A stretch of DNA of 64,000 bases from Oscillospiraceae bacterium (GCA_031255415.1 JAIRSO010000066.1:1-64000), one strand, 5' to 3'; shown: positions 1-64,000, numbered from the stretch's first letter. Notes: generated by a model not told the origin, from the letters alone. Program-made: numbers and translations.

Positions 1-50
1 CACCATCAAACAGCATCTCCCCACCGAACAACTCCGCCGTAATTTCACCC

Positions 51-79
51 TTGCTAATTCCCCCTGGATGGGGTATACT
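51..79 (+). promoter_or_regulatory. Putative sigma-70/SigA promoter for rpsB: TTGCTA-17 nt-TATACT
   Basis: ttgcta at 51-56 and tatact at 74-79 with exact 17-nt spacer, about 110 nt upstream of the rpsB start. Confidence 0.6.
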
Positions 80-187
80 ATCACCCGATCACGCACCCGC
101 GCCGATCGGCCTTATCGTGCCTGTTTCGCGAAGGCTTGAGGCTGACATGACGCGCGGGGTGGCATAAAAACGATGGGAGGCGCTGAC

Positions 188-907
<720 letters not shown>

Positions 908-942
908 GCTTACGATAGATATTTTGTTTAGGAGGGACGCTT

Positions 943-1599
943 ATGGAGATCACCGGCGCAATGGTCAAGGAACTGCGCGAACGCACGGGAGCGGGCATCC
1001 TCGACTGCAAAAAAGCTCTTACCGAAACGAACGGCGACGCGGATAAAGCCATAGCCATACTCCGCGAAAAAGGACTGGCGGCAGCCGCCAAGAAGGCCGG
1101 ACGCATAGCAGCCGAAGGGCTGGTCGATTCATATATCCACATGAACGGCAAGATTGGCGTTCTCGTGGAGGTCAACTGCGAGACGGACTTCGTAGCGAAG
1201 ACCGACGCGTTCAAGAGCCTCGTGCACGATATCGCGCTGCAGATAGCCGCGGCTAACCCGCAGTACCTGGATAAATCCGAAGTATCCGCCGAGGATATCG
1301 AAAAGGAAAAAGAGATACTGCGCGCCCAAGCCCTCAACGAGGGCAAGCCCGCGAACATAGTCGACCGCATGGTAGAGGGTCGCATATCCAAATTCTATGT
1401 GGAGAACTGCCTGTTGGAGCAGCCGTTCGTCAAGGATCCCGATAAGACCGTGAAAGGGCTTATCGCCGACGCGACAGCCGCGATAGGCGAGAAGATCAGC
1501 GTGCGCAGGTTCGTCCGCTACGAGCGCGGCGAAGGCATGCAAAAACGCGAGGACGATTTTGTTGCGGAAGTAGCCAGGCAAATGGCCGGCCAGGCGTAA
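943..1599 (+). CDS. tsf: Translation elongation factor Ts (short form, 218 aa)
   Basis: [37 protein letters not shown]... and [12 protein letters not shown] motif; follows rpsB. Confidence 0.97.
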
Positions 1600-1620
1600 A
1601 CCGGCGGAAGCGACAGATAG

Positions 1621-1648
1621 ACGGGCGATCGGCGATCGCCCGTTTTTT
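1621..1648 (+). terminator. Rho-independent terminator after tsf
   Basis: ACGGGCGATC-GGC-GATCGCCCGT followed by T-run. Confidence 0.8.
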
Positions 1649-1662
1649 TACGGGAGGGCGAC

Positions 1663-2370
1663 ATGATGAGACGCGTATTGGTAAAACTGTCCGGCGAGGC
1701 GCTGGGCAGGAATGGAACGCTGTTCGATCTGGATCGGTTCGACGAGTCCGCGCGATCGCTCAAAACTATCGCGGACGGCGGGGTTCAACTGGGAGTGGTG
1801 ATAGGCGCGGGGAATCTATGGCGCGGCAGACGCGGCGGAGCGGAGAGGGTAAGCCCGGTCGCGGCGGATCACATAGGCATGACGGGCACGCTGATGAACG
1901 CGCTGCAGATGCAGGACGCGCTGATCCGCGCCGGAGCGAAGGCGAGGACGTTATGCGCGTTCGACGTTCCCAGGTTCGCGGAGCCGTTCACCCAGCGCGG
2001 AGCGCAGGCCGCTCTGAACGCCGGGGAGATAGTCCTGCTTGCCGGTGGAACGGGACATCCATTCTTCAGCACGGATACGGGTGTGGCGCTGCGCGCCGTC
2101 GAACTGAAGGCCGATATGATCCTGCTGGCAAAGAATGTCGACGGCGTGTACGATAAAGATCCGAACAAGCACCCCGGCGCCGTGATGCTGCCCCGGCTTA
2201 CATACGATCAAGCCATATCGAGGAATCTAGGCGTGATGGATATGACCGCTCTGGTATTATGCCGCGACAACCGCGTGCCGATGATCCGCGTGTTCGGGCT
2301 TAAGGAACCCGACGGATTGGTAAGAGCGGCGCAAGGGGATATCAGTTTCGGTTCGGTTGTCGAGCCGTAA
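1663..2370 (+). CDS. pyrH: UMP kinase (uridylate kinase)
   Basis: RRVLVKLSGEALGR...GVVIGAGNLWRG...DHIGMTGTLMNALQMQDAL motif; synteny rpsB-tsf-pyrH. Start at 1663 or 1666. Confidence 0.96.
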   Translation: MMRRVLVKLSGEALGRNGTLFDLDRFDESARSLKTIADGGVQLGVVIGAGNLWRGRRGGAERVSPVAADHIGMTGTLMNALQMQDALIRAGAKARTLCAFDVPRFAEPFTQRGAQAALNAGEIVLLAGGTGHPFFSTDTGVALRAVELKADMILLAKNVDGVYDKDPNKHPGAVMLPRLTYDQAISRNLGVMDMTALVLCRDNRVPMIRVFGLKEPDGLVRAAQGDISFGSVVEP

Positions 2371-2402
2371 GAGCCGCCGGGCGAAGATCAACCCGAAATA
2401 TT

Positions 2403-2437
2403 AAGCCGGAGAAGGACGCGCCTTCTCCGGCTTTTTT
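2403..2437 (+). terminator. Rho-independent terminator after pyrH
   Basis: AAGCCGGAGAAGG-ACGCG-CCTTCTCCGGCTTTTTT. Confidence 0.9.
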
Positions 2438-2926
2438 GTCCGTGGAAATCGCGGAGGCGCAGGGCGGCTCTCCCGGTTCGCGTGGGTTGTTTGCCCGAAG
2501 CGGCGGTTTCGCTTATTTTCCCTTTGTCCCCCGGTATTGCGCGCGTACTCGCGCGTTGATCGCCGCGCGGCGCGAAAATAGGCTTACAGCCAGCCTTTTC
2601 CGCATAGATTTCGGCGCAGGATCATTTGGAAGGGTTGATATAGATGGCGTCTGGCATAGGAAAAAGTCAAGCGCAAGGCGGGATTTCTTGGGATTCAGGG
2701 ACGGCGCGGAAGCGGGAGCGTGTCCCCCGCGCGCCTCGCGCGGAGCGGGAAAACACCGCGCCGCGCATTCACAGCCCGTCCCTTTTTGAATACTCGGCAC
2801 GAGCCGGAAGCCGGAAGTTAGTGTGATCGGTTCAAAGAACGAACGCCGCGGCGGGTGCAGCCGCTGTATAGGTATAAGCAGGTTCGGACGCTGCGCGAGG
2901 CGGCCGGCCGGTTGTCAGGAGGCGCC

Positions 2927-5900
2927 ATGTTTGATCAAAGTAGTGGCATGAACTACGGTCCGGGTTCGTTGTACCAGCCGGGAGCCGCGCCGCCTTACCA
3001 GGGCGCGGATCTGAACAGCGCCGCCTGGCAGCAGCCTGGTCTCGCGTATGGCGGGGATCCTTACGGATACGGATACCAGAACGCCGGCGCGTATGGCGGC
3101 GCGTATGGCGGTGCGTATGGCGCGGCGGGCTATTACGGCGAACCCGCGCCCGGCGCGCCCGCGTATGCTCCGGGCGGCGGCGCGTACGCGGATACGTATG
3201 GCGGCGCTCCGCCGCCGCCAACGCAGGATCCTTACGGACTCGCGCAAGCGTCGCCCGCTCTCGCGCACGGCAACGTGACGTGGTTCCCGCCATTCTCCGC
3301 GCAGGGCGGCCCGCCGCTATCGGGCGCGCCGGATCTACCTCTTCCGCCTCCGCCGGCTCCGTCGCCTCCGCCTGCGGCGCAGTGCCCGCCGGGCACGCGT
3401 TACGATCCTGTTCTAGGCATTTGCGTGCCCGACGAGGATTTCGCGCCCGCGCCGCCTATGCCGCAGACTCCGCTCGCGCCGCCCGCGCCGCCTCCTCCCG
3501 CTCCGGAGCTGGTCGCCGCAGAGCAGTTAGCGTCGTCCGTCACTCCATATACATCGCCGCCGCTTGCCGTCCCGCACTACTGCCCGCCCGGCACGCATTA
3601 CGAGCCTGGTTATGGCTGCGTGCCCGACGCGCGGTACACCTGCCCGCCCGGCATGCATTTCGAGCCGGGGATCGGGTGCGTGCCCGACCAGAATGTCGAG
3701 TGCCCGCAAGGCTCGCACTTCGAGCCGGGGCGCGGCTGCGTGCTGGATATAGATACCCAATCCCCAGGATGCTGTCCCGCGGGCTGGCATTTCGTGGTGG
3801 GATACGGCTGCGTGTGGAACGGATCGGACGCGGCGGAGGATTGTCCTCCCGGCTGGCACTTCGTGCCGGAGTACGGCTGCGTATGGAATCACTCCGTGCC
3901 CGAGCGCGCGCATAAGTGCCCCGACGGCTGGCATTATGAACCGGGCTACGGCTGCGTGATCTCGCCGCCCGCGCCTCGGGAGCGGCATTGCCCTCCGGGT
4001 CAGTATTACAACCCGGAACTGGAGATGTGCGTAATCGATACCTGCCCGGAGCACATGCACTACGAGCCCGCGATGGGCACATGCGTATGGGGACCGACGT
4101 GCAGGCCGGGGTATCATTATGAAGCGGGGCAGGGCTGCGTGCCCGGGCCGGCGCACCCCGTCTGCCCGCCCGACTCGCACTTCGTTGAGGGCATAGGCTG
4201 CGTGCTCGATCACGAGTACGGCGAGGACTGCCCGGACGGTTTCCACTTTGAGCCGGGTTACGGCTGCGTGTTCGGGCCTGCTGAATGCCCGCCGGATAGC
4301 TATTACGTGCCGGGGATCGGCTGCGTATACGGCCCCGCCGCCGTCGAGTGCGATACCTGCCCCGAAGGCATGCGGTATCTGCCCGGCATAGGCTGCGTTT
4401 GCACAGACCTGTTCTGCGCGGACGGCATGCGCTTCCAGCCGGGGGTGGGATGCGTGGCGGATACGGGCGCTACCGGGGTCACGTGTCCCGACGGCTGCAC
4501 ATATATTACAGGAGTGGGATGCGTCCGCGCTCAGCGTTCGGATGAGGACGCTTGCGTGCCAGGCAGCCACCTTGTGCCCGGCATAGGCTGCGTCGCGGAC
4601 GGATGCGACTGCCCCGACGGCTCGATGTACATTCCCGGCATAGGCTGCGTCAGCCTGACGGGCGTTTGCCCTGCGGGATCGTATTATGTCGCGGGGGTCG
4701 GCTGCGTCGTCGGGCCGGAATTATGCGGCTGCGAGGACGGACCGACCGGTTCGCGCCGCGTGCCCGGAGTGGGTTGGGTATGGAACGACGCGCCGCAGGA
4801 CGATAACATATTCCCTCTGGAAGGTATCGGTTATGTAAGGAGCGACGGCTCCTGCCCGGGTGCGTTCTACTATGTGCCCGGCGTGGGATGCGTATACGGC
4901 CCTGATACGATGCCCATATTCAGCCCGACCGGACCGACCGCGCTGTGCGGCGACGGGTTGGTCTACACGCCGGGTATCGGATGCGTGGATGATATCGGGC
5001 TTGGAGGAACCTGCCCGGACGGATCGGTATACATGCCCGAGATCGGCTGCGTATGCGCGGACGCGCAGTGCCCCGACGGTACCTTCTATGTGCCCGGCGT
5101 AGGCTGCGTATGCGGGGTCTCCGGACCGGAAGGCTCGCTGTGCCCGACTGGTTCGCGCATGGCTCCAGGCGTGGGATGCGTGTACGACGCGTTGATCTGC
5201 CCGACAGGGTTCAGGCGGCTGCCCGGCATTGGCTGCGTGATGGGCGGCGGGTTCGATCCGGAGGATACGGTATTCATCCCCGGCGTGGGCAGCGTATACC
5301 GCCCGAACGGCCCGGACGCTCCCGTGTGCCCGCCTGGATCGTACTTCATGCCCGGCGTTGGATGCATACTGGGGCAAGGCCCGAACTGCCCGATCACCCC
5401 GTGCCCGCCTGGATCGCACTTTGTATCCGGCGTTGGATGCGTGATGAACGGCGGCTCAAGGCTGGCTTCGTCGTCGAGGCCGTGCCCGCCTGGCGCGAAG
5501 TTCGTGCCGGGATACGGATGCGTCACAACCCCCAATCCCGTGTGCGGGCCTTGCGACAGCCCGTGTCCGCCCGATTCGCGGTATGTCCCGGGCGTTGGAT
5601 GCGTGCTGAACGATTGCGACGACGACTGCGACGACAGCCGGTACCCGACTGGTCCGACTTGGGGATGGTACGGCCCCGGCTTCGGCGGCACGATCAACCT
5701 CAACATCAACGTGACCTGTGGCAATGGGTGTATGTGGCCGACGGAGCCTCTGCCTACCGGGTCGTGGCCTTGGCCGCCGTATCCCTACCCGCAGTGCCCA
5801 TGCCCGCCGGTGTTCCCGATATTCCCGCCCATGCCGCCCCCGATAATGCCCCCGCCGATAATGCCGCCGCCCTTCCCCCCGCCTCCGCCGCCGATGTGCC

Positions 5901-6313
5901 CGCCGGGATCGTCGTTCGTGCCGGAGATGGGATGCGTAGGCGACGCGCCCTGCCAGTGCCCGCCGGGATCGCATTATGATCCGAAACTGTGTGTGTGCGT
6001 CGGGGATATCGCGTGCCAGCCTTGCGTGAGATGCGGACGCTTGCCTTGCGTCTGCCCGCCTGGAGGAGGCCCGCCCTATACGCCGCCTCCGGTTGGGGAC
6101 TGTCCGCCTGGAGCGCGCTATGATCCGGGGACGCGCGGGTGTGTGGGCGATATAGTATCCCTATCCCTGCCGGGAGGTCCCGCGCCGCCGTGGATACCCA
6201 GAGCTCCCGACTCCGCGTATGACGGATTCGGCTCGGCGCGGCCCGACGACTCCGTTGATTATAACGAAACCCGCGCGCCGATCTTACCCAATTCTGAACC
6301 AGGAGGGGCTTAG
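2927..6313 (+). CDS. Giant Cys-rich tandem-repeat protein (about 1128 aa) with Gly/Tyr-rich N-terminus; function unknown, possibly a spore-surface structural protein
   Basis: ATG at 2927 (MFDQSSGMNYGPG) preceded by AGGAGG; about 35 by-eye copies of CPPGxx[YF]xPGxGCV; no hydrophobic signal peptide. Confidence 0.85.
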   Translation: MFDQSSGMNYGPGSLYQPGAAPPYQGADLNSAAWQQPGLAYGGDPYGYGYQNAGAYGGAYGGAYGAAGYYGEPAPGAPAYAPGGGAYADTYGGAPPPPTQDPYGLAQASPALAHGNVTWFPPFSAQGGPPLSGAPDLPLPPPPAPSPPPAAQCPPGTRYDPVLGICVPDEDFAPAPPMPQTPLAPPAPPPPAPELVAAEQLASSVTPYTSPPLAVPHYCPPGTHYEPGYGCVPDARYTCPPGMHFEPGIGCVPDQNVECPQGSHFEPGRGCVLDIDTQSPGCCPAGWHFVVGYGCVWNGSDAAEDCPPGWHFVPEYGCVWNHSVPERAHKCPDGWHYEPGYGCVISPPAPRERHCPPGQYYNPELEMCVIDTCPEHMHYEPAMGTCVWGPTCRPGYHYEAGQGCVPGPAHPVCPPDSHFVEGIGCVLDHEYGEDCPDGFHFEPGYGCVFGPAECPPDSYYVPGIGCVYGPAAVECDTCPEGMRYLPGIGCVCTDLFCADGMRFQPGVGCVADTGATGVTCPDGCTYITGVGCVRAQRSDEDACVPGSHLVPGIGCVADGCDCPDGSMYIPGIGCVSLTGVCPAGSYYVAGVGCVVGPELCGCEDGPTGSRRVPGVGWVWNDAPQDDNIFPLEGIGYVRSDGSCPGAFYYVPGVGCVYGPDTMPIFSPTGPTALCGDGLVYTPGIGCVDDIGLGGTCPDGSVYMPEIGCVCADAQCPDGTFYVPGVGCVCGVSGPEGSLCPTGSRMAPGVGCVYDALICPTGFRRLPGIGCVMGGGFDPEDTVFIPGVGSVYRPNGPDAPVCPPGSYFMPGVGCILGQGPNCPITPCPPGSHFVSGVGCVMNGGSRLASSSRPCPPGAKFVPGYGCVTTPNPVCGPCDSPCPPDSRYVPGVGCVLNDCDDDCDDSRYPTGPTWGWYGPGFGGTINLNINVTCGNGCMWPTEPLPTGSWPWPPYPYPQCPCPPVFPIFPPMPPPIMPPPIMPPPFPPPPPPMCPPGSSFVPEMGCVGDAPCQCPPGSHYDPKLCVCVGDIACQPCVRCGRLPCVCPPGGGPPYTPPPVGDCPPGARYDPGTRGCVGDIVSLSLPGGPAPPWIPRAPDSAYDGFGSARPDDSVDYNETRAPILPNSEPGGA

Positions 6314-6315
6314 TC

Positions 6316-7875
6316 ATGACTCCCATGAACCCCGCTTCATATCCAGGCCAGTACTGTCCGGGCGGTTATCAACAGCCATTCTGCCCGAGCGGCACACATT
6401 TCGTGTGGGGGATTGGCTGCGTACCCGATGGTTCCGGGCCGAATCCGGAGCCGTGTCCTGGTACGCCGCCTCCGCCGCCCCCCGATCCCTGCCCGCCTGT
6501 CTGCGTTGACCCGGAGTGCGAGCGCGGGTGTCCGGACGGGATGCATTACGAGCGTGGATGCGGCTGCGTGCCCGATATGCCGCCCTGCCCGCCGCCTTGC
6601 CCTCCGCCCTGCCCGCCGCCTCCCGCTCCGCCTTGCCCGCCGCCATGTCCTCCGCCTCCCGCGCCACCCTGCCCCGCGCCCTGTCCGCCGTCCCCTGCGC
6701 CGTGCCCGCCTTCGCCGCCGACATGCCCGCCCGTGTGCGAGCCTGTCTGCTGCCCGCCGGGTACGCATCTGGTACCCGGGGTGGGATGCGTGGTAGACTT
6801 CGCCTGCCCGCCTGGATCGCACTATGAACCGGGGCGCGGCTGCGTGCAGAGCGTGGGCTGCCCGCCCGGCTACTGCTACGATCCCGAGCGCGGCTGCGTC
6901 GACGAGCATGGATGCCCGATAGGCACGCACTTTGTCCACGGATATGGATGCGTGCAGGATCCTCAATGCCCCGATGGGTTCCATTACGAGTGCGGAATCG
7001 GGTGCGTGGCGGGGCCGCCCTGCCCGCCCGGCAAGCATTTCGAGTATGGTATGGGCTGCGTAGACGGCGAGCCGTGCGGCGAAGGCCAGTATTACATACC
7101 GGGCAAAGGCTGCGCGCCCGCTCCGCAGTGCCCGCCAGGTATGACATACGATCACTTCCGCGGATGCGTTCCGGTGGTCTGCGGCTCCAATGAGCACTAT
7201 GTGCCAGGCTACGGCTGCGTGAAGGACGATACCCCCGCATGCCCGCCAGGCTCCAAGTATTACCCGGGCTACGGATGCATGCCCGATCCGGACTATGATC
7301 CCTGCCCGCCTCCGCCCGATCCTCCGCCGCCGCATGTGATATGCCCGTCGCCAACGCCGCCGTATCCGCCAGCGCCGATGTATCCCGCTTACTGCGAGAC
7401 CTGCGGCTGCCAGCGTCCATGCTCGTGCGACGAGGAGCACGGTCGCCGCCCGCCTACGCCAAGACCATGCCCGCAATGCCATCGCTCGCCGTGCGAGTGC
7501 CATCGCGGTCACGCTCAACCGTGGCGCGACGGTTATCCCGGATATGGTTATAGGGATTATTGGCGGCATGAACCGCCTCGCGCGCCGATGATCGATCCCG
7601 CTATGGGTATCAAGGAGCCTTGCCACGCGCAGTGCCGCTGCCATGAACGCGGCGAACCGTGCCGATGCCGCGAGCGCGGGGAACCGTGCAAGTGCATCCC
7701 GCCGCGCGAGGAGAAGGAACCGGTTCGCCAGGTCGGGGAACCTAGAACCAGGCGCAGCGTGCTGATGACGCTCGACCCGGCAACCGACTTGAACGGCACC
7801 GTCCAGCTCCAGCGCTGGGATAAAAAGAAACCATGGCTCAGAACCGGATGCGAACGCATCGGGGCAAGACCGTAA
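6316..7875 (+). CDS. Second Cys-rich tandem-repeat protein (519 aa) with Pro/Cys-rich linkers and a Cys/His/Arg-rich C-terminus
   Basis: Starts 3 nt after the previous stop, preceded by AGGAGG; about 12 repeats of the same CPxGxx[YF]xxGxGCV unit; GEPCRCRERGEPCKC tail. Confidence 0.85.
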   Translation: MTPMNPASYPGQYCPGGYQQPFCPSGTHFVWGIGCVPDGSGPNPEPCPGTPPPPPPDPCPPVCVDPECERGCPDGMHYERGCGCVPDMPPCPPPCPPPCPPPPAPPCPPPCPPPPAPPCPAPCPPSPAPCPPSPPTCPPVCEPVCCPPGTHLVPGVGCVVDFACPPGSHYEPGRGCVQSVGCPPGYCYDPERGCVDEHGCPIGTHFVHGYGCVQDPQCPDGFHYECGIGCVAGPPCPPGKHFEYGMGCVDGEPCGEGQYYIPGKGCAPAPQCPPGMTYDHFRGCVPVVCGSNEHYVPGYGCVKDDTPACPPGSKYYPGYGCMPDPDYDPCPPPPDPPPPHVICPSPTPPYPPAPMYPAYCETCGCQRPCSCDEEHGRRPPTPRPCPQCHRSPCECHRGHAQPWRDGYPGYGYRDYWRHEPPRAPMIDPAMGIKEPCHAQCRCHERGEPCRCRERGEPCKCIPPREEKEPVRQVGEPRTRRSVLMTLDPATDLNGTVQLQRWDKKKPWLRTGCERIGARP

Positions 7876-7939
7876 AGTATCCCGCGCGCTAAGGCTGGCT
7901 CTCATATATGGTTGGGGTACGGGGCGCGGTTTCATACAA

Positions 7940-7971
7940 GGGTTTGTTGTAAGTGCGCTTACAACAAACCC
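7940..7971. terminator. Perfect inverted repeat/hairpin downstream of the Cys-rich operon, possible terminator (no clear T-tract)
   Basis: GGGTTTGTTGTAAG-TGCG-CTTACAACAAACCC. Confidence 0.5.
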
Positions 7972-8001
7972 TGTCCCCATTTTGGCACGATCGCGCAACA
8001 C

Positions 8002-8089
8002 GCCGTCAAGGTCGGGTAGTATTTTCCGATGTGCATACCGGACGGACACGGTATGCCCATCGGAAAATCTCCACCCTACCCTTGACGGC
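8002..8089. repeat. Long imperfect inverted repeat with about 40-nt arms (structured RNA or MITE-like)
   Basis: GCCGTCAAGGTCGGGTAGTATTTTCCGATGTGCATACCG (8002-8040), 8-nt loop, CGGTATGCCCATCGGAAAATCTCCACCCTACCCTTGACGGC (8049-8089). Confidence 0.75.
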
Positions 8090-8189
8090 TGGCAGGGCTT
8101 GCCTCCAGTGAGTATTGTCTATAACCCGGATGAAAACCCGGTCAAGCCGCGTTCATTTATTATATATAGATCAACGCGGGGAGCGCCGT

Positions 8190-10013
8190 ATGAAGGCTTT
8201 CACTTTCAAAAACCGCCTGTTCGCGGCGTTCGCCGCCATCACAGCCGCAGTGGTCTCGATGTTTACCCTGCTGCTGATTCTCTATACATTCTCGCTGAAT
8301 CGTAAGGCCGAATTGATCCGCCAAAGAGAGATATTCCAAAGAGACGTGGAGGAAATCGAATCGATTATGTACCAGGCCGGCACGCTAGCCATGCGCACCG
8401 CCACCAATATGAGCGTGCTCAACGCGTTCATCCCACTGGATAATCCCGGCAACGCGCCCGATGAGAATTACTTCGACGAAAACTTGCTCGAAGCTATCCA
8501 CTTAAGCAGTATCATCGCCGACGTGCTTTTTATCGACTCTCCAGCCGCGCGCATCAGCGTCTTCAATAGATACGGCGATTACTTAAGCTCCGGCAGGCTG
8601 TACGAAACGGAAAGCGTCGTCCGCCAGACCCTGGCTAGTACGGACTGGATCGATGAAACGCTCGCTAAAATCCAGCGCAGCCCTAATGGCGCGGCGGTAA
8701 CTGGCTCCTCCGGGGATATGTGGTCCGATAACCAGAATATTAAGCTGATCTGCGTAAGTCAGGCGATATCCTATACCGCGCAGTCGCATCCGTATGGATT
8801 GGTGTCCGTACAAATAGATGAGAAACATATATCGGATCTGGCGTTTTGGAACGATGGATCAGCCGGCGTGAATATCCTGCTCGATGTGCTGGACGGCAAT
8901 AACCCGGGCGTGGTCTACAAAACCCCCGGCTCAGACGGCGCGGACGGTTTGCTGGACGGCATAGCCGATTACATTCAACTCGCCATGAGTGACGAGCCTA
9001 ACGCATTGCAGGTATCGTACAAGCATAACGGGCGCGGCGTGGTCTTGATGGCGGCGGCGCTGTCACAGTGCGATTGGATGCTTGCGCGCGCTCTGCCTTC
9101 GTCCGCCCTGCTTCAACCATACCTTGCCACGTACTTGATCATCATCCTGGGCAGTCTTGGACTGTTGGCGCTGCTGCTGTTCGTCGTGAACGTGACCGCC
9201 AGCCGAATCTCCAGCCCGCTGATCAATCTGTCCGCCGACATTTCTAAGATAAGCCTGGGCAATATGAAACTGCCGGAACAAAAACAAGGCTACACAAGCC
9301 GGGAACTGATAGCGCTGGACGACGCGTTCCGAGGGATGCTAGCGCGGCTGGATCGCGCTGTTGACGTTGAGATGCAGGCTTATCTGCGCGCGCTTCAGGC
9401 TCAGGTGAATCCTCACTTCCTCTATAACATGCTGTCCGTGATCATCGCGTCCAGCGAGGCGTGCGCAGACGAGCGCACGGTATCCATGTGCATCAAACTA
9501 TCCGAGATGCTGCGCTACATCTCCGACGTGAAGCATCAAACCGTGCCCCTGCGCGACGAGCTTAACCACGCGCGCAACTACCTCGACTTGATGAAACAAC
9601 GTTACGAGGACCTGTTTTCATATGAGATAATCGTCGAGGGCGAAATCGACGGAGTTCGCCTGCCGAGGCTGTCCGTCCAGCCGCTGGCGGAGAACTGCTT
9701 TGTCCACGGCTTCACCAACGAACCGCCCTGGCACATCCGTATAACGGCGAGCGCGTCCGCAGACCGCTGGCGCGTCCGCGTGGAGGATAATGGAGTGGGC
9801 ATGACCGACACGCAAATAGCCGAACTGGATAAACGGATAGATAGATACATCGCGGACGTGGCGGGCACCTATCAGGAGCTTCAGATAGGCGGCATGGGTT
9901 TGATCAACACTCTGCTTAGACTGCGCTTGATGCACAGCGAACCGTTGAGCCGCCATATTGAAAACAGCGGCGAGGGCGGGCTTGCCGTTCAGATCGAGGG
10001 GGTTATATCGTGA
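8190..10013 (+). CDS. YesM/LytS-type sensor histidine kinase (membrane, HAMP, His_kinase)
   Basis: N-terminal TM, second TM before HAMP-like region, ALQAQVNPHFLYNMLSVI H-box, GVGMTDTQI and GGMGLINTLLRL ATPase motifs. Confidence 0.92.
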   Translation: MKAFTFKNRLFAAFAAITAAVVSMFTLLLILYTFSLNRKAELIRQREIFQRDVEEIESIMYQAGTLAMRTATNMSVLNAFIPLDNPGNAPDENYFDENLLEAIHLSSIIADVLFIDSPAARISVFNRYGDYLSSGRLYETESVVRQTLASTDWIDETLAKIQRSPNGAAVTGSSGDMWSDNQNIKLICVSQAISYTAQSHPYGLVSVQIDEKHISDLAFWNDGSAGVNILLDVLDGNNPGVVYKTPGSDGADGLLDGIADYIQLAMSDEPNALQVSYKHNGRGVVLMAAALSQCDWMLARALPSSALLQPYLATYLIIILGSLGLLALLLFVVNVTASRISSPLINLSADISKISLGNMKLPEQKQGYTSRELIALDDAFRGMLARLDRAVDVEMQAYLRALQAQVNPHFLYNMLSVIIASSEACADERTVSMCIKLSEMLRYISDVKHQTVPLRDELNHARNYLDLMKQRYEDLFSYEIIVEGEIDGVRLPRLSVQPLAENCFVHGFTNEPPWHIRITASASADRWRVRVEDNGVGMTDTQIAELDKRIDRYIADVAGTYQELQIGGMGLINTLLRLRLMHSEPLSRHIENSGEGGLAVQIEGVIS

Positions 10014-11527
10014 TCCATGTGCTGATCGCGGAAGACGAACCGCCTATCCTCCGGCGTATCGCCGCTATGGTGGAGCAGACGGACGCGCTGTTCCGGGTGG
10101 TTGGCATGGCGCTCAACGGCAAAGAGGCGCTCCGTGTGATGGAGGATATCCATGTCGACGTACTGCTGACGGATATACGGATGCCGGTCATGGATGGATT
10201 GCGCCTGATGGAGGAAACGCGCGCGCGGTATCCGGGGTGCATCGTGGTCGTGCTGTCGGGGTATCAGGACTACGAGTATATGGCGCAGGCGATCCGCACG
10301 CGCAGTATGGATTATCTCCTAAAACCCGTGTCCGCGGACACGATGCGCGAACTGCTCTCGCGCGTGAAGGCGCAGTATCTATCCGCAAGCCGCGAGCGAG
10401 TCGCCAACACGCTAGCCGCGCACATCAGCAGGGCTTCGCGGAGCCGATCCTCCCAGCGTGACCGCGCGGACGGCGACGAACTGGGCGTGTGCCTGTACTG
10501 CGCCGGAGGCATGCCCAGCGGCGGCGACGCGGAGATGTATCCCGGATCCGACGTATGGTCCTCCGTCTCGCTGGAATCGCTGGCGGGACAGGCGATCAAC
10601 GATTTCACTACGTTCACATGGGAATTCATGGGAGGCACTCCGGTCGAGCGTATCCTGTTCTTCCAGACGGCGCGCGCGCAAATTGAACCATGGATGAAAC
10701 GCCTTCATGAAATGGCTGTCGAACAATCGTCCATGCCCGTCAGTTGCGCGTGCGCTTCCGGCTTGATTCCCCTGTCGGACGTTAACGCGACTGTCAAGCG
10801 GCTGCGCGAGTCGCTGCGCCGGCATATAAGGATAGGGCGGAGCCTGTTCCTGTGCGTGGATACCGACGCGGACGAAAAGGATGGAGCCGGGCCGGACGAT
10901 TCCGCGTTATCGATCAAGCTGGGCGAGATGCTTGCCGACGGCAGGATTGGTCAGGCGAGTCCGTTCAAAAGGGAACTGTTCCGGCAGATGGAGTCGGACG
11001 GATGGGTTCAGCAGCGGGTCATGCGGTTGTTTTCGGACGCGGTGGCATACGCGGAGAAAACCGGCGGCGGCGCGCTGCGCCATTCGGCTAAGCAGTATAG
11101 AAGCGTTATCGCGGAGGCGGTATCCACCGCTTCATCGTTCAAGGCGCTGGAGGAAGCGGTATCCGCGCTCCCGCCTCTTTCCCAGGGCAACAAGCCCGAC
11201 AACGACGCTAGACATGAGAAAGTCGCGGACGATATCGCGAAATACCTGCGCGAACATTTCGCGGACTCGATAACCAACCAAACGCTGGCTAAGACGTTCG
11301 GATACGTGCCCAGTTACGTCAGCGTGCTGTTCCGCAGGAAGTATAAGCAGTCGCCGTCGGAATATTTGTCGGATATACGCATGGGCGAGGCCAAGAAACT
11401 GATGCAGGAAACGCCCGGCATACTCGTGCGCGAGGTAGCCGATCGCGTCGGGTTCAAGAACCAGCATCATTTCTCTCGCGCGTTCAAGGAAAAGGTGGGC
11501 ATGTGGCCTACCAGTTATCAATCGTGA
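10010..11527 (+). CDS. YesN-type response regulator, REC domain plus C-terminal AraC HTH
   Basis: MIHVLIAEDEPPILRRI...VLLTDIRMPVMDG; C-terminal LAKTFGYVPSYVSVLFRRKYKQSPSEYLSDIRM...AREVADRVGFKNQHHFSRAFKEKVG-like AraC region; overlaps kinase stop. Confidence 0.93.
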   Translation: MIHVLIAEDEPPILRRIAAMVEQTDALFRVVGMALNGKEALRVMEDIHVDVLLTDIRMPVMDGLRLMEETRARYPGCIVVVLSGYQDYEYMAQAIRTRSMDYLLKPVSADTMRELLSRVKAQYLSASRERVANTLAAHISRASRSRSSQRDRADGDELGVCLYCAGGMPSGGDAEMYPGSDVWSSVSLESLAGQAINDFTTFTWEFMGGTPVERILFFQTARAQIEPWMKRLHEMAVEQSSMPVSCACASGLIPLSDVNATVKRLRESLRRHIRIGRSLFLCVDTDADEKDGAGPDDSALSIKLGEMLADGRIGQASPFKRELFRQMESDGWVQQRVMRLFSDAVAYAEKTGGGALRHSAKQYRSVIAEAVSTASSFKALEEAVSALPPLSQGNKPDNDARHEKVADDIAKYLREHFADSITNQTLAKTFGYVPSYVSVLFRRKYKQSPSEYLSDIRMGEAKKLMQETPGILVREVADRVGFKNQHHFSRAFKEKVGMWPTSYQS

Positions 11528-11539
11528 AGGGGTTTCGTC

Positions 11540-12538
11540 ATGAAAATACGTTTGCGCGCGTGCGCCGCGCTGATCGCCGTAATGCTGTCCGCGTCCGGTT
11601 CGGCTTTAGCGCAGTACGCCATCGTAGTCAAGGATACGCACAATCCGTACATGATCCGGATGCGGGAGGGGTTTCAAAGGGCGTGCGCCGAGCTGGGCGT
11701 GGAAGCCGTGTTTACCGGGCCGGGCGCGGACGGCTATCCCGATCAGGCGCAGTGCGTGCGGACGCTGATTGAACAGGGAGCGGAGGCCGTCGCCATCGCC
11801 GTTAACGATCAGGCCGCGCTGGCGGACGCGCTGAACGAGGCTATCGCGGCGGGAGTACCTATCGTTTCGCTGGATTCGATGGTCGATCCCCAGCGGCGCA
11901 TCGTTCACATCCAGCAAGCTTCGCCGGAGATGATCGGGCGCGTGCTGATCCAGGCGGGCGCGCAGATGATAGGCGGCAAAGGCCAGTTCGCGATACTGAC
12001 CACGACTCCCGCTATGCCCAATCAAGCCGACTGGGTGAGATGGATGGAGTACGAGCTTAACGCTTATCCCGAAAAATACAGCAGTATGGAGCTGGTGCGG
12101 ATTGCGTACGGGCTGGACGAGTACGCCGCGAGCGCGGACGCGGCGCGGGAGTTATTGGATCATTACCCCGACTTGAAGCTGATCATCGCGCCGACGGTGG
12201 TGGGGATACGCGCGGCGGCTGAGACGGTCGAGGCGGCGGGTTCGCCCGTGCTGGTGACGGGGCTGGGCTTGCCGTCCGAGATGGCGGGGCATATCCAGTC
12301 CGGCGTATGCCCGTGGATGTATCTATGGAATCCCTCCAACGTCGGATACCTTGCGGCTTATGTGATCGATACTCTTCTGAAGGGCGGGGCGTCGGGGATG
12401 CTGGGGGAGGTCTTTTCCGCCGGCGCGCTGGGCGATAGGGTCATTACGGAAAGCGGGGACGGCGGCACGGAGGTCGTCCTGGGCAACCCGCAGATGTTCG
12501 ATAGAACGAATATCATGGTCTGGAAAGAAATGATGTGA
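11540..12538 (+). CDS. Sugar ABC transporter substrate-binding protein (periplasmic-binding protein, RbsB/LacI type)
   Basis: Signal peptide MKIRLRACAALIAVMLSASGSALA; YAIVVKDTHNPYMIRMREGFQRACAELGVEAVFTGP. Confidence 0.88.
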   Translation: MKIRLRACAALIAVMLSASGSALAQYAIVVKDTHNPYMIRMREGFQRACAELGVEAVFTGPGADGYPDQAQCVRTLIEQGAEAVAIAVNDQAALADALNEAIAAGVPIVSLDSMVDPQRRIVHIQQASPEMIGRVLIQAGAQMIGGKGQFAILTTTPAMPNQADWVRWMEYELNAYPEKYSSMELVRIAYGLDEYAASADAARELLDHYPDLKLIIAPTVVGIRAAAETVEAAGSPVLVTGLGLPSEMAGHIQSGVCPWMYLWNPSNVGYLAAYVIDTLLKGGASGMLGEVFSAGALGDRVITESGDGGTEVVLGNPQMFDRTNIMVWKEMM

Positions 12539-12647
12539 GGGGACGGGCGTTCTTTCCACATCTTTTGCAAAATCGGCACAGACGTTTTAGATTGTGGCAT
12601 TTACTATTCGGATACATGCCATAGAATATAGATAGTGGCTGGAGGGG

Positions 12648-14150
12648 ATGGCTGTGGCGGAAACGCTGTTGGTGATGCGGCATATCACGAAGATCTTTCC
12701 CGGCGTGAAGGCGCTCGACGACGTGCGGTTCGATCTTAACGCGGGCGAGATACACGCGCTGGTCGGCGAGAACGGCGCGGGAAAGTCCACTTTCATCAAG
12801 GTGCTCGCGGGCGTTCATCAGCCGGACGGCGGCGAGATCCTTCTGGACGGGCGCAAGATAGCCATGCACGATCCTCTGACCGCCCAGCGCCACGGCATAG
12901 CCGCCATACATCAGCACGCAGCTTCTTACCCCGATCTGTCGGTGGCTGAAAACATATTCATCGGGCACGAGTTCATGGCAGGGCCGTTTATCAACTGGCG
13001 CAAGGCGAATCAAGAAGCCAAGAAACTCCTGGACTCGATCGGCGCGGATATAAACCCCGCAGAGTCGGTCGGCTCGCTGTCGGTCGCGCGCCAGCAGATG
13101 GTCGAGATAGCCAAGGCGCTGTCCCAGAACGCGCGCATCCTCATCATGGATGAACCGACCGCCGCGCTGTCCAAGCGCGAGAGCGAGGAACTGTACGCCA
13201 TCGCCAGGTCTCTGCGGGATCGCGGAGTGGCGATTATTCTGATATCCCATCGGTTTGAGGATATATTCGGACTCGCCGACCGCGCCACTGTGCTGCGCGA
13301 CGGCGGGTATGTCGGTACCTGGCCTATCGCGGAGTTGGACGCGGCGAAACTGGTAAACCTCATGGTCAACCGCGATATCGGGCAGTTCTATCCAAAGAAA
13401 AAGACGAAGCCGGGGAAGGAATTACTGCGCGCCGAAGGCTTGAGCCGAACGGGATACTTCAAGGACGTAAGCCTGCGCGTCAACGAGGGCGAGATCGTCG
13501 GGCTGACAGGGCTGGTAGGCGCTGGACGCACGGAGGTGGCGCAGTCGCTGTTCGGCGCGGAGAAGCCCGACTCCGGCGATATATATATCCATAATGAAAA
13601 GGCGGCGATCAACTCCCCGAACGACGCGATGCGGCTGGGGCTGGGGCTTCTGCCGGAGGATCGGCAGACGGAAGGATTGCTGCTGCCCTGGCCGATCCAG
13701 TACAACATCACCCTGCCGTCGCTGAGCGCGTTGTCGCGCGGCGCTTTTCTATCGGATAAGAACGAGCGGCGCGTGTCAAGCGATTATAAAGATCAGCTGT
13801 CCATCAAGGCGAACGATATCATGACCGCGGCGCAGTCGCTGTCCGGAGGCAACCAGCAAAAGGTGGTGGTCGCCAAACTGCTGGCGATGAACCTTAAAAT
13901 CCTCATACTGGACGAACCGACAAAGGGCGTGGACGTGGGCAGCAAGGCCGCCATCTATGAGATAATGTCCGAGCTGGCTTCAAGAGGCATCGGCATACTG
14001 ATGATATCATCGGAAATGCCGGAGGCGCTGAACATGACCGACCGCATCTATGTGATGCGGGAAGGGCGCGTATCTGCCGAGTTCGAGTCGGAAGGCGTCT
14101 CGCAGAGCCAAGTGCTCGAGGCCGCCATGCCCCTTGATAAACAATCATAA
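12648..14150 (+). CDS. Sugar ABC transporter ATP-binding protein (RbsA/MglA type, two ABC domains)
   Basis: GENGAGKSTFIKVLAGVH Walker A, LSVARQQMVEIAKALSQNARILIMDEPTAAL, second half LSGGNQQKVVVAKLLAMNLKILILDEPTKGVDVG. Confidence 0.96.
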   Translation: MAVAETLLVMRHITKIFPGVKALDDVRFDLNAGEIHALVGENGAGKSTFIKVLAGVHQPDGGEILLDGRKIAMHDPLTAQRHGIAAIHQHAASYPDLSVAENIFIGHEFMAGPFINWRKANQEAKKLLDSIGADINPAESVGSLSVARQQMVEIAKALSQNARILIMDEPTAALSKRESEELYAIARSLRDRGVAIILISHRFEDIFGLADRATVLRDGGYVGTWPIAELDAAKLVNLMVNRDIGQFYPKKKTKPGKELLRAEGLSRTGYFKDVSLRVNEGEIVGLTGLVGAGRTEVAQSLFGAEKPDSGDIYIHNEKAAINSPNDAMRLGLGLLPEDRQTEGLLLPWPIQYNITLPSLSALSRGAFLSDKNERRVSSDYKDQLSIKANDIMTAAQSLSGGNQQKVVVAKLLAMNLKILILDEPTKGVDVGSKAAIYEIMSELASRGIGILMISSEMPEALNMTDRIYVMREGRVSAEFESEGVSQSQVLEAAMPLDKQS

Positions 14151-14171
14151 TTAGGGAAGGAGGCGCGCAGC

Positions 14172-15209
14172 GTGCTGGAAAACGGAAAAACGCGCGGACG
14201 CGGCGGACGCGCGGCGCCCGATCTGCTGGCGCTGCTGACGAAACGCCGCGAGATACTGCTGCTGGCGGTGCTGGCGGCGCTGGCGCTGGGCGTAAGCCTC
14301 CGCGTGCCCGGATACCTCAAGAATAACTATATGAATATCCTCAAGGGCGGAGCCATTAACATGGTGATGGCGGCGGGCATGCTCCCCGTTCTGCTGATCG
14401 GATCGATAGATATCTCCGTAGCGTCCACGCTGGCCTTCGCGGGCTCCGTCGCCGGGATGCTGATGCGCGACGGCTATGTTGGATCGACTCTTGCGATGAT
14501 CCTGATCGGGATAGGGGTCGGCGCGCTGGTGGGCGCGCTCAACGGCGCGCTGGTCGCGTGGGGCAGGGTGCTGCCCATCATAGTCACGCTGGGCATGAGT
14601 TACGTCGCCCGCGCGATGATCCCAATGGACTGGCTGCTCGGCCTGAACAAGATCGCGCGCATCCATCTCACCGATTCGTTTAAGGTATTCTTCATCGACC
14701 GCTATTTCATCGGACTGCCGTATCTGGTGTGGTCGGCGGTGATCGTCACCGCGCTGACGGGATTGTTCCTAAGGTACACGCGCACGGGCCGGAGCATATA
14801 CGCCGTAGGCTCGAACGAGTCCGCGGCGCTGGTGCGCGGCGTGCGCGCGGACGGCGTTAAGACGCTGGCGCACGCTATATGCGGAGCGGCGGCGGGGCTG
14901 GCTGGCGTGCTGTGGCTGGGTTATTACAACTCGATAGAGAAATCGACCGCCGCAGGGGACGAGATGTATGTGATCGCCGCGTGCGTGCTGGGCGGGGTCG
15001 CGGTGACTGGCGGTTATGGAAAGATAACGGGGGTGGCGATAGGGGCGGTGATGATCGCGATGATCAACAGCGCGATACCGCAGCTGAAGATCGGCAACGC
15101 GATGATCACGGAGTTTGTAAAGGGGTTGCTGCTGCTAGGCGCCATCCTGCTCAACGCGGCTCTGCGCCGCCTGGCGCGCCGCCGCGAACTGATAGGGAGG
15201 CGCGTTTGA
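14172..15209 (+). CDS. Sugar ABC transporter permease (RbsC type)
   Basis: GSIDISVASTLAFAGSVAGMLM motif, multiple TM segments, RGVRADGVKTLAHAICGAAAGLAGVL; GTG start at 14172. Confidence 0.93.
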   Translation: MLENGKTRGRGGRAAPDLLALLTKRREILLLAVLAALALGVSLRVPGYLKNNYMNILKGGAINMVMAAGMLPVLLIGSIDISVASTLAFAGSVAGMLMRDGYVGSTLAMILIGIGVGALVGALNGALVAWGRVLPIIVTLGMSYVARAMIPMDWLLGLNKIARIHLTDSFKVFFIDRYFIGLPYLVWSAVIVTALTGLFLRYTRTGRSIYAVGSNESAALVRGVRADGVKTLAHAICGAAAGLAGVLWLGYYNSIEKSTAAGDEMYVIAACVLGGVAVTGGYGKITGVAIGAVMIAMINSAIPQLKIGNAMITEFVKGLLLLGAILLNAALRRLARRRELIGRRV

Positions 15210-15210
15210 T

Positions 15211-16302
15211 ATGGGCAAGCAAGCCGCTCGCGCACTGAAAGGCCTGTTCCGCTGGGAGACGATGCTGCTTGCCGTGCTCGTGCTCATGTGCGCGGTGTTC
15301 GACCGCAGGGACGCGGCGAGGCAGGCCGCGGGGTTATCCAAGAAGGACGTGTTCAACCTGGCGGTCGTCGTTAAGGGCTTGAGGCCGTATATGCTGTACG
15401 GTTTCATGACGCTGGGCGTGATGCTGATACTCGCGATGGGCGATATCGATATATCCGTGGGAGCCTCCGCCGCGCTGTCGGTAGCCGTGATGGGCGTTGT
15501 ATATCAGTCGGCGACGGTATCGGGCTTGCGCGCCGAGTCCGCGCTGGCTCTCGCTCTGCTCTCGTGCCTGGCAACGGGCGGGCTGTGCGGCGCGGCGAAC
15601 GGGTTTCTCGTGACGAGGTTCAAGGAACTGTTCGCGATGATCATCACTCTGGCGACGCAGTTGTTCTATCGCGGGATCGCCTATCTATTGCTGGGCGGCA
15701 AGACGCTGACGTTCAAGAACGACGTGACATTCGACTCGCTCAAGCGGCTATACGACACGGTTCAGATAGGCGGGGTAAGCGTGCCTGTCATGTTAATCGC
15801 GCTGATGGCTGCAGCGGCGGTCTACGCCGTATGGATTCACGGCACGCCCGGCGGGCGGCGCATCTTCGCGCTGGGCACTAACGCGAAGGCGACGTTCTAC
15901 AGCGGCGTGCGCACGGATCGCGTCAAGTTCGGGCTGTTCACGCTGTGCGGGCTTACTAGCGCCGCGACCGGGGTGTTCTTTGTCGGAGCCACGTCCAGCT
16001 CCATCCGCGCCGACGCGATGATGGGCTACGAGATGTACGCTATCGCGGCGGCGGTGCTGGGAGGGTTCTCCACGTCCGGCGGGAAGGGCAGCGTGATAGG
16101 CGTCGCGCTGTCGCTGGTCATATTCGGCGTGATGAAGATCGGGCTGGGCACGCTGTACGGATTCGTGGACAGTATGGTCAATCTATCCGTAGGCGTGATA
16201 CTGATTATCTCAACGCTCCTGCCCAACTTGATAAGCGGCGCGGGCGAGGCGATCCGCTTGAACCGGCGCAGGGCGCGAGCCAACGTATCCTATCAGGCGT
16301 GA
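15211..16302 (+). CDS. Sugar ABC transporter permease (RbsC type), second subunit
   Basis: MLILAMGDIDISVGASAALSVAVMGVV motif; multiple TM; adjacent to first permease. Confidence 0.93.
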   Translation: MGKQAARALKGLFRWETMLLAVLVLMCAVFDRRDAARQAAGLSKKDVFNLAVVVKGLRPYMLYGFMTLGVMLILAMGDIDISVGASAALSVAVMGVVYQSATVSGLRAESALALALLSCLATGGLCGAANGFLVTRFKELFAMIITLATQLFYRGIAYLLLGGKTLTFKNDVTFDSLKRLYDTVQIGGVSVPVMLIALMAAAAVYAVWIHGTPGGRRIFALGTNAKATFYSGVRTDRVKFGLFTLCGLTSAATGVFFVGATSSSIRADAMMGYEMYAIAAAVLGGFSTSGGKGSVIGVALSLVIFGVMKIGLGTLYGFVDSMVNLSVGVILIISTLLPNLISGAGEAIRLNRRRARANVSYQA

Positions 16303-16350
16303 CCGCCTGATGCGATAGTCAACCCCATTGAGAATGAGGAGGAATTAGGA

Positions 16351-17394
16351 ATGAAACGACTCGTAAGCATCATGCTGGCCGTACTGCTGGCGGTCGGCGC
16401 GTCCGCGGCGTTCGCCGGCGAGGCGCCGGACGAGGGTCTGCTTATCGGCGTGCTGTACAAGCAGTCGGGCAACGCGTATTTCCAGGCGGCGGTGGAAGGA
16501 TTCCAAAAGGCCGCCGACGAGCTGGGGTTCACGTTCATCCACGACGGACCGGATGACGGATCGTCCGACGGACAGATCCGCATCATCGAGAACTACATCA
16601 ACCAGGGCGTGGACGCGATCGCCGTATCCGCGAACGACGCGGACGCGCTGGTCAGCGCTCTTCAGGAAGCCAAGGCCGCCGGGATCAAGGTGGTTTCATG
16701 GGACGCGCCGGTGGCGGCGGAAGGCAGGGATTTGGACGTGCAGCCAGCCAGCGCGAAGTCGATCGCGCTCACGCAGCTGGAATCGATCTGCGAGTCGATA
16801 GGCGGCGAGGGGCAGCTGGCTATCGTGTCCGCGATGGCGACGGCGCCGAACCAGAACCTATGGATCAGCTTCATAGAGGAAGCGCTGAGGGATGACCCGG
16901 CCTACGCGAACATCGAGTATGTAGGCACCGTGTACGGCGACGACGAGTACACGAAGTCCTACGACGAGACGCTGGGCCTCATCAACCTGTATCCGGAACT
17001 GAAGGGTATCATCACCCCGACCACGGCGGGCGCTCCGGCTGTCGCTAAGTGCGTGATGGACGAAGGCAAGTCGATCAAGGTGACGGGCTTGACGCTGGCT
17101 AGCGATATGGCGGAATACATCAAGGCCGGCGTGTGCGACGCTACTTTCCTGTGGAACCCGATAGAGCTGGGCTACGCTGCGTCTTACGCGGCGGTGGCTT
17201 TGATCAAGGGCGAGATCACGGGAGCGGAAGGCGAGACGTTTGACGTGCCCGGAGTGGGCGTGTTGACGATCGAGCAGTCCACCGCGGTCAACGACGAGGG
17301 CGAGCTTGCCCCCACCGACGGCACCATCTCATACCTGAACAAACTGAACTCGTTCACCGTCGAGACCGTGGACGAATGGGTGGACATACTGTAA
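16351..17394 (+). CDS. Sugar ABC transporter substrate-binding protein (rhamnose/AI-2 RhaS/LsrB-like)
   Basis: Signal peptide ...GASAAFA; LIGVLYKQSGNAYFQAAVEGFQKAADELGFTFIHDGP. Confidence 0.9.
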   Translation: MKRLVSIMLAVLLAVGASAAFAGEAPDEGLLIGVLYKQSGNAYFQAAVEGFQKAADELGFTFIHDGPDDGSSDGQIRIIENYINQGVDAIAVSANDADALVSALQEAKAAGIKVVSWDAPVAAEGRDLDVQPASAKSIALTQLESICESIGGEGQLAIVSAMATAPNQNLWISFIEEALRDDPAYANIEYVGTVYGDDEYTKSYDETLGLINLYPELKGIITPTTAGAPAVAKCVMDEGKSIKVTGLTLASDMAEYIKAGVCDATFLWNPIELGYAASYAAVALIKGEITGAEGETFDVPGVGVLTIEQSTAVNDEGELAPTDGTISYLNKLNSFTVETVDEWVDIL

Positions 17395-17429
17395 GATAGC
17401 CTATCAAAGTTACATCGCGCTAAAGAAAG

Positions 17430-17464
17430 AAGCGCCGCGAGCCTTACGCTTGCGGCGCTTCCTT
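17430..17464. terminator. Bidirectional hairpin terminator between converging genes
   Basis: AAGCGCCGCGAGCCTTACGCTTGCGGCGCTT. Confidence 0.7.
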
Positions 17465-17467
17465 ATA

Positions 17468-18160
17468 TCACAGCTGGAACTTCAGCCTTACGTATTGTTC
17501 CAGAACGTCCACGCATCGGTCGCGACCCACCCGCGCGCTGTTGAGCGTCATGTCGTAGTTGATCACGCTGGTCCATACGCCGCCGTTAGTATAATATTTA
17601 TAATAATCGGCTCTGTATTTATCCGTTTTCTGGATCAGCCGATGCGCTTCCTTCTCGGTAACGCCCAGCTTGCTAACGATCGACCTTACGCAGTCCGCGC
17701 GCGGAGCCTCTATGTAGAAGCTCGCCACGTTTGGATAATCCCTTAGCACGTAGTCCGCGCACTTGCCGATTATCACGCACGATCCCGATCTTGCCAGGTT
17801 CCTGATGATCTGCGACTGCAGGTTATACAGGTTCACGTCGGACACGAACGCCGCGTCCTGCGGCTCTGCCACCGTGTGGAACGGAATCCCCCGCAGTTTC
17901 TTAATCAGCGTCATGCCCTTGAGTTTCTCGTCCACCATGCCGAACAGCGCCTCGTTAAGGCCGCTCTCGTCGGAGGCGAGCCTTAGTATCTGCCGCTCGT
18001 AAACGGGTATGCCCAGCCTCCGCGCCAGATTGGAGCCGATCTCCTTGCCGCCGCTGCCAAAGCCGCGCGCTATAGTCACAACATACGGTTCAGCCATAAC
18101 TACCTCCCGCGTCACGCATACAAACCCCACCCCAGTATATCGCGTGGAACAGTATACCAT
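17468..18160 (-). CDS. Cytidylate kinase-like family protein
   Basis: MAEPYVVTIARGFGSGGKEIGSNLARRLGIPVYERQILRLASDESG; likely starts at the internal Met (MAEPYV). Confidence 0.85.
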   Translation of the reverse strand: MVYCSTRYTGVGFVCVTREVVMAEPYVVTIARGFGSGGKEIGSNLARRLGIPVYERQILRLASDESGLNEALFGMVDEKLKGMTLIKKLRGIPFHTVAEPQDAAFVSDVNLYNLQSQIIRNLARSGSCVIIGKCADYVLRDYPNVASFYIEAPRADCVRSIVSKLGVTEKEAHRLIQKTDKYRADYYKYYTNGGVWTSVINYDMTLNSARVGRDRCVDVLEQYVRLKFQL

Positions 18161-18363
18161 GATCGGGGTTTTGATTCAACCGCGCGCGGAGGCGCCGCCA
18201 GCCCCGTCCAGAAAAATGGTTTGACAAATCCTGCCGTTTATGTTATTCTATATCCAAATCGCGCGGCTTTAGCCGCGTTTGCGGCGCGCCTATCCTCGAC
18301 CGGCTTCAGGCCGGGAGAGGCGCTGTTTCCGCCCGCAATTATTAAGCGTAGGGGGAGTAGGAT

Positions 18364-19521
18364 TTGGACGCGCTGTTTGGGAATCTGCTCAACATCAACT
18401 ATCAGCAGGCCATAATGTGGGCGATCGGCGGGATACTCATATACCTGGCGGTCGCGCGCGATATGGAGCCTTCGCTGCTGCTGCCGATGGGCTTTGGCGC
18501 GATATTGGTCAACCTGCCCATGTCCGGCGCTATCACCCAGCAGATCGAGAGGCTCGTAGGCGGCGTGATCCAGACCGGCGAAGAGGTCGGCGTGCTGAAC
18601 GAACTGTACGCCGCGGGGATCGCGAACGAGTTATTCCCGCTGCTGCTGTTCATCGGCATCGGCGCGATGATCGACTTCGGGCCGCTGCTTAGCAACCCGC
18701 GCATGCTGTTCTTTGGCGCGGCGGCGCAGTTCGGGATATTCTTCACGTTCAGCCTCGCGTCGCTGCTCGGGTTCTCGTGGCAGGACGCAGCCTCCATATC
18801 GATCATAGGCGCGGCGGACGGACCCACTTCCATATTCGTGGCTAACTACTTCCACAGCAATTATATCGGCGCGATAATCGTCGCGGCGTATTCTTACATG
18901 GCGCTTGTGCCCATCATCCAGCCTCCCGTCATACGCATGATCACAACGAAGTCCGAGCGCCTCATCCGAATGAATTATCGCCAGAAGGACGTCGGCAGAC
19001 TGGTGCGCATAGTGTTCCCGATCATCGTGACCGTCGTGGCGGGACTGTTCGCGCCGCGATCCGTCGCGCTGGTGGGGTTCTTGATGTTCGGCAACCTGAT
19101 CCGCGAGTGCGGCGTGCTGGGCTCGCTCAGCTCCTCCGCGCAGAAGGAGCTAGCCAACCTGGTGACGCTTCTGCTGGGCATAACGGTCGCGGTCAACATG
19201 CAGGCCGATAAATTCCTCAACCCGCAGACGCTGATGATACTGGCGCTGGGACTGGCGGCGTTCGTGTTCGACACGGTGGGCGGCGTGTTCTTCGCGAAGC
19301 TGATGAACCTGTTCATGAAGGAGAAGATCAACCCAATGATCGGCGCGACGGGGATATCCGCGTTCCCGATGTCCGCGCGCGTCATCGCGAAGATGGCGAT
19401 CGAGGAAGACCCGACGAACCATATCCTGATGCACGCGGTCAGCGCGAACGTATCCGGGCAGATAGCGTCGGTCATCGCGGGCGGGCTGGTCATCAAGCTG
19501 GTAGAGGGGCTTATCAGATAG
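18364..19521 (+). CDS. Sodium-ion-translocating decarboxylase subunit beta (OadB/GcdB/MmdB family)
   Basis: TTG start after GGGGGAG; IGAMIDFGPLLSNPRMLFFGAAAQFGIF, AADGPTSIF, GLFAPRSVALVGFLMFGNLIRECG, GATGISAFPMSARV. Confidence 0.94.
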   Translation: MDALFGNLLNINYQQAIMWAIGGILIYLAVARDMEPSLLLPMGFGAILVNLPMSGAITQQIERLVGGVIQTGEEVGVLNELYAAGIANELFPLLLFIGIGAMIDFGPLLSNPRMLFFGAAAQFGIFFTFSLASLLGFSWQDAASISIIGAADGPTSIFVANYFHSNYIGAIIVAAYSYMALVPIIQPPVIRMITTKSERLIRMNYRQKDVGRLVRIVFPIIVTVVAGLFAPRSVALVGFLMFGNLIRECGVLGSLSSSAQKELANLVTLLLGITVAVNMQADKFLNPQTLMILALGLAAFVFDTVGGVFFAKLMNLFMKEKINPMIGATGISAFPMSARVIAKMAIEEDPTNHILMHAVSANVSGQIASVIAGGLVIKLVEGLIR

Positions 19522-19550
19522 GACGCGTAAGGGGCAATGGCATACCGTAA

Positions 19551-19570
19551 GATATACCTTAAGGTATATC
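19551..19570. promoter_or_regulatory. 20-bp perfect palindrome (possible operator)
   Basis: GATATACCTTAAGGTATATC. Confidence 0.45.
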
Positions 19571-19616
19571 GGAACGCGCGCCAGATAGAAGGCATAATCG
19601 AGGGAGGGCGGTCATA

Positions 19617-19748
19617 ATGTCGGACAACGTAGGCCGGCTGCTGGAGTCGTTCGGCGTGATGGGGTTGGGGATGCTGGGCATCTTCGTAGTCATGCTGATA
19701 CTTTATATCGCGACGTTCGCGGTATCGAAGATAAGGAAGGGTGAGTGA
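19617..19748 (+). CDS. Small 43-aa single-TM protein, OadG (decarboxylase gamma-subunit)-like
   Basis: ATG at 19617 after GGAGGG; MSDNVGRLLESFGVMGLGMLGIFVVMLILYIATFAVSKIRKGE; directly follows the beta-subunit gene and overlaps the GTG-side start of hppA; not in the supplied ORF track because of length. Confidence 0.75.
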   Translation: MSDNVGRLLESFGVMGLGMLGIFVVMLILYIATFAVSKIRKGE

Positions 19749-19749
19749 T

Positions 19750-21825
19750 ATGTATATCGGACTGGTCGTCGCGTCTATCGTGGTATCGCTGCTCGCGTTC
19801 GTGTTCGCGGTGTGGCTGTATCGATGGGTACAGGCGGTGCCCTCGTCCAACCCGCGCATAGCGCAGGTCGGCGAGTGGATTCGCGAGGGCGCCACTACAT
19901 TCCTAAGGCGCGAGTATAAGGTGCTGACGGCGTTCGCGGGCGCGGTCGCCGTGCTGATATTCTTGTTCCTGCCTTCGCCGGTGTGGAAGGGCAACAATAT
20001 CCCGAACCTGCACATGGCCCTTGCGTATATCGCGGGCACCGTGTTCTCCGGCGTGGCGGGCGTGATGGGCATGCGCGTAGCGACCATCGCGAACGTCAAG
20101 ACCGCCGAGGCCGCGCTCAAGGGTATAAAGCCCTCGTTCATGGCGGGATTCAGGGGCGGCTCCGTGATGGGCATGGCGGTCGTGGGCTCGACGCTGCTGG
20201 GCGTGTCGCTGGTGATGCTGATCACCAAGGAAACCTCCACGCTGCTGGGATTCAGCTTCGGCGCCAGCAGCCTCGCGCTGTTCGCGAAAGCCGGCGGCGG
20301 CATATTTACCAAGACCGCCGACGTAAGCGCCGATCTGGTGGGCAAGGTGGAGCTGGGCATACCCGAGGACGATCCGCGCAACCCTGCGGTCATCGCCGAC
20401 AATGTGGGCGACAACGTGGGCGACGTGGCGGGCATGGGCGCCGATCTGTTCGACTCGAACGTCGCGTCAATGGCTGCCGCGCTGGTGCTGGCGGGCGCGC
20501 TGGACAGGACTGTCGGAGGCACGAACTCCGCGATCGTGTTCTGTTACGCGGCGGCGGGACTGCTGGCCTCGATACTGGGCGTGATGCTGGCGCGCATGGG
20601 CGATAGTGGGCCCACCTCCGCGCTGAACCGTTCCACTTACGTTACGACGGGCATATACGCGGTGATGACCGCTATCGCTACCGTCGCGTTCGGGTTCTCG
20701 TGGAGGATCTGGGGCGCGTGCATGGTCGGTCTGGCTGTGGGCACGCTGATAGGCATTGCCAGCGATTATTTCACCGACGACACCAAGCCGCCGGTGCATA
20801 AGGTCGCTAAGGCTTCGGCGGCTGGACCCGCGTTCACGATACTATCGGGCGTGTCGTATGGATTCATATCCGCTCTGCCCGCTTTGATAGGTATAGCCGT
20901 ATCCAGCCTCGTGGCCTATAACCTGTGCGCGCCGCTGGGCGACGGATACGCGATGTTCGGTATCGCTATGGCGGCGGTCGGCATGCTCTCGATTGTGGGC
21001 ATGATCATATCCAACGACGCGTATGGCCCGATCGTGGATAACGCGCGCGGCCTGGCTGAAATGGGCGGGCTGGGCGAAGACGTGCTGGAGATCACCGATC
21101 AACTGGACAGCGCGGGCAACACGGTCAAGGCCGTGACGAAGGGATTCGCGATAGGCGCGGCTGGACTGACCGTCATCGCTCTGCTGGGCACGTTCGTGAG
21201 CGAGGTGAACGAGAAGGCTGTCGAGCTGGGATTGCAACTGATAACGGGATTTGACATTATGAACCCGGCGGTGTTCTTCGGGCTGCTGATAGGCGCGGCG
21301 GTTCCGGCCGTGTTCTCCGCTATGCTGATACTGGGCGTTGACCGCAACGCGCAGAGGATGGTCGGCGAGATTCACCGCCAGTTCCGCGAGATCCGCGGGC
21401 TTAAGGAAGGCAAGCCTGGAGTGGTGCCCGAGTACGGCAAGTGCATCGATATTGCCACGAACGGCGCGCTTCGCGAGTTGATCCCCGCCGGATTGTTTAC
21501 GATACTGATCACGCTGGCGGTCGGGTTTATCGGGGGCGTTCAGGCTATCGGCGGGTTCCTGGCGGGGAATATCGTTTCGGGATTGCTGCTGGCGCTGTTT
21601 ATGAGCAACGCGGGCGGGCTGTGGGACAACGCGAAGAAGTTTGTCGAGGCCGGGCACGAAGGCGGGAAGGGATCGGACGCGCACAAGTCGGCGGTGGTCG
21701 GCGATACCGTGGGCGATCCGTTCAAGGATACCGCCGGTCCGTCTATCAATACTCAGATCACGGTGGTGTCGCTGATATCGTCTCTGGCTGCGACGCTGTT
21801 CCTGACGGGGTCTTTGTTCCGCTGA
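19750..21825 (+). CDS. hppA: Membrane-bound ion-translocating inorganic pyrophosphatase
   Basis: DVSADLVGKVELGIPEDDPRNPAVIADNVGDNVGDVAGMGADLFDS catalytic motif; C-terminal HKSAVVGDTVGDPFKDTAGPSIN. Confidence 0.97.
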   Translation: MYIGLVVASIVVSLLAFVFAVWLYRWVQAVPSSNPRIAQVGEWIREGATTFLRREYKVLTAFAGAVAVLIFLFLPSPVWKGNNIPNLHMALAYIAGTVFSGVAGVMGMRVATIANVKTAEAALKGIKPSFMAGFRGGSVMGMAVVGSTLLGVSLVMLITKETSTLLGFSFGASSLALFAKAGGGIFTKTADVSADLVGKVELGIPEDDPRNPAVIADNVGDNVGDVAGMGADLFDSNVASMAAALVLAGALDRTVGGTNSAIVFCYAAAGLLASILGVMLARMGDSGPTSALNRSTYVTTGIYAVMTAIATVAFGFSWRIWGACMVGLAVGTLIGIASDYFTDDTKPPVHKVAKASAAGPAFTILSGVSYGFISALPALIGIAVSSLVAYNLCAPLGDGYAMFGIAMAAVGMLSIVGMIISNDAYGPIVDNARGLAEMGGLGEDVLEITDQLDSAGNTVKAVTKGFAIGAAGLTVIALLGTFVSEVNEKAVELGLQLITGFDIMNPAVFFGLLIGAAVPAVFSAMLILGVDRNAQRMVGEIHRQFREIRGLKEGKPGVVPEYGKCIDIATNGALRELIPAGLFTILITLAVGFIGGVQAIGGFLAGNIVSGLLLALFMSNAGGLWDNAKKFVEAGHEGGKGSDAHKSAVVGDTVGDPFKDTAGPSINTQITVVSLISSLAATLFLTGSLFR

Positions 21826-21836
21826 CGCGCGGCGGC

Positions 21837-21900
21837 GCGAAACATGGAGGAACCTCCCCCGCGCCCACGCGGACGGGGGAGCGGGTTCTCCTTGTTTCGC
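21837..21900. repeat. Imperfect hairpin/inverted repeat between hppA and kduI (terminator-like or dispersed palindromic repeat)
   Basis: GCGAAACATGGAGGAACC...CTCCCCCG...CGGGGGAG...GGGTTCTCCTTGTTTCGC. Confidence 0.6.
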
Positions 21901-21975
21901 GCTTCATCGCGCAAGGGTGGTTGCGCGGCCTCCTGGCGGAGGCTTTTTGCATATCGCGTATAAGGAGGAACCATT

Positions 21976-22812
21976 ATGAAACTGACCGTCCGTAAACCCA
22001 GCCATCCCGCCGACGTGAAGCGATACGATACCGAGCGTCTGCGCGAGGAGTTTGTCGTCGAGACCATTTTCGAGGCGGATGAGGCCGTGCTCGTGTACAG
22101 CCACTTTGACAGGATCATCGCGGGCGGGATCATGCCCGTATCGAAACATGTCGAATTGACCGGATCGGCGGAACTAGCCGCGAAATACTTCCTCGAGCGC
22201 CGCGAGTTAGGCGTGATAAACGTCGGCGGGTCGGGCAGGATCACGGTTGACGGCGACGTATACGAGATGTCGGCGCGCGACGGGCTTTATGTCGGCATGG
22301 GCGCGAAAGAGTTGTCGTTTTCAAGCCTAGACGCTGATAATCCCGCGAAATTCTACCTGAACAGCTGTCCCGCGCACATGGCGTACCCGACGGTAAAGAT
22401 CGACATAACCCAGGCGAATCCTCGTCCTTTAGGCTCTGCCGAGACTTGCAACAAGCGCACGATATACCAATACCTGCATCCGGCTGTGATGCGGACATGC
22501 CAGTTATGCATGGGACTTACCGCGCTGGAGCCTGGCAGTAACTGGAACTCCATGCCCTGCCATACCCACGAGCGCAGGATGGAGGTATACTTTTACTTCG
22601 ATGTGAAGCCGGGGCAGGTTATATTCCACATGATGGGCGAGCCGACGCAGACGCGGCATGTCGTACTGCATAACGAGCAGGCGGTGATATCGCCGTCGTG
22701 GTCGATACACACGGGCGTGGGCACGTCGAACTATACGTTCATCTGGGGTATGTGCGGCGAGAATCAGGATTTCGACGACATGGACGCTATCAATACGCTG
22801 GATCTGAAGTAA
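21976..22812 (+). CDS. kduI: 5-dehydro-4-deoxy-D-glucuronate isomerase
   Basis: [77 protein letters not shown]. Confidence 0.96.
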
Positions 22813-23911
22813 ACGCGGCGGGGGCGCGGGCTTGCCTGGTTTGGCCTGGCGCGGGTCGCGCTTCCTTCACGTTTGTCGATTTATCGGGGATGGCTGGTAT
22901 CGCCGCAGCGGCGAGGACGCACGCCGCCGCGATCCATCCCGCCGGGTTACCCATCATCGCGGAGCACAGCGCCCATGCCAGCGCGCCGGCTGTAACCCGC
23001 GCCGCCGCCTGAATGGACAGCCGAACGCCTATCGTCGATAGATAAGCGGCGTTCTGCATGAATACGGACGCGCTTCCGAACGTCACAGCAGCGCACATCA
23101 TTGGCGCGGCTGTCGCGGCTGGCAGGTTCATCGCGCCGATCCGCGCGCAGCCTCCGGTCATCTCGAGCGCGGCGGCTATTATCACGACCGCGCGGGGCGG
23201 GAGCGTGATCCTCGCTATCGCGACCGTTAACGCCGCGTTGAACAGCGCCATGCATCCGCACATGGCGAGCATCGCGGACGCGGCTTGCGCGATAGCCTCG
23301 CCCAGCGAGAGCGGTTTCATTTGCGCGGCTTGCGCCGGATTGATGGAATCGCGCGATGAATCGCGGGTAGAATAATCTGGAAGGGGATCCGTTTTCGTCC
23401 AGCGGCGCGTCCATGACAGGCAGACCAGTCCGGCGAGTATCGCGGCTAATTCGTGCGCGGCTAGCATGATCAGCCCGGTATCCCGTCCCGAGCCCAGCCA
23501 TCCGGTCAGAGTGGCGAGTATGAACATCGGGCTGGCGGTCGTGACGCAAGCGGCGGCGCACTGTGCCGCGCGTCTGGATAACCCGCCGGATTGATTGCGA
23601 AGCTGAGCCAGCAGCCTGGCTCCGGACGGCGAGCCGCCCATCATGCCCAGCGCGACGCTCAGCGCCGTCAGGGTTTTATTGGGGAGACCCAGCGAACCTA
23701 GTCCGGACACGAGCATCAGGCTCATTGTGACGAATGGGAACAGCGTGGGCATGACCGATTCCGCCCACACGCGACAGGACTGCCGCGCCGCTTCGGCTAC
23801 TGCGGTTGGATCGAGCAGCGCGAGAACGATCAGCGCCGCGATTACTGCGGATCGAGAGGCCGCGCGCGCGTTGAGTCCGCCGGTTCGTTCGGCGCGGTAA
23901 TTGTCTTTCAT
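22790..23911 (-). CDS. YlbJ-like sporulation integral membrane protein (nucleoside-recognition/Gate fold)
   Basis: [24 protein letters not shown]...[14 protein letters not shown]...[12 protein letters not shown], polytopic; converges with kduI with 23-bp overlap. Confidence 0.72.
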
Positions 23912-23943
23912 AACCAGTACATATGCAAGGAGGCGCGCGTTCG

Positions 23944-24762
23944 ATGATACGGCCTAATGATCAGCCGGCGAAATTTAACGGGAATAAGCCCGCCGTGGGT
24001 TTGGCGTTGGGCGCGGGAGCCATGCGCGGACTGGCGCATATCGGCGTACTGCAGGTGCTGGAACGGGAGAGGATTCCCATCGACGTTGTGTCGGGCGCTA
24101 GCATCGGCGCGGTCATAGCGTGCGCGCACGCTGCGAGAAGGACGGGGTTGGAACTGGAACGCATCGTAGCCGAACTGCAGGAGTTGAGTTATTTCGACTT
24201 AGCTCTGCCCAGGAAGGGCGTGCTGGCTGGGAACCGCGTGCGCAAGCTCTGCGGGCAGGTGGTGCGGAATCTGGCGTTTGAGGAAGCGTCCAAGCCATGC
24301 GCGGTGGTGGCGTGCGCGCTGGATACGGGCGAGGAAGTGGTGTTTAAGAATGGATCGATGGAGGACGCGATAAGGGCGAGTATATCGATCCCGGGGGTGT
24401 TCGTGCCGCACGAGATCAACGGGAGGCTGTATGTGGACGGGGGGTTGGTGAACAGGGTGCCCGTGACCACCGCGCGCGAGATGGGCGCGAAGCTGGTGAT
24501 AGGCGTGGACGTAGGGTATCGGGGGGAACCGGTACAGCCGAAGGGTGTGATAGGGGTGATGATGCAGGCGTTTGACATAATGGAGTGGCATCTAGCGCGG
24601 ATGAAATTCTCGACCGCCGATCTGATGATCATCCCGGACGTGCGGGAGTTGAATCCCGTGCACATGAATCACGCGGCGAAGGCTATCGCCAGGGGGAGGG
24701 AGGCCGCGAGGGAGGCGCTGCCGCGTATCCGCGAAATGCTGGGCGAAAACGTCGGAAATTGA
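23944..24762 (+). CDS. Patatin-like phospholipase family protein
   Basis: [45 protein letters not shown] (GASIG nucleophile elbow), [12 protein letters not shown]. Confidence 0.92.
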
Positions 24763-24833
24763 CGCGCGCCTTCCCAATCATTCGCGGCTGTGATATACTT
24801 TCCTCATTCAATAATATCGCAAGGAGGACTCCA

Positions 24834-26648
24834 ATGGCCACTGCGTCAGCGTTTACAATTAATCCGCCGAGCGACAGGATGGCGGGCGGACTGCCCAAGA
24901 TAGGTATCAGGCCGGTCATAGACGGTCGCCGTAGAGGCGTGCGCGAATCCCTAGAGAATCAAACCATGAGTCTGGCGAGGTTGGTAGCGTCGTTTATCAG
25001 CGAGAATTTGAAGCACAGTTGCGGTTTGCCGGTAGAATGCGTTGTAGCGGATACGTGCATAGGCGGGGTGTACGAGGCCGCGAAGTGCGCCGAGAAGTTT
25101 GACGCGAACAATGTAGGCGCGACAATAAGCGTAACGCCGTGCTGGTGCTATGGATCAGAAACAATGGATATGGATCCATCAAGGCCGAAGGCGGTTTTCG
25201 GGTTTAACGGAACGGAGAGGCCAGGCGCGGTGTATTTAGCCGCCGCGTTAGCCGCCCATAACCAGAAGGGGTTGCCCGCTTTCGGGATCTATGGAAGGGA
25301 TGTGCAGGACGCGTCAGACGTAAGGCTAGCAAGCGATGTGCAGGAGAAGCTGCTAAGGTTCAGCCGGGCAGCGCTAGCGGTAGCGTCAATGCGGGGAAAG
25401 AGTTATTTATCGATGGGTGGAACGTCCATGGGGATAGCGGGCAGTATGGTCAATCCAGGGTTGCTAGAGAAAACGTTTGGAATGAGAAGCGAATCGGTAG
25501 ATATGTCGGAGTTCGTGAGAAGATGGGATGAAGGGATATACGATAAAGAAGAGTATCAGCGGGCTGTCAAGTGGGTTGATGAGAATGTGAAGTTCGGGTT
25601 TGATAAGAATCCGCCAGAGGTAAGGCACAGCGAGAATGTAAAGAGAGACGCGCTGCTCACCAATATAAAGATGACGATAATAGCGCGCGATCTGATGATA
25701 GGAAATAAAAGGCTGGCAGAGTTAGGGTTCGAAGAAGAAGCCATGGGGCATAACGCGATAGCGGGCGGGTTTCAAGGTCAAAGGCAATGGAACGATCATT
25801 TCCCGAACGGGGACTTTTTGGAAAGCTGGTTGTGCTCGTCGTTCGACTGGAATGGGATAAGGGAGCCGTTTGTAGTAGCGACAGAAAATGATCATTTGAA
25901 CGGGTTAGCAATGCTGATGGGGAAGCTGCTAACTAACACGTCGCAAGGGTTCGCGGATGTAAGGACGTATTGGTCGCCGGACGCGATAAGGAGGGTGACA
26001 GGTTGGACCCCGGACGGGGTGGTTGCAGGCGGGATGATACATCTGATTAACTCCGGGGCAGTGACGTTGGAGGCGTCAGGGCAATGCGAGATAGAAGGAA
26101 AGCCAGGGATTAAGCCATGGTGGAAAGTAACGCCGGATGAAGCCGCAAGATGCGTGAACGCCACGCAGTATGATTACGCGGATTTAGGGTATTTCAGGGG
26201 TGGTGGGTATTCGTCACAGTTGTTAAGCAAAGGCGGGATGCCTATTACAATGAGCAGGTTGAATCTAGTGGATGGGTTAGGGCCAGTATTGCAAGTGGCT
26301 GAAGGATGGAGTGTGGATGTGCCCGATCATGTATTCGATGTGATCAATAAGAGGACCGATCCGACATGGCCGACGACGTTCTTCGTGCCAAGGGTGACAG
26401 GGAAGGGTGCGTTCAGGGATGTGTACGCAGTGATGGAGAACTGGGGCGCGAATCACGGCGCGTTCAGTTATGGGCATGTGGGCGCGGATTTAGTGACGTT
26501 GGCGTCGATGTTAAGGATTCCGGTTAACATGCATAATGTGTCTGAAGAGATGTTGTACAGGCCGTCGGCATGGGCGGCGTTCGGGACGAGGGATCCAGAG
26601 GGCGCGGACTACAGAGCGTGCGAGGCGTTCGGGCCGCTGTACGGCTGA
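24834..26648 (+). CDS. fucI: L-fucose isomerase
   Basis: ATG at 24834 after [36 protein letters not shown], long FucI-like sequence through [25 protein letters not shown]. Confidence 0.94.
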
Positions 26649-26808
26649 GCGAGGTATTTAAGAGCGGCGAAGCGCATACAATGCCGCAAGCGCGCGGATC
26701 GAGGCGGTATAACCGCGCGGTTCGCGCGCTTTCTAGCGTAAGCGAACCAACGCAGGAAAATCCTCACAGCGGCACATGGGTCCAGCGGCACGCGCTAGGA
26801 GGCTGACT

Positions 26809-27771
26809 ATGCCGATCAACAACTTCCTTCGACATGGCAACACTCTTGTCGAGGCGCTCTCTGACGACTCCAACTTTGTTGACGACGTCCCTTACACCGA
26901 CGAATCCTCCGAATCCTTCTCCGTCACCGAACCTGCTGGCGACGCTTCCGATGTTCAGCGCATTATCCAGCAGAAGCTCAGCGGCATCGAGATAACCAGC
27001 CCTGTTGGCACCCCAATCTCTCCGGACGTTACCAACGACTTCGAGATCAAATCTGTTGCTGGCGACTCCGGGCTCCCCTTCTTCGCGGAGTTCCGGCTCC
27101 AGGGCGAGAGCGACGTTCAGATGACCACTAAAAAGCGCAACCAGCGCACCCGTATCGATCTTACTCTTTCTACCGATTCTGACGGCATACTTCGCGCCAC
27201 ACTCCCCCCTGGCTCTTTTGCGATCACCCAGCAGTCCACCCAACCTGGGTACCTCCTTAACGCCTTGCATCATGATCTCCAGGTCGGCACATCGGGCTAC
27301 GTCATTGACGGCGTATATTTTGATGAAACCCCTGGCATTATTACACCAAAACTATCGCAGCCTTTCAAGATCCGCATCCTCACCCCTGACGATACCCCTT
27401 CTCTTTCAACCTACATCGTAGCCGGTTACGCCAATACATATCTGGGCGAGACCGACGTTGAGCTAACCATATCCCCTGACGCGGACGGCTATGCTTCTTT
27501 CGATCTCCCGGTCGGACACTATTCGCTTATCAATCCCCTATCTGCCGACACTATCCTCCTTGACCTTGACGTACAACCCACCTCCCCTAACGCAACCACT
27601 CTCCTTGAATACACGATCACGGAAACCCCCGCTCCCCCTCCCACCCAATACCCTACCACTCCCGCCACCCCCGACGAAGTATCCTCTCCCGGCGACTTGC
27701 TCGAATTATACACCCCCTTAAGCTCATTACAACCTCCCCCCACCCCTGCTCCGCAGCCGCCGAAACTCTAA
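26809..27771 (+). CDS. Orphan protein (320 aa) with CnaB/SpaA-like repeat signatures and Pro/Thr-rich tail; no signal peptide
   Basis: ATG at 26809 after AGGAGG; two motifs DSDGILRATLPPGSFAI and DADGYASFDLPVGHYSLI; tail PAPPPTQYPTTPATPDE. Confidence 0.6.
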   Translation: MPINNFLRHGNTLVEALSDDSNFVDDVPYTDESSESFSVTEPAGDASDVQRIIQQKLSGIEITSPVGTPISPDVTNDFEIKSVAGDSGLPFFAEFRLQGESDVQMTTKKRNQRTRIDLTLSTDSDGILRATLPPGSFAITQQSTQPGYLLNALHHDLQVGTSGYVIDGVYFDETPGIITPKLSQPFKIRILTPDDTPSLSTYIVAGYANTYLGETDVELTISPDADGYASFDLPVGHYSLINPLSADTILLDLDVQPTSPNATTLLEYTITETPAPPPTQYPTTPATPDEVSSPGDLLELYTPLSSLQPPPTPAPQPPKL

Positions 27772-27775
27772 AAGA

Positions 27776-27801
27776 AGCGCCCTCTCGACCGAGAGGGCGC
27801 T
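27776..27801. terminator. Bidirectional hairpin terminator
   Basis: AGCGCCCTCTCG-AC-CGAGAGGGCGCT between convergent genes. Confidence 0.8.
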
Positions 27802-27825
27802 CATCAACTAACTCAACCCAACCCC

Positions 27826-28983
27826 TTAAGGCTGCCTGCTTCTCCAGTGCCATTTCTCTACCAAGAGCGCTGTGCCCGCCATGATAACCACTACCAGTAT
27901 CCACGGCGCGGCGATCGTTATAAACACAAGCATATCCATGAAGTAATTACCCACCGCGCGAGCCGACATACCGAATTGGGTGCGCATCCTGCCCCATAGC
28001 GTAACCCCTAACGCTTCTATCGGATCGGCTGTTTCGGTCATCGCGATATCAATCTGTGAGAACAGCGCTCTCGCGTCCCAGTTCTCCAGCGTGGCCTGTA
28101 TGGAGCTGATCTGCGCTTCCGTGTCGGATATACCGCGCTCGATCGTCATCTTTTCCTCTATAGACGAGGTTTCCCCCAGCAGCTGAATAAACCTATCCAA
28201 CTGGTTCTTGCAGGAAGCCAGCTTGGTAGTCATTTCAGCGTACTGATCGGTATAATCCTGCTGTTGCAGTTCGGAGTCCTCCACGTCCACGATCGAGTCC
28301 AGCGCGCGCAGGAATCCTCCCAGCGACTTTTCCGGCATCCTGATCTGGAGCGAGCAGAACCTGCCGCCCTTACCATCGCGCGTAAGCGGCAGACCGCTGA
28401 CCGCCTCATACTGCGCCCAGCCTCCATACTGCAGCGTTAACTTCAGTATAGCGTCCTTATCGTCGTCGAAGTTGTTCGTTTTGACTGTATACGATCCGCT
28501 TCTCAGCCGTCTTTGCGCGTCAGCGACCGACTGGATCTGCTGCGCGTCCCCTTCCGCCAGCAAACCGCCCTGATCCGCGTTGGTATACACGGTATCGCTG
28601 CCCGGTGGGAACAGCCCGTCCGCGCCGGCGTTTTCGACCCTAGCCGCGCCTGGAATGAGTCCCACGTGAACCAGCGTCGCGCCGCCGAACAGGATCGCGA
28701 CCAGCGCGGCGACCGCTATGAATATCCTGACATTCGTATCTATCCGCCTCTTGCTTGGCTTTTCCATCCGGATCATCTGCCGCCAGGCTATAGACAGTTC
28801 GTCGGGAGGCTCTATATCAGCGTCCAGCGTGTGAAGATGCTGTACTAGTTCGTACATTTCCTCACGATAAGCCGCGCACACAGGGCATCCGGCTTCGTGT
28901 TCCACCATTTCCTGCATAGTCCGGCGTGGCATCTGTCCGTCCAACAGCTCATGTAAAAGGAGGCGGTACTTTTCACAGGTCAC
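27826..28983 (-). CDS. Anti-sigma factor-like protein: N-terminal zf-HC2 (H-x3-C-x2-C) plus DUF4349-like extracytoplasmic domain
   Basis: EMVEHEAGCPVCAAYREEMYELV; TM ALVAILFGGATLVHVGL; coiled-coil and C-terminal TM; next to ECF sigma gene. Confidence 0.82.
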   Translation of the reverse strand: MTCEKYRLLLHELLDGQMPRRTMQEMVEHEAGCPVCAAYREEMYELVQHLHTLDADIEPPDELSIAWRQMIRMEKPSKRRIDTNVRIFIAVAALVAILFGGATLVHVGLIPGAARVENAGADGLFPPGSDTVYTNADQGGLLAEGDAQQIQSVADAQRRLRSGSYTVKTNNFDDDKDAILKLTLQYGGWAQYEAVSGLPLTRDGKGGRFCSLQIRMPEKSLGGFLRALDSIVDVEDSELQQQDYTDQYAEMTTKLASCKNQLDRFIQLLGETSSIEEKMTIERGISDTEAQISSIQATLENWDARALFSQIDIAMTETADPIEALGVTLWGRMRTQFGMSARAVGNYFMDMLVFITIAAPWILVVVIMAGTALLVEKWHWRSRQP

Positions 28984-29021
28984 TAAATTTCCTCCTTTCT
29001 CCTGTGTTGGACGAATCTCCC

Positions 29022-29651
29022 TTAGTTTTGTTCCCTTTCATCATCAATTCTATTTCCGCGTTGTCTGGCGCGGCGTTTCCCGGACGCGGAAGGCTCGTCC
29101 GCGCCGTAGGAATAGAGCATCCGGCGCAGGCGTTCGCGCGCGCGGCTGATGCGTGATTTGACGGTGCCTAGGTTAAGCTTGAGCACCGAGGCGACTTCCT
29201 CATAAGTCAGCCCCTGGACGTCGCGCAGGATGATAGCCGTGCGCATATCCAGAGGCAGACGCGCAATGCATTCGCGCAGCGCGCTGTTGAGGTCGTTCCT
29301 TTCGAGTTGTTCCTGAGGGTTATTCGCGCGATCCGTGACGGCGAAGCCCGCGTCCATCATACCTTCCAGGGACACGAACGGCTTGATGCGCCGGCGGCGG
29401 ATCATATCCAGGCATACGTTGGTGGTGATGCGGTATATCCATGTGGCGAACGAGGCGTGGAAACGGTACTCCCCTATCGACCGGTACGCGCGGAGCATTA
29501 CCTCCTGCGCGCAGTCAAACGCATCCTCCCTGTTATTGGTAATCCGATAACACAGCGTATAGATACGTTGCTCAAGAGGCAGTATCAACTGCTCGTAAGC
29601 CTCCGCATCGCCGTTTTGGGCGCGCTTAATTAACCGGTCGGAATCTTGCAA
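29022..29651 (-). CDS. ECF-type RNA polymerase sigma factor
   Basis: AQNGDAEAYEQLILPLEQRIYTLCYRITNNREDAFDCAQEVMLRAYRSIGEYRFHASFATWIYRITTNVCLDMIRRRR; sigma4 LRDVQGLTYEEVASVLKLNLGTVKSRISRARERLR. Confidence 0.95.
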   Translation of the reverse strand: MQDSDRLIKRAQNGDAEAYEQLILPLEQRIYTLCYRITNNREDAFDCAQEVMLRAYRSIGEYRFHASFATWIYRITTNVCLDMIRRRRIKPFVSLEGMMDAGFAVTDRANNPQEQLERNDLNSALRECIARLPLDMRTAIILRDVQGLTYEEVASVLKLNLGTVKSRISRARERLRRMLYSYGADEPSASGKRRARQRGNRIDDEREQN

Positions 29652-29851
29652 AGCGCAACCACCTCCCCAGGGTGAGTACCATACCGCGCCGCGCGGTATT
29701 TATAGAGGAGGCGATTGCACCTCCCTTTCGTAATTTTTCGGCCAAGCCGTCAAGAGTGTTGCAGTATCAGTCGCGTGTAGTCAGTTTACCCGGGTAGAGC
29801 GCGCTGTCCGTTCGACGGGAAAGAGCGTATAGTCGACGAGGCGCGCGCGCG

Positions 29852-31333
29852 TTAATTATCGATCCAGCGCGCGGCTCGATCGACCGCCTTACGCCAGCCG
29901 CGCATATGATCGGCTCTTGCGGTCTCGTCCATGCCGGGCGAGAAAGTCAGGTCGGCGCGCCACAGCCGCGACAGCTCGCCGAGTCCCGAATACATGCCCG
30001 ATCCCAAACCGGCCATCCAAGCCGCGCCCAGCGCGGTCGTCTCCGCGACGGCAGGCCTTTCCACGGGCACGCCGAGTATATCCGCCTGGAACTGCATCAG
30101 GAACCCGTTCGCGCTCGCGCCGCCGTCCACTCGAACGGCGTTCACACCGCCGGACTCCGCCATCAGGCTGATAACGTCCGCGGACTGGTACGCGATCGAT
30201 TCCAACGCCGCGCGAGCCAGCTGCGCGCGTCCCGTGCCCCGCGTTATGCCCAGCAGCGCGCCGCGCGCGTACATATCCCAGTGCGGAGCGCCCAGCCCCG
30301 TGAACGCCGGAACCAGGTACACCCCCTGGTTATCCGGGATCGAGCGGGCAAGCGCCTCCGTCTCGTCAGCGCGGGAGATTATGCCCAGCTCGTCGCGCAG
30401 CCACTGAACGGCGGCTCCGCCGACGAACACGCTGCCCTCCATCGCGTAGGCGGTTGAACCGCGCCAGCGCCACGCCGGACATGTGAGCAGGCCCCTCCCG
30501 CCTCGAACGGGATCGGATCCCGTGTTCTTTAGCAGGAAGCAGCCTGTGCCATACGTATTCTTAAGCATGCCGGGGGTGAAACAAGCCTGCCCAAACAGCG
30601 CGGCTTGCTGATCCCCCGCGACCGCCGTGACGGGCACGCGCCGACCCAGTATCGACGGATCGAGCGCGCCGAAACAGCCGATGGTGTCCCGCACCTCGGG
30701 CAGTACGCTGGATGGAATATCCATCCCGTTCAATAATACACTATCCCAGTCCAGGCTGTCCAGTCCCAAAAGCATGGTTCTTCCGGCGTTGGACACGTCC
30801 GTTAGGTGCGGGCGGCCTTCCAGCATATGCCACATTAGGAACGTATCCACCGTGCCGAAACACAGCTCGCCGGACTCCGCGCGCGCGCGAAGCCCGTATG
30901 TATCGAGCATCCATTGCAGTTTCGTGGCGGAGAAATACGCGTCGGGGATCAATCCGGTGCGCCGCTCGATCTCGTCCGCGAGTCCGTCGCGGCGCAGCCT
31001 CTCGACCAGCGGCGCGGTGCGCCTACACTGCCACACGATAGCGTTGCATACCGGCTCCCCTGTCGCGCGATCCCATAACAGCGACGTCTCCCTCTGGTTC
31101 GCGATCCCGATAGCCTCTATGTCCCCGGCTCCGCCAGCCATGCGCACCGCTTCGCGCAAGGCCTCCAACTGGCTGGACAGGATAGCCTTAGGGTCATGCT
31201 CGACCCAGCCGGGGCGCGGGTAAATCTGTGGGAAAGGAGCCGAACACAGCGAGACGACCCGTCCCGCGCGGTCAAACACGACGGCGCGCGAACTTGTCGT
31301 CCCCTGATCCATAGCCGCGATCAAGCCCGACAT
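29852..31333 (-). CDS. glpK: Glycerol kinase
   Basis: MSGLIAAMDQGTTSSRAVVFDRAGRVV; AIGIANQRETSLLWDRATGEPVCNAIVWQCRRTA; GGASANGFLMQFQADILGVPVERP. Confidence 0.97.
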   Translation of the reverse strand: MSGLIAAMDQGTTSSRAVVFDRAGRVVSLCSAPFPQIYPRPGWVEHDPKAILSSQLEALREAVRMAGGAGDIEAIGIANQRETSLLWDRATGEPVCNAIVWQCRRTAPLVERLRRDGLADEIERRTGLIPDAYFSATKLQWMLDTYGLRARAESGELCFGTVDTFLMWHMLEGRPHLTDVSNAGRTMLLGLDSLDWDSVLLNGMDIPSSVLPEVRDTIGCFGALDPSILGRRVPVTAVAGDQQAALFGQACFTPGMLKNTYGTGCFLLKNTGSDPVRGGRGLLTCPAWRWRGSTAYAMEGSVFVGGAAVQWLRDELGIISRADETEALARSIPDNQGVYLVPAFTGLGAPHWDMYARGALLGITRGTGRAQLARAALESIAYQSADVISLMAESGGVNAVRVDGGASANGFLMQFQADILGVPVERPAVAETTALGAAWMAGLGSGMYSGLGELSRLWRADLTFSPGMDETARADHMRGWRKAVDRAARWIDN

Positions 31334-31414
31334 TGCAGCCTCCAAGTATTCCAGTATTCTTTTTTAGCAGCGCTTGCAGCGCCTGTTAGGCGGAGCGCCT
31401 ATGCGGCTGTTTCT

Positions 31415-34057
31415 CTATTTGATTTGTATGCCGTAGATCTTCTGCTCTTTAGTGCCCACGACGAGCATGTCGCCGTAGACGGCTGGCGTAGCCTCGATGT
31501 TGCCTTTGAGCGTGACGTGACCCAGTTCCTCCCCGGTCAGCCCGTCGTAGAGCGCGAGTTTTCCTTTTGAGTTGCCCTGTATGATCCAGCCCTTGCCGTC
31601 CTCGTTATACACGGCTACGGGCGAGCTCCACGAGTATGAACCCAGCGACGCGCGCCAGCGCAGTTCGCCGCTCTTTTTATCTATAGCCAGCAGCGTGCCG
31701 CCGTCCCCGGTGCGCGCAGCCGTGAAGTATACCAGTTCGTCAAGGGAGCCTTTGCCCACGAGGGGGGAAGCCATTATGCCGCCGGTAATGTTCGCGTTGT
31801 AGGTGCAGGGGATCGTGTATTTCCATTCCTCGTCCCCGGTAAGCGCGTTCAGGCGGCGGATCGTAACGTCGGAGTCGCGCTGGCGGTAAGTCACGGTATT
31901 GCCCGTATACAGCGCGGCGCGCCCGTCCTGCTCGATCTCCAGCGCGACGGAAGCCGCCACTTTGTCCTCCGTATCCACAACCCAAACCGGCTGCATCGAG
32001 GACATATCAACGCACTGCACGCGTCCGCCGTTGTCGCCGTAGTACGCGTACTGCCCGTAAACGGCGACGCTGGACTCGGTGCCGACCAGCTTGTCGTCCG
32101 TGTCGTAACGATAGTTGACGGTGGATGGAGACGCGGTCAAACCGCCGGCGGAATCCAGTCTCAATCCCAGATCGGTGGTATAGAACAGCCCGTTGCCGCC
32201 GGCTGTGATCATCGTGTTGGTAGCGGGGTCGATGACCGCGGAGCCGTTGAACGTGCCGTTGGTCAGTTTCGCGTTTTTGTTCGATCCGTCGATGAGGAAC
32301 ATCTCGGATTGGTCTATCAGGTTGAACCCGCGCATCCCGATGGGACCGGGGGTATTGTTCAAAACAGAGATGCCCTGCCCTATCAGCAGGAACGGGTATC
32401 CGCTGGGATGCACCACCGCCGATCCCTTGATGGGATAACCGATCCGGATGGGCGGGCGGGTCTGCTCGCCGTCGTCCAGGTCGTAAAAGTACACGTTGCC
32501 GTCGAGCGCGGCGTATATGACTTCCTTGAGCGCGGTCTTGGCCTTCTTCTCCTCGTTGATGTTCATCATCTCGCGGATGTCGGAGGGCCAGGTGACTATG
32601 GCTGCCTGGCCCGTCCAGCCCACGCCGTTGAAGTAGCCCAGGGAGCCTATCGAGTGCTCCCAGGCGACCGACAGCGCGTTATCCGTTATATCGACCGTAC
32701 CATACGCGGAGTTCTGGCGGAACGGCCCGCCGCGAAACGTGGACACCCCGCGCAGCACCGTCCTCCCTCCGACTTTGTTGTAATCCTCCGGCGCGCCCAT
32801 CTCCACCTTCTTGCCGCGCGAGTAGGTGGGCACTGCCTGGCCTTCGATGAGCACGTCCATTTCCGCTAAGAATTGATCCGGGGCGGCAGTCTGCGATCCT
32901 ACAGCTGGCTGCAGTACGAACGGGTTGGGGGTGGCGGTAGGCTCGGGGGTAGGCTCCGGGGTGGCGGTGGGTTCGGGCGTAGCGGTAGGCTCGGGGGTTG
33001 GCTCCGGAGACGGGGTAGGCGCGGGGGTCGGGGTCTCCAGCGGCAGCCCCACCCGGATGTTGACGCTGCGGATGCCCGTATCGCTCCACTCGCTGCCTAT
33101 GCCGGCCTGCGCGCGGATGATCCCGTCGTAAGGCTCGGCGAACGTGACGCTCATCGTCCATGTGCGAGAGTCGTCATGCTCCAGCCCCTCTCCGGCCTGA
33201 ACCGCGATCTCCTCGCCGTTCTGGTTCATGAGCCGGACGCACGTCGCGGCCGCGTCGGTGCGCAGGGTGAACTGCACCGGCTCCGCCGCGTCGGACAGAT
33301 CCCGCGAGTCGATGAACAGCTCCAGCACGCTGGCGCTGATTCCCTGCGGCTGCTGAAGCGGCGTGGGCGTTGGATCGGCGGGGTTGCCGCCGTTCCCGTC
33401 GGGCTTGACGAGCCTGGAGACGTAGTCCAGCGCGTCGCGCGTGATGAAGGTCACCGCCCTGTCCTTCCATTCGGGCAGGAAGAACCACACCGCGCCTACG
33501 CCGATGACCGCTATCAGCAGCAGTATCAGCAGTCTGGACAGGCATCCGGATCGTCTGCCGCCGCGATCCGGGCGCGTGTCGGGGCTCTCGTCGCGGATTG
33601 GATCGGCGTCGTCCGCGTCGAGTCCGCGCGATTGCTGAGCCTGTCCACGCTCGTAGTACGCGTTCGGGTCGCGCTCGCGCAGAGGCCGGGGCGGCCTCAC
33701 GGACGGCGCGGAACGCTGGCGCTGGAGTCCGCGCTCCTCGCCGCGATCCCGCGCGTAATCGTCCGGCGGCTGGTACGGGCGGCGCGGCTGGGCGGCGGGA
33801 GGCGCGTAAGAGGACGCGCCACGCGACTTCATTTCGCGGGCATAGGAGTCCGCGGCGGCGGTACGCCTAGGCTCGCGCGCTGGAGAGGCGTCTTCCTCCC
33901 CGCGCAGGCGGAGCGCCTGGGTGCGTCTGCGCCTGGGCGTATCCACAGGCGTGTATACGCGCGTCTCCTCGGATTCGCCGGTCTCGTAGCGCGGAGCCGG
34001 CGCGGTCGATACGCCGGATCTGCCGACCGGCTTTTTGCTGCGCGAATCGCTGTTCAA
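31415..34057 (-). CDS. Membrane-anchored PQQ-like beta-propeller repeat protein with disordered Arg-rich cytoplasmic N-terminus and P-T-x-E-P-T linker
   Basis: TM LSRLLILLLIAVIGVGAVWFFLP; linker TPAPTPSPEPTPEPTATPEPTATPEPTPEPTATPNP; C-terminal propeller repeats (GEEWKYTIP, GELRWRASLGS, KIYGIQIK). Confidence 0.82.
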   Translation of the reverse strand: MNSDSRSKKPVGRSGVSTAPAPRYETGESEETRVYTPVDTPRRRRTQALRLRGEEDASPAREPRRTAAADSYAREMKSRGASSYAPPAAQPRRPYQPPDDYARDRGEERGLQRQRSAPSVRPPRPLRERDPNAYYERGQAQQSRGLDADDADPIRDESPDTRPDRGGRRSGCLSRLLILLLIAVIGVGAVWFFLPEWKDRAVTFITRDALDYVSRLVKPDGNGGNPADPTPTPLQQPQGISASVLELFIDSRDLSDAAEPVQFTLRTDAAATCVRLMNQNGEEIAVQAGEGLEHDDSRTWTMSVTFAEPYDGIIRAQAGIGSEWSDTGIRSVNIRVGLPLETPTPAPTPSPEPTPEPTATPEPTATPEPTPEPTATPNPFVLQPAVGSQTAAPDQFLAEMDVLIEGQAVPTYSRGKKVEMGAPEDYNKVGGRTVLRGVSTFRGGPFRQNSAYGTVDITDNALSVAWEHSIGSLGYFNGVGWTGQAAIVTWPSDIREMMNINEEKKAKTALKEVIYAALDGNVYFYDLDDGEQTRPPIRIGYPIKGSAVVHPSGYPFLLIGQGISVLNNTPGPIGMRGFNLIDQSEMFLIDGSNKNAKLTNGTFNGSAVIDPATNTMITAGGNGLFYTTDLGLRLDSAGGLTASPSTVNYRYDTDDKLVGTESSVAVYGQYAYYGDNGGRVQCVDMSSMQPVWVVDTEDKVAASVALEIEQDGRAALYTGNTVTYRQRDSDVTIRRLNALTGDEEWKYTIPCTYNANITGGIMASPLVGKGSLDELVYFTAARTGDGGTLLAIDKKSGELRWRASLGSYSWSSPVAVYNEDGKGWIIQGNSKGKLALYDGLTGEELGHVTLKGNIEATPAVYGDMLVVGTKEQKIYGIQIK

Positions 34058-34306
34058 TCAGGGACACCTCGTTTCGACCGTATTATACATAATCCCAACG
34101 ATTGAAACAAGGGTATTGATCCTCTTTTTTGCGCGAGTAAAAAAATACCTTCCGCTTTCGATATTATTCGCCATCGCGCGGCGCGTCCGCGCGTCTTTGA
34201 GCCCGTCCGGGACGTAAAAACATGCTGGAAAAAGCTCCGGCGTTGTGGTAGAATAATCAAGCCGCGTTTTGAGAAGGTTACGCGCGCGGCGGGGAGCGGT
34301 GGACTG

Positions 34307-35389
34307 ATGAGCGCAACGGCTAACATTATCGCCCTGAACGAGCTGCTGGATCAGCTGGCGGAGATAGGGCTGGACGGCGCGATACTGCATAAACGGGAGA
34401 ATATCCGCTACTTCAGCGGATTTACGGGAGAGGGGCTGCTGCTGGTCGCGCGAGGGAAGCGCGCGATCGTGACTGACTTCCGCTACATCGAACAGGCGGG
34501 ACTCCAGGCTCCCGATTGGATCGCCGCGTCCGTCGCGCCGGAGCGGAGCCATATCGCAACCGCGTTCGCTCTGCTCAGCGGCGAGAAGCGGCTCGCGTTC
34601 GAGGACGACTACGTGTCCGTCGCGGCTATGAGGAAAATCAACCAGGAAATGCCGGGCATAACGTTTACGCCTATCGAGCGCCGGCCGGAGAAACTGCGCG
34701 AGATCAAAACCCCCGTCGAGATCGAGAACATCGCCAAGGCGTGCGCGATAGCGTGCGCCGCGCTCGAATCGATACTGGGCGAGATCAAGCCGGGGCGCAC
34801 GGAGCGAGAGATCGTCTGGACGCTGGAGCGAGCGATGCTCGAGCGCGGCGCGGAGAAACCGTCGTTTGAGACGATCGCAGCGTCCGGCCCGAACGGCTCT
34901 TTGCCGCACGCCGTGCCAACCGACCGCAGGCTGGAGAAGGGCGACTTCCTCACGCTGGATTTCGGCGCGATGTACAACGGCTACTGCGCGGACGTGACGC
35001 GCACCCTCGCGATAGGCGCGCCGTCCGCCGATAAGCGCAAGGTATACGAAACCGTGCTGTCCGCGCAGCTTATCGCGTTGGACGCGATAAAACCGGGCAG
35101 ACTATGCACGGAGATAGACTCCGCGGCCAGAGACTATATCTACGCGGCTGGTTATGAGGGGATGTTCGGGCACGGGCTGGGGCACTCGCTGGGGCTTAGG
35201 ATCCACGAGGATCCCAGGTTCAGCCAGGCGGCGGGGGACGCGGTTGTGAAGGTCGGGCACGTGATGACGGTCGAGCCTGGGATATACCGCCCCGGCACGG
35301 ACGGAGTTAGGATCGAGGACACGGTAAAGATCACCGAGAACGGCGCGGTGCGCCTTACGAATATGTCCAAGGAACTGATCACGCTGTAA
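34307..35389 (+). CDS. Xaa-Pro peptidase family protein (M24 aminopeptidase P type)
   Basis: FLTLDFGAMYNGYCADVTRTLAIG, GMFGHGLGHSLGLRIHEDPRFS, MTVEPGIYRPGTDGVRIEDTV metal-ligand motifs. Confidence 0.95.
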   Translation: MSATANIIALNELLDQLAEIGLDGAILHKRENIRYFSGFTGEGLLLVARGKRAIVTDFRYIEQAGLQAPDWIAASVAPERSHIATAFALLSGEKRLAFEDDYVSVAAMRKINQEMPGITFTPIERRPEKLREIKTPVEIENIAKACAIACAALESILGEIKPGRTEREIVWTLERAMLERGAEKPSFETIAASGPNGSLPHAVPTDRRLEKGDFLTLDFGAMYNGYCADVTRTLAIGAPSADKRKVYETVLSAQLIALDAIKPGRLCTEIDSAARDYIYAAGYEGMFGHGLGHSLGLRIHEDPRFSQAAGDAVVKVGHVMTVEPGIYRPGTDGVRIEDTVKITENGAVRLTNMSKELITL

Positions 35390-35439
35390 CGCCGCGGCAA
35401 TGGCGCGCGCGTAAGAAGGATTGACGGGGAGGCTGATTT

Positions 35440-35997
35440 ATGCTCACGGCGGGCGAGTTTCGCAAGGGGATAACGGTGGAGTGGGACGGCGGCGTGTGGA
35501 ATATCGTGGAGTTCCAGCACGTCAAGCCGGGCAAGGGCGCGGCGTTCGTGCGCACGAAGATCAAGAACGTCATGACCGGGGCGGTGGTTGAGCGCTCGTT
35601 CAACCCGACCGACAAGATGCCGCGCGCGATCATCGAGACCAAGAAGATGCAGTACCTGTACAACGATGGGGAGTTGTACTACTTCATGGACGTGGAGACG
35701 TTCGAACAGGAGCCGCTAAGCCGCGATCAGGTCGAGGACGCGATCCAGTTCGTCAAGGAGAATACGGCGGTGGACGTGCGCTACTTCAAGGGCAAGGCGT
35801 TCTCCGTGGAACCGCCCAACTTCGTCGAGCTTGAGGTCACGCAGACCGAACCGGGATTCAAGGGCGACACAGCCAGCAATACCACCAAGCCCGCGACCGT
35901 CGAGACGGGATTCCAACTATCGGTGCCGCTGTTCATCAACCAGGGCGAGATGATCCGCATCGACACACGCACGGGCGAATACATGGAGCGCGCGTAA
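35440..35997 (+). CDS. efp: Elongation factor P
   Basis: [54 protein letters not shown]. Confidence 0.97.
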
Positions 35998-36006
35998 GGG
36001 GGCAGC

Positions 36007-36444
36007 ATGCAGGTAATATCCGACCGGGTCGCGTATCTGAAGGGGCTTGCCGAGGGTCTGGACGTAGGCGAGGAGTCCAAGGAAGGGCGGCTGATAAGCG
36101 CGATCATCGACGTGCTGGGCGACGTAGCCAGGGCGCTGTCGGAGCTTACGCTCAAGCACAGCGAGCTGGACGAGTACGTCGAGAGCATCGACGAGGATCT
36201 GGCGGAACTGGAAGAGGTTCTGCTGGACGACGAGAGCGGCGAGGACGACGAGGAAGAGGACGACGAGGAAGACGACGACGACGAAGGCTACGACGGGCTG
36301 ATCGAGTACGACTGCCCGCACTGCGGGCACACGGTGTATTTCGACGCTGAGACGTTCGATATGCAGCAGGACAACGTCTGCCCGAACTGCGGCAAATCCA
36401 TATTCACGCCGGAGAACGGCGCCAATCCTGAACCGAAGGGATGA
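36007..36444 (+). CDS. CD1247-type N-terminal domain protein with acidic linker and zinc-ribbon C-terminus
   Basis: RVAYLKGLAEGLDVGEESKEGRLISAIIDVLGDVA; DDESGEDDEEEDDEEDDDDEGYDG; CPHCGHTVYFDAE...CPNCGKSIF. Confidence 0.85.
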   Translation: MQVISDRVAYLKGLAEGLDVGEESKEGRLISAIIDVLGDVARALSELTLKHSELDEYVESIDEDLAELEEVLLDDESGEDDEEEDDEEDDDDEGYDGLIEYDCPHCGHTVYFDAETFDMQQDNVCPNCGKSIFTPENGANPEPKG

Positions 36445-36453
36445 AACGAGCGT

Positions 36454-37839
36454 ATGCAACTGACGATGGATAAACTCGTCGCGCTGTGCAAGAACCGCGG
36501 CTTCGTGTTCCCCGGCTCCGAGATATACGGCGGGCTAGCCAATACGTGGGATTACGGCCCGCTGGGCGCGGCGCTCAAGAACAACATAAGGCGCGCGTGG
36601 CAGCGCAAGTTCGTGCTGGAAAGCCCAACCAACGTCGGGCTTGACAGCGCGATACTGATGAACCGCAGGGTATGGGTCGCGTCGGGGCACGTGGGGAACT
36701 TCAACGATCCGCTTATGGATTGCAAGGCGTGCAAAGCGCGCTTCCGCGCCGATAAGCTGATCGAGGAGTATACCGCAGCCAAGGGCGGATCGGTACAGGC
36801 GGACGGCTGGACCAACGAGAGGCTGGAGCGGTTCATCAAGGACGAGGGTATCCCCTGCCCCGCGTGCGGCAAGAGCGACTTTACCGGCATACGCAAGTTT
36901 AATATGATGTTCAAGACGTTCCAGGGCGTGACGGAGGACGGCGCGGCGGAGTTATACCTGCGTCCCGAAACGGCGCAGGGGATATTCGTTAACTTTAAGA
37001 ACACCCTGCGCTCGACGCGGCGCAAGCTGCCCATGGGCATAGCGCAGATAGGCAAGGTGTTCCGCAACGAGATCACGCCGGGGAACTTCATATTCAGGAC
37101 GCGCGAGTTCGAGCAGATGGAGCTGGAATTCTTCTGTAAGCCGGGCGAAGATCTGGAATGGTTCCAATACTGGAGGGAATTCTGCCGGGGTTGGCTGCTC
37201 AAACTGGGTATAAAAGAGGAGAACCTGAGGCTTCGCGATCACGACAAGGAGGAGTTGTCGCATTACTCCAAGGCGACGACGGACTTCGAGTATAGATTCC
37301 CGTTCGGGTGGGGCGAGCTGTGGGGCGTCGCGGACAGGACGGATTTCGATCTGAAGGCGCATCAGGCGGAGTCCGGCGAGAACATGGAGTATCTGGATCC
37401 GGTCTCGGGCGAGAGGTATGTGCCCTACTGCGTGGAGCCGTCGATGAGCGTTGAAAGGGCGGCGCTGGCGTTCCTGTGCGACGCGTATGACGAGGAAACG
37501 CTGGAGGGGAACGATAGCAGGGTGGTATTGCGTCTGCATCCGGCGATAGCGCCGTTCGCTGCGTGCGTGCTGCCGCTTCAGAAGAATAAGCTGGGCGCGC
37601 TGGCGACGGAAATATATAACGGGCTGTGCAAGCGTTTCGCGTGCGATTACGACGAGACGGGATCGATAGGCAAGCGTTACCGCAGGCAGGACGAGATCGG
37701 CACGCCGTACTGCGTGACGGTGGATTTCGATACGGCGGAGCAAGGCGTGGTTACGGTCCGCGACCGCGATACGATGCGGCAGGTGAAGCTCAAGACGGAG
37801 GATGTGCCCGCTTACATCGAGGCGGGGATGGAGTTTTAA
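36454..37839 (+). CDS. glyQS: Glycine--tRNA ligase (homodimeric, class II)
   Basis: [80 protein letters not shown]. Confidence 0.97.
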
Positions 37840-37873
37840 GGGGGGGACGCCATTATCCTCCCCCTTGTTTTTC
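37839..37873 (+). terminator. Rho-independent terminator after glyQS
   Basis: AAGGGGGGGACGCCATTATCCTCCCCCTTGTTTTT. Confidence 0.75.
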
Positions 37874-37940
37874 GCAGCGCGGATATGCCGCGCAGGCTCG
37901 CGCATAGACTATCCCAACGAATGGTATCGGAGGGATGGTC

Positions 37941-39254
37941 ATGCAATCATCAGCGGCGGACGGTGCGGTCAGGTTCAGTATAGTTATACCGGTATACAAT
38001 GTCACGATGTTTATCGAACGATGCGTCCAGTCGGTGGTCGATCAGATGGGCGCGGACGACGAAGTAATCCTTGTGGACGACGGCAGTACGGACAACAGCG
38101 GGCAGTTGTGCGATTGGTTCAATAAATGCTACGGCGACAGCGTCAAGGTTGTTCATCAGGAGAACAAGGGACTCAGCGAGGCGCGCAATACCGGTATCCG
38201 CGAAGCGTCCGGCGAGTACGCCGTGTTCCTGGACAGCGACGACTGGCTCATCCGGGGCGCGCTGGCGCAGGCCAGAGCCATACTAACCCAGCGCCGCGCG
38301 GACGTGCTCATCGGCAAGTTCCGCGCGTACCATATGCCGCCCAAGGACAGCGTTATCAACGATCCGACCGACTTTGTCAAACAGCTGGGCGGAGACGAGC
38401 TGGATACCGAAAAAGTCCGGCGCGGCATATTCGAGAACAATATGGTGTTCACGGCCTGGCGCAACATCGTAAGCCTGGATTTCATCAAACGAAACGCGCT
38501 GATGTTCGAGCCGGGCATTCTGCATGAGGACGAGGAATGGTGCCCCCGGCTGTTCACGGCGGCGCGGTCGTTCGCGTTCAATCCCAGGCCGTTCTACGCG
38601 TATCGGCTTAGGGAGGGCAGCATCGTTTATACAAAGTCATGGCGCAAGACGCTGGGCTTGTTCGCCGCCGCGCAGACGGTTAGCGGACTGATGAAACAGT
38701 ATCGCGAGTTGGGCGCGGGGTTGGCGCGCAAGTATAGCGAGCTAGCCGGACGCGCGCTGCAGACCCTGCCGCAGTTCGACGACGAAAACCGCGCTCTCCT
38801 GTTCGAGGCGCTGCCGCGATACCCCGCCGTGTCGCGGTACATATTGCTGCTTAAGAGCAAGCTCGATAAACAGACGATCGCGGACGCGGCGGGCGAAACG
38901 GAGCGTCCGCTGGATATGTCGGTCATGGCTAGCGACGACGGCGATATGCTGGCGAAGCTGGCGATAGAGGCTTATCAAACGATGACGCGCGGCGCTCGGG
39001 AAGCGGCGGTCAGGCGCGCCGCCGCTCCGGATCGGCAAGCGGGCCGCGCCGGGGTATCAGCCATGCCCAACCGCCGCGCGTTGATCGAATCGATGGAAAG
39101 GATGATGCGCCAGGCGCGCGTGCCGTCGCTGTCGAACGCGCAGCCCGCGCCCGGCGCGGACGGATCGCCGCGGCTCAACGCTCGGGATAATACTCGTCCA
39201 GCGTCCGCTCCGCAATCCGAACCCAATCTATCAGGTTCCCCGGCTTGTAACTGA
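37941..39254 (+). CDS. Glycosyltransferase family 2
   Basis: FSIVIPVYNVTMFIERCVQSVVDQMGADDEVILVDDGSTDNSGQLCD; EYAVFLDSDDWL. Confidence 0.92.
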   Translation: MQSSAADGAVRFSIVIPVYNVTMFIERCVQSVVDQMGADDEVILVDDGSTDNSGQLCDWFNKCYGDSVKVVHQENKGLSEARNTGIREASGEYAVFLDSDDWLIRGALAQARAILTQRRADVLIGKFRAYHMPPKDSVINDPTDFVKQLGGDELDTEKVRRGIFENNMVFTAWRNIVSLDFIKRNALMFEPGILHEDEEWCPRLFTAARSFAFNPRPFYAYRLREGSIVYTKSWRKTLGLFAAAQTVSGLMKQYRELGAGLARKYSELAGRALQTLPQFDDENRALLFEALPRYPAVSRYILLLKSKLDKQTIADAAGETERPLDMSVMASDDGDMLAKLAIEAYQTMTRGAREAAVRRAAAPDRQAGRAGVSAMPNRRALIESMERMMRQARVPSLSNAQPAPGADGSPRLNARDNTRPASAPQSEPNLSGSPACN

Positions 39255-40425
39255 CCGTGCTGATATCCTTCAGCACGAACTCATACGGGCATCCGTTCTC
39301 TTTGCACGCCTCGACGGTTTCGACGACGTCCGCGCGGATCGCGGCGTGATCCAGCGTTCCGGCGACAAGCGCGGGGTTGGGTTTGCGGGCGAATACATAA
39401 TCCCCGCCGATCTGCTCCGCGCTTGAGCGCACGTTCGCCCACGGGCTTACGCCTATCTTGCGCAGGTTGCGCGTTCTTTTCAGGTATGGGATAACCCTGT
39501 CCAGAGGCTCGCAGCAGCCGTAGTATGATAGACCGCACATCTCCATCAGCGGACGCATATAGGCTATGTCGAACTCCTCCTGCATGGCGGGCGACGCGGC
39601 TGCGAACAACTGCGCCATGCCCCGGAACCATACGTCTTTCAGCCGAAGCGGACCGCCGTCCCAATCCGGCGCGGGCAGCTCGTCCGTGAACGGAGGCGTG
39701 CAGTGCAGGCTGGGCTGCTCGGTGGTCAGCAGGTTCAGTTTCTCCATCTGCTCAAGCCGCGCCAATCCTATCCGCGTAAACTTCTTGACGATATGGTGTA
39801 TGAACTCCGGACGCTCCGCCATGTCGATCAAGCAGTTCTCGACCCCGCGCAGCCTGCCGATAATATCCCACGGCGCGTAGTATATCTGATGCCCGCGCAG
39901 CCTTACGGGAAGGATATCGCCGAAAATTTCCTCCGCTTGCGCGACTGCGCGCGCGTCCTGATCGGGATCGGCGCGGAGCGCGGGTATCTTCAGCGCGTCA
40001 ACCTTCTCCGGCGTGTCGAGCTGGTCTATGTAGCGGTGGGATATGATGTTGTTGGATTGATCGGTCGCGAGAACGTCCTCTTGCACGTCCAGGCCGATCC
40101 CGCTGTCCGTATACGCCTTGTCGATGTAATAATATGGAGGCACGACCATATCCGCCTGGAAATAATCCCATCTCATCAGCGTGCGGCGGAATCCCGTCTC
40201 GATCGCGCGCGCGTCCTCCGTCTCGCATCGCGGGGTAAGCAGCCCGTCGAAATCCATCTCGTGCCAGGGTATCTCGTCCAGCCAGACCAGGGGGCGGACG
40301 GGCTTTAGCGAGTGCGTGTCTTTGGCGCGCGCCACGCGCTCGGCGTTCGAGGGCGACGCGGCGATTTCCGCGATTCGTTTGGCTAACCCGCGCAGTACCG
40401 CGCGGTCGTTCGCGCTTATGTTCAT
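39175..40425 (-). CDS. Uroporphyrinogen decarboxylase (URO-D)-like / corrinoid methyltransferase-like protein
   Basis: MNISANDRAVLRGLAKRIAEIA; fold-level resemblance to URO-D family (…KNLRKIGVSPWANV…GGDYVFARKPNPALVAG…); RBS GGGAGG upstream of 40425. Confidence 0.65.
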   Translation of the reverse strand: MNISANDRAVLRGLAKRIAEIAASPSNAERVARAKDTHSLKPVRPLVWLDEIPWHEMDFDGLLTPRCETEDARAIETGFRRTLMRWDYFQADMVVPPYYYIDKAYTDSGIGLDVQEDVLATDQSNNIISHRYIDQLDTPEKVDALKIPALRADPDQDARAVAQAEEIFGDILPVRLRGHQIYYAPWDIIGRLRGVENCLIDMAERPEFIHHIVKKFTRIGLARLEQMEKLNLLTTEQPSLHCTPPFTDELPAPDWDGGPLRLKDVWFRGMAQLFAAASPAMQEEFDIAYMRPLMEMCGLSYYGCCEPLDRVIPYLKRTRNLRKIGVSPWANVRSSAEQIGGDYVFARKPNPALVAGTLDHAAIRADVVETVEACKENGCPYEFVLKDISTVSYKPGNLIDWVRIAERTLDEYYPER

Positions 40426-40448
40426 TGGATGATACCTCCCGATGACAC

Positions 40449-41630
40449 TCATCCCTGTTTGGATATCTGCGTTATCCAGAATTTCAGGTACTCTGTTTCC
40501 CTCGCGCCCATCAGGACGGGGTGATCGCGTCCGGCTCCGCGTTTCTCCAGCACGCGCATGGTTCGTTTCGCGTCCCTTGCCGCCGCGTGGAGCATCGCGC
40601 CGAACTCGTCCGCGGACACGTGTTGCGAGCACGAGCACGTGATCAATATGCCGCCGTCCGCCAGCAGTTTCATCGCGCGCAGGTTGATCTCCTTGTATCC
40701 GCGCAGAGCGGAGTCCAGCGCCGCGCGGGATTTCGTGAACGCCGGGGGATCCAGTATGATTACTTCGAGCGCGCCGGACTGCCTCGCGCGCAGATAATCG
40801 AACGCGTTCGCCGCCTCGAACCGAACCCGATCCTCCACCCCGTTAAGCCTCGCGTTCTCGCGCGCGAGATCCAGCGCCTCCCGCGATACGTCCACGCCCA
40901 TGACCTCCGCCGCGCCATACCTCGCCGCGTGGATCGCGAACGAGCCTGTATGCGTGAAGCAGTCCAATACCCGCGCGCCGCCCACGTATGGCGCGATGGA
41001 CGCGCGGTTCTCCTTCTGATCCAGGAAGTAGCCTGTCTTTTGTCCGTTCTTCACGTCGGCGAGCATGTTAAGGCCGTTCTCGCTGAACCTAACCGTATCG
41101 GGCACGCTGCCGCTTAGGATGGCGGACGTCATCGGCAATCCTTCCAGCGCGCGAACGGGCGCGTCGCTGCGTTCCCATACGTTCGCGACTCCGGTCTGGT
41201 CGATCAACGCGGCTGTGATCCAACCTTTATACGGCTCAATGCCTAGCGCCAGCGACTGCACCGCGATAACCTCGCCAAATCGATCGGCGATGAACGCGGG
41301 CAGGCCGTCCGACTCGGCGAACACCAGCCTGCACGCGTCGAAGCCGGAGAAGCGTCTGCGCAGGGACACCGCGCGCTCGACCCTTTTTTGGAAAAACCGT
41401 TCGTCTATCGGCTCGTCCTCGCGCGATAGCACCCTCAGCGCGATTTGCGAGGCGGGGTTGTACATGGCGCGCGCGAGGAATCTACCGTTAGACGCGCGGA
41501 CTTCGGCTAGCGGCGCCGCGGCGCTCCAGTCTGAATCGCGGGCGGTGGCGGCGATATCGCTGCGGAATACCCAGGGGTGTCCGCCCTGGACGCGTTTTTC
41601 TTTGCCGGGGGCTAGAGTGGCGGTCAGCAT
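40449..41630 (-). CDS. Class I SAM-dependent rRNA methyltransferase (RlmI/YwbD-like, PUA plus methyltransferase)
   Basis: KEKRVQGGHPWVFRSDI; GQKTGYFLDQKENRASIAPYVGGARVLDCFTHTGSFAIHAA; VIILDPPAFTKSR. Confidence 0.93.
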   Translation of the reverse strand: MLTATLAPGKEKRVQGGHPWVFRSDIAATARDSDWSAAAPLAEVRASNGRFLARAMYNPASQIALRVLSREDEPIDERFFQKRVERAVSLRRRFSGFDACRLVFAESDGLPAFIADRFGEVIAVQSLALGIEPYKGWITAALIDQTGVANVWERSDAPVRALEGLPMTSAILSGSVPDTVRFSENGLNMLADVKNGQKTGYFLDQKENRASIAPYVGGARVLDCFTHTGSFAIHAARYGAAEVMGVDVSREALDLARENARLNGVEDRVRFEAANAFDYLRARQSGALEVIILDPPAFTKSRAALDSALRGYKEINLRAMKLLADGGILITCSCSQHVSADEFGAMLHAAARDAKRTMRVLEKRGAGRDHPVLMGARETEYLKFWITQISKQG

Positions 41631-41846
41631 GCGCGGCGCGGCTCCTTAGACGATCATTCTGATTGGATAGTAGCATAGATTGCCTCGCGGCGCAATATGC
41701 CAAGGCGCGCGGCTGTTGGATTGAGCCGCCGTACGGATCGCCGCAAGCGAGGATATACCGGGTCTCGTTCTGGAGTACGGCTGCATTGACGCGCTGATGG
41801 AACACCCGCGCTCTACCGCGCCTGAACCGCTCGCGCTAAACTGCTC

Positions 41847-41875
41847 TTGACTCCGTTGCCGAAACATAGTATACT
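41847..41875 (+). promoter_or_regulatory. Putative SigA promoter of rplU: TTGACT-17 nt-TATACT
   Basis: Exact 17-nt spacer about 100 nt upstream of rplU. Confidence 0.7.
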
Positions 41876-41879
41876 ACAT

Positions 41880-41973
41880 CGGATACCGCCCGGGCAGGGC
41901 TTTGAAGGCGCGCGTCCGCGCCGCCCGAGCCGGCGAGTTTGGACGTTCGCGTCCATATTTTAGGAGGAATACC
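41880..41973 (+). ncRNA. Structured 5' leader of rplU (candidate L21 leader)
   Basis: GC-rich hairpin-forming segment between promoter and RBS; Firmicutes rplU operons commonly carry an L21 leader. Not aligned to a model. Confidence 0.4.
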
Positions 41974-42282
41974 TTGTACGCAGTCATAGCAACCGGCGGT
42001 AAGCAGTACCGCGTCCAGGAAGGCGATACCGTCTATGTGGAGAAGATCGACCAGGAGTCCGGATCGTCCGTCGTGTTCGACGCGCTGATGATCGGTGGCG
42101 ATGGCGGAACCGTCGTCGGTTCGCCGACCGTTCCCGGCGCGAAGGTCGAGGCGACGCTTGTCGGCCAGGTGAAGGGCGAAAAGATCATCGTCTATAAGTA
42201 TAAGGCTAAAAAGAACTATCGGCGCAAACAAGGCCATCGCCAGCCGTATTCAAAGCTGGAGATTAAATCCATCCTCGCATGA
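41974..42282 (+). CDS. rplU: 50S ribosomal protein L21 (TTG start)
   Basis: [45 protein letters not shown]...[28 protein letters not shown]. Confidence 0.96.
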
Positions 42283-42677
42283 CGCAGGCGGTCGTATACG
42301 TCACGCGGCGGGATAGGATCACGGGATACTCGGTCGTGGGCCACGCGCAGAGCGAAAACACGGGCGGGGACGTCATCTGCGCCGCCGTTTCGGCGCTGGC
42401 TCAATCGACGGTTAACTCGCTCGCCGGAGTGGCCGGGGTGACCCCGCACGTGCTGCGCAAGCCCGGCATGCTCGTGGTGAGGATATCAAAAACGTCCGGC
42501 ATGCGCTGGCACGACGCGCAGATAATATTAAGGTCGTGCACGCTCGGGCTTACGCGGTTGGCGGATCAGTTCCCGGCGTTCGTGCGGGTCCGGTGCAAAC
42601 TGGACGAACCGGCGGCCTCCGGCATTAATAAAAGAAGGAAAGAGGCACGTTATGGCGGATTACATAATCGACATTGA
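42279..42677 (+). CDS. prp: Ribosomal-processing cysteine protease Prp
   Basis: [33 protein letters not shown] (H and C catalytic motif); between rplU and rpmA. Confidence 0.93.
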
Positions 42678-42954
42678 CATTCAGTTATTTGCCCATAAAA
42701 AAGGCGTCGGCTCCTCGCGCAACGGCAGGGACAGCAATTCCAAACGCCTGGGCGTGAAGCGCGCCGACGGGCAATTCGTGCTGGCTGGGAATATCTTGGT
42801 TCGCCAGCGCGGCACGCATATCCATCCGGGGATCAACGTGGGAATCGGCAGCGACGACACGCTATTCGCGCGCGCGGACGGGGTCGTGAGATTCGCCAGG
42901 CTGGGCAAGTTCCGCAAGCAGGTAAGCATCCTGGAGGCCGCGCCGCGTGCGTAA
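42652..42954 (+). CDS. rpmA: 50S ribosomal protein L27 with N-terminal Prp-cleavable extension
   Basis: ...[48 protein letters not shown]. Confidence 0.96.
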
Positions 42955-42972
42955 GCCCGGCAGCGGTTCCGT

Positions 42973-43704
42973 TTGACCGGAACCATTGTAAACGTTCTGG
43001 CGATACTCGCGGGCGGCGGATTGGGTCTGTTGCTGCGCGGCGTGTCGCCGGAGCGGTTTCGCGTTACGATTATGCAGGCTCTGGCATTGGCGGTCATATT
43101 GATCGGCGTGCGGGGCGCGCTCAAGACCAACGATATCATGTGCGTTATAACGTGCTTGGTCGCGGGCGGGCTGATAGGCGAATCGCTTAGGATCGAATCG
43201 AGGCTGGAATCGCTGGGCGAGTCCGCGAGGCGATTGTTCGAGTGGATCGTGTCTATTCGATCGCCTAAAACGGACGGGTCTGCCGCGCCGCGCTCCGCTT
43301 TCGCGGAGGGATTCCTTACCGCGTCGCTGGTCTACTGCGTAGGCGCGATGGCGATAGTAGGCTCGCTGGAGGACGGCCTTTACGGAGCGGGCGCGACGCT
43401 GTTCGCTAAAGCCTCGCTGGACGGGGTGAGCGCGGTGTTCTTCGCGTCTACGCTGGGGCCGGGGGTGCTGCTGTCGGCTCTGCCCGTGTTCGCGTATCAA
43501 GGCGCGATAACGCTGCTGGCGCGGGTGGTCGCGCCGCTGCTCTCGGACGCGGTGATGGCGGAGACCTCCGCCGTCGGCGGGCTGCTGATAGTGGGGATCG
43601 GTATAAACCTGCTGGGCATAGCGAAGATAAGGGTGGGCAATCTATTGCCCGCCGCGCTGCTGCCCATGGCGTACCTGCCTATCGCCGGTTTGTTCGCGCG
43701 CTAA
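42973..43704 (+). CDS. DUF554 family membrane protein
   Basis: TTG start; GTIVNVLAILAGGGLGLLLRG...GALKTNDI...GEFLRIE-like, polytopic. Confidence 0.85.
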   Translation: MTGTIVNVLAILAGGGLGLLLRGVSPERFRVTIMQALALAVILIGVRGALKTNDIMCVITCLVAGGLIGESLRIESRLESLGESARRLFEWIVSIRSPKTDGSAAPRSAFAEGFLTASLVYCVGAMAIVGSLEDGLYGAGATLFAKASLDGVSAVFFASTLGPGVLLSALPVFAYQGAITLLARVVAPLLSDAVMAETSAVGGLLIVGIGINLLGIAKIRVGNLLPAALLPMAYLPIAGLFAR

Positions 43705-43713
43705 CGATTTTGC

Positions 43714-43742
43714 TTTACAATCGGTTCGGAATGGGGTATAAT
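43714..43742 (+). promoter_or_regulatory. Putative SigA promoter TTTACA-17 nt-TATAAT
   Basis: tttaca 43714-43719, tataat 43737-43742, preceding a 120-nt leader. Confidence 0.75.
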
Positions 43743-43749
43743 ATTATCG

Positions 43750-43870
43750 TGGGCCCACTGTGGAACAGCCTCTACGATCCTCCCAGGTCTTTGGTGCAAT
43801 GCCGGTGATCAGGAGCGTTGGGTTGGTGATCATCGGTATGGGTGCCAAATAGATTTATGGAGGATCACAC
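43750..43870 (+). ncRNA. Structured 5' leader / candidate cis-regulatory RNA of the zinc-ribbon gene
   Basis: Hairpin 43791-43848 (7 bp plus 12 bp stem with internal loop); GATCCTCC at 43776-43783 is the exact reverse complement of SD GGAGGATC at 43859-43866. Confidence 0.6.
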
Positions 43871-44164
43871 ATGTATCAAGACAAGACGCTGACATGCCGC
43901 GAGTGCGGCGCGGAGTTCGTTTTCTCCGGTTCCGAACAGGCTTTCTACGCTGAAAAGGGCTTTCAGAACGAGCCCGGACGCTGTCCCAGCTGCCGCGCGC
44001 TTCGCCGCAACGGCGGGAGCATGGGTCGCCCGGATCGCCAGATGTACGAAGTGGTTTGCGATCAGTGCGGCGTGACGACGCAGGTGCCGTTCCAGCCGCG
44101 CGGGGATCGTCCGGTGCTGTGCCGCGAGTGCTTCGACCGCCAGCGCCAGATGAACCGCTATTGA
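43871..44164 (+). CDS. Small zinc-ribbon domain protein (three to four CxxC knuckles)
   Basis: MYQDKTLTCRECGAEFVFSGSEQAFYAEKGFQNEPGRCPSCRALRR...VCDQCGVTTQVPFQPRGDRPVLCRECFDRQRQ. Confidence 0.93.
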   Translation: MYQDKTLTCRECGAEFVFSGSEQAFYAEKGFQNEPGRCPSCRALRRNGGSMGRPDRQMYEVVCDQCGVTTQVPFQPRGDRPVLCRECFDRQRQMNRY

Positions 44165-44180
44165 TCGATAATTAAACGAT

Positions 44181-44210
44181 AAGGCCGCCGTCTGGCACGG
44201 CGGCCTTTTT
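44181..44210 (+). terminator. Rho-independent terminator
   Basis: AAGGCCGCCGT-CTGGC-ACGGCGGCCTTTTT. Confidence 0.9.
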
Positions 44211-44221
44211 ATATGACGACG

Positions 44222-44551
44222 TCAGTTAGCCGCCGGGGATACCACGCTGTACGGCGCGAATCCCCTGAATAGCCGCCCGTTCACATCGCTTCCCTCGATG
44301 TACGCGAATATCTGCCCGCCGTTGTGTATCACGCCCAGCATCGTCGCCCTCGCGCCGTTGCGGTACCGCGCTATAACGGTGGAGGAGGTGGACTCCCGCG
44401 AGTACAGCGGCGCCGCGCCGGACTTGTCCGCGGTATCCACCACCGCGGCGTATGAGTCCGCGCGCGCGGCGCGGGTCGGACAGAGCAGTACCAATACGCA
44501 TACCGCGAGTATCGCCGCCAGGATCGCGTCCAAGCCGCCGCGCATATCCAT
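44222..44551 (-). CDS. Small exported SH3-like domain protein
   Basis: Signal/TM AILAAILAVCVLVLLCPTRAARA; ADKSGAAPLYSRESTSSTVIARYRNGARATMLGVIHNGGQIFAYIEG. Confidence 0.7.
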   Translation of the reverse strand: MDMRGGLDAILAAILAVCVLVLLCPTRAARADSYAAVVDTADKSGAAPLYSRESTSSTVIARYRNGARATMLGVIHNGGQIFAYIEGSDVNGRLFRGFAPYSVVSPAAN

Positions 44552-44701
44552 CCCTCCCGATCGATGCTAATTTCTTCCAATCGTTCCGGTTAATTAACGC
44601 GCGCGGAGGATAAATTCATTCAACGCGGGGTAAAATGCTTACGGTTCATAATGACGGAAACGGCGGGATAAGCGTTGATAGATACGCCAAGGAGCGCTCT
44701 T

Positions 44702-45631
44702 ATGAGTCGTATAAGAACCGATCTCGCGCTGGAATCCAGCGCGCTGCAGAACGCGTCGGGGGAGATCGCGGGCATAGCCATGCGCCAGCAGCAATACGGA
44801 CAGGTGATGGAAACCGTCGTTGAGATTATCAACGAGCAAGGCGCGAAGATACTGGGTCGCGCGGTGGGGCGGTATGTGACGCTGGCGTGCGGCGCGCTGT
44901 CGGCGGACGAGGTGGAGCCGCGCGATATATTGGTGTCGCGGCTGCGCCAGACGATAACGTCCATGATCCCAGACTGCGGCGACGTGCTGGTGATAGGGCT
45001 GGGCAACAGGAGGATCACCGCCGACTCGCTGGGGCCGAAGGTGATAGACCGGGTTATAGTTACCCGGCATATGCGCGAACAAACGCCGCAGAACTTGAAA
45101 GGCCGCTTGCGGTCGGTCAGCGCGGTCGCGCCGGGCGTGCTGGGCGTGACGGGAGTGGAGACTGCGGAGGTGGTTCGCGGCATCGTGGAGCATATCAATC
45201 CGTGCGCGGTGATCGCGATAGACGCGCTCGCCGCGCGCGAGACACAGCGTATCTGCACGACGGTGCAGATCGCGGATACAGGCATCGATCCAGGATCGGG
45301 GATAGGCAACCACCGCATGGCGCTTAATCGAGAGACGCTGGGCGTGCCGGTAGTGGCGCTGGGCGTGCCGATGGTGGTATACGCCGCGACGATCGCCAGG
45401 GACGCGCTGTCGTTGCTGGCGGGGGATTTGGGTTTTGATTGCGATAAGCACGCGCAGGCGCTGGACGCGCTGGTGCAGCGGGTAGTGGATGAGCAGTTGG
45501 GGGACATGGTGGTAACGCCGCGCGAGGTGGATGAACGCGTGGAGAACATAGCCGAGGCTGTCGCGCTAGGCATTAATAAGGCTCTTCAGCCCGATCTGCA
45601 TGAGGACGAGATCCCGCTGCTGATGCATTAG
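44702..45631 (+). CDS. gpr: GPR endopeptidase (germination protease)
   Basis: MSRIRTDLALES; DVLVIGLGNRRITADSLGPKVIDRVIVTRHMR; PGVLGVTGVETAEVVRGIVEHINPCAVIAIDALAAR. Confidence 0.95.
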   Translation: MSRIRTDLALESSALQNASGEIAGIAMRQQQYGQVMETVVEIINEQGAKILGRAVGRYVTLACGALSADEVEPRDILVSRLRQTITSMIPDCGDVLVIGLGNRRITADSLGPKVIDRVIVTRHMREQTPQNLKGRLRSVSAVAPGVLGVTGVETAEVVRGIVEHINPCAVIAIDALAARETQRICTTVQIADTGIDPGSGIGNHRMALNRETLGVPVVALGVPMVVYAATIARDALSLLAGDLGFDCDKHAQALDALVQRVVDEQLGDMVVTPREVDERVENIAEAVALGINKALQPDLHEDEIPLLMH

Positions 45632-45644
45632 CGGGGGAAGGGAG

Positions 45645-45695
45645 GAGCGCGCCTTTGCCGCGAAACGGCGCAGGCGCGTCCTTTTCGGCAGCCGC
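45645..45695 (+). terminator. Likely terminator hairpin after gpr
   Basis: GCGCGCCTTTGCCG...CGGCGCAGGCGCGTCCTTTTC. Confidence 0.55.
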
Positions 45696-45792
45696 TCGCC
45701 AATTTCAGGTCTAACCGCGGAGCGCCTCGCATATACTGATACATCATGCTGAGCGTTTATATCGAACAACCGTCTTGCGGAAAGATTCATAT

Positions 45793-46836
45793 ATGAAACG
45801 CCGAAACTCCGATCCGCTCACACGCTGGGACGCTGTGCGCATACTCGCGGCTGCGGCGCTGTGCGTTGCGGCTGTGTTCGCGTTCCGCGACCAGGGAGGA
45901 TTCTCTCCGGGCGCGATCCTTCCCGACTGGGGCTTGAACGGCGATCCAGCCGAGTCGGCAGCCGCCTCGGACGGCGCGTCCGGCTATCTATCGGAGGACA
46001 TGACCGTATTGTCGGACGGCGCGTCCGTCGCGGAGCCTACGCCCTCGCCGCCCCCGTCCGTCAGGCTGAACCTGCTCGATCCGGAGGATAACGTCGCGCT
46101 GCAAGACCCGGCTGGCGAGCACTACGGTTCCGACTCGCCCGAGGCTAGCGAGGTCGTGCCGGAAAACGATCTGCGCATCGACACCATCATCCGCAAGCGC
46201 GAAGGCGCGCTTCGCGTGCTGATCTACCATACCCACACCGAGGAGGCTTACACGCCCACCCCGGACTACACCTACCGCACCCACGGCGAATGGCACACGC
46301 AGAATCTATCGTGCTCGATCGCGCGGGTGGGAGAGGAACTGGCGTTCATCCTATCGGAGGAATACGGCTGGGAGGTCGCGCACGAAACGACCGACTTCGA
46401 GCCGCCCGACTTCGACACGGCTTACACCCGATCTCTGCAGGGAGTCGCCGCGTACGCCGAGCGCGGCGAGACGTTCGATCTATATATAGACATGCACCGC
46501 GACTCGTATTCAAACGGTTTCGCCAGCAATACGGTCTCCATCGGCGATATCGAGGCCGCGCGGCTGCGGCTGCTGGTCGGCAAGGGCGGCGATTTTTCCC
46601 AGAAACCCGACTGGGAGCGGAATCTCAGTCTCGCGCAGTCCGTCACCGACCGCCTGAACGCTATCGCGCCCGATCTAGCCGCGCCCATCTATCTATCGCC
46701 GCGCAACCGTTACAATCAACACGTGTCCGTCAACGCGGTACTGATAGAGGTCGGCAACAACCGCAACACGATGGAGGAGGCGCTGGCGGTCATGCCGTTC
46801 CTAGCCGAGGCGCTCGACGCGGTGATGAGCGAATAA
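45793..46836 (+). CDS. spoIIP: Stage II sporulation protein P
   Basis: VLIYHTHTEEAYTP...FDLYIDMHRDSYSNGFASNTVSIG...AVLIEVGNNRNTMEEALAVMPFLAEAL. Confidence 0.92.
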   Translation: MKRRNSDPLTRWDAVRILAAAALCVAAVFAFRDQGGFSPGAILPDWGLNGDPAESAAASDGASGYLSEDMTVLSDGASVAEPTPSPPPSVRLNLLDPEDNVALQDPAGEHYGSDSPEASEVVPENDLRIDTIIRKREGALRVLIYHTHTEEAYTPTPDYTYRTHGEWHTQNLSCSIARVGEELAFILSEEYGWEVAHETTDFEPPDFDTAYTRSLQGVAAYAERGETFDLYIDMHRDSYSNGFASNTVSIGDIEAARLRLLVGKGGDFSQKPDWERNLSLAQSVTDRLNAIAPDLAAPIYLSPRNRYNQHVSVNAVLIEVGNNRNTMEEALAVMPFLAEALDAVMSE

Positions 46837-46839
46837 CGA

Positions 46840-48264
46840 TCACCCGGCGGTTGAAGCCCGCGCGCCGCGCTCGAGCCGCGTCAGCATGCTCCATTGCGTT
46901 AACATAAACGTTACGAAACAGGCCGTACTGCCCAGCACATCCGATATAGGCTCCGCGATGAACACGCCGGATACGCCCAGCCCGATCCGGGGCAGCAGTA
47001 AGGCCATCGGTATCACAATCGCGCCCTTGCGCAGGAACGAGAAAAAGATAGAGTGCTTCGCCTTGCCCAGCGCGACGAAACCATTCTGGCCGACCATCTG
47101 CAGGCTGATGACGAAGAATAACGCGAAATACTGCCGCGCCGAGGCCACGCCCGCGGATATCAATTCGGCGTCCTTATTGAACACGCGGATCAGCGCGGCG
47201 GGAGCGAACATGGTCGCCGCCCACGCGAGTGTGGTGTATGAGAAACATCCGATCATCAAGAACCTCACCGCGCTCTTGACGCGTCCGTATTGTTTCGCGC
47301 CGTAGTTGAACCCTATCACGGGCGAGGCGGCCTGTCCGAACCCGGATATGGGCAGCATCACCGTCTGGCGTATCGAGTTGACCACCGTCATGACCCCGAC
47401 GTATAGATCGCCGCCGAACAGCGCCAGGGTGCTGTTGAGCGTCAGCTGCACCGCGCTTTCGGTCAGCGACATAACGAAGTTGCTGAACCCCAGCGATAAT
47501 ATCCGCTTGATCACCGCCGCGTCCGGGCGCATGTCGCGAGGGTTGAGCCTTAGCGTGGTGCGTCCGCTCGTCAGGAAGCGCATAGCCCACGCCGCGCTGA
47601 TATACTGGCTGATGACGCTGGCTAGCGCCGCGCCGCGCACGCCCATCCCGAACGCGAATATAAATAGCGGATCGAGAAGCGTGTTGAGCAGAGCGCCTAT
47701 CGCGACGGTCAGCATGCCGATTTTCGCGAATCCCTGCATGTTGATGAACGGGTTCATGCCCACCGCGACCATGACGGCAGGCGTGCCGATCAGGAATATC
47801 GATAAATAAGCGTCGGCATACGGCAGTGTGACGGCGCTCGCTCCGAACGCCGTGAGCACGGTTCGCTTAATACTGAAGAACAGCGCGGTGCAGATCACGC
47901 TGAATAACAGCAGCAGCGTGAACGAGTTGCACATGATCCGCCGCGCGCGGTGGAGGTTGCCAGCGCCGCGCTCTATCGCGGCCAGCGGCGCGCCTCCGTT
48001 TCCCGCCAGCACGGTGAACGCGTTTATCAGGGTAATGATGGGGAAGCATACGCCAAGCCCGGTCAGAGCGTCGCGACCCGATCCGGGTATGCGTCCGATG
48101 TACATCCGATCCACGATGTTATACAGCGCGTTGAGCGTCTGCGCGCATATCAGCGGGAACGCCATGCGCAGTATCGCGCGCGGTATACTGCCTTGAGAGA
48201 AATCGTTGGGATCTTTGCGCGGGGATTCTTCGGTAATGCCGGGTTCGTCTGGTTCTGTCCGCAT
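46840..48264 (-). CDS. MATE family efflux transporter
   Basis: FSQGSIPRAILRMAFPLICAQTLNALYNIVDRMYIGRIPGSGRDALTGLGVCFPII; FGQAASPVIGFNYGAK. Confidence 0.95.
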   Translation of the reverse strand: MRTEPDEPGITEESPRKDPNDFSQGSIPRAILRMAFPLICAQTLNALYNIVDRMYIGRIPGSGRDALTGLGVCFPIITLINAFTVLAGNGGAPLAAIERGAGNLHRARRIMCNSFTLLLLFSVICTALFFSIKRTVLTAFGASAVTLPYADAYLSIFLIGTPAVMVAVGMNPFINMQGFAKIGMLTVAIGALLNTLLDPLFIFAFGMGVRGAALASVISQYISAAWAMRFLTSGRTTLRLNPRDMRPDAAVIKRILSLGFSNFVMSLTESAVQLTLNSTLALFGGDLYVGVMTVVNSIRQTVMLPISGFGQAASPVIGFNYGAKQYGRVKSAVRFLMIGCFSYTTLAWAATMFAPAALIRVFNKDAELISAGVASARQYFALFFVISLQMVGQNGFVALGKAKHSIFFSFLRKGAIVIPMALLLPRIGLGVSGVFIAEPISDVLGSTACFVTFMLTQWSMLTRLERGARASTAG

Positions 48265-48332
48265 AGGCCACCTCCATTCATAATGCCTTGTCCGTTATTA
48301 ACAGTATATATCCGCCGTCTATAACGCCTTAT

Positions 48333-49415
48333 CTATAACGCCTTATCTATAATGGCTCCGCCCAGGCACGTCTCGCCGTCGTAGAACACGACCGACTGGC
48401 CTGGCGTGAGCGCGCGCTGTTCTTTGTCCGCTTCCACCGTTAGGCCGTCCGGCTCGACTATGACGCGCGCGGGCTGATCATCCTGCCTGTACCGGAATTT
48501 CGCGGTACAGCGGAATTCATTAGCCGGAGGCGTTCCATCGATCCATGCCGGATCGACGCACAGCGCCGCCCTTGAGTATAACTCCGGCGCGTCCGCTCCT
48601 TGCGATACCCACAATGTATTATCCTCAAGATCCTTGCCCACGACAAACCATCGCCCCGCGCGATCGGACTTCCCGCCGCCGACGCCCAGCCCGCGACGCT
48701 GGCCTAGCGTATAGTACATTAATCCGTCGTGCCGCCCTACCGTTTCGCCCGTCGACCGGTCGCGGATCGAGCCGGGCCGCGCGGGCAGATAGTTTTGCAA
48801 AAATTCCTTGAACCGCCTCTCGCCGATGAAACAAACCCCCGTCGAGTCGCGCTTATCCGCGACGGGCAAGCCCGCCTCCCTCGCGATGGATCGCACCTGG
48901 CTCTTTGTCATCCCTCCGACGGGAAACCGCGCGAACCGCAGCTGTTCGCGCTTGAGCATATACAGGAAGTAGCTTTGATCCTTCAACGGATCGAGTCCGC
49001 GGAGCAATTCGCCGCGCTCGTTTGTCCGGCAGAAGTGTCCCGTCGCGAGCCCGCCGCCTCCCGCCTTCAGCGCGTACTCCAGGAAAACCTTGAACTTGAT
49101 CTCCCGGTTGCACAGCACGTCCGGGTTGGGGGTGCGGCCTTTGCGGAACTCGTCCAGACAGAGCGCGAACACATTATCCCAGTATTGCCTCGCGAAATTT
49201 GCGCTGTAATACGGTATGCCGATACAGTCGCACGCCGCGCGCGCGTCCGCCCAGTCCTGATCGGACGCGCAATGCCCGTCGGGATCCCGCTCGTCCCAAT
49301 TCTTCATGAATACGCCGGCGACCGGTATGCCCTCGCGGCGCAGTAACAAAGCCGCGACTGCGGAGTCCACCCCGCCCGATATCCCGACTATTATGGGTGG
49401 CGAGGGGTTAGACAC
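48333..49415 (-). CDS. mnmA: tRNA 2-thiouridine(34) synthase MnmA (GTG start)
   Basis: IIVGISGGVDSAVAALLLRREGIPVAGVFMKNWDE; TPNPDVLCNREIKFKVFLEYAL; DSTGVCFIGERRFKEFLQNYL. Confidence 0.97.
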   Translation of the reverse strand: MSNPSPPIIVGISGGVDSAVAALLLRREGIPVAGVFMKNWDERDPDGHCASDQDWADARAACDCIGIPYYSANFARQYWDNVFALCLDEFRKGRTPNPDVLCNREIKFKVFLEYALKAGGGGLATGHFCRTNERGELLRGLDPLKDQSYFLYMLKREQLRFARFPVGGMTKSQVRSIAREAGLPVADKRDSTGVCFIGERRFKEFLQNYLPARPGSIRDRSTGETVGRHDGLMYYTLGQRRGLGVGGGKSDRAGRWFVVGKDLEDNTLWVSQGADAPELYSRAALCVDPAWIDGTPPANEFRCTAKFRYRQDDQPARVIVEPDGLTVEADKEQRALTPGQSVVFYDGETCLGGAIIDKAL

Positions 49416-50088
49416 TTAACGTACCGCCTGGCGCGGCGTTAAGCTGGCTGATCGGCGCGCGTTTGCTCTGATAGGTCTTCCAATCGGGAGAGTAGTCCAT
49501 ATTAGCCTCGTTTCCCCATAGCGTCCAGTTGTCCCGAACGCCCCGCGCGAACAGCTCCAGATACGGCGCGCTGCTGCAATGCTCGATGATGCTGATCGCT
49601 TCGTCCTGCTTGCGGGAGTGCTCCCTCTTTTGGGAGCGCAGAAGGTTCACCTGCCTGCGTCCGGGAGCCAGCGTGCGCGCGTTGCGGCCTTTCACACCGA
49701 ACAGCAGCAGCTCGGTCACGTTCCTGAAGTAGAAACCCACGCCGCGACCGTCCGGCTCGCCGTCTTTGCGGACCTTCTCCCACACCAGATTGGATTTGTA
49801 ATTGAATCCCCATGCCCGCATCACTTCAAGAGCGTCGGGAAGCAGCGCGTTCGGCGCCCATAGGTACAGATGGCACGGATCGTCGGCCACTTCGGCGACC
49901 GGCAGCGCGATGATGTCCCGCAGATTCATTGTGGCGTATCTGTTCAAACGCCTGTGTTCCGGAGCCATCTTCCCCGTCCTGTTCTGAAACTGCCACGGGG
50001 GATCGGCGAGGATGGTTCTGAACCGCCGCCCGTCGCAGAACTTGATCAGGTCGTTTTCCAAATGGTAGTTTGGATCGTGAGCGGACAT
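49408..50088 (-). CDS. MT-A70-family adenine-specific methyltransferase (DPPW)
   Basis: MSAHDPNYHLENDLIKFCDGRRFRTILADPPWQFQNRTGKMAPEH...RYATMNLRDIIALPV; start 50088 is TAATG-coupled to the upstream gene. Confidence 0.9.
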   Translation of the reverse strand: MSAHDPNYHLENDLIKFCDGRRFRTILADPPWQFQNRTGKMAPEHRRLNRYATMNLRDIIALPVAEVADDPCHLYLWAPNALLPDALEVMRAWGFNYKSNLVWEKVRKDGEPDGRGVGFYFRNVTELLLFGVKGRNARTLAPGRRQVNLLRSQKREHSRKQDEAISIIEHCSSAPYLELFARGVRDNWTLWGNEANMDYSPDWKTYQSKRAPISQLNAAPGGTLSV

Positions 50089-50522
50089 TATAGCGCCTCC
50101 CCGCCCGCGATTGTTTCGGGCGTAACGCCGACTACCAATATCGGACAGCCTCCGTGCCTGCGGGCTTGCAATCGCGGAATAAGCTTGCCCGTCCAAGTGG
50201 TGCTCGCGCCGTATTTCCTCATTATCCCCAACTCCTTGAAAACCGGGTTCAGCCGCGCGCTTCTGGCTATTATAACGCCGCACGATATGATACCGCATTC
50301 ATGGAACGCGCGCAGAGCGTATAGATCCCTGTCGAACGTCTGATCCTTGCTGTTCCATTCCAGGTCGAGCGCTATCCTGTTCTTAACGTAATCTATGTTA
50401 TGGCTCTCGATGAAGTCGGGTATCATCTTTTCCACGACTTGCGACGACGACCTTACGTGGAGCTTCACCATCAAGTCGCCCGTTATGCGAACCTCCTGCC
50501 AGCCCGGCGCGCCGCCTATCAT
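50088..50522 (-). CDS. BglII/BstYI-like type II restriction endonuclease domain protein (144 aa, possibly N-terminally short)
   Basis: GWQEVRITGDLMVKL...HNIDYVKNRIALDLEWNSKDQTFDRDLYALRAFHECGIISCGVIIARS...LNPVFKELGIMRKYGASTTWTGKLIPRLQARRHGGCPILVVGVTPETI; D-x8-D-x-E resembles the BglII-type D-x8-E-x-Q active site; ATGA overlap with tmk. Confidence 0.78.
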   Translation of the reverse strand: MIGGAPGWQEVRITGDLMVKLHVRSSSQVVEKMIPDFIESHNIDYVKNRIALDLEWNSKDQTFDRDLYALRAFHECGIISCGVIIARSARLNPVFKELGIMRKYGASTTWTGKLIPRLQARRHGGCPILVVGVTPETIAGGEAL

Positions 50523-51862
50523 GGCCGATCGTCCCCCCGCCCGTCCTCAGTCTCGCGGGGGCGAGGGCTGGAGTCCAGATGCGCTCTTAGAGCGGCTTCC
50601 GTTAATCTAAGCGCGTCGCGCGTGACCTCTTCCACCGATTGGCTCGCGTCGATGAACTTCACCCGATCCGGCTCCTCGCGCCCGATCGCCACGAACGCGT
50701 CGTACACGCGCGTGAAGAACGCCTCGCCGGCGCGCTCCAGACGATCCAGACGCGTCGCGCTGCCGCGCCGAAGCAGAGACTCGGCTGGATCCATCAGGAA
50801 CAACAGCGTCAGATCGGGCACGCACGCGCCTACCGCCATTTCGTTGATCCGCTGAACCCTGCCAACGCCCAGCTCGCGCCCACCGCCCTGGTACGCGACG
50901 GACGAATCCACGAACCGATCGCTTATCACCACCGCGCCTCGAGCCAGCGCCGGGGCTATTAACTCGCGCACATGCTGCGCGCGGCTCGCGGCGAACAGAT
51001 ACGCCTCGGCCTCCGCCGTCATGCTCGAGTTCTCGGTATCCTTGAGCAGATCGCGGATCCGTTCCGTCAGCGGCAATCCGCCCGGCTCGCGCGTCGCCAC
51101 TACCTCGAAACCCATCCGCTCCAGCCGCTCCGCCAGCATCGGCATTTGGGTGGTCTTGCCGGAGCCGTCGAGGCCTTCCAGCGTGATGAACAGTCCCTCC
51201 GACGATACCTCGCCCCCGCATAACGCGCGCGAGAGCGCGCTTACGTCCTCCGCTACCGCGTCCGCGCCGGAGCCGATCAATTCCGGACGATCCCCATAAC
51301 CGTAAAGAACGCCTATCGCGTCGATATGATTCGCTTTAGCCGCGCGCATGTCGTAATGCCGATCCCCAACCATCGCGGCGCGGCGGTAGCGCGCGGGCAG
51401 CGCAGCCCTTACGATATCGGCCTTATCGTGCTCGCGCTCGTCCAGCTCAACGCCGACCACCGCGTCGAACATCTCCAGCAGCCCGAAATACTCCAGCACG
51501 CGCCGCGCGTACACGGTCGGCTTCGATGTGGCGACGATCAGCGCCGCCCCCGTCGACTTGAGCCGCCGGAGCAGATGCGGTATACCCGTATACACCCGGT
51601 TATTGTATATGCCGTTCACCGTGAAGTCGTCGCGGTACAGCGCGATGCAGTGCTCCACCTGTTCGCTGGTGAGGTGGGTGTATACCCTCTTGAACGACTC
51701 GGATAACGGCGGACCAATGAACGTGCGCAGCGTCTTTACGTCAGGTTGATCCAGACCCATCCCTTCGATCGCCGCTATGACCGAACCGGTCACGCCGGGA
51801 TACGAATCGGTGAGGGTGCCGTCCAGGTCGAAGAGTATCGCGTCATATCTGGGAGATGGCAT
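50519..51862 (-). CDS. tmk: Fusion protein: N-terminal HAD phosphatase plus C-terminal dTMP kinase
   Basis: YDAILFDLDGTLTDSYPGV...MVGDRHYDMRAAKA (HAD); LFITLEGLDGSGKTTQMPMLAERLERMGFEVVATREPGGLPLTERIRDLLKD...DRFVDSSVAYQGGGR (TMPK). Confidence 0.93.
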   Translation of the reverse strand: MPSPRYDAILFDLDGTLTDSYPGVTGSVIAAIEGMGLDQPDVKTLRTFIGPPLSESFKRVYTHLTSEQVEHCIALYRDDFTVNGIYNNRVYTGIPHLLRRLKSTGAALIVATSKPTVYARRVLEYFGLLEMFDAVVGVELDEREHDKADIVRAALPARYRRAAMVGDRHYDMRAAKANHIDAIGVLYGYGDRPELIGSGADAVAEDVSALSRALCGGEVSSEGLFITLEGLDGSGKTTQMPMLAERLERMGFEVVATREPGGLPLTERIRDLLKDTENSSMTAEAEAYLFAASRAQHVRELIAPALARGAVVISDRFVDSSVAYQGGGRELGVGRVQRINEMAVGACVPDLTLLFLMDPAESLLRRGSATRLDRLERAGEAFFTRVYDAFVAIGREEPDRVKFIDASQSVEEVTRDALRLTEAALRAHLDSSPRPRETEDGRGDDRP

Positions 51863-52868
51863 AATACAGGCCTCCAAAATCATCAGGCTCGTCGGCGACG
51901 GTCGCGATCAGCACGATCCGCCGCTCGTCAGCCAGCTCAATATCTACGCCCAGCGCGGCAAGCCGCCTTTGCGCCTCGAACCCGGTCAGCCCGCGTCCGG
52001 TTACGTCCAGTACTATCCGCGTCGGATCGAAAGCCGTTCCGCTCCCGGCGCGCGGATCGACTATACCGTCCGGCCATCGCGAAGGGATCATATCTTTCAG
52101 CCGCGCGAGCGCGTCCGCGCCGAAGCCGTCCATCCAGTCCCGCGCGCAGTCCAGCGCGGTCATGAACAGATACGACGGGCTGGAGGTTTGCGTGCGCGCC
52201 AGTATAGCCCGCGCCAGGTCCGGATCCTCTGCGGCGGACATGTGCAGCCACGCGGTTTGACCGGGGGCGGGCAGCGTCTTGTGCGCGCTCTGCACCCACA
52301 TGTCCGCGCCGGACAGCCCCGCGCGGACAGGCGAATCCCACCAGTTCCAATGCGCGCCGTGCGCTTGATCCACCAGCAGCCGCATGCCCAGCCGCCGCGC
52401 TTCCTCCGCTATAGGCGCGAGAGGGGTAACGATGCCGTAATAATCCGGCGAGGTGACGAACACCGCGCGCGCGTCCGGGTGACGGCGCATCGCGTCCAGC
52501 GTCTCGCCCGGATCGATAAACACCGGCTGTATCCCCGCCAGCTTGCACGCGTTCGCCGCGCTGCGGTGCGCGTTTCGAGGGAGAAGCAGCTTCCCGCCGT
52601 CCGGCGCGGCGTACATGACCATCGTCAGTACCCCGGCGGTAGAGCCGTTCGTCAGCATGATCGTGTGTCCGGCGCGCGCGCTCCTCGCGGCGGCGGACTG
52701 CGCGCGGGCGATCGCTCCGGACGGCGCGTACAGGTCGTCCGTGCCGGGTATCTCCGTCAAGTCGCAGGATATGTCCAGCGGGTATGGCAGAGGCTTGCCC
52801 TTGTGTCCGGGCATATGGAAACGCAGCCGCCCGGCGCGCGGTTTTGCCAGTTCGGTCATCGCGGTCAA
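51843..52868 (-). CDS. Orn/Lys/Arg decarboxylase-family PLP-dependent enzyme (YaaO-like)
   Basis: RLRFHMPGHKGKPLP...TNGSTAGVLTMVMYAAPDGGKLLLPRNAHRSAANACKLAGIQPVFI...DQAHGAHWNWW...VQSAHKTLPAPGQTAWLH. Confidence 0.92.
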   Translation of the reverse strand: MTAMTELAKPRAGRLRFHMPGHKGKPLPYPLDISCDLTEIPGTDDLYAPSGAIARAQSAAARSARAGHTIMLTNGSTAGVLTMVMYAAPDGGKLLLPRNAHRSAANACKLAGIQPVFIDPGETLDAMRRHPDARAVFVTSPDYYGIVTPLAPIAEEARRLGMRLLVDQAHGAHWNWWDSPVRAGLSGADMWVQSAHKTLPAPGQTAWLHMSAAEDPDLARAILARTQTSSPSYLFMTALDCARDWMDGFGADALARLKDMIPSRWPDGIVDPRAGSGTAFDPTRIVLDVTGRGLTGFEAQRRLAALGVDIELADERRIVLIATVADEPDDFGGLYYAISQI

Positions 52869-54079
52869 AACATCATCTCGTATGCCGCGGATATAATCGC
52901 GCGCGCGATCCTCGCCACCGAGTTAAACGTCGAATCGTCGCATCCGTTGGTCAGCAGCACCACGCCGGATTGATCCAAAGGATCAAAGTAGGCTGCGCAT
53001 ATAGCGCCGTAAGCCTTGCCCTGATGCCCGTACATCGTGCGCCCCCTAACGATTACGTCCGTATATATATTGAGATCCAGCCCGCGGTTGGTGTCGATGT
53101 ACACGGAGCCGACCGTGTTCTGAGGCGATCGTATCGCCTCGACGGTGGACTCGTTGAGCACGCGTATCCCGTTATACGTGCCGTCGCCCATCAGCACTAT
53201 CAATATCTTCGCCAGGTCGATGGCGCGTATCGACAGCGAGCCCGCCGTGCTGGTGTAATGATACAGCGGATCGTCCACCATATCGCCGTCGGTCAGCGAC
53301 ATGCTGTCCAGCGTCATATCGGGACCGTTGTATATCCTCGCTATCTGAGTGCCCTCGGGCAGGTTCGGCGTGAAGTACGACGCCGTGATACCCAGTTTGC
53401 GGTACATCGTCTCGCACATCCATTCGTCCGCGGTCATGCCTGTGAACAGCTCCACCATCGAGCCTAACAGCGAGCCGCCGAAGTTCGAGTACGAGTAATA
53501 CGTGCCGGGCTTGCGTCGCTGGAAGTCGGTGGTCGAGTATTTGCCCGTGAACACGCTCTGCAGACTGACCGCGTCGCCGTTCAGCGCGCGGTAATAATGC
53601 CCTCCGTCCAGCAGCGACGCGGTGTGGGTCATCACCTGGCGGATGGTCACTGGATCGTCGGGGTAATATGGATTGCGGATAGGGAAGCCGTAGTGGTCGC
53701 CGATCTCGTCGTCGAGGTTGAACGCTCCGGTCTCCCACAGGCGCATGAACCCGACCATCGTGACCATCTTGGTCAGCGACGCGACGCGGAATAGCGTGTC
53801 GTCCGTTACCGGTATGTTCTCGCCGCGATTGGCGCGCCCATAGTTGTATACGTCCATGACGCGCCCGTCCTTTATCAGCACGACGGACGCGCCTACGGCC
53901 TGGTATTCGCGCAGTATCGCCTCGAACCGCGCCATATTGGACGCGTGCGAGGCCGTGCCGTACCACGGCAGATCGGAGCCGCGCAGGGATACGCCCGGCG
54001 CGGATTGCGCCAGCCCCGAGCCGGACAGTCCCAGCGTTATACACAACGCGAGCGCGATTATCACATCAATGCGGCGCAT
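52865..54079 (-). CDS. Exported serine hydrolase (beta-lactamase/class C-like)
   Basis: Signal peptide; FRVASLTKMVTMVGFMRLWETGAF (SxxK), YSYSNFGGSLLGSMVEL (YSN), GHQGKAYG. Confidence 0.92.
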   Translation of the reverse strand: MRRIDVIIALALCITLGLSGSGLAQSAPGVSLRGSDLPWYGTASHASNMARFEAILREYQAVGASVVLIKDGRVMDVYNYGRANRGENIPVTDDTLFRVASLTKMVTMVGFMRLWETGAFNLDDEIGDHYGFPIRNPYYPDDPVTIRQVMTHTASLLDGGHYYRALNGDAVSLQSVFTGKYSTTDFQRRKPGTYYSYSNFGGSLLGSMVELFTGMTADEWMCETMYRKLGITASYFTPNLPEGTQIARIYNGPDMTLDSMSLTDGDMVDDPLYHYTSTAGSLSIRAIDLAKILIVLMGDGTYNGIRVLNESTVEAIRSPQNTVGSVYIDTNRGLDLNIYTDVIVRGRTMYGHQGKAYGAICAAYFDPLDQSGVVLLTNGCDDSTFNSVARIARAIISAAYEMMF

Positions 54080-54235
54080 ACACCCTCCGTATCATTCAGT
54101 TTAACCGATATCGGCGGAGGAATCAAGCGGGAACGGCGAAACCTGGCGTTTGCCGCATGAATTCCTGTCGAATGGGGAAATATGCCATCATAGGCCGGAT
54201 GGATTAATTATATGAAACCATAACGGAGGTGGGCT

Positions 54236-54802
54236 ATGGCTGCGTTCTTAATCACGCTGATTGCGGTGGGGCTGGCGCCCGTTCGCCTTAGGCTGGAGCT
54301 GCGCGTCACGCCGGAGGGACGCGTGCGCGCGCTGGCGGCCTGGGGCGTGTTGTCGAAAGAGTTCGATATCGGGGATGGCGCGCTGGGGATCAAGTGGCTG
54401 GCGGACTTAATCCGGGGGATAGATGATCCACGCCCGTTCATGGCTCTGCCCGCGCTGGCGCGGATGAACCTGGACGCGCGGCGCGTCAGCGTGCGGTGCA
54501 GGCTGGGGGTAGCGGACGCGGCTCAAACCGCGATGCTGTCCGGCGCGGTCTCGATACTGCTGCGCGCGCTGTGCGGATGGTTCGCGTCGTGGAGCGCTGG
54601 CGGGCGCGGCGCGACGGAGCCGGAGGTGGTGGTCACCCCCGTGTTCAACCATCCCGTATTCGAGCTGATCGCCGCGGTGGAGCTGCGCGCGCGGCTGGGC
54701 AAGTTCGCGAACCTGGGGGCTAGATTCGCCGCGAGGCTGCTCTCGCGCGGTATAAATAGGCGTAAACCTACGCAGATTATAAAGCGAGCGCAAACGGCGT
54801 AA
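54236..54802 (+). CDS. DUF2953-like protein upstream of ytfJ
   Basis: N-terminal TM, LRLELRVTPEGRVRALAAWGVLSKEFDIG, position immediately upstream of gerW/ytfJ. Confidence 0.65.
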   Translation: MAAFLITLIAVGLAPVRLRLELRVTPEGRVRALAAWGVLSKEFDIGDGALGIKWLADLIRGIDDPRPFMALPALARMNLDARRVSVRCRLGVADAAQTAMLSGAVSILLRALCGWFASWSAGGRGATEPEVVVTPVFNHPVFELIAAVELRARLGKFANLGARFAARLLSRGINRRKPTQIIKRAQTA

Positions 54803-54850
54803 GCGGCGCGTCGAAGCCGCTGGGCGGTATTGGAAAGGAAGGATTCACAA

Positions 54851-55447
54851 ATGGATAAGCATCCCATTCAAAGCCTGATGTCCACGACGATGGAGAACAT
54901 CAAGGACATGGTCGACGTTAACACGGTGGTGGGCGATCCGGTGACGGCAGGCGATGGCACGACGATCATACCGATCTCGCGGGTGTCGTTCGGGTTTGTG
55001 TCGGGCGGCGGCGAGTATAACGCCTCGCGCGAGGATTCGGACGCGGGAGCCGGATCGGGGTACTCGGGCGACGATATGCCATTCGCGGGAGGCACGGGCG
55101 CGGGCGTATCGGTGCATCCGATGGGGTTCCTGGTGGTCGGGCAGGGGCAGGTCAAGATGCTGCCCACGAACTACGCTACGCCTATCGACCGCGTTATGGA
55201 ACTGCTTCCGCAGGTGATCGGCGAGGTGAAGGATATCTTCACGGACGACAGCCAGCACGCGGCGGGGAGCGTCTCGCAATCGACGGCCTCGCGTCCGCGT
55301 CACGGCAAGTCTATTCCTATTGAGGGGCGCACTATTGGTTCGGGGCTGGACGCGCAATTCGACACAAAAGCCGGAGCGAACCTGAACGGTTCGACGAGCG
55401 CGGTATCCGACGGCGCGGGCGCGTCCGGCATAGGCAGGAACACATAA
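54851..55447 (+). CDS. ytfJ: GerW family sporulation protein (YtfJ)
   Basis: HPIQSLMSTTMENIKDMVDVNTVVGDPVTAGDGTTIIPISRVSFGFVSGGGEY...GGTGAGVSVHPMGFLVVGQGQVKML. Confidence 0.95.
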   Translation: MDKHPIQSLMSTTMENIKDMVDVNTVVGDPVTAGDGTTIIPISRVSFGFVSGGGEYNASREDSDAGAGSGYSGDDMPFAGGTGAGVSVHPMGFLVVGQGQVKMLPTNYATPIDRVMELLPQVIGEVKDIFTDDSQHAAGSVSQSTASRPRHGKSIPIEGRTIGSGLDAQFDTKAGANLNGSTSAVSDGAGASGIGRNT

Positions 55448-55457
55448 CCGCAAAAGA

Positions 55458-55486
55458 TTGACAAGCTTCGCGCGCCATGATACGAT
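55458..55486 (+). promoter_or_regulatory. SigA promoter of rnpB: TTGACA-17 nt-TACGAT
   Basis: Consensus -35, exact 17-nt spacer, directly upstream of the RNase P RNA. Confidence 0.8.
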
Positions 55487-55490
55487 GTCA

Positions 55491-55862
55491 CGCGAGTATG
55501 CTGAACGGTCGCATGCTGGTGCATGAGGAAAGTCCGAGCGCCATAGAGCGGGACGCAGGGTAACGCCCTGTGGAGGCGACTCCAAGGAAAGTGCAACAGA
55601 AATAAACCGCCGCGCGCGGCGGCGCGAAAGAGCGCCGCCGCTTACGGCAAGGATGGAAAGGCGAGGTAAAAGCTCACCCGGGGGTTCGGCGACGAATCCC
55701 CGCTGTAAACCCCGTCCGGCGCAAGATTGATGGGGGCGTATGCGGTTGCTCGCCGCGCCCCGAGAATCGCTTGAGCCCGGCGGCAACGCCGGGCCTAGAT
55801 AGATGACCGTTCAACGGCGCGTAAAAGCGCCCGGGACAGAACTCGGCTTATAGGCATACTCG
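55491..55862 (+). ncRNA. rnpB: RNase P RNA, class A
   Basis: GAGGAAAGTCCGAGC ... ACAGAAA ... GGTAAAAGCTCACCGG-like ... GATAGATGACCGTTC ... ACAGAACTCGGCTTATAGGC; P1 pairing CGAGTATGC/GCATACTCG. Confidence 0.95.
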
Positions 55863-55914
55863 ATAGATTGGGTTCCCTTCGCTTCGCACGGTATCTTCCC
55901 CTGGGAACGCCCCC

Positions 55915-56055
55915 TCTGTCGCTTTGCGACATCTCCCCCTAGGGGGGCGACAAGGGGTGGTACCTTCCTACGCGTCGCCTTCTCATGTTGGCGGAACGCA
56001 CGGAGGGTACCACCCCTTGTCGCCTCCTTAGGGGGAGATGCCGCGAAGCGGCGGA
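55915..56055. repeat. MITE-like imperfect inverted repeat, about 141 bp, roughly 50-nt arms
   Basis: TCTGTCGCTTTGCGACATCTCCCCCTAGGGGGGCGACAAGGGGTGGTACCTTCC ... GGAGGGTACCACCCCTTGTCGCCTCCTTAGGGGGAGATGCCGCGAAGCGGCGGA. Confidence 0.8.
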
Positions 56056-56078
56056 TCACGCCTACCCTCGCGAGCGTC

Positions 56079-56792
56079 TCATTTCACCCGGCGAAATGGA
56101 CGCTCGTATCCGTCGAAGAACATCTTGAGCATCGCCCACGCTCCGGATATAAACGGCGGCAGATCGTCGTCCAGATCCGCGCGCTCAGCCGCGCGCAGCC
56201 ACTCCAGCGTCTCCGACCGCACGCGCCTCCCATACGGCGCGCACCCCGCGCAGCATATCCCTCCGTCGCGCGTCGATACCCTAAGCCCCGAGGCCGGAGT
56301 ATCCCCTGCGATATCCTTACCGCACCGCGCGCATACGCGAATCGCCGGCGCGACTCCCTCGCCCCGCATCAGCATAAACAGGAACCGCGCCAGCAGTTCG
56401 TCCCCGGCGCGGCTGGAGTAAGCCAGCCTCCCCAGCGTCCTTTGCAATAACGCGAACAAATCGGGATCAGGCGCGGACGGCTGTATGATCCTCCCGCACG
56501 CGTCAAGCGCGTATGAAGCCAGCGTCAGCCGTTCGTAATCCTCCCGCAGCGGATAGAATCCCTCCGTCAGCTCGAACCCCGCTAGAGTCGCGCGCCCCGC
56601 GCTGATCGTCAAAGAGGCTTGACCCGTCGCGAACGGCTCGCCAGCCGCGCGCATGCGCGCCGTTGGCTTGCGGATACCGCGCGCCGCCGCGCTGATCATA
56701 CCGTGATCGGGCGAGAATAACGTCAGCATGCGATCCCAATCCCGGTAATCGCTGCGGCGCAGTACGATGACCGTGGTATCCAGTTCCTGCAC
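56079..56792 (-). CDS. recO: DNA repair protein RecO
   Basis: LDTTVIVLRRSDYRDWDRMLTLFSPDHGMISAAARGIRKPTARMRAAGEPF; C-terminal CARCGKDIAG...CCAGCAPYG zinc site. Confidence 0.94.
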   Translation of the reverse strand: MQELDTTVIVLRRSDYRDWDRMLTLFSPDHGMISAAARGIRKPTARMRAAGEPFATGQASLTISAGRATLAGFELTEGFYPLREDYERLTLASYALDACGRIIQPSAPDPDLFALLQRTLGRLAYSSRAGDELLARFLFMLMRGEGVAPAIRVCARCGKDIAGDTPASGLRVSTRDGGICCAGCAPYGRRVRSETLEWLRAAERADLDDDLPPFISGAWAMLKMFFDGYERPFRRVK

Positions 56793-56798
56793 GGCGGA

Positions 56799-57710
56799 TC
56801 AGCCGCGCTCCCGCGCGTAGCCCAGCGTGCGCAGATCGTCCGCGCGGTTGCGCCAATCCTCGCGCACCTTCACCCACAATTGTAACGATACGTGCGTCGC
56901 CAGCAGTTTTTCGATGTCCAGCCGCGCCTGCGTGCCGATCGCCTGCAGCATCCGCCCGTGCTTGCCCAGCACGATGCCCTTATGCGCGGCGCGCTCAACG
57001 TATATATTCGCGTGAATCTCCGTGAGCCCGGACGATATCTTCTCGACGCGCTGTACCTCCACGCCTATGCCGTGCGGCACCTCCTCGCGTAGACGCGCCA
57101 GCGCCTTCTCGCGTATCAACTCCGCGCAGAGCATGTATTCCGGCTGGTCGGTGATCATGTCGTCGGGGAAGTACCTCGGTCCCTCCGGCATGCGCTCGAA
57201 CAATAAGCCGCGCAGCGTGTCCACTCCGTCTCCAGTCATCGCGCTGAGCGGGAGCACCGCGTCATACTGATCGTATGGCGGCGCGTTGAACGACTGCAGA
57301 TCCCGCGCGATCGTCTCGCGCGGCGCGCAGTCCGTCTTGTTCAGCACGAGTATCTTGGGCAGTTTCCGCTTGGCGAACTTCTCGATTATCGCGCGATCCT
57401 TCGGACCCACCGCGCCGCACGCCGCGACGATCACGATCGCGTCCGCGCCGGTCAGCGAGTCGTATGCCGCCGACTGCATGTATTCGCCCAGTTTGTTCCG
57501 AGCCTGCGTAAGTCCGGGAGTGTCCAGGAACACGATCTGCCCGCCAGGCATGGACATAACCCCTAGCACGCGGCTGCGGGTGGTCTGCGGCTTGTCCGAC
57601 ACGATCGCGACCTTCTCGCCCACCAGCGCGTTGAGCAGAGTCGACTTGCCGACGTTCGGCCTGCCCAGTATCGCCGCGAAACCCGAACGGTACCCGCCGT
57701 CACCGCTCAT
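56799..57710 (-). CDS. era: GTPase Era
   Basis: YRSGFAAILGRPNVGKSTLLNALVGEKVAIVSDKPQTTRSRVLGVMSMPGGQIVFLDTPG; KH domain VLGKHGRMLQAIGTQARLDIEKLL. Confidence 0.97.
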   Translation of the reverse strand: MSGDGGYRSGFAAILGRPNVGKSTLLNALVGEKVAIVSDKPQTTRSRVLGVMSMPGGQIVFLDTPGLTQARNKLGEYMQSAAYDSLTGADAIVIVAACGAVGPKDRAIIEKFAKRKLPKILVLNKTDCAPRETIARDLQSFNAPPYDQYDAVLPLSAMTGDGVDTLRGLLFERMPEGPRYFPDDMITDQPEYMLCAELIREKALARLREEVPHGIGVEVQRVEKISSGLTEIHANIYVERAAHKGIVLGKHGRMLQAIGTQARLDIEKLLATHVSLQLWVKVREDWRNRADDLRTLGYARERG

Positions 57711-58095
57711 CGGATTTATCCAGCGCGAACCGCGCGGGTAGAAAACCGCCCAGCGTCCCGCGCTCCACGCTCGTTCCGCTGGCTGTGATTATCTCCATAT
57801 CGTCCGCGCCGAACTCGCGCAGAACCTGCAGACACGCGCCGCAGGGATAGGGCATTGTGCCCTCCGCCGCGACCGCTATCCTCGTAAACTCCATCGCGCC
57901 GCGCGACACCGCCAGCGCGACAGCCGCGCGCTCCGCGCATATCGATAAACCGTATGACGCGTTCTCAACGTTGCACGCCTTGAACAGCCGCCCGTCCTTC
58001 GACTCCAGGCACGCGCCGACCGCGTAGCCGGAGTAAGGGCAATACGACTGCTCGCGCGCCGATTGAGCCTCCCTGATCAATATATTGTCGTCCAT
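57700..58095 (-). CDS. cdd: Cytidine deaminase
   Basis: ENASYGLSICAERAAVALAVSRG; MPYPCGACLQVLREFGADDMEI. Confidence 0.96.
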   Translation of the reverse strand: MDDNILIREAQSAREQSYCPYSGYAVGACLESKDGRLFKACNVENASYGLSICAERAAVALAVSRGAMEFTRIAVAAEGTMPYPCGACLQVLREFGADDMEIITASGTSVERGTLGGFLPARFALDKSDER

Positions 58096-58110
58096 AACGA
58101 TACCTGCCTG

Positions 58111-58623
58111 TCAATTTGTGCCGTCGCACTCGCAGTCGCGGGTCAGACCCAGATCAGCCATAGCCGATTCCTCCAGCGCGCGCATAGCGGCGCGCTCCTT
58201 CTTCCCGCAGTGATCGTATCCCAGCAAGTGGCATACCCCGTGCGCGAATAGATACCCAAGCTCCCGCTCCGGCGAGTGCCCGTATGCCCGCGCCTGATCC
58301 CGCACCTTATCCATACATATCACAACGTCTCCCAGCACGCGCAGACCCGTCTCCGGTTCCGTCAGCCGCCGCAGCCGCTGGGGATACTTCCTTGCCGTCC
58401 CGCCCGGGAACGCCTCGCCCGGAAAGGACAGCACGTCCGTCGCGCGATCCACCCCGCGATGCTCTCGGTTCACCCGCCGGATACCCGCCGCGTCCATGAA
58501 ACATACGTCCACCGCGTACCGTCCGTCCAGCCCCTCGTGCGCCAGCAGCGATTCCGCTATCGACTCCATCATCCCCATGGCGCTGGCGGACACGCCGCCC
58601 TCAACCCTTACCTTGACCGTCAT
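58111..58623 (-). CDS. ybeY: Endoribonuclease YbeY
   Basis: INREHRGVDRATDVLSFPGE; ELGYLFAHGVCHLLGYDHCGKKE zinc motif. Confidence 0.96.
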   Translation of the reverse strand: MTVKVRVEGGVSASAMGMMESIAESLLAHEGLDGRYAVDVCFMDAAGIRRVNREHRGVDRATDVLSFPGEAFPGGTARKYPQRLRRLTEPETGLRVLGDVVICMDKVRDQARAYGHSPERELGYLFAHGVCHLLGYDHCGKKERAAMRALEESAMADLGLTRDCECDGTN

Positions 58624-60937
58624 CGGCGGGAGCCTCCTGTCCCGGCGGCAGTTCCGATACCGTCTCGCCGCCTGTATCCAGGGCGGGATACTCGATCCGC
58701 TGATGATACAATCCCGCCAGCGCCTCGCAGAACACCTTGCACACCGTGCTCACGTCCTTGAACCGCAGCGGCGTATCGTCCATCTGTCCATCCTGTACCT
58801 TCTGGCGGACGACCGCCTGCACCGTCTGCTCGATCTTTTTCGCGGACGGCTGCGCGGTCGCGCGTACCGCCGCCTCGACGGAATCCGCCAGCATCAGCAC
58901 GGCGGCCTCCCTCGTACGCGGACGCGGCTGATTGTACCTGAAGCGCGAGATCCGCGCGGCGTCGCCGTCCCGCTCGCGCGCCTTGTTATAGAAATAGAGC
59001 ACCGGGGTGTCGCCGTGATGCTGGGATATCATATCGACGACCTGCCGGGGCAGACGATGCCTTTGCGCCAGCGCCGCGCCCTCGGCCACGTGAGCCATGA
59101 TAAGCTGCGCGGAGGCGTAAGGGTCCATAGAGTCGTGGGGGTTGTCGGCAAGCTGATTCTCCTTGAAATACTGCGGGTGCGGCAGTTTGCCTATATCATG
59201 ATAATATGCGCCGACGCGCACCAGCAGACCGTTGGCGCCGATAGCGTCCGCCGCCGCCTCGCCGATGTTCGCTACCATCAGCGAGTGCTGGTACGTGCCG
59301 GGAGCCTCCATCATCAGCCGCTGGAGCAGAGGCTGGTTGGGATTGGCTAGCTCTATGAGCCTGGCCGGCGTGACTACGTTGAACGCCCACTCCAGCACCG
59401 GCGCGAACCCCAGCGCCGCCAGCGCCGCCAGCAGTCCGCCGCCGCACGCGAGCAGCGCCTCGGAGAGTATCGACGACATGCTGTTGTTCGTAATGAACCC
59501 CAAAGCGAACATGCCGACCATATTGAACAGCGCGACATACGCGCCCGCGAACAGCGTCGTGACGCGTTTGGATCGACCCGACATAACGAATATGCCCAGC
59601 GTGCCGCCCAGCATCCCCTGCGTTATCACGCGCGGCATCTGCTGCGCGAACGAACCCGCGCCTCGAGGCAGACATCCCAATAGCACGCATAGGAAAACGT
59701 TGAACGCGAAACCCGTTTGAGGCGATATCAGCGCGGCGGCTAACAGCGCGCCCAGCGCGAGCGGCGCTAGGTTCGGGGATATACCCTGCAGAGCCAGAGT
59801 AGCGCCGATCGTTATCAGCGCCAGAGTCGCAAGCAGAATCAGCTGCCTGGGCTGGCCTAACAGCTGTCTGTCAAACATCCGCAGGTACAGTATGAACACC
59901 ATCAGCGTCAGCCCCACCAGCAGGCACACGCCGCCCAGCAGAGCGCGGTCTACAGGCCGCCCGCGCAGCATGCCCAGATCGTTCAGCAGTTTGATTTGAT
60001 CCGCCGTCACGCGGTTTCCCGCAAGCACGATGTTCTGCCCCTGCTTGTAGTAAACCGGCTCGACCGACTGGCGCGCTTCCTCGCGCCGCTGTTCGATCTC
60101 CTCCTGATTGAGGATCATGTTGGGCTGGATACTCGCGCGGATGGCGGGCATAGCGATGTTGTAGCATACGTCCAGAGGCATGTTGACGCTCAGTTGGCGC
60201 TGGATGCGGGAGACCGCGCCGTCGGTCTGGCCTTCGACGATCATAGCGTCCATGGCGTCGGAGAGCGCGCGCCGCGCCTGATCCGCCGCGTCCGCCAACT
60301 CCTGCGCCGACAGCCCCAGCAGTATCGTGGTCTGCCATGTGCTAAGGCTTAAGTCCGGGATATATTTAGCCGCAGCGTCGTACTGCCCGCGCTGAAGCAC
60401 GCCGTCGGGAGCGCGCGTCACCGCCGGACGCGCCGTAGCCGGAGGCGGCGTCGATCCGTCCGGAGCCGCGTCGCCCGCCTCCTCTATGTTCGCCTGTCCC
60501 GGCTCGGCGGACTCCGGCGCGGGAGGCGTATACGGCAGGGAGAACGAGCCGGTTCCATACTTCAGCGCCTCGCCGAACGCGCGCGCTTCCTCCAGTTGAA
60601 CGAATATCGCGTCCAGCCGCGCCAGCGACTTCTCCCTCGCCCCGGCGGCCTCCATATAGCTGGGCGCGACCGCGGCTGCGGCGCGCTCGCGGTTGGCGTT
60701 CGTGGCGGCCTCGTCCAGTATATCCTTGTTAGCCGCTATGGTTTGGGGAGCGATGTCCCCAGCGCGTAAATCAAACTGCTTAGGCGACGACGACAGCGCG
60801 ATGACGGCGGTCACGGCTACATACGCCGCGGCTCCAATCAGCGCGCACAAAACCGCGCTGCCCGTCAGCAGACGCTTTAACGCGCGCGATATACCGAGCC
60901 AGCCGGCATTGCCGCCGTTACCGTCCTCCACGATCAC
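58601..60937 (-). CDS. PgpH-type HD phosphohydrolase with 7TM (7TMR-HDED) extracellular region
   Basis: EAPGTYQHSLMVANIGEAAADAIGANGLLVRVGAYYHDIGKLPHPQYFKENQ; polytopic; phoH-pgpH-ybeY synteny. Confidence 0.95.
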   Translation of the reverse strand: MIVEDGNGGNAGWLGISRALKRLLTGSAVLCALIGAAAYVAVTAVIALSSSPKQFDLRAGDIAPQTIAANKDILDEAATNANRERAAAAVAPSYMEAAGAREKSLARLDAIFVQLEEARAFGEALKYGTGSFSLPYTPPAPESAEPGQANIEEAGDAAPDGSTPPPATARPAVTRAPDGVLQRGQYDAAAKYIPDLSLSTWQTTILLGLSAQELADAADQARRALSDAMDAMIVEGQTDGAVSRIQRQLSVNMPLDVCYNIAMPAIRASIQPNMILNQEEIEQRREEARQSVEPVYYKQGQNIVLAGNRVTADQIKLLNDLGMLRGRPVDRALLGGVCLLVGLTLMVFILYLRMFDRQLLGQPRQLILLATLALITIGATLALQGISPNLAPLALGALLAAALISPQTGFAFNVFLCVLLGCLPRGAGSFAQQMPRVITQGMLGGTLGIFVMSGRSKRVTTLFAGAYVALFNMVGMFALGFITNNSMSSILSEALLACGGGLLAALAALGFAPVLEWAFNVVTPARLIELANPNQPLLQRLMMEAPGTYQHSLMVANIGEAAADAIGANGLLVRVGAYYHDIGKLPHPQYFKENQLADNPHDSMDPYASAQLIMAHVAEGAALAQRHRLPRQVVDMISQHHGDTPVLYFYNKARERDGDAARISRFRYNQPRPRTREAAVLMLADSVEAAVRATAQPSAKKIEQTVQAVVRQKVQDGQMDDTPLRFKDVSTVCKVFCEALAGLYHQRIEYPALDTGGETVSELPPGQEAPADDGQGKG

Positions 60938-62028
60938 CCCTCCCGTCTGCGGCGTTCGTATTTCTCATACGCCTTGACCACCGCCTGCACCAGCTCATGG
61001 CGCACCACGTCCCTATGCGTCAGGTATGATATCCCTATCCCGTTCACCCCGCGCAGAGCCTCCACGGCCTCCACCAGCCCCGAGCGCTTCCCGTGCGGCA
61101 GATCGATCTGCGTAACGTCCCCGGTTATGACCATCCGCGATCCCAAACCCATCCGAGTGAGGAACATCTTCATCTGTTCGCCCGTCGTGTTCTGCGCCTC
61201 GTCGAGCACGACGAACGCGTCGGACAGCGTGCGTCCGCGCATGTACGCCAGCGGCGCGACCTCGACGGTTCCCCTCTCCGCCAGTTTCTGGTACGACTCA
61301 ACGCCCAGCAGATCGTACATCGCGTCGTACAGCGGGCGCAGGTACGGATCGACCTTCTGCGCCAGATCGCCGGGCAGGAAACCCAGTTTCTCGCCGGCCT
61401 CGACGGCGGGTCGGGTTAATATGATCCGCTCGACCTCCTTATTGCGCAGAGCCAGAGAGGCCATTGCCATAGCCAGGTATGTCTTGCCGGTGCCCGCCGG
61501 GCCGATCGCGAACACCATGCGCTGGCTTCGCATCGCCTGGACGTACTGCTTCTGCCCCAACGTGCGGCTGGTCACGGGCTTGCCCCTGTGCGTGATCGTT
61601 ATCACGTCTGAGAGTATCTCTTCCAGCCTGTCCAACTGTCCCTCGCGCGCGAGCGACACGGCGTAGCGTATCCGCGCGCGGTCTATAGGTTCGCGCTTGC
61701 GCTGCATCTCAAGCGCTTTATTGAGCACCGACGAAGCCAGCGACACGGCCTGTTCCGATCCGGTGAACGTCAATTCCTCGCCGCGCAGCGCGACCGCTGC
61801 GCCTGTCTCCTGTTCCAGCGCGCGGATATTCTCGTCGTTTACTCCGAAAAGCTGGAGCGCCTGATCCAGGTTGTCCACGTCCAGCCTCACGCTTATCGAT
61901 TCGGGCAAAGCATCCGCCTCCGCACCTTTGATACGCTCCGTCCCGTCGACCGCTTCCCGCAGCGCCGGACGATCCCCGTCTTCGCGCCGACCCGCCGCGT
62001 CCAAGCGGGCGCGCGGCTTAGCGGTCAT
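60934..62028 (-). CDS. PhoH family protein
   Basis: [68 protein letters not shown]. Confidence 0.96.
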
Positions 62029-63182
62029 TTGGCGATATTCTCCAGCACCTCCAATGTAAGATGCGCCTTTATGCCGGGATTCATCCCCGATTCGGAGCTA
62101 TTATCTATAATACTATATTCTACCCATTTGTCAATAATGGGCTTATCAAGTCCGGCGGCTTCGCGCGCCAACCTCAACGCGGCGAGAGCGGCCTCCTGCT
62201 TAACGTCCTCCTCGGCGCGCGGCCTGGATTCCAGCGCGACGGGCGCGTATTCCTCCAGCCGCACCCACAGCGGCAGAACCGCGCCTATCAATACCGCGCG
62301 CGCCTGCGCGTCTACCGCTTGCGCGCCGTCGAAATCAGGCGCGGGATCCGGCGACCACTCCCCCCACGGCGTTACGAACACCTTGCGCGAGATAGGCTCG
62401 CCGTCGGGTACGGACGCGATTTCCGCCATCGGAACGATCGCCTCCGCCGTGTACCATACCCGCGCTATAGCCTCTCCCCTCGCGGCTACGGGATTCGTCG
62501 ATCCCCCCCACCCGCGTTCCTCGCCCTTTATCAGCAGCTGGCCTTTGCGCACCGCGTCGCCCTGCTTGACCCGCGCCGCGCCCGCCGCCACCCGCATCGA
62601 CTCTATCACCCCGTCCCGCGACGCGTATATATCCCTGGGTTGATCGGACAAATCCGACTCCGCGCGCGGCGCGCCCTGCACGCAGTATACCTTAAGCCGC
62701 ACCCCGTCCAGCGATACGCTCACCCACGCCAGCCCGCTGAGCCTGCGGCTCAGCAGCGCGCGCAGTTCTTCAACGTCGATGTTCATGCTGAATCGGCCCG
62801 GCGTGATCTCGTTCTCCAGCAAAGCCCGGCGCACCTCGCCCAGATACGGCCCCGCGCCGTGAATCTGTATCGACCAAACGCAGTTGCACATGTACCAAGC
62901 CACCGCTAGGAACACTATCACCCCTGCCGCCAGCGCGGCGCGCCTCCACGCGAAATCGCGCAGCCGGGGCAGTCCCGTCACCTTGCGGACGGTCAGCTTC
63001 CAGTCGTATTTTTTAGCCAGCGCCTTTATATGTTTGAACTGGCTGGAGGCTACCGCCGCCGTTATGACGCGCACCCTCGGGCGCCGCACATCCGATAGTA
63101 TTACGCCCGTATCCACGCACTGGTTCAGCAGACGCTCCAGCGACAGCCCCTCAACGGCAAACCGCACGGTACCGCCGTACAT
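62025..63182 (-). CDS. yqfD: Sporulation protein YqfD
   Basis: VRFAVEGLSLERLLNQCVDTGVILSDVRR...YDWKLTVRKVTGLPRL; yqfC-yqfD-phoH synteny. Confidence 0.94.
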   Translation of the reverse strand: MYGGTVRFAVEGLSLERLLNQCVDTGVILSDVRRPRVRVITAAVASSQFKHIKALAKKYDWKLTVRKVTGLPRLRDFAWRRAALAAGVIVFLAVAWYMCNCVWSIQIHGAGPYLGEVRRALLENEITPGRFSMNIDVEELRALLSRRLSGLAWVSVSLDGVRLKVYCVQGAPRAESDLSDQPRDIYASRDGVIESMRVAAGAARVKQGDAVRKGQLLIKGEERGWGGSTNPVAARGEAIARVWYTAEAIVPMAEIASVPDGEPISRKVFVTPWGEWSPDPAPDFDGAQAVDAQARAVLIGAVLPLWVRLEEYAPVALESRPRAEEDVKQEAALAALRLAREAAGLDKPIIDKWVEYSIIDNSSESGMNPGIKAHLTLEVLENIAK

Positions 63183-63185
63183 ATT

Positions 63186-63512
63186 CTATCGCTCCTTATC
63201 CGCGCGGCAGCGCGAACCAGCCGCGCCGGTCTCCGGCGCGCCGTCGAAACATATGGTCTGGATCTCGCCGCGCAGCATCATATCGTGACGGCCCATGCGC
63301 GCCAGCGACAGATCGCTGCCCAGTATGGTCAGCGTTCCCAGGCCGGTGCGCATGCGAATCCGGGTCGAGCCGTACTCCAGCGCGCCGTGATGGTTCTCCA
63401 GCGTCATGCTGCTGTTGCCATGCAACACCAAGCGCGGCAAACCCAGCACTACGTCTTCCGGCAAACCCAGCTGCTGCGCGTGGCGGATCGTCCGGCGTTT
63501 ACCTTTGCGCAT
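63186..63512 (-). CDS. yqfC: Sporulation protein YqfC
   Basis: LGLPEDVVLGLPRLVLHGNSSMTLENHHGALEYGSTRIRMRTGLGTLTILGSDLSLARMGRHDMMLRGEIQTI. Confidence 0.92.
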   Translation of the reverse strand: MRKGKRRTIRHAQQLGLPEDVVLGLPRLVLHGNSSMTLENHHGALEYGSTRIRMRTGLGTLTILGSDLSLARMGRHDMMLRGEIQTICFDGAPETGAAGSRCRADKER

Positions 63513-63681
63513 GCCCCGCTCCCCTCACGCTGGCGCGCGCACGCGCGCGGCGGTAATTTAGGTATTAGGTATACTCTATGGCGGTTCGCGGAAAAGCATG
63601 TCATCTGATGCGGGCACGTCCGCCGGACGGCGCGCATATCTATATGCCGGAGTATACTTTACATCAACCGGAGGATTATGT

Positions 63682-63969
63682 ATGACCGCGTCAGCCGTAT
63701 CGCACTGCGCCGCTAACGCCTGCCCGCCCGAAGCCGGCGAGTTGTTCGAGGGTTTGCTGGACGGCTTCGCCCTGTTGCAGAACGGCGCGGCCTCGTATGT
63801 CTACGCTCTATGCGGCGCGCTGTCAAACGGCATTGATTACAGCCCGTCCGCCGGGCGTACGCTCGAGCTTAACCAACTCGCGCTGGAAGCCATGACCCAC
63901 GCCGCCGGAATGGCCTCGTCCATAGGCCGATCCGTCTGCTGTATAACGCATTATATTACAGATGTATGA
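63682..63969 (+). CDS. Small uncharacterised protein, 95 aa
   Basis: ATG at 63682 after GGAGG; MTASAVSHCAANACPPEAGELFEGLLDGFALLQNGAASYVYALCGAL. Confidence 0.55.
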   Translation: MTASAVSHCAANACPPEAGELFEGLLDGFALLQNGAASYVYALCGALSNGIDYSPSAGRTLELNQLALEAMTHAAGMASSIGRSVCCITHYITDV

Positions 63970-64000
63970 CGGACAATGATGGTCACGGAACGCTTATTTA

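Follow-up and report, generated by a model that had tools for sequence, protein, structure and literature searches.

We propose that two adjacent genes of an Oscillospiraceae bacterium, ORF1 and ORF2, rather likely encode disulfide-linked structural proteins that the mother cell assembles on the spore surface, in the coat or the exosporium. This reading draws on the tandem repeats and paired cysteines of both proteins, their lack of an export signal, the purifying selection acting on the genes, the sporulation genes of the host and the SigmaK-consensus promoters of small paralogues. The genes lie in a window of 64,000 nucleotides (the whole stretch of DNA analysed), which belongs to an incomplete assembly (2.15 Mb, 104 contigs, 88% complete).

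Both proteins are built on a unit of 13-14 residues, cysteine to cysteine, that follows the form C-P-x-G-x-x-[YF]-x5/6-C-V and is strung into long arrays (table 1). The two cysteines are present in 32 units of ORF1 and in 12 of ORF2, ten of the latter forming a near-regular 18-residue array (residues 146-321); about three cysteine-less units, among them a NIFPLEGIGYV unit read directly from the sequence, bring the total of ORF1 to about 35. A strict form of the motif occurs 26 times in ORF1 and 12 times in ORF2, whereas 2000 shuffles per protein yield on average 0.017 for ORF1 and 0.010 for ORF2, and at most 2 and 1; the repeats are far above chance in both. Cysteine makes up 7.9% of ORF1 and 11.9% of ORF2 (62-89 cysteines per protein) and proline 18% and 25%, while lysine occurs only three times in ORF1. 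No signal-peptide-like or transmembrane-like stretch is present in either protein, the maximum 19-residue Kyte-Doolittle mean being 1.37 for ORF1 and 1.14 for ORF2. A first-pass annotation of this DNA had already counted about 35 and 12 repeats, placed an AGGAGG before each gene and reported neither signal peptide nor transmembrane segment, all of which is borne out here; its gene coordinates and the adjacency of the genes also stand, but the spacing of 3 nt does not, the gap from stop to start being 2 nt.

Table 1. Features of the ORF1-ORF2 locus (window coordinates).
Feature	Position	Strand	Description
Terminator-like hairpin	2403-2433		After pyrH
GCATAnnnT box	2602..2611	+	Candidate -10 (SigmaE/SigmaK-like) of the ORF1 leader; four-genome alignment
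Conserved leader element	2774..2790	+	AGCCCGTCCCTTTTTGA (relatives: GGCTTGCCCCTTTTTGA); invariant CCTTTTT, four genomes
ORF1 ribosome-binding site	2916..2922	+	CAGGAGG; start context conserved in four genomes
ORF1	2927..6313	+	1128 aa: N-terminal region rich in Tyr/Gly, followed by ~35 Cys-hairpin units and their Pro-rich spacers
ORF1 main repeat array	3581..5536	+	Residues about 219-870
ORF2 ribosome-binding site	6301..6306	+	AGGAGG; overlaps ORF1 end
ORF2	6316..7875	+	519 aa: 12 Cys-hairpin units, then Cys-rich tail
Inverted repeat	7939..7972	+	Perfect, 15 bp, 4-nt loop; after ORF2

By inspection, ORF1 is preceded by rpsB-tsf-pyrH, and the perfect inverted repeat that follows ORF2 is the probable end of a two-gene transcript. 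Another inverted repeat (20 bp, 95%, 8-nt loop) lies at 8021-8068, between ORF2 and a sensor-kinase gene. G093, another species of the genus, likewise has the two genes after pyrH in the same order, with 66-78% protein identity, the locus being split over two contigs that both end inside ORF1. The pN/pS ratio is 0.24 for the N part of ORF1, 0.35 for its C part and 0.28 for ORF2, with 0.23 for pyrH; ORF1 and ORF2 are real genes under purifying selection. Homologues of ORF1 also occur in two further genera of the family. The first, in G044 (L023 3-5636, P0004), has at least 1878 residues and runs off its contig, closing at the contig edge with a duplicated segment some 147 residues long. The second, in G013 (L024 4441-7824, P0003), has 1127 residues and no adjoining ORF2-like gene; it contains a run of at least eight units of 19 residues that are nearly identical (CPxGTHWDxxxxxCVPDV), as well as an insert rich in His, Asp and Cys, and a calreticulin match on it was judged compositional. 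A Tyr/Gly- or Gln-rich N-terminus is common to the ORF1 homologues, and single repeat units pair one to one in alignments between genera, which argues that the array is old and that its units have not been freely interchanged. An assembly artefact is ruled out by the recurrence of the genes after pyrH in another species and of ORF1 in two further genera. A phage or plasmid origin was rejected as well, tblastn returning no match for ORF2 in phages or for ORF1 in plasmids and no relative being present in viral contigs.

A conserved leader of about 190 nt lies upstream of ORF1 (2600-2790), with equivalents in L022, L024 and L023. Its longest invariant runs across the four genomes are GCATA, within GCATAnnnT, and CCTTTTT; the element containing the latter occurs in exact form once each in G093 and G013, upstream of the ORF1 homologue only. 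The idea that an intrinsic terminator separates the leader from ORF1 was discarded, as the element folds weakly in the relatives and forms no stable hairpin here, and an Rfam search of the leader returned no known RNA. The leader may act in regulation or may itself be a small gene.

In the family, of which 309 genomes were searched, the core profile of the repeat (A2) and a two-unit profile (A4) matched only in the source genome (G000), G093, G044 and G013. A4 had no match in 391 further genomes drawn from the class, and A2 none at E 1e-10 in 395 further ones drawn from the order; both surveys are samples, in which divergent repeats below threshold could escape. The absence of ORF1/ORF2 matches from two members of the genus (G029 and G068) is uninformative, because their contigs stop 149 and 252 bp past pyrH, short of the expected start of ORF1. 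A scan of GTDB representatives returned three loci, in metagenome-assembled genomes titled Oscillospiraceae (Nm470_bin129, Nc350_bin71 and Pc512_bin41). Another Nm470 bin has the termite Neotermes meruensis as its source (PMC11707648), and at least one relative is of termite-gut origin. On this genome sampling, the repeat family is lineage-restricted, known to date from only a handful of related bacteria, and undescribed in the libraries searched.

That the genome carries spore genes, as had been annotated, is confirmed by SpoIVA and by gpr, spoIIP, ylbJ, ytfJ and yqfD, the last five read by inspection in the window. SpoIVA was found in the source genome, G013 and G044, that is in three of the three carriers searched, G093 lying outside the sample; this does not refute the spore-surface proposal, yet SpoIVA occurs in 37 of the 61 genomes searched, so its co-occurrence with the repeat is not discriminating, and most SpoIVA-bearing relatives are without the repeat. 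Away from the ORF1-ORF2 locus, the genome has a second cluster (L107 8546-13070), made up of genes for a beta-propeller and a small SpaA/carboxypeptidase-regulatory-like protein and, transcribed divergently, a pair of short Cys-rich CPPG genes, whose products of 170 and 176 aa are paralogues with the ORF1/ORF2-type unit. The cluster recurs in G068, G093 and G044 (with four CPPG genes) and partly in G013 (loci L108, L109, L037 and L088), and the 170-aa paralogue is present in all four genomes of the genus. Beside the cluster, a protein of 2123 aa with many repeated SpaA/SdrD-like segments was seen by inspection (L107 1370-7741). A few kb from the CPPG cluster of G044, an encapsulin shell gene of type 2A (PF19307, E 2.5e-87) adjoins a cysteine desulfurase gene (L037, G044:C24, 12216-14715), a possible tie between sulfur storage and the Cys-rich proteins.

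The SigmaK consensus known from Bacillus is AC-N16/17-CATAnnnTA. Between the divergent genes of the second cluster, it is present facing both ways in G000, G068 and G093, and facing the propeller gene in G044, so that seven sites fall in about 2 kb of strand sequence at the paralogue clusters, against 6.8 expected in the 561 kb scanned. Since the whole 561 kb contains 20 such sites, single ones elsewhere mean little. Upstream of spoIVA stands a SigmaE-like AATATA-N14-CATACCAT, which shows that CATA-type promoters are used in the host organism. These sequences point strongly to sporulation for the small paralogues, whose cluster is a candidate spore-surface locus without known families, and moderately for ORF1 and ORF2 themselves, where the invariant GCATAnnnT is in keeping with the proposal of the first-pass annotation but the -35 region is a poor fit to SigmaE and SigmaK alike. 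A rival reading is a scaffold or storage protein of the vegetative cytosol that has no connection with spores. Dozens of conserved cysteine pairs would be unusual in the reducing cytosol, the paralogues have SigmaK-type promoters, and a terminator-like hairpin and a gap of 557 nt separate pyrH from ORF1; hence this reading appears unlikely to us, even though the genes come after rpsB-tsf-pyrH, the promoter of ORF1 is not clearly of sporulation type and most sporulating relatives are without ORF1/ORF2.

The repeat had been taken to belong to no named domain, which is nearly right: ORF2 has no Pfam family match, but ORF1 has a single one, a 22-residue CBM_14 fragment (E 1.3e-6, profile positions 26-47 of 53). 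Half of CBM14 being the sole domain match, the HMM library search did not refute the spore-surface proposal through a known, characterised domain; NCBIfam and the PDB gave no match for either protein. Across ORF1 and several relatives, the CBM_14 fragment matches (E 1.3e-6 to 1.8e-12) are limited to positions 26-49 of the 53-position profile. What is shared with CBM14/peritrophin-A (PF01607) is the last hairpin, C4-C5, with the pattern C-P-x-G-x-x-[YF]-x5/6-C and a spacing closely similar to Cys450-Cys463, the conserved disulfide of CHIT1 in the last part of the domain (PMC4844120). In ORF1 and ORF2, however, one hairpin appears many times over and the rest of the fold is absent; there are two cysteines per unit instead of six in three disulfides, and the conserved surface Trp that CBM14 carries two residues after its fifth cysteine (CHIT1 Trp465) has a counterpart two residues after Cys2 in only three of the roughly 35 units of ORF1 and in none of those of ORF2. 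As the rest of the domain is missing, ORF1 and ORF2 are not CBM14 proteins, and membership is ruled out; the likeness of the hairpins may reflect common descent of one hairpin or convergence.

Even so, reduced CBM14 (peritrophin-type) modules might act as a chitin-binding adhesin that fixes spores or cells to insect-gut chitin, a function that could be combined with a spore-surface location. We regard this as quite unlikely: the recurrent fragment matches span only about 22 of 53 profile positions, without the other four cysteines; the spacing of the conserved CHIT1 disulfide (PMC4844120) is reproduced, but short Cys/Gly/Pro motifs can converge; the three Trp-bearing units of ORF1, which recall CHIT1 Trp465, are a small minority; and neither protein has an export signal, although a relative from a termite gut would suit such a role. 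Highly improbable, in our estimate, is the further scenario of a gut-bacterial clade, termite-associated at least in part, that multiplied one CBM14-type disulfide hairpin into chains of dozens of beads, a lineage-specific spore armour that keeps enough affinity for chitin to double as a host adhesin in the insect gut.

In the core alignment of the four ORF1 homologues, Cys1 and Cys2 are both present in 116 unit instances, both missing in 5 and single in none, after re-reading five one-residue register shifts (uncorrected 111/5/5, with Cys1 alone in none). Cysteines kept or lost together are the prediction of an intra-unit disulfide and equally of a two-cysteine metal site. AlphaFold2 models of a 3-unit segment (28 rows; pLDDT 66, pTM 0.32) and of a 10-unit segment (pLDDT 59, pTM 0.30) give each unit two short strands and a turn, as a hairpin would require, but at a low confidence that makes the beta-hairpin a proposal; a fold search with the 3-unit model retrieved no significant PDB match. 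Judging from cysteine co-conservation and these models, each unit is probably a disulfide-closed beta-hairpin. A metal- or thiol-storage protein, in which the paired cysteines hold metal ions and not disulfides, is very unlikely despite the high cysteine content and the His-rich inserts of the G013 and G044 homologues, given that there is one pair per unit, 11-12 residues apart, unlike the CxC/CxxC clusters usual in metallothioneins, that no metal-transport or metal-resistance gene was seen adjoining ORF1/ORF2 and that the Pro/Gly turn pattern persists in the cysteine-less units.

Homology to the CotY/CotZ/ExsY proteins was not detected: even with the E-value limit set at 1, no spore coat family of Pfam or NCBIfam, libraries that include a CotZ model, matched ORF1 or ORF2. 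The literature was also searched for coat proteins that are Cys-rich, built of tandem repeats and under SigmaK control, and no paper on them was found. CotY, ExsY, CsxA and CdeC are described as unrelated Cys-rich sequences that form disulfide-linked spore layers or sheets (PMC7333573; PMC7677010). Like ORF1 and ORF2, CotY/CotZ/ExsY of Bacillus are Cys-rich, being mother-cell proteins in disulfide-linked arrays (PMC7333573), but ORF1 and ORF2 are far longer and repeat-built. CsxA, of the exosporium basal layer in Clostridium sporogenes and C. botulinum group I (PMC7333573), shares with them a Cys-rich composition, no export signal and a spore-forming host; it has 25 cysteines and a hexagonal lattice, whereas ORF1 and ORF2 have 62-89 in regular tandem hairpins. 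CdeC of Clostridioides difficile is likewise Cys-rich, with 37 cysteines, sequence repeats, redox-dependent self-assembly and a spore-surface location (PMC7677010); the CPPG unit does not figure in this description, and no library match links either CsxA or CdeC to ORF1/ORF2. The csxA cluster of C. sporogenes, which includes collagen-like genes, sits between zapA and a U32 peptidase gene (PMC7333573), and the CPPG cluster of G044 also adjoins a gene read as a U32 peptidase, one of its members having a GFPGFPG run (Pfam Collagen 5.4e-4, below the family cut-off). The genome of the window yielded no close homologue of the G044 U32 protein, so this csxA-like neighbourhood rests on one genome and is a hint by analogy. 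An analogue of CotY/ExsY, CsxA and CdeC, rather than a demonstrated homologue, is the best explanation for ORF1 and ORF2.

Overall, the spore-surface hypothesis of the first-pass annotation gains indirect support from the host spore genes, the SigmaK-consensus promoters of the paralogues, conserved between species, the cysteine co-conservation and the neighbourhood in G044. Counting against it are the location of ORF1/ORF2 after housekeeping genes, a -35 that fits neither factor well, the lack of the repeat in most SpoIVA-bearing relatives, the hairpin model scores (pLDDT 59-66, pTM ~0.3) and the compatibility of paired cysteines with metal binding. If the proteins do belong to the spore surface, they would be synthesised in the cytosol of the mother cell while the spore forms and then deposited on the forespore. 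The Cys1-Cys2 disulfide of each unit would close its beta-hairpin, turning the proteins into chains of small rigid beads, about 35 in ORF1 and 12 in ORF2, and the cysteines left over from these pairs, in the ORF2 tail and in CxC and CC motifs, together with the Tyr-rich N-terminus of ORF1, would cross-link the chains into an insoluble layer. ORF1 and ORF2 would then work in the manner of CotY/ExsY, CsxA or CdeC.

Such a role would agree with a prediction in the literature that other spore formers build these layers from varied Cys-rich proteins of unrelated sequence (PMC7333573). It would add an unrelated protein architecture to the Cys-rich outer-layer proteins of spore formers, and the tiny, regular and easily expressed unit would make a good model for how disulfide-locked layers arise from a reducing cytosol. 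It would also describe some of what is lineage-specific on the surface of spores from uncultured gut bacteria.
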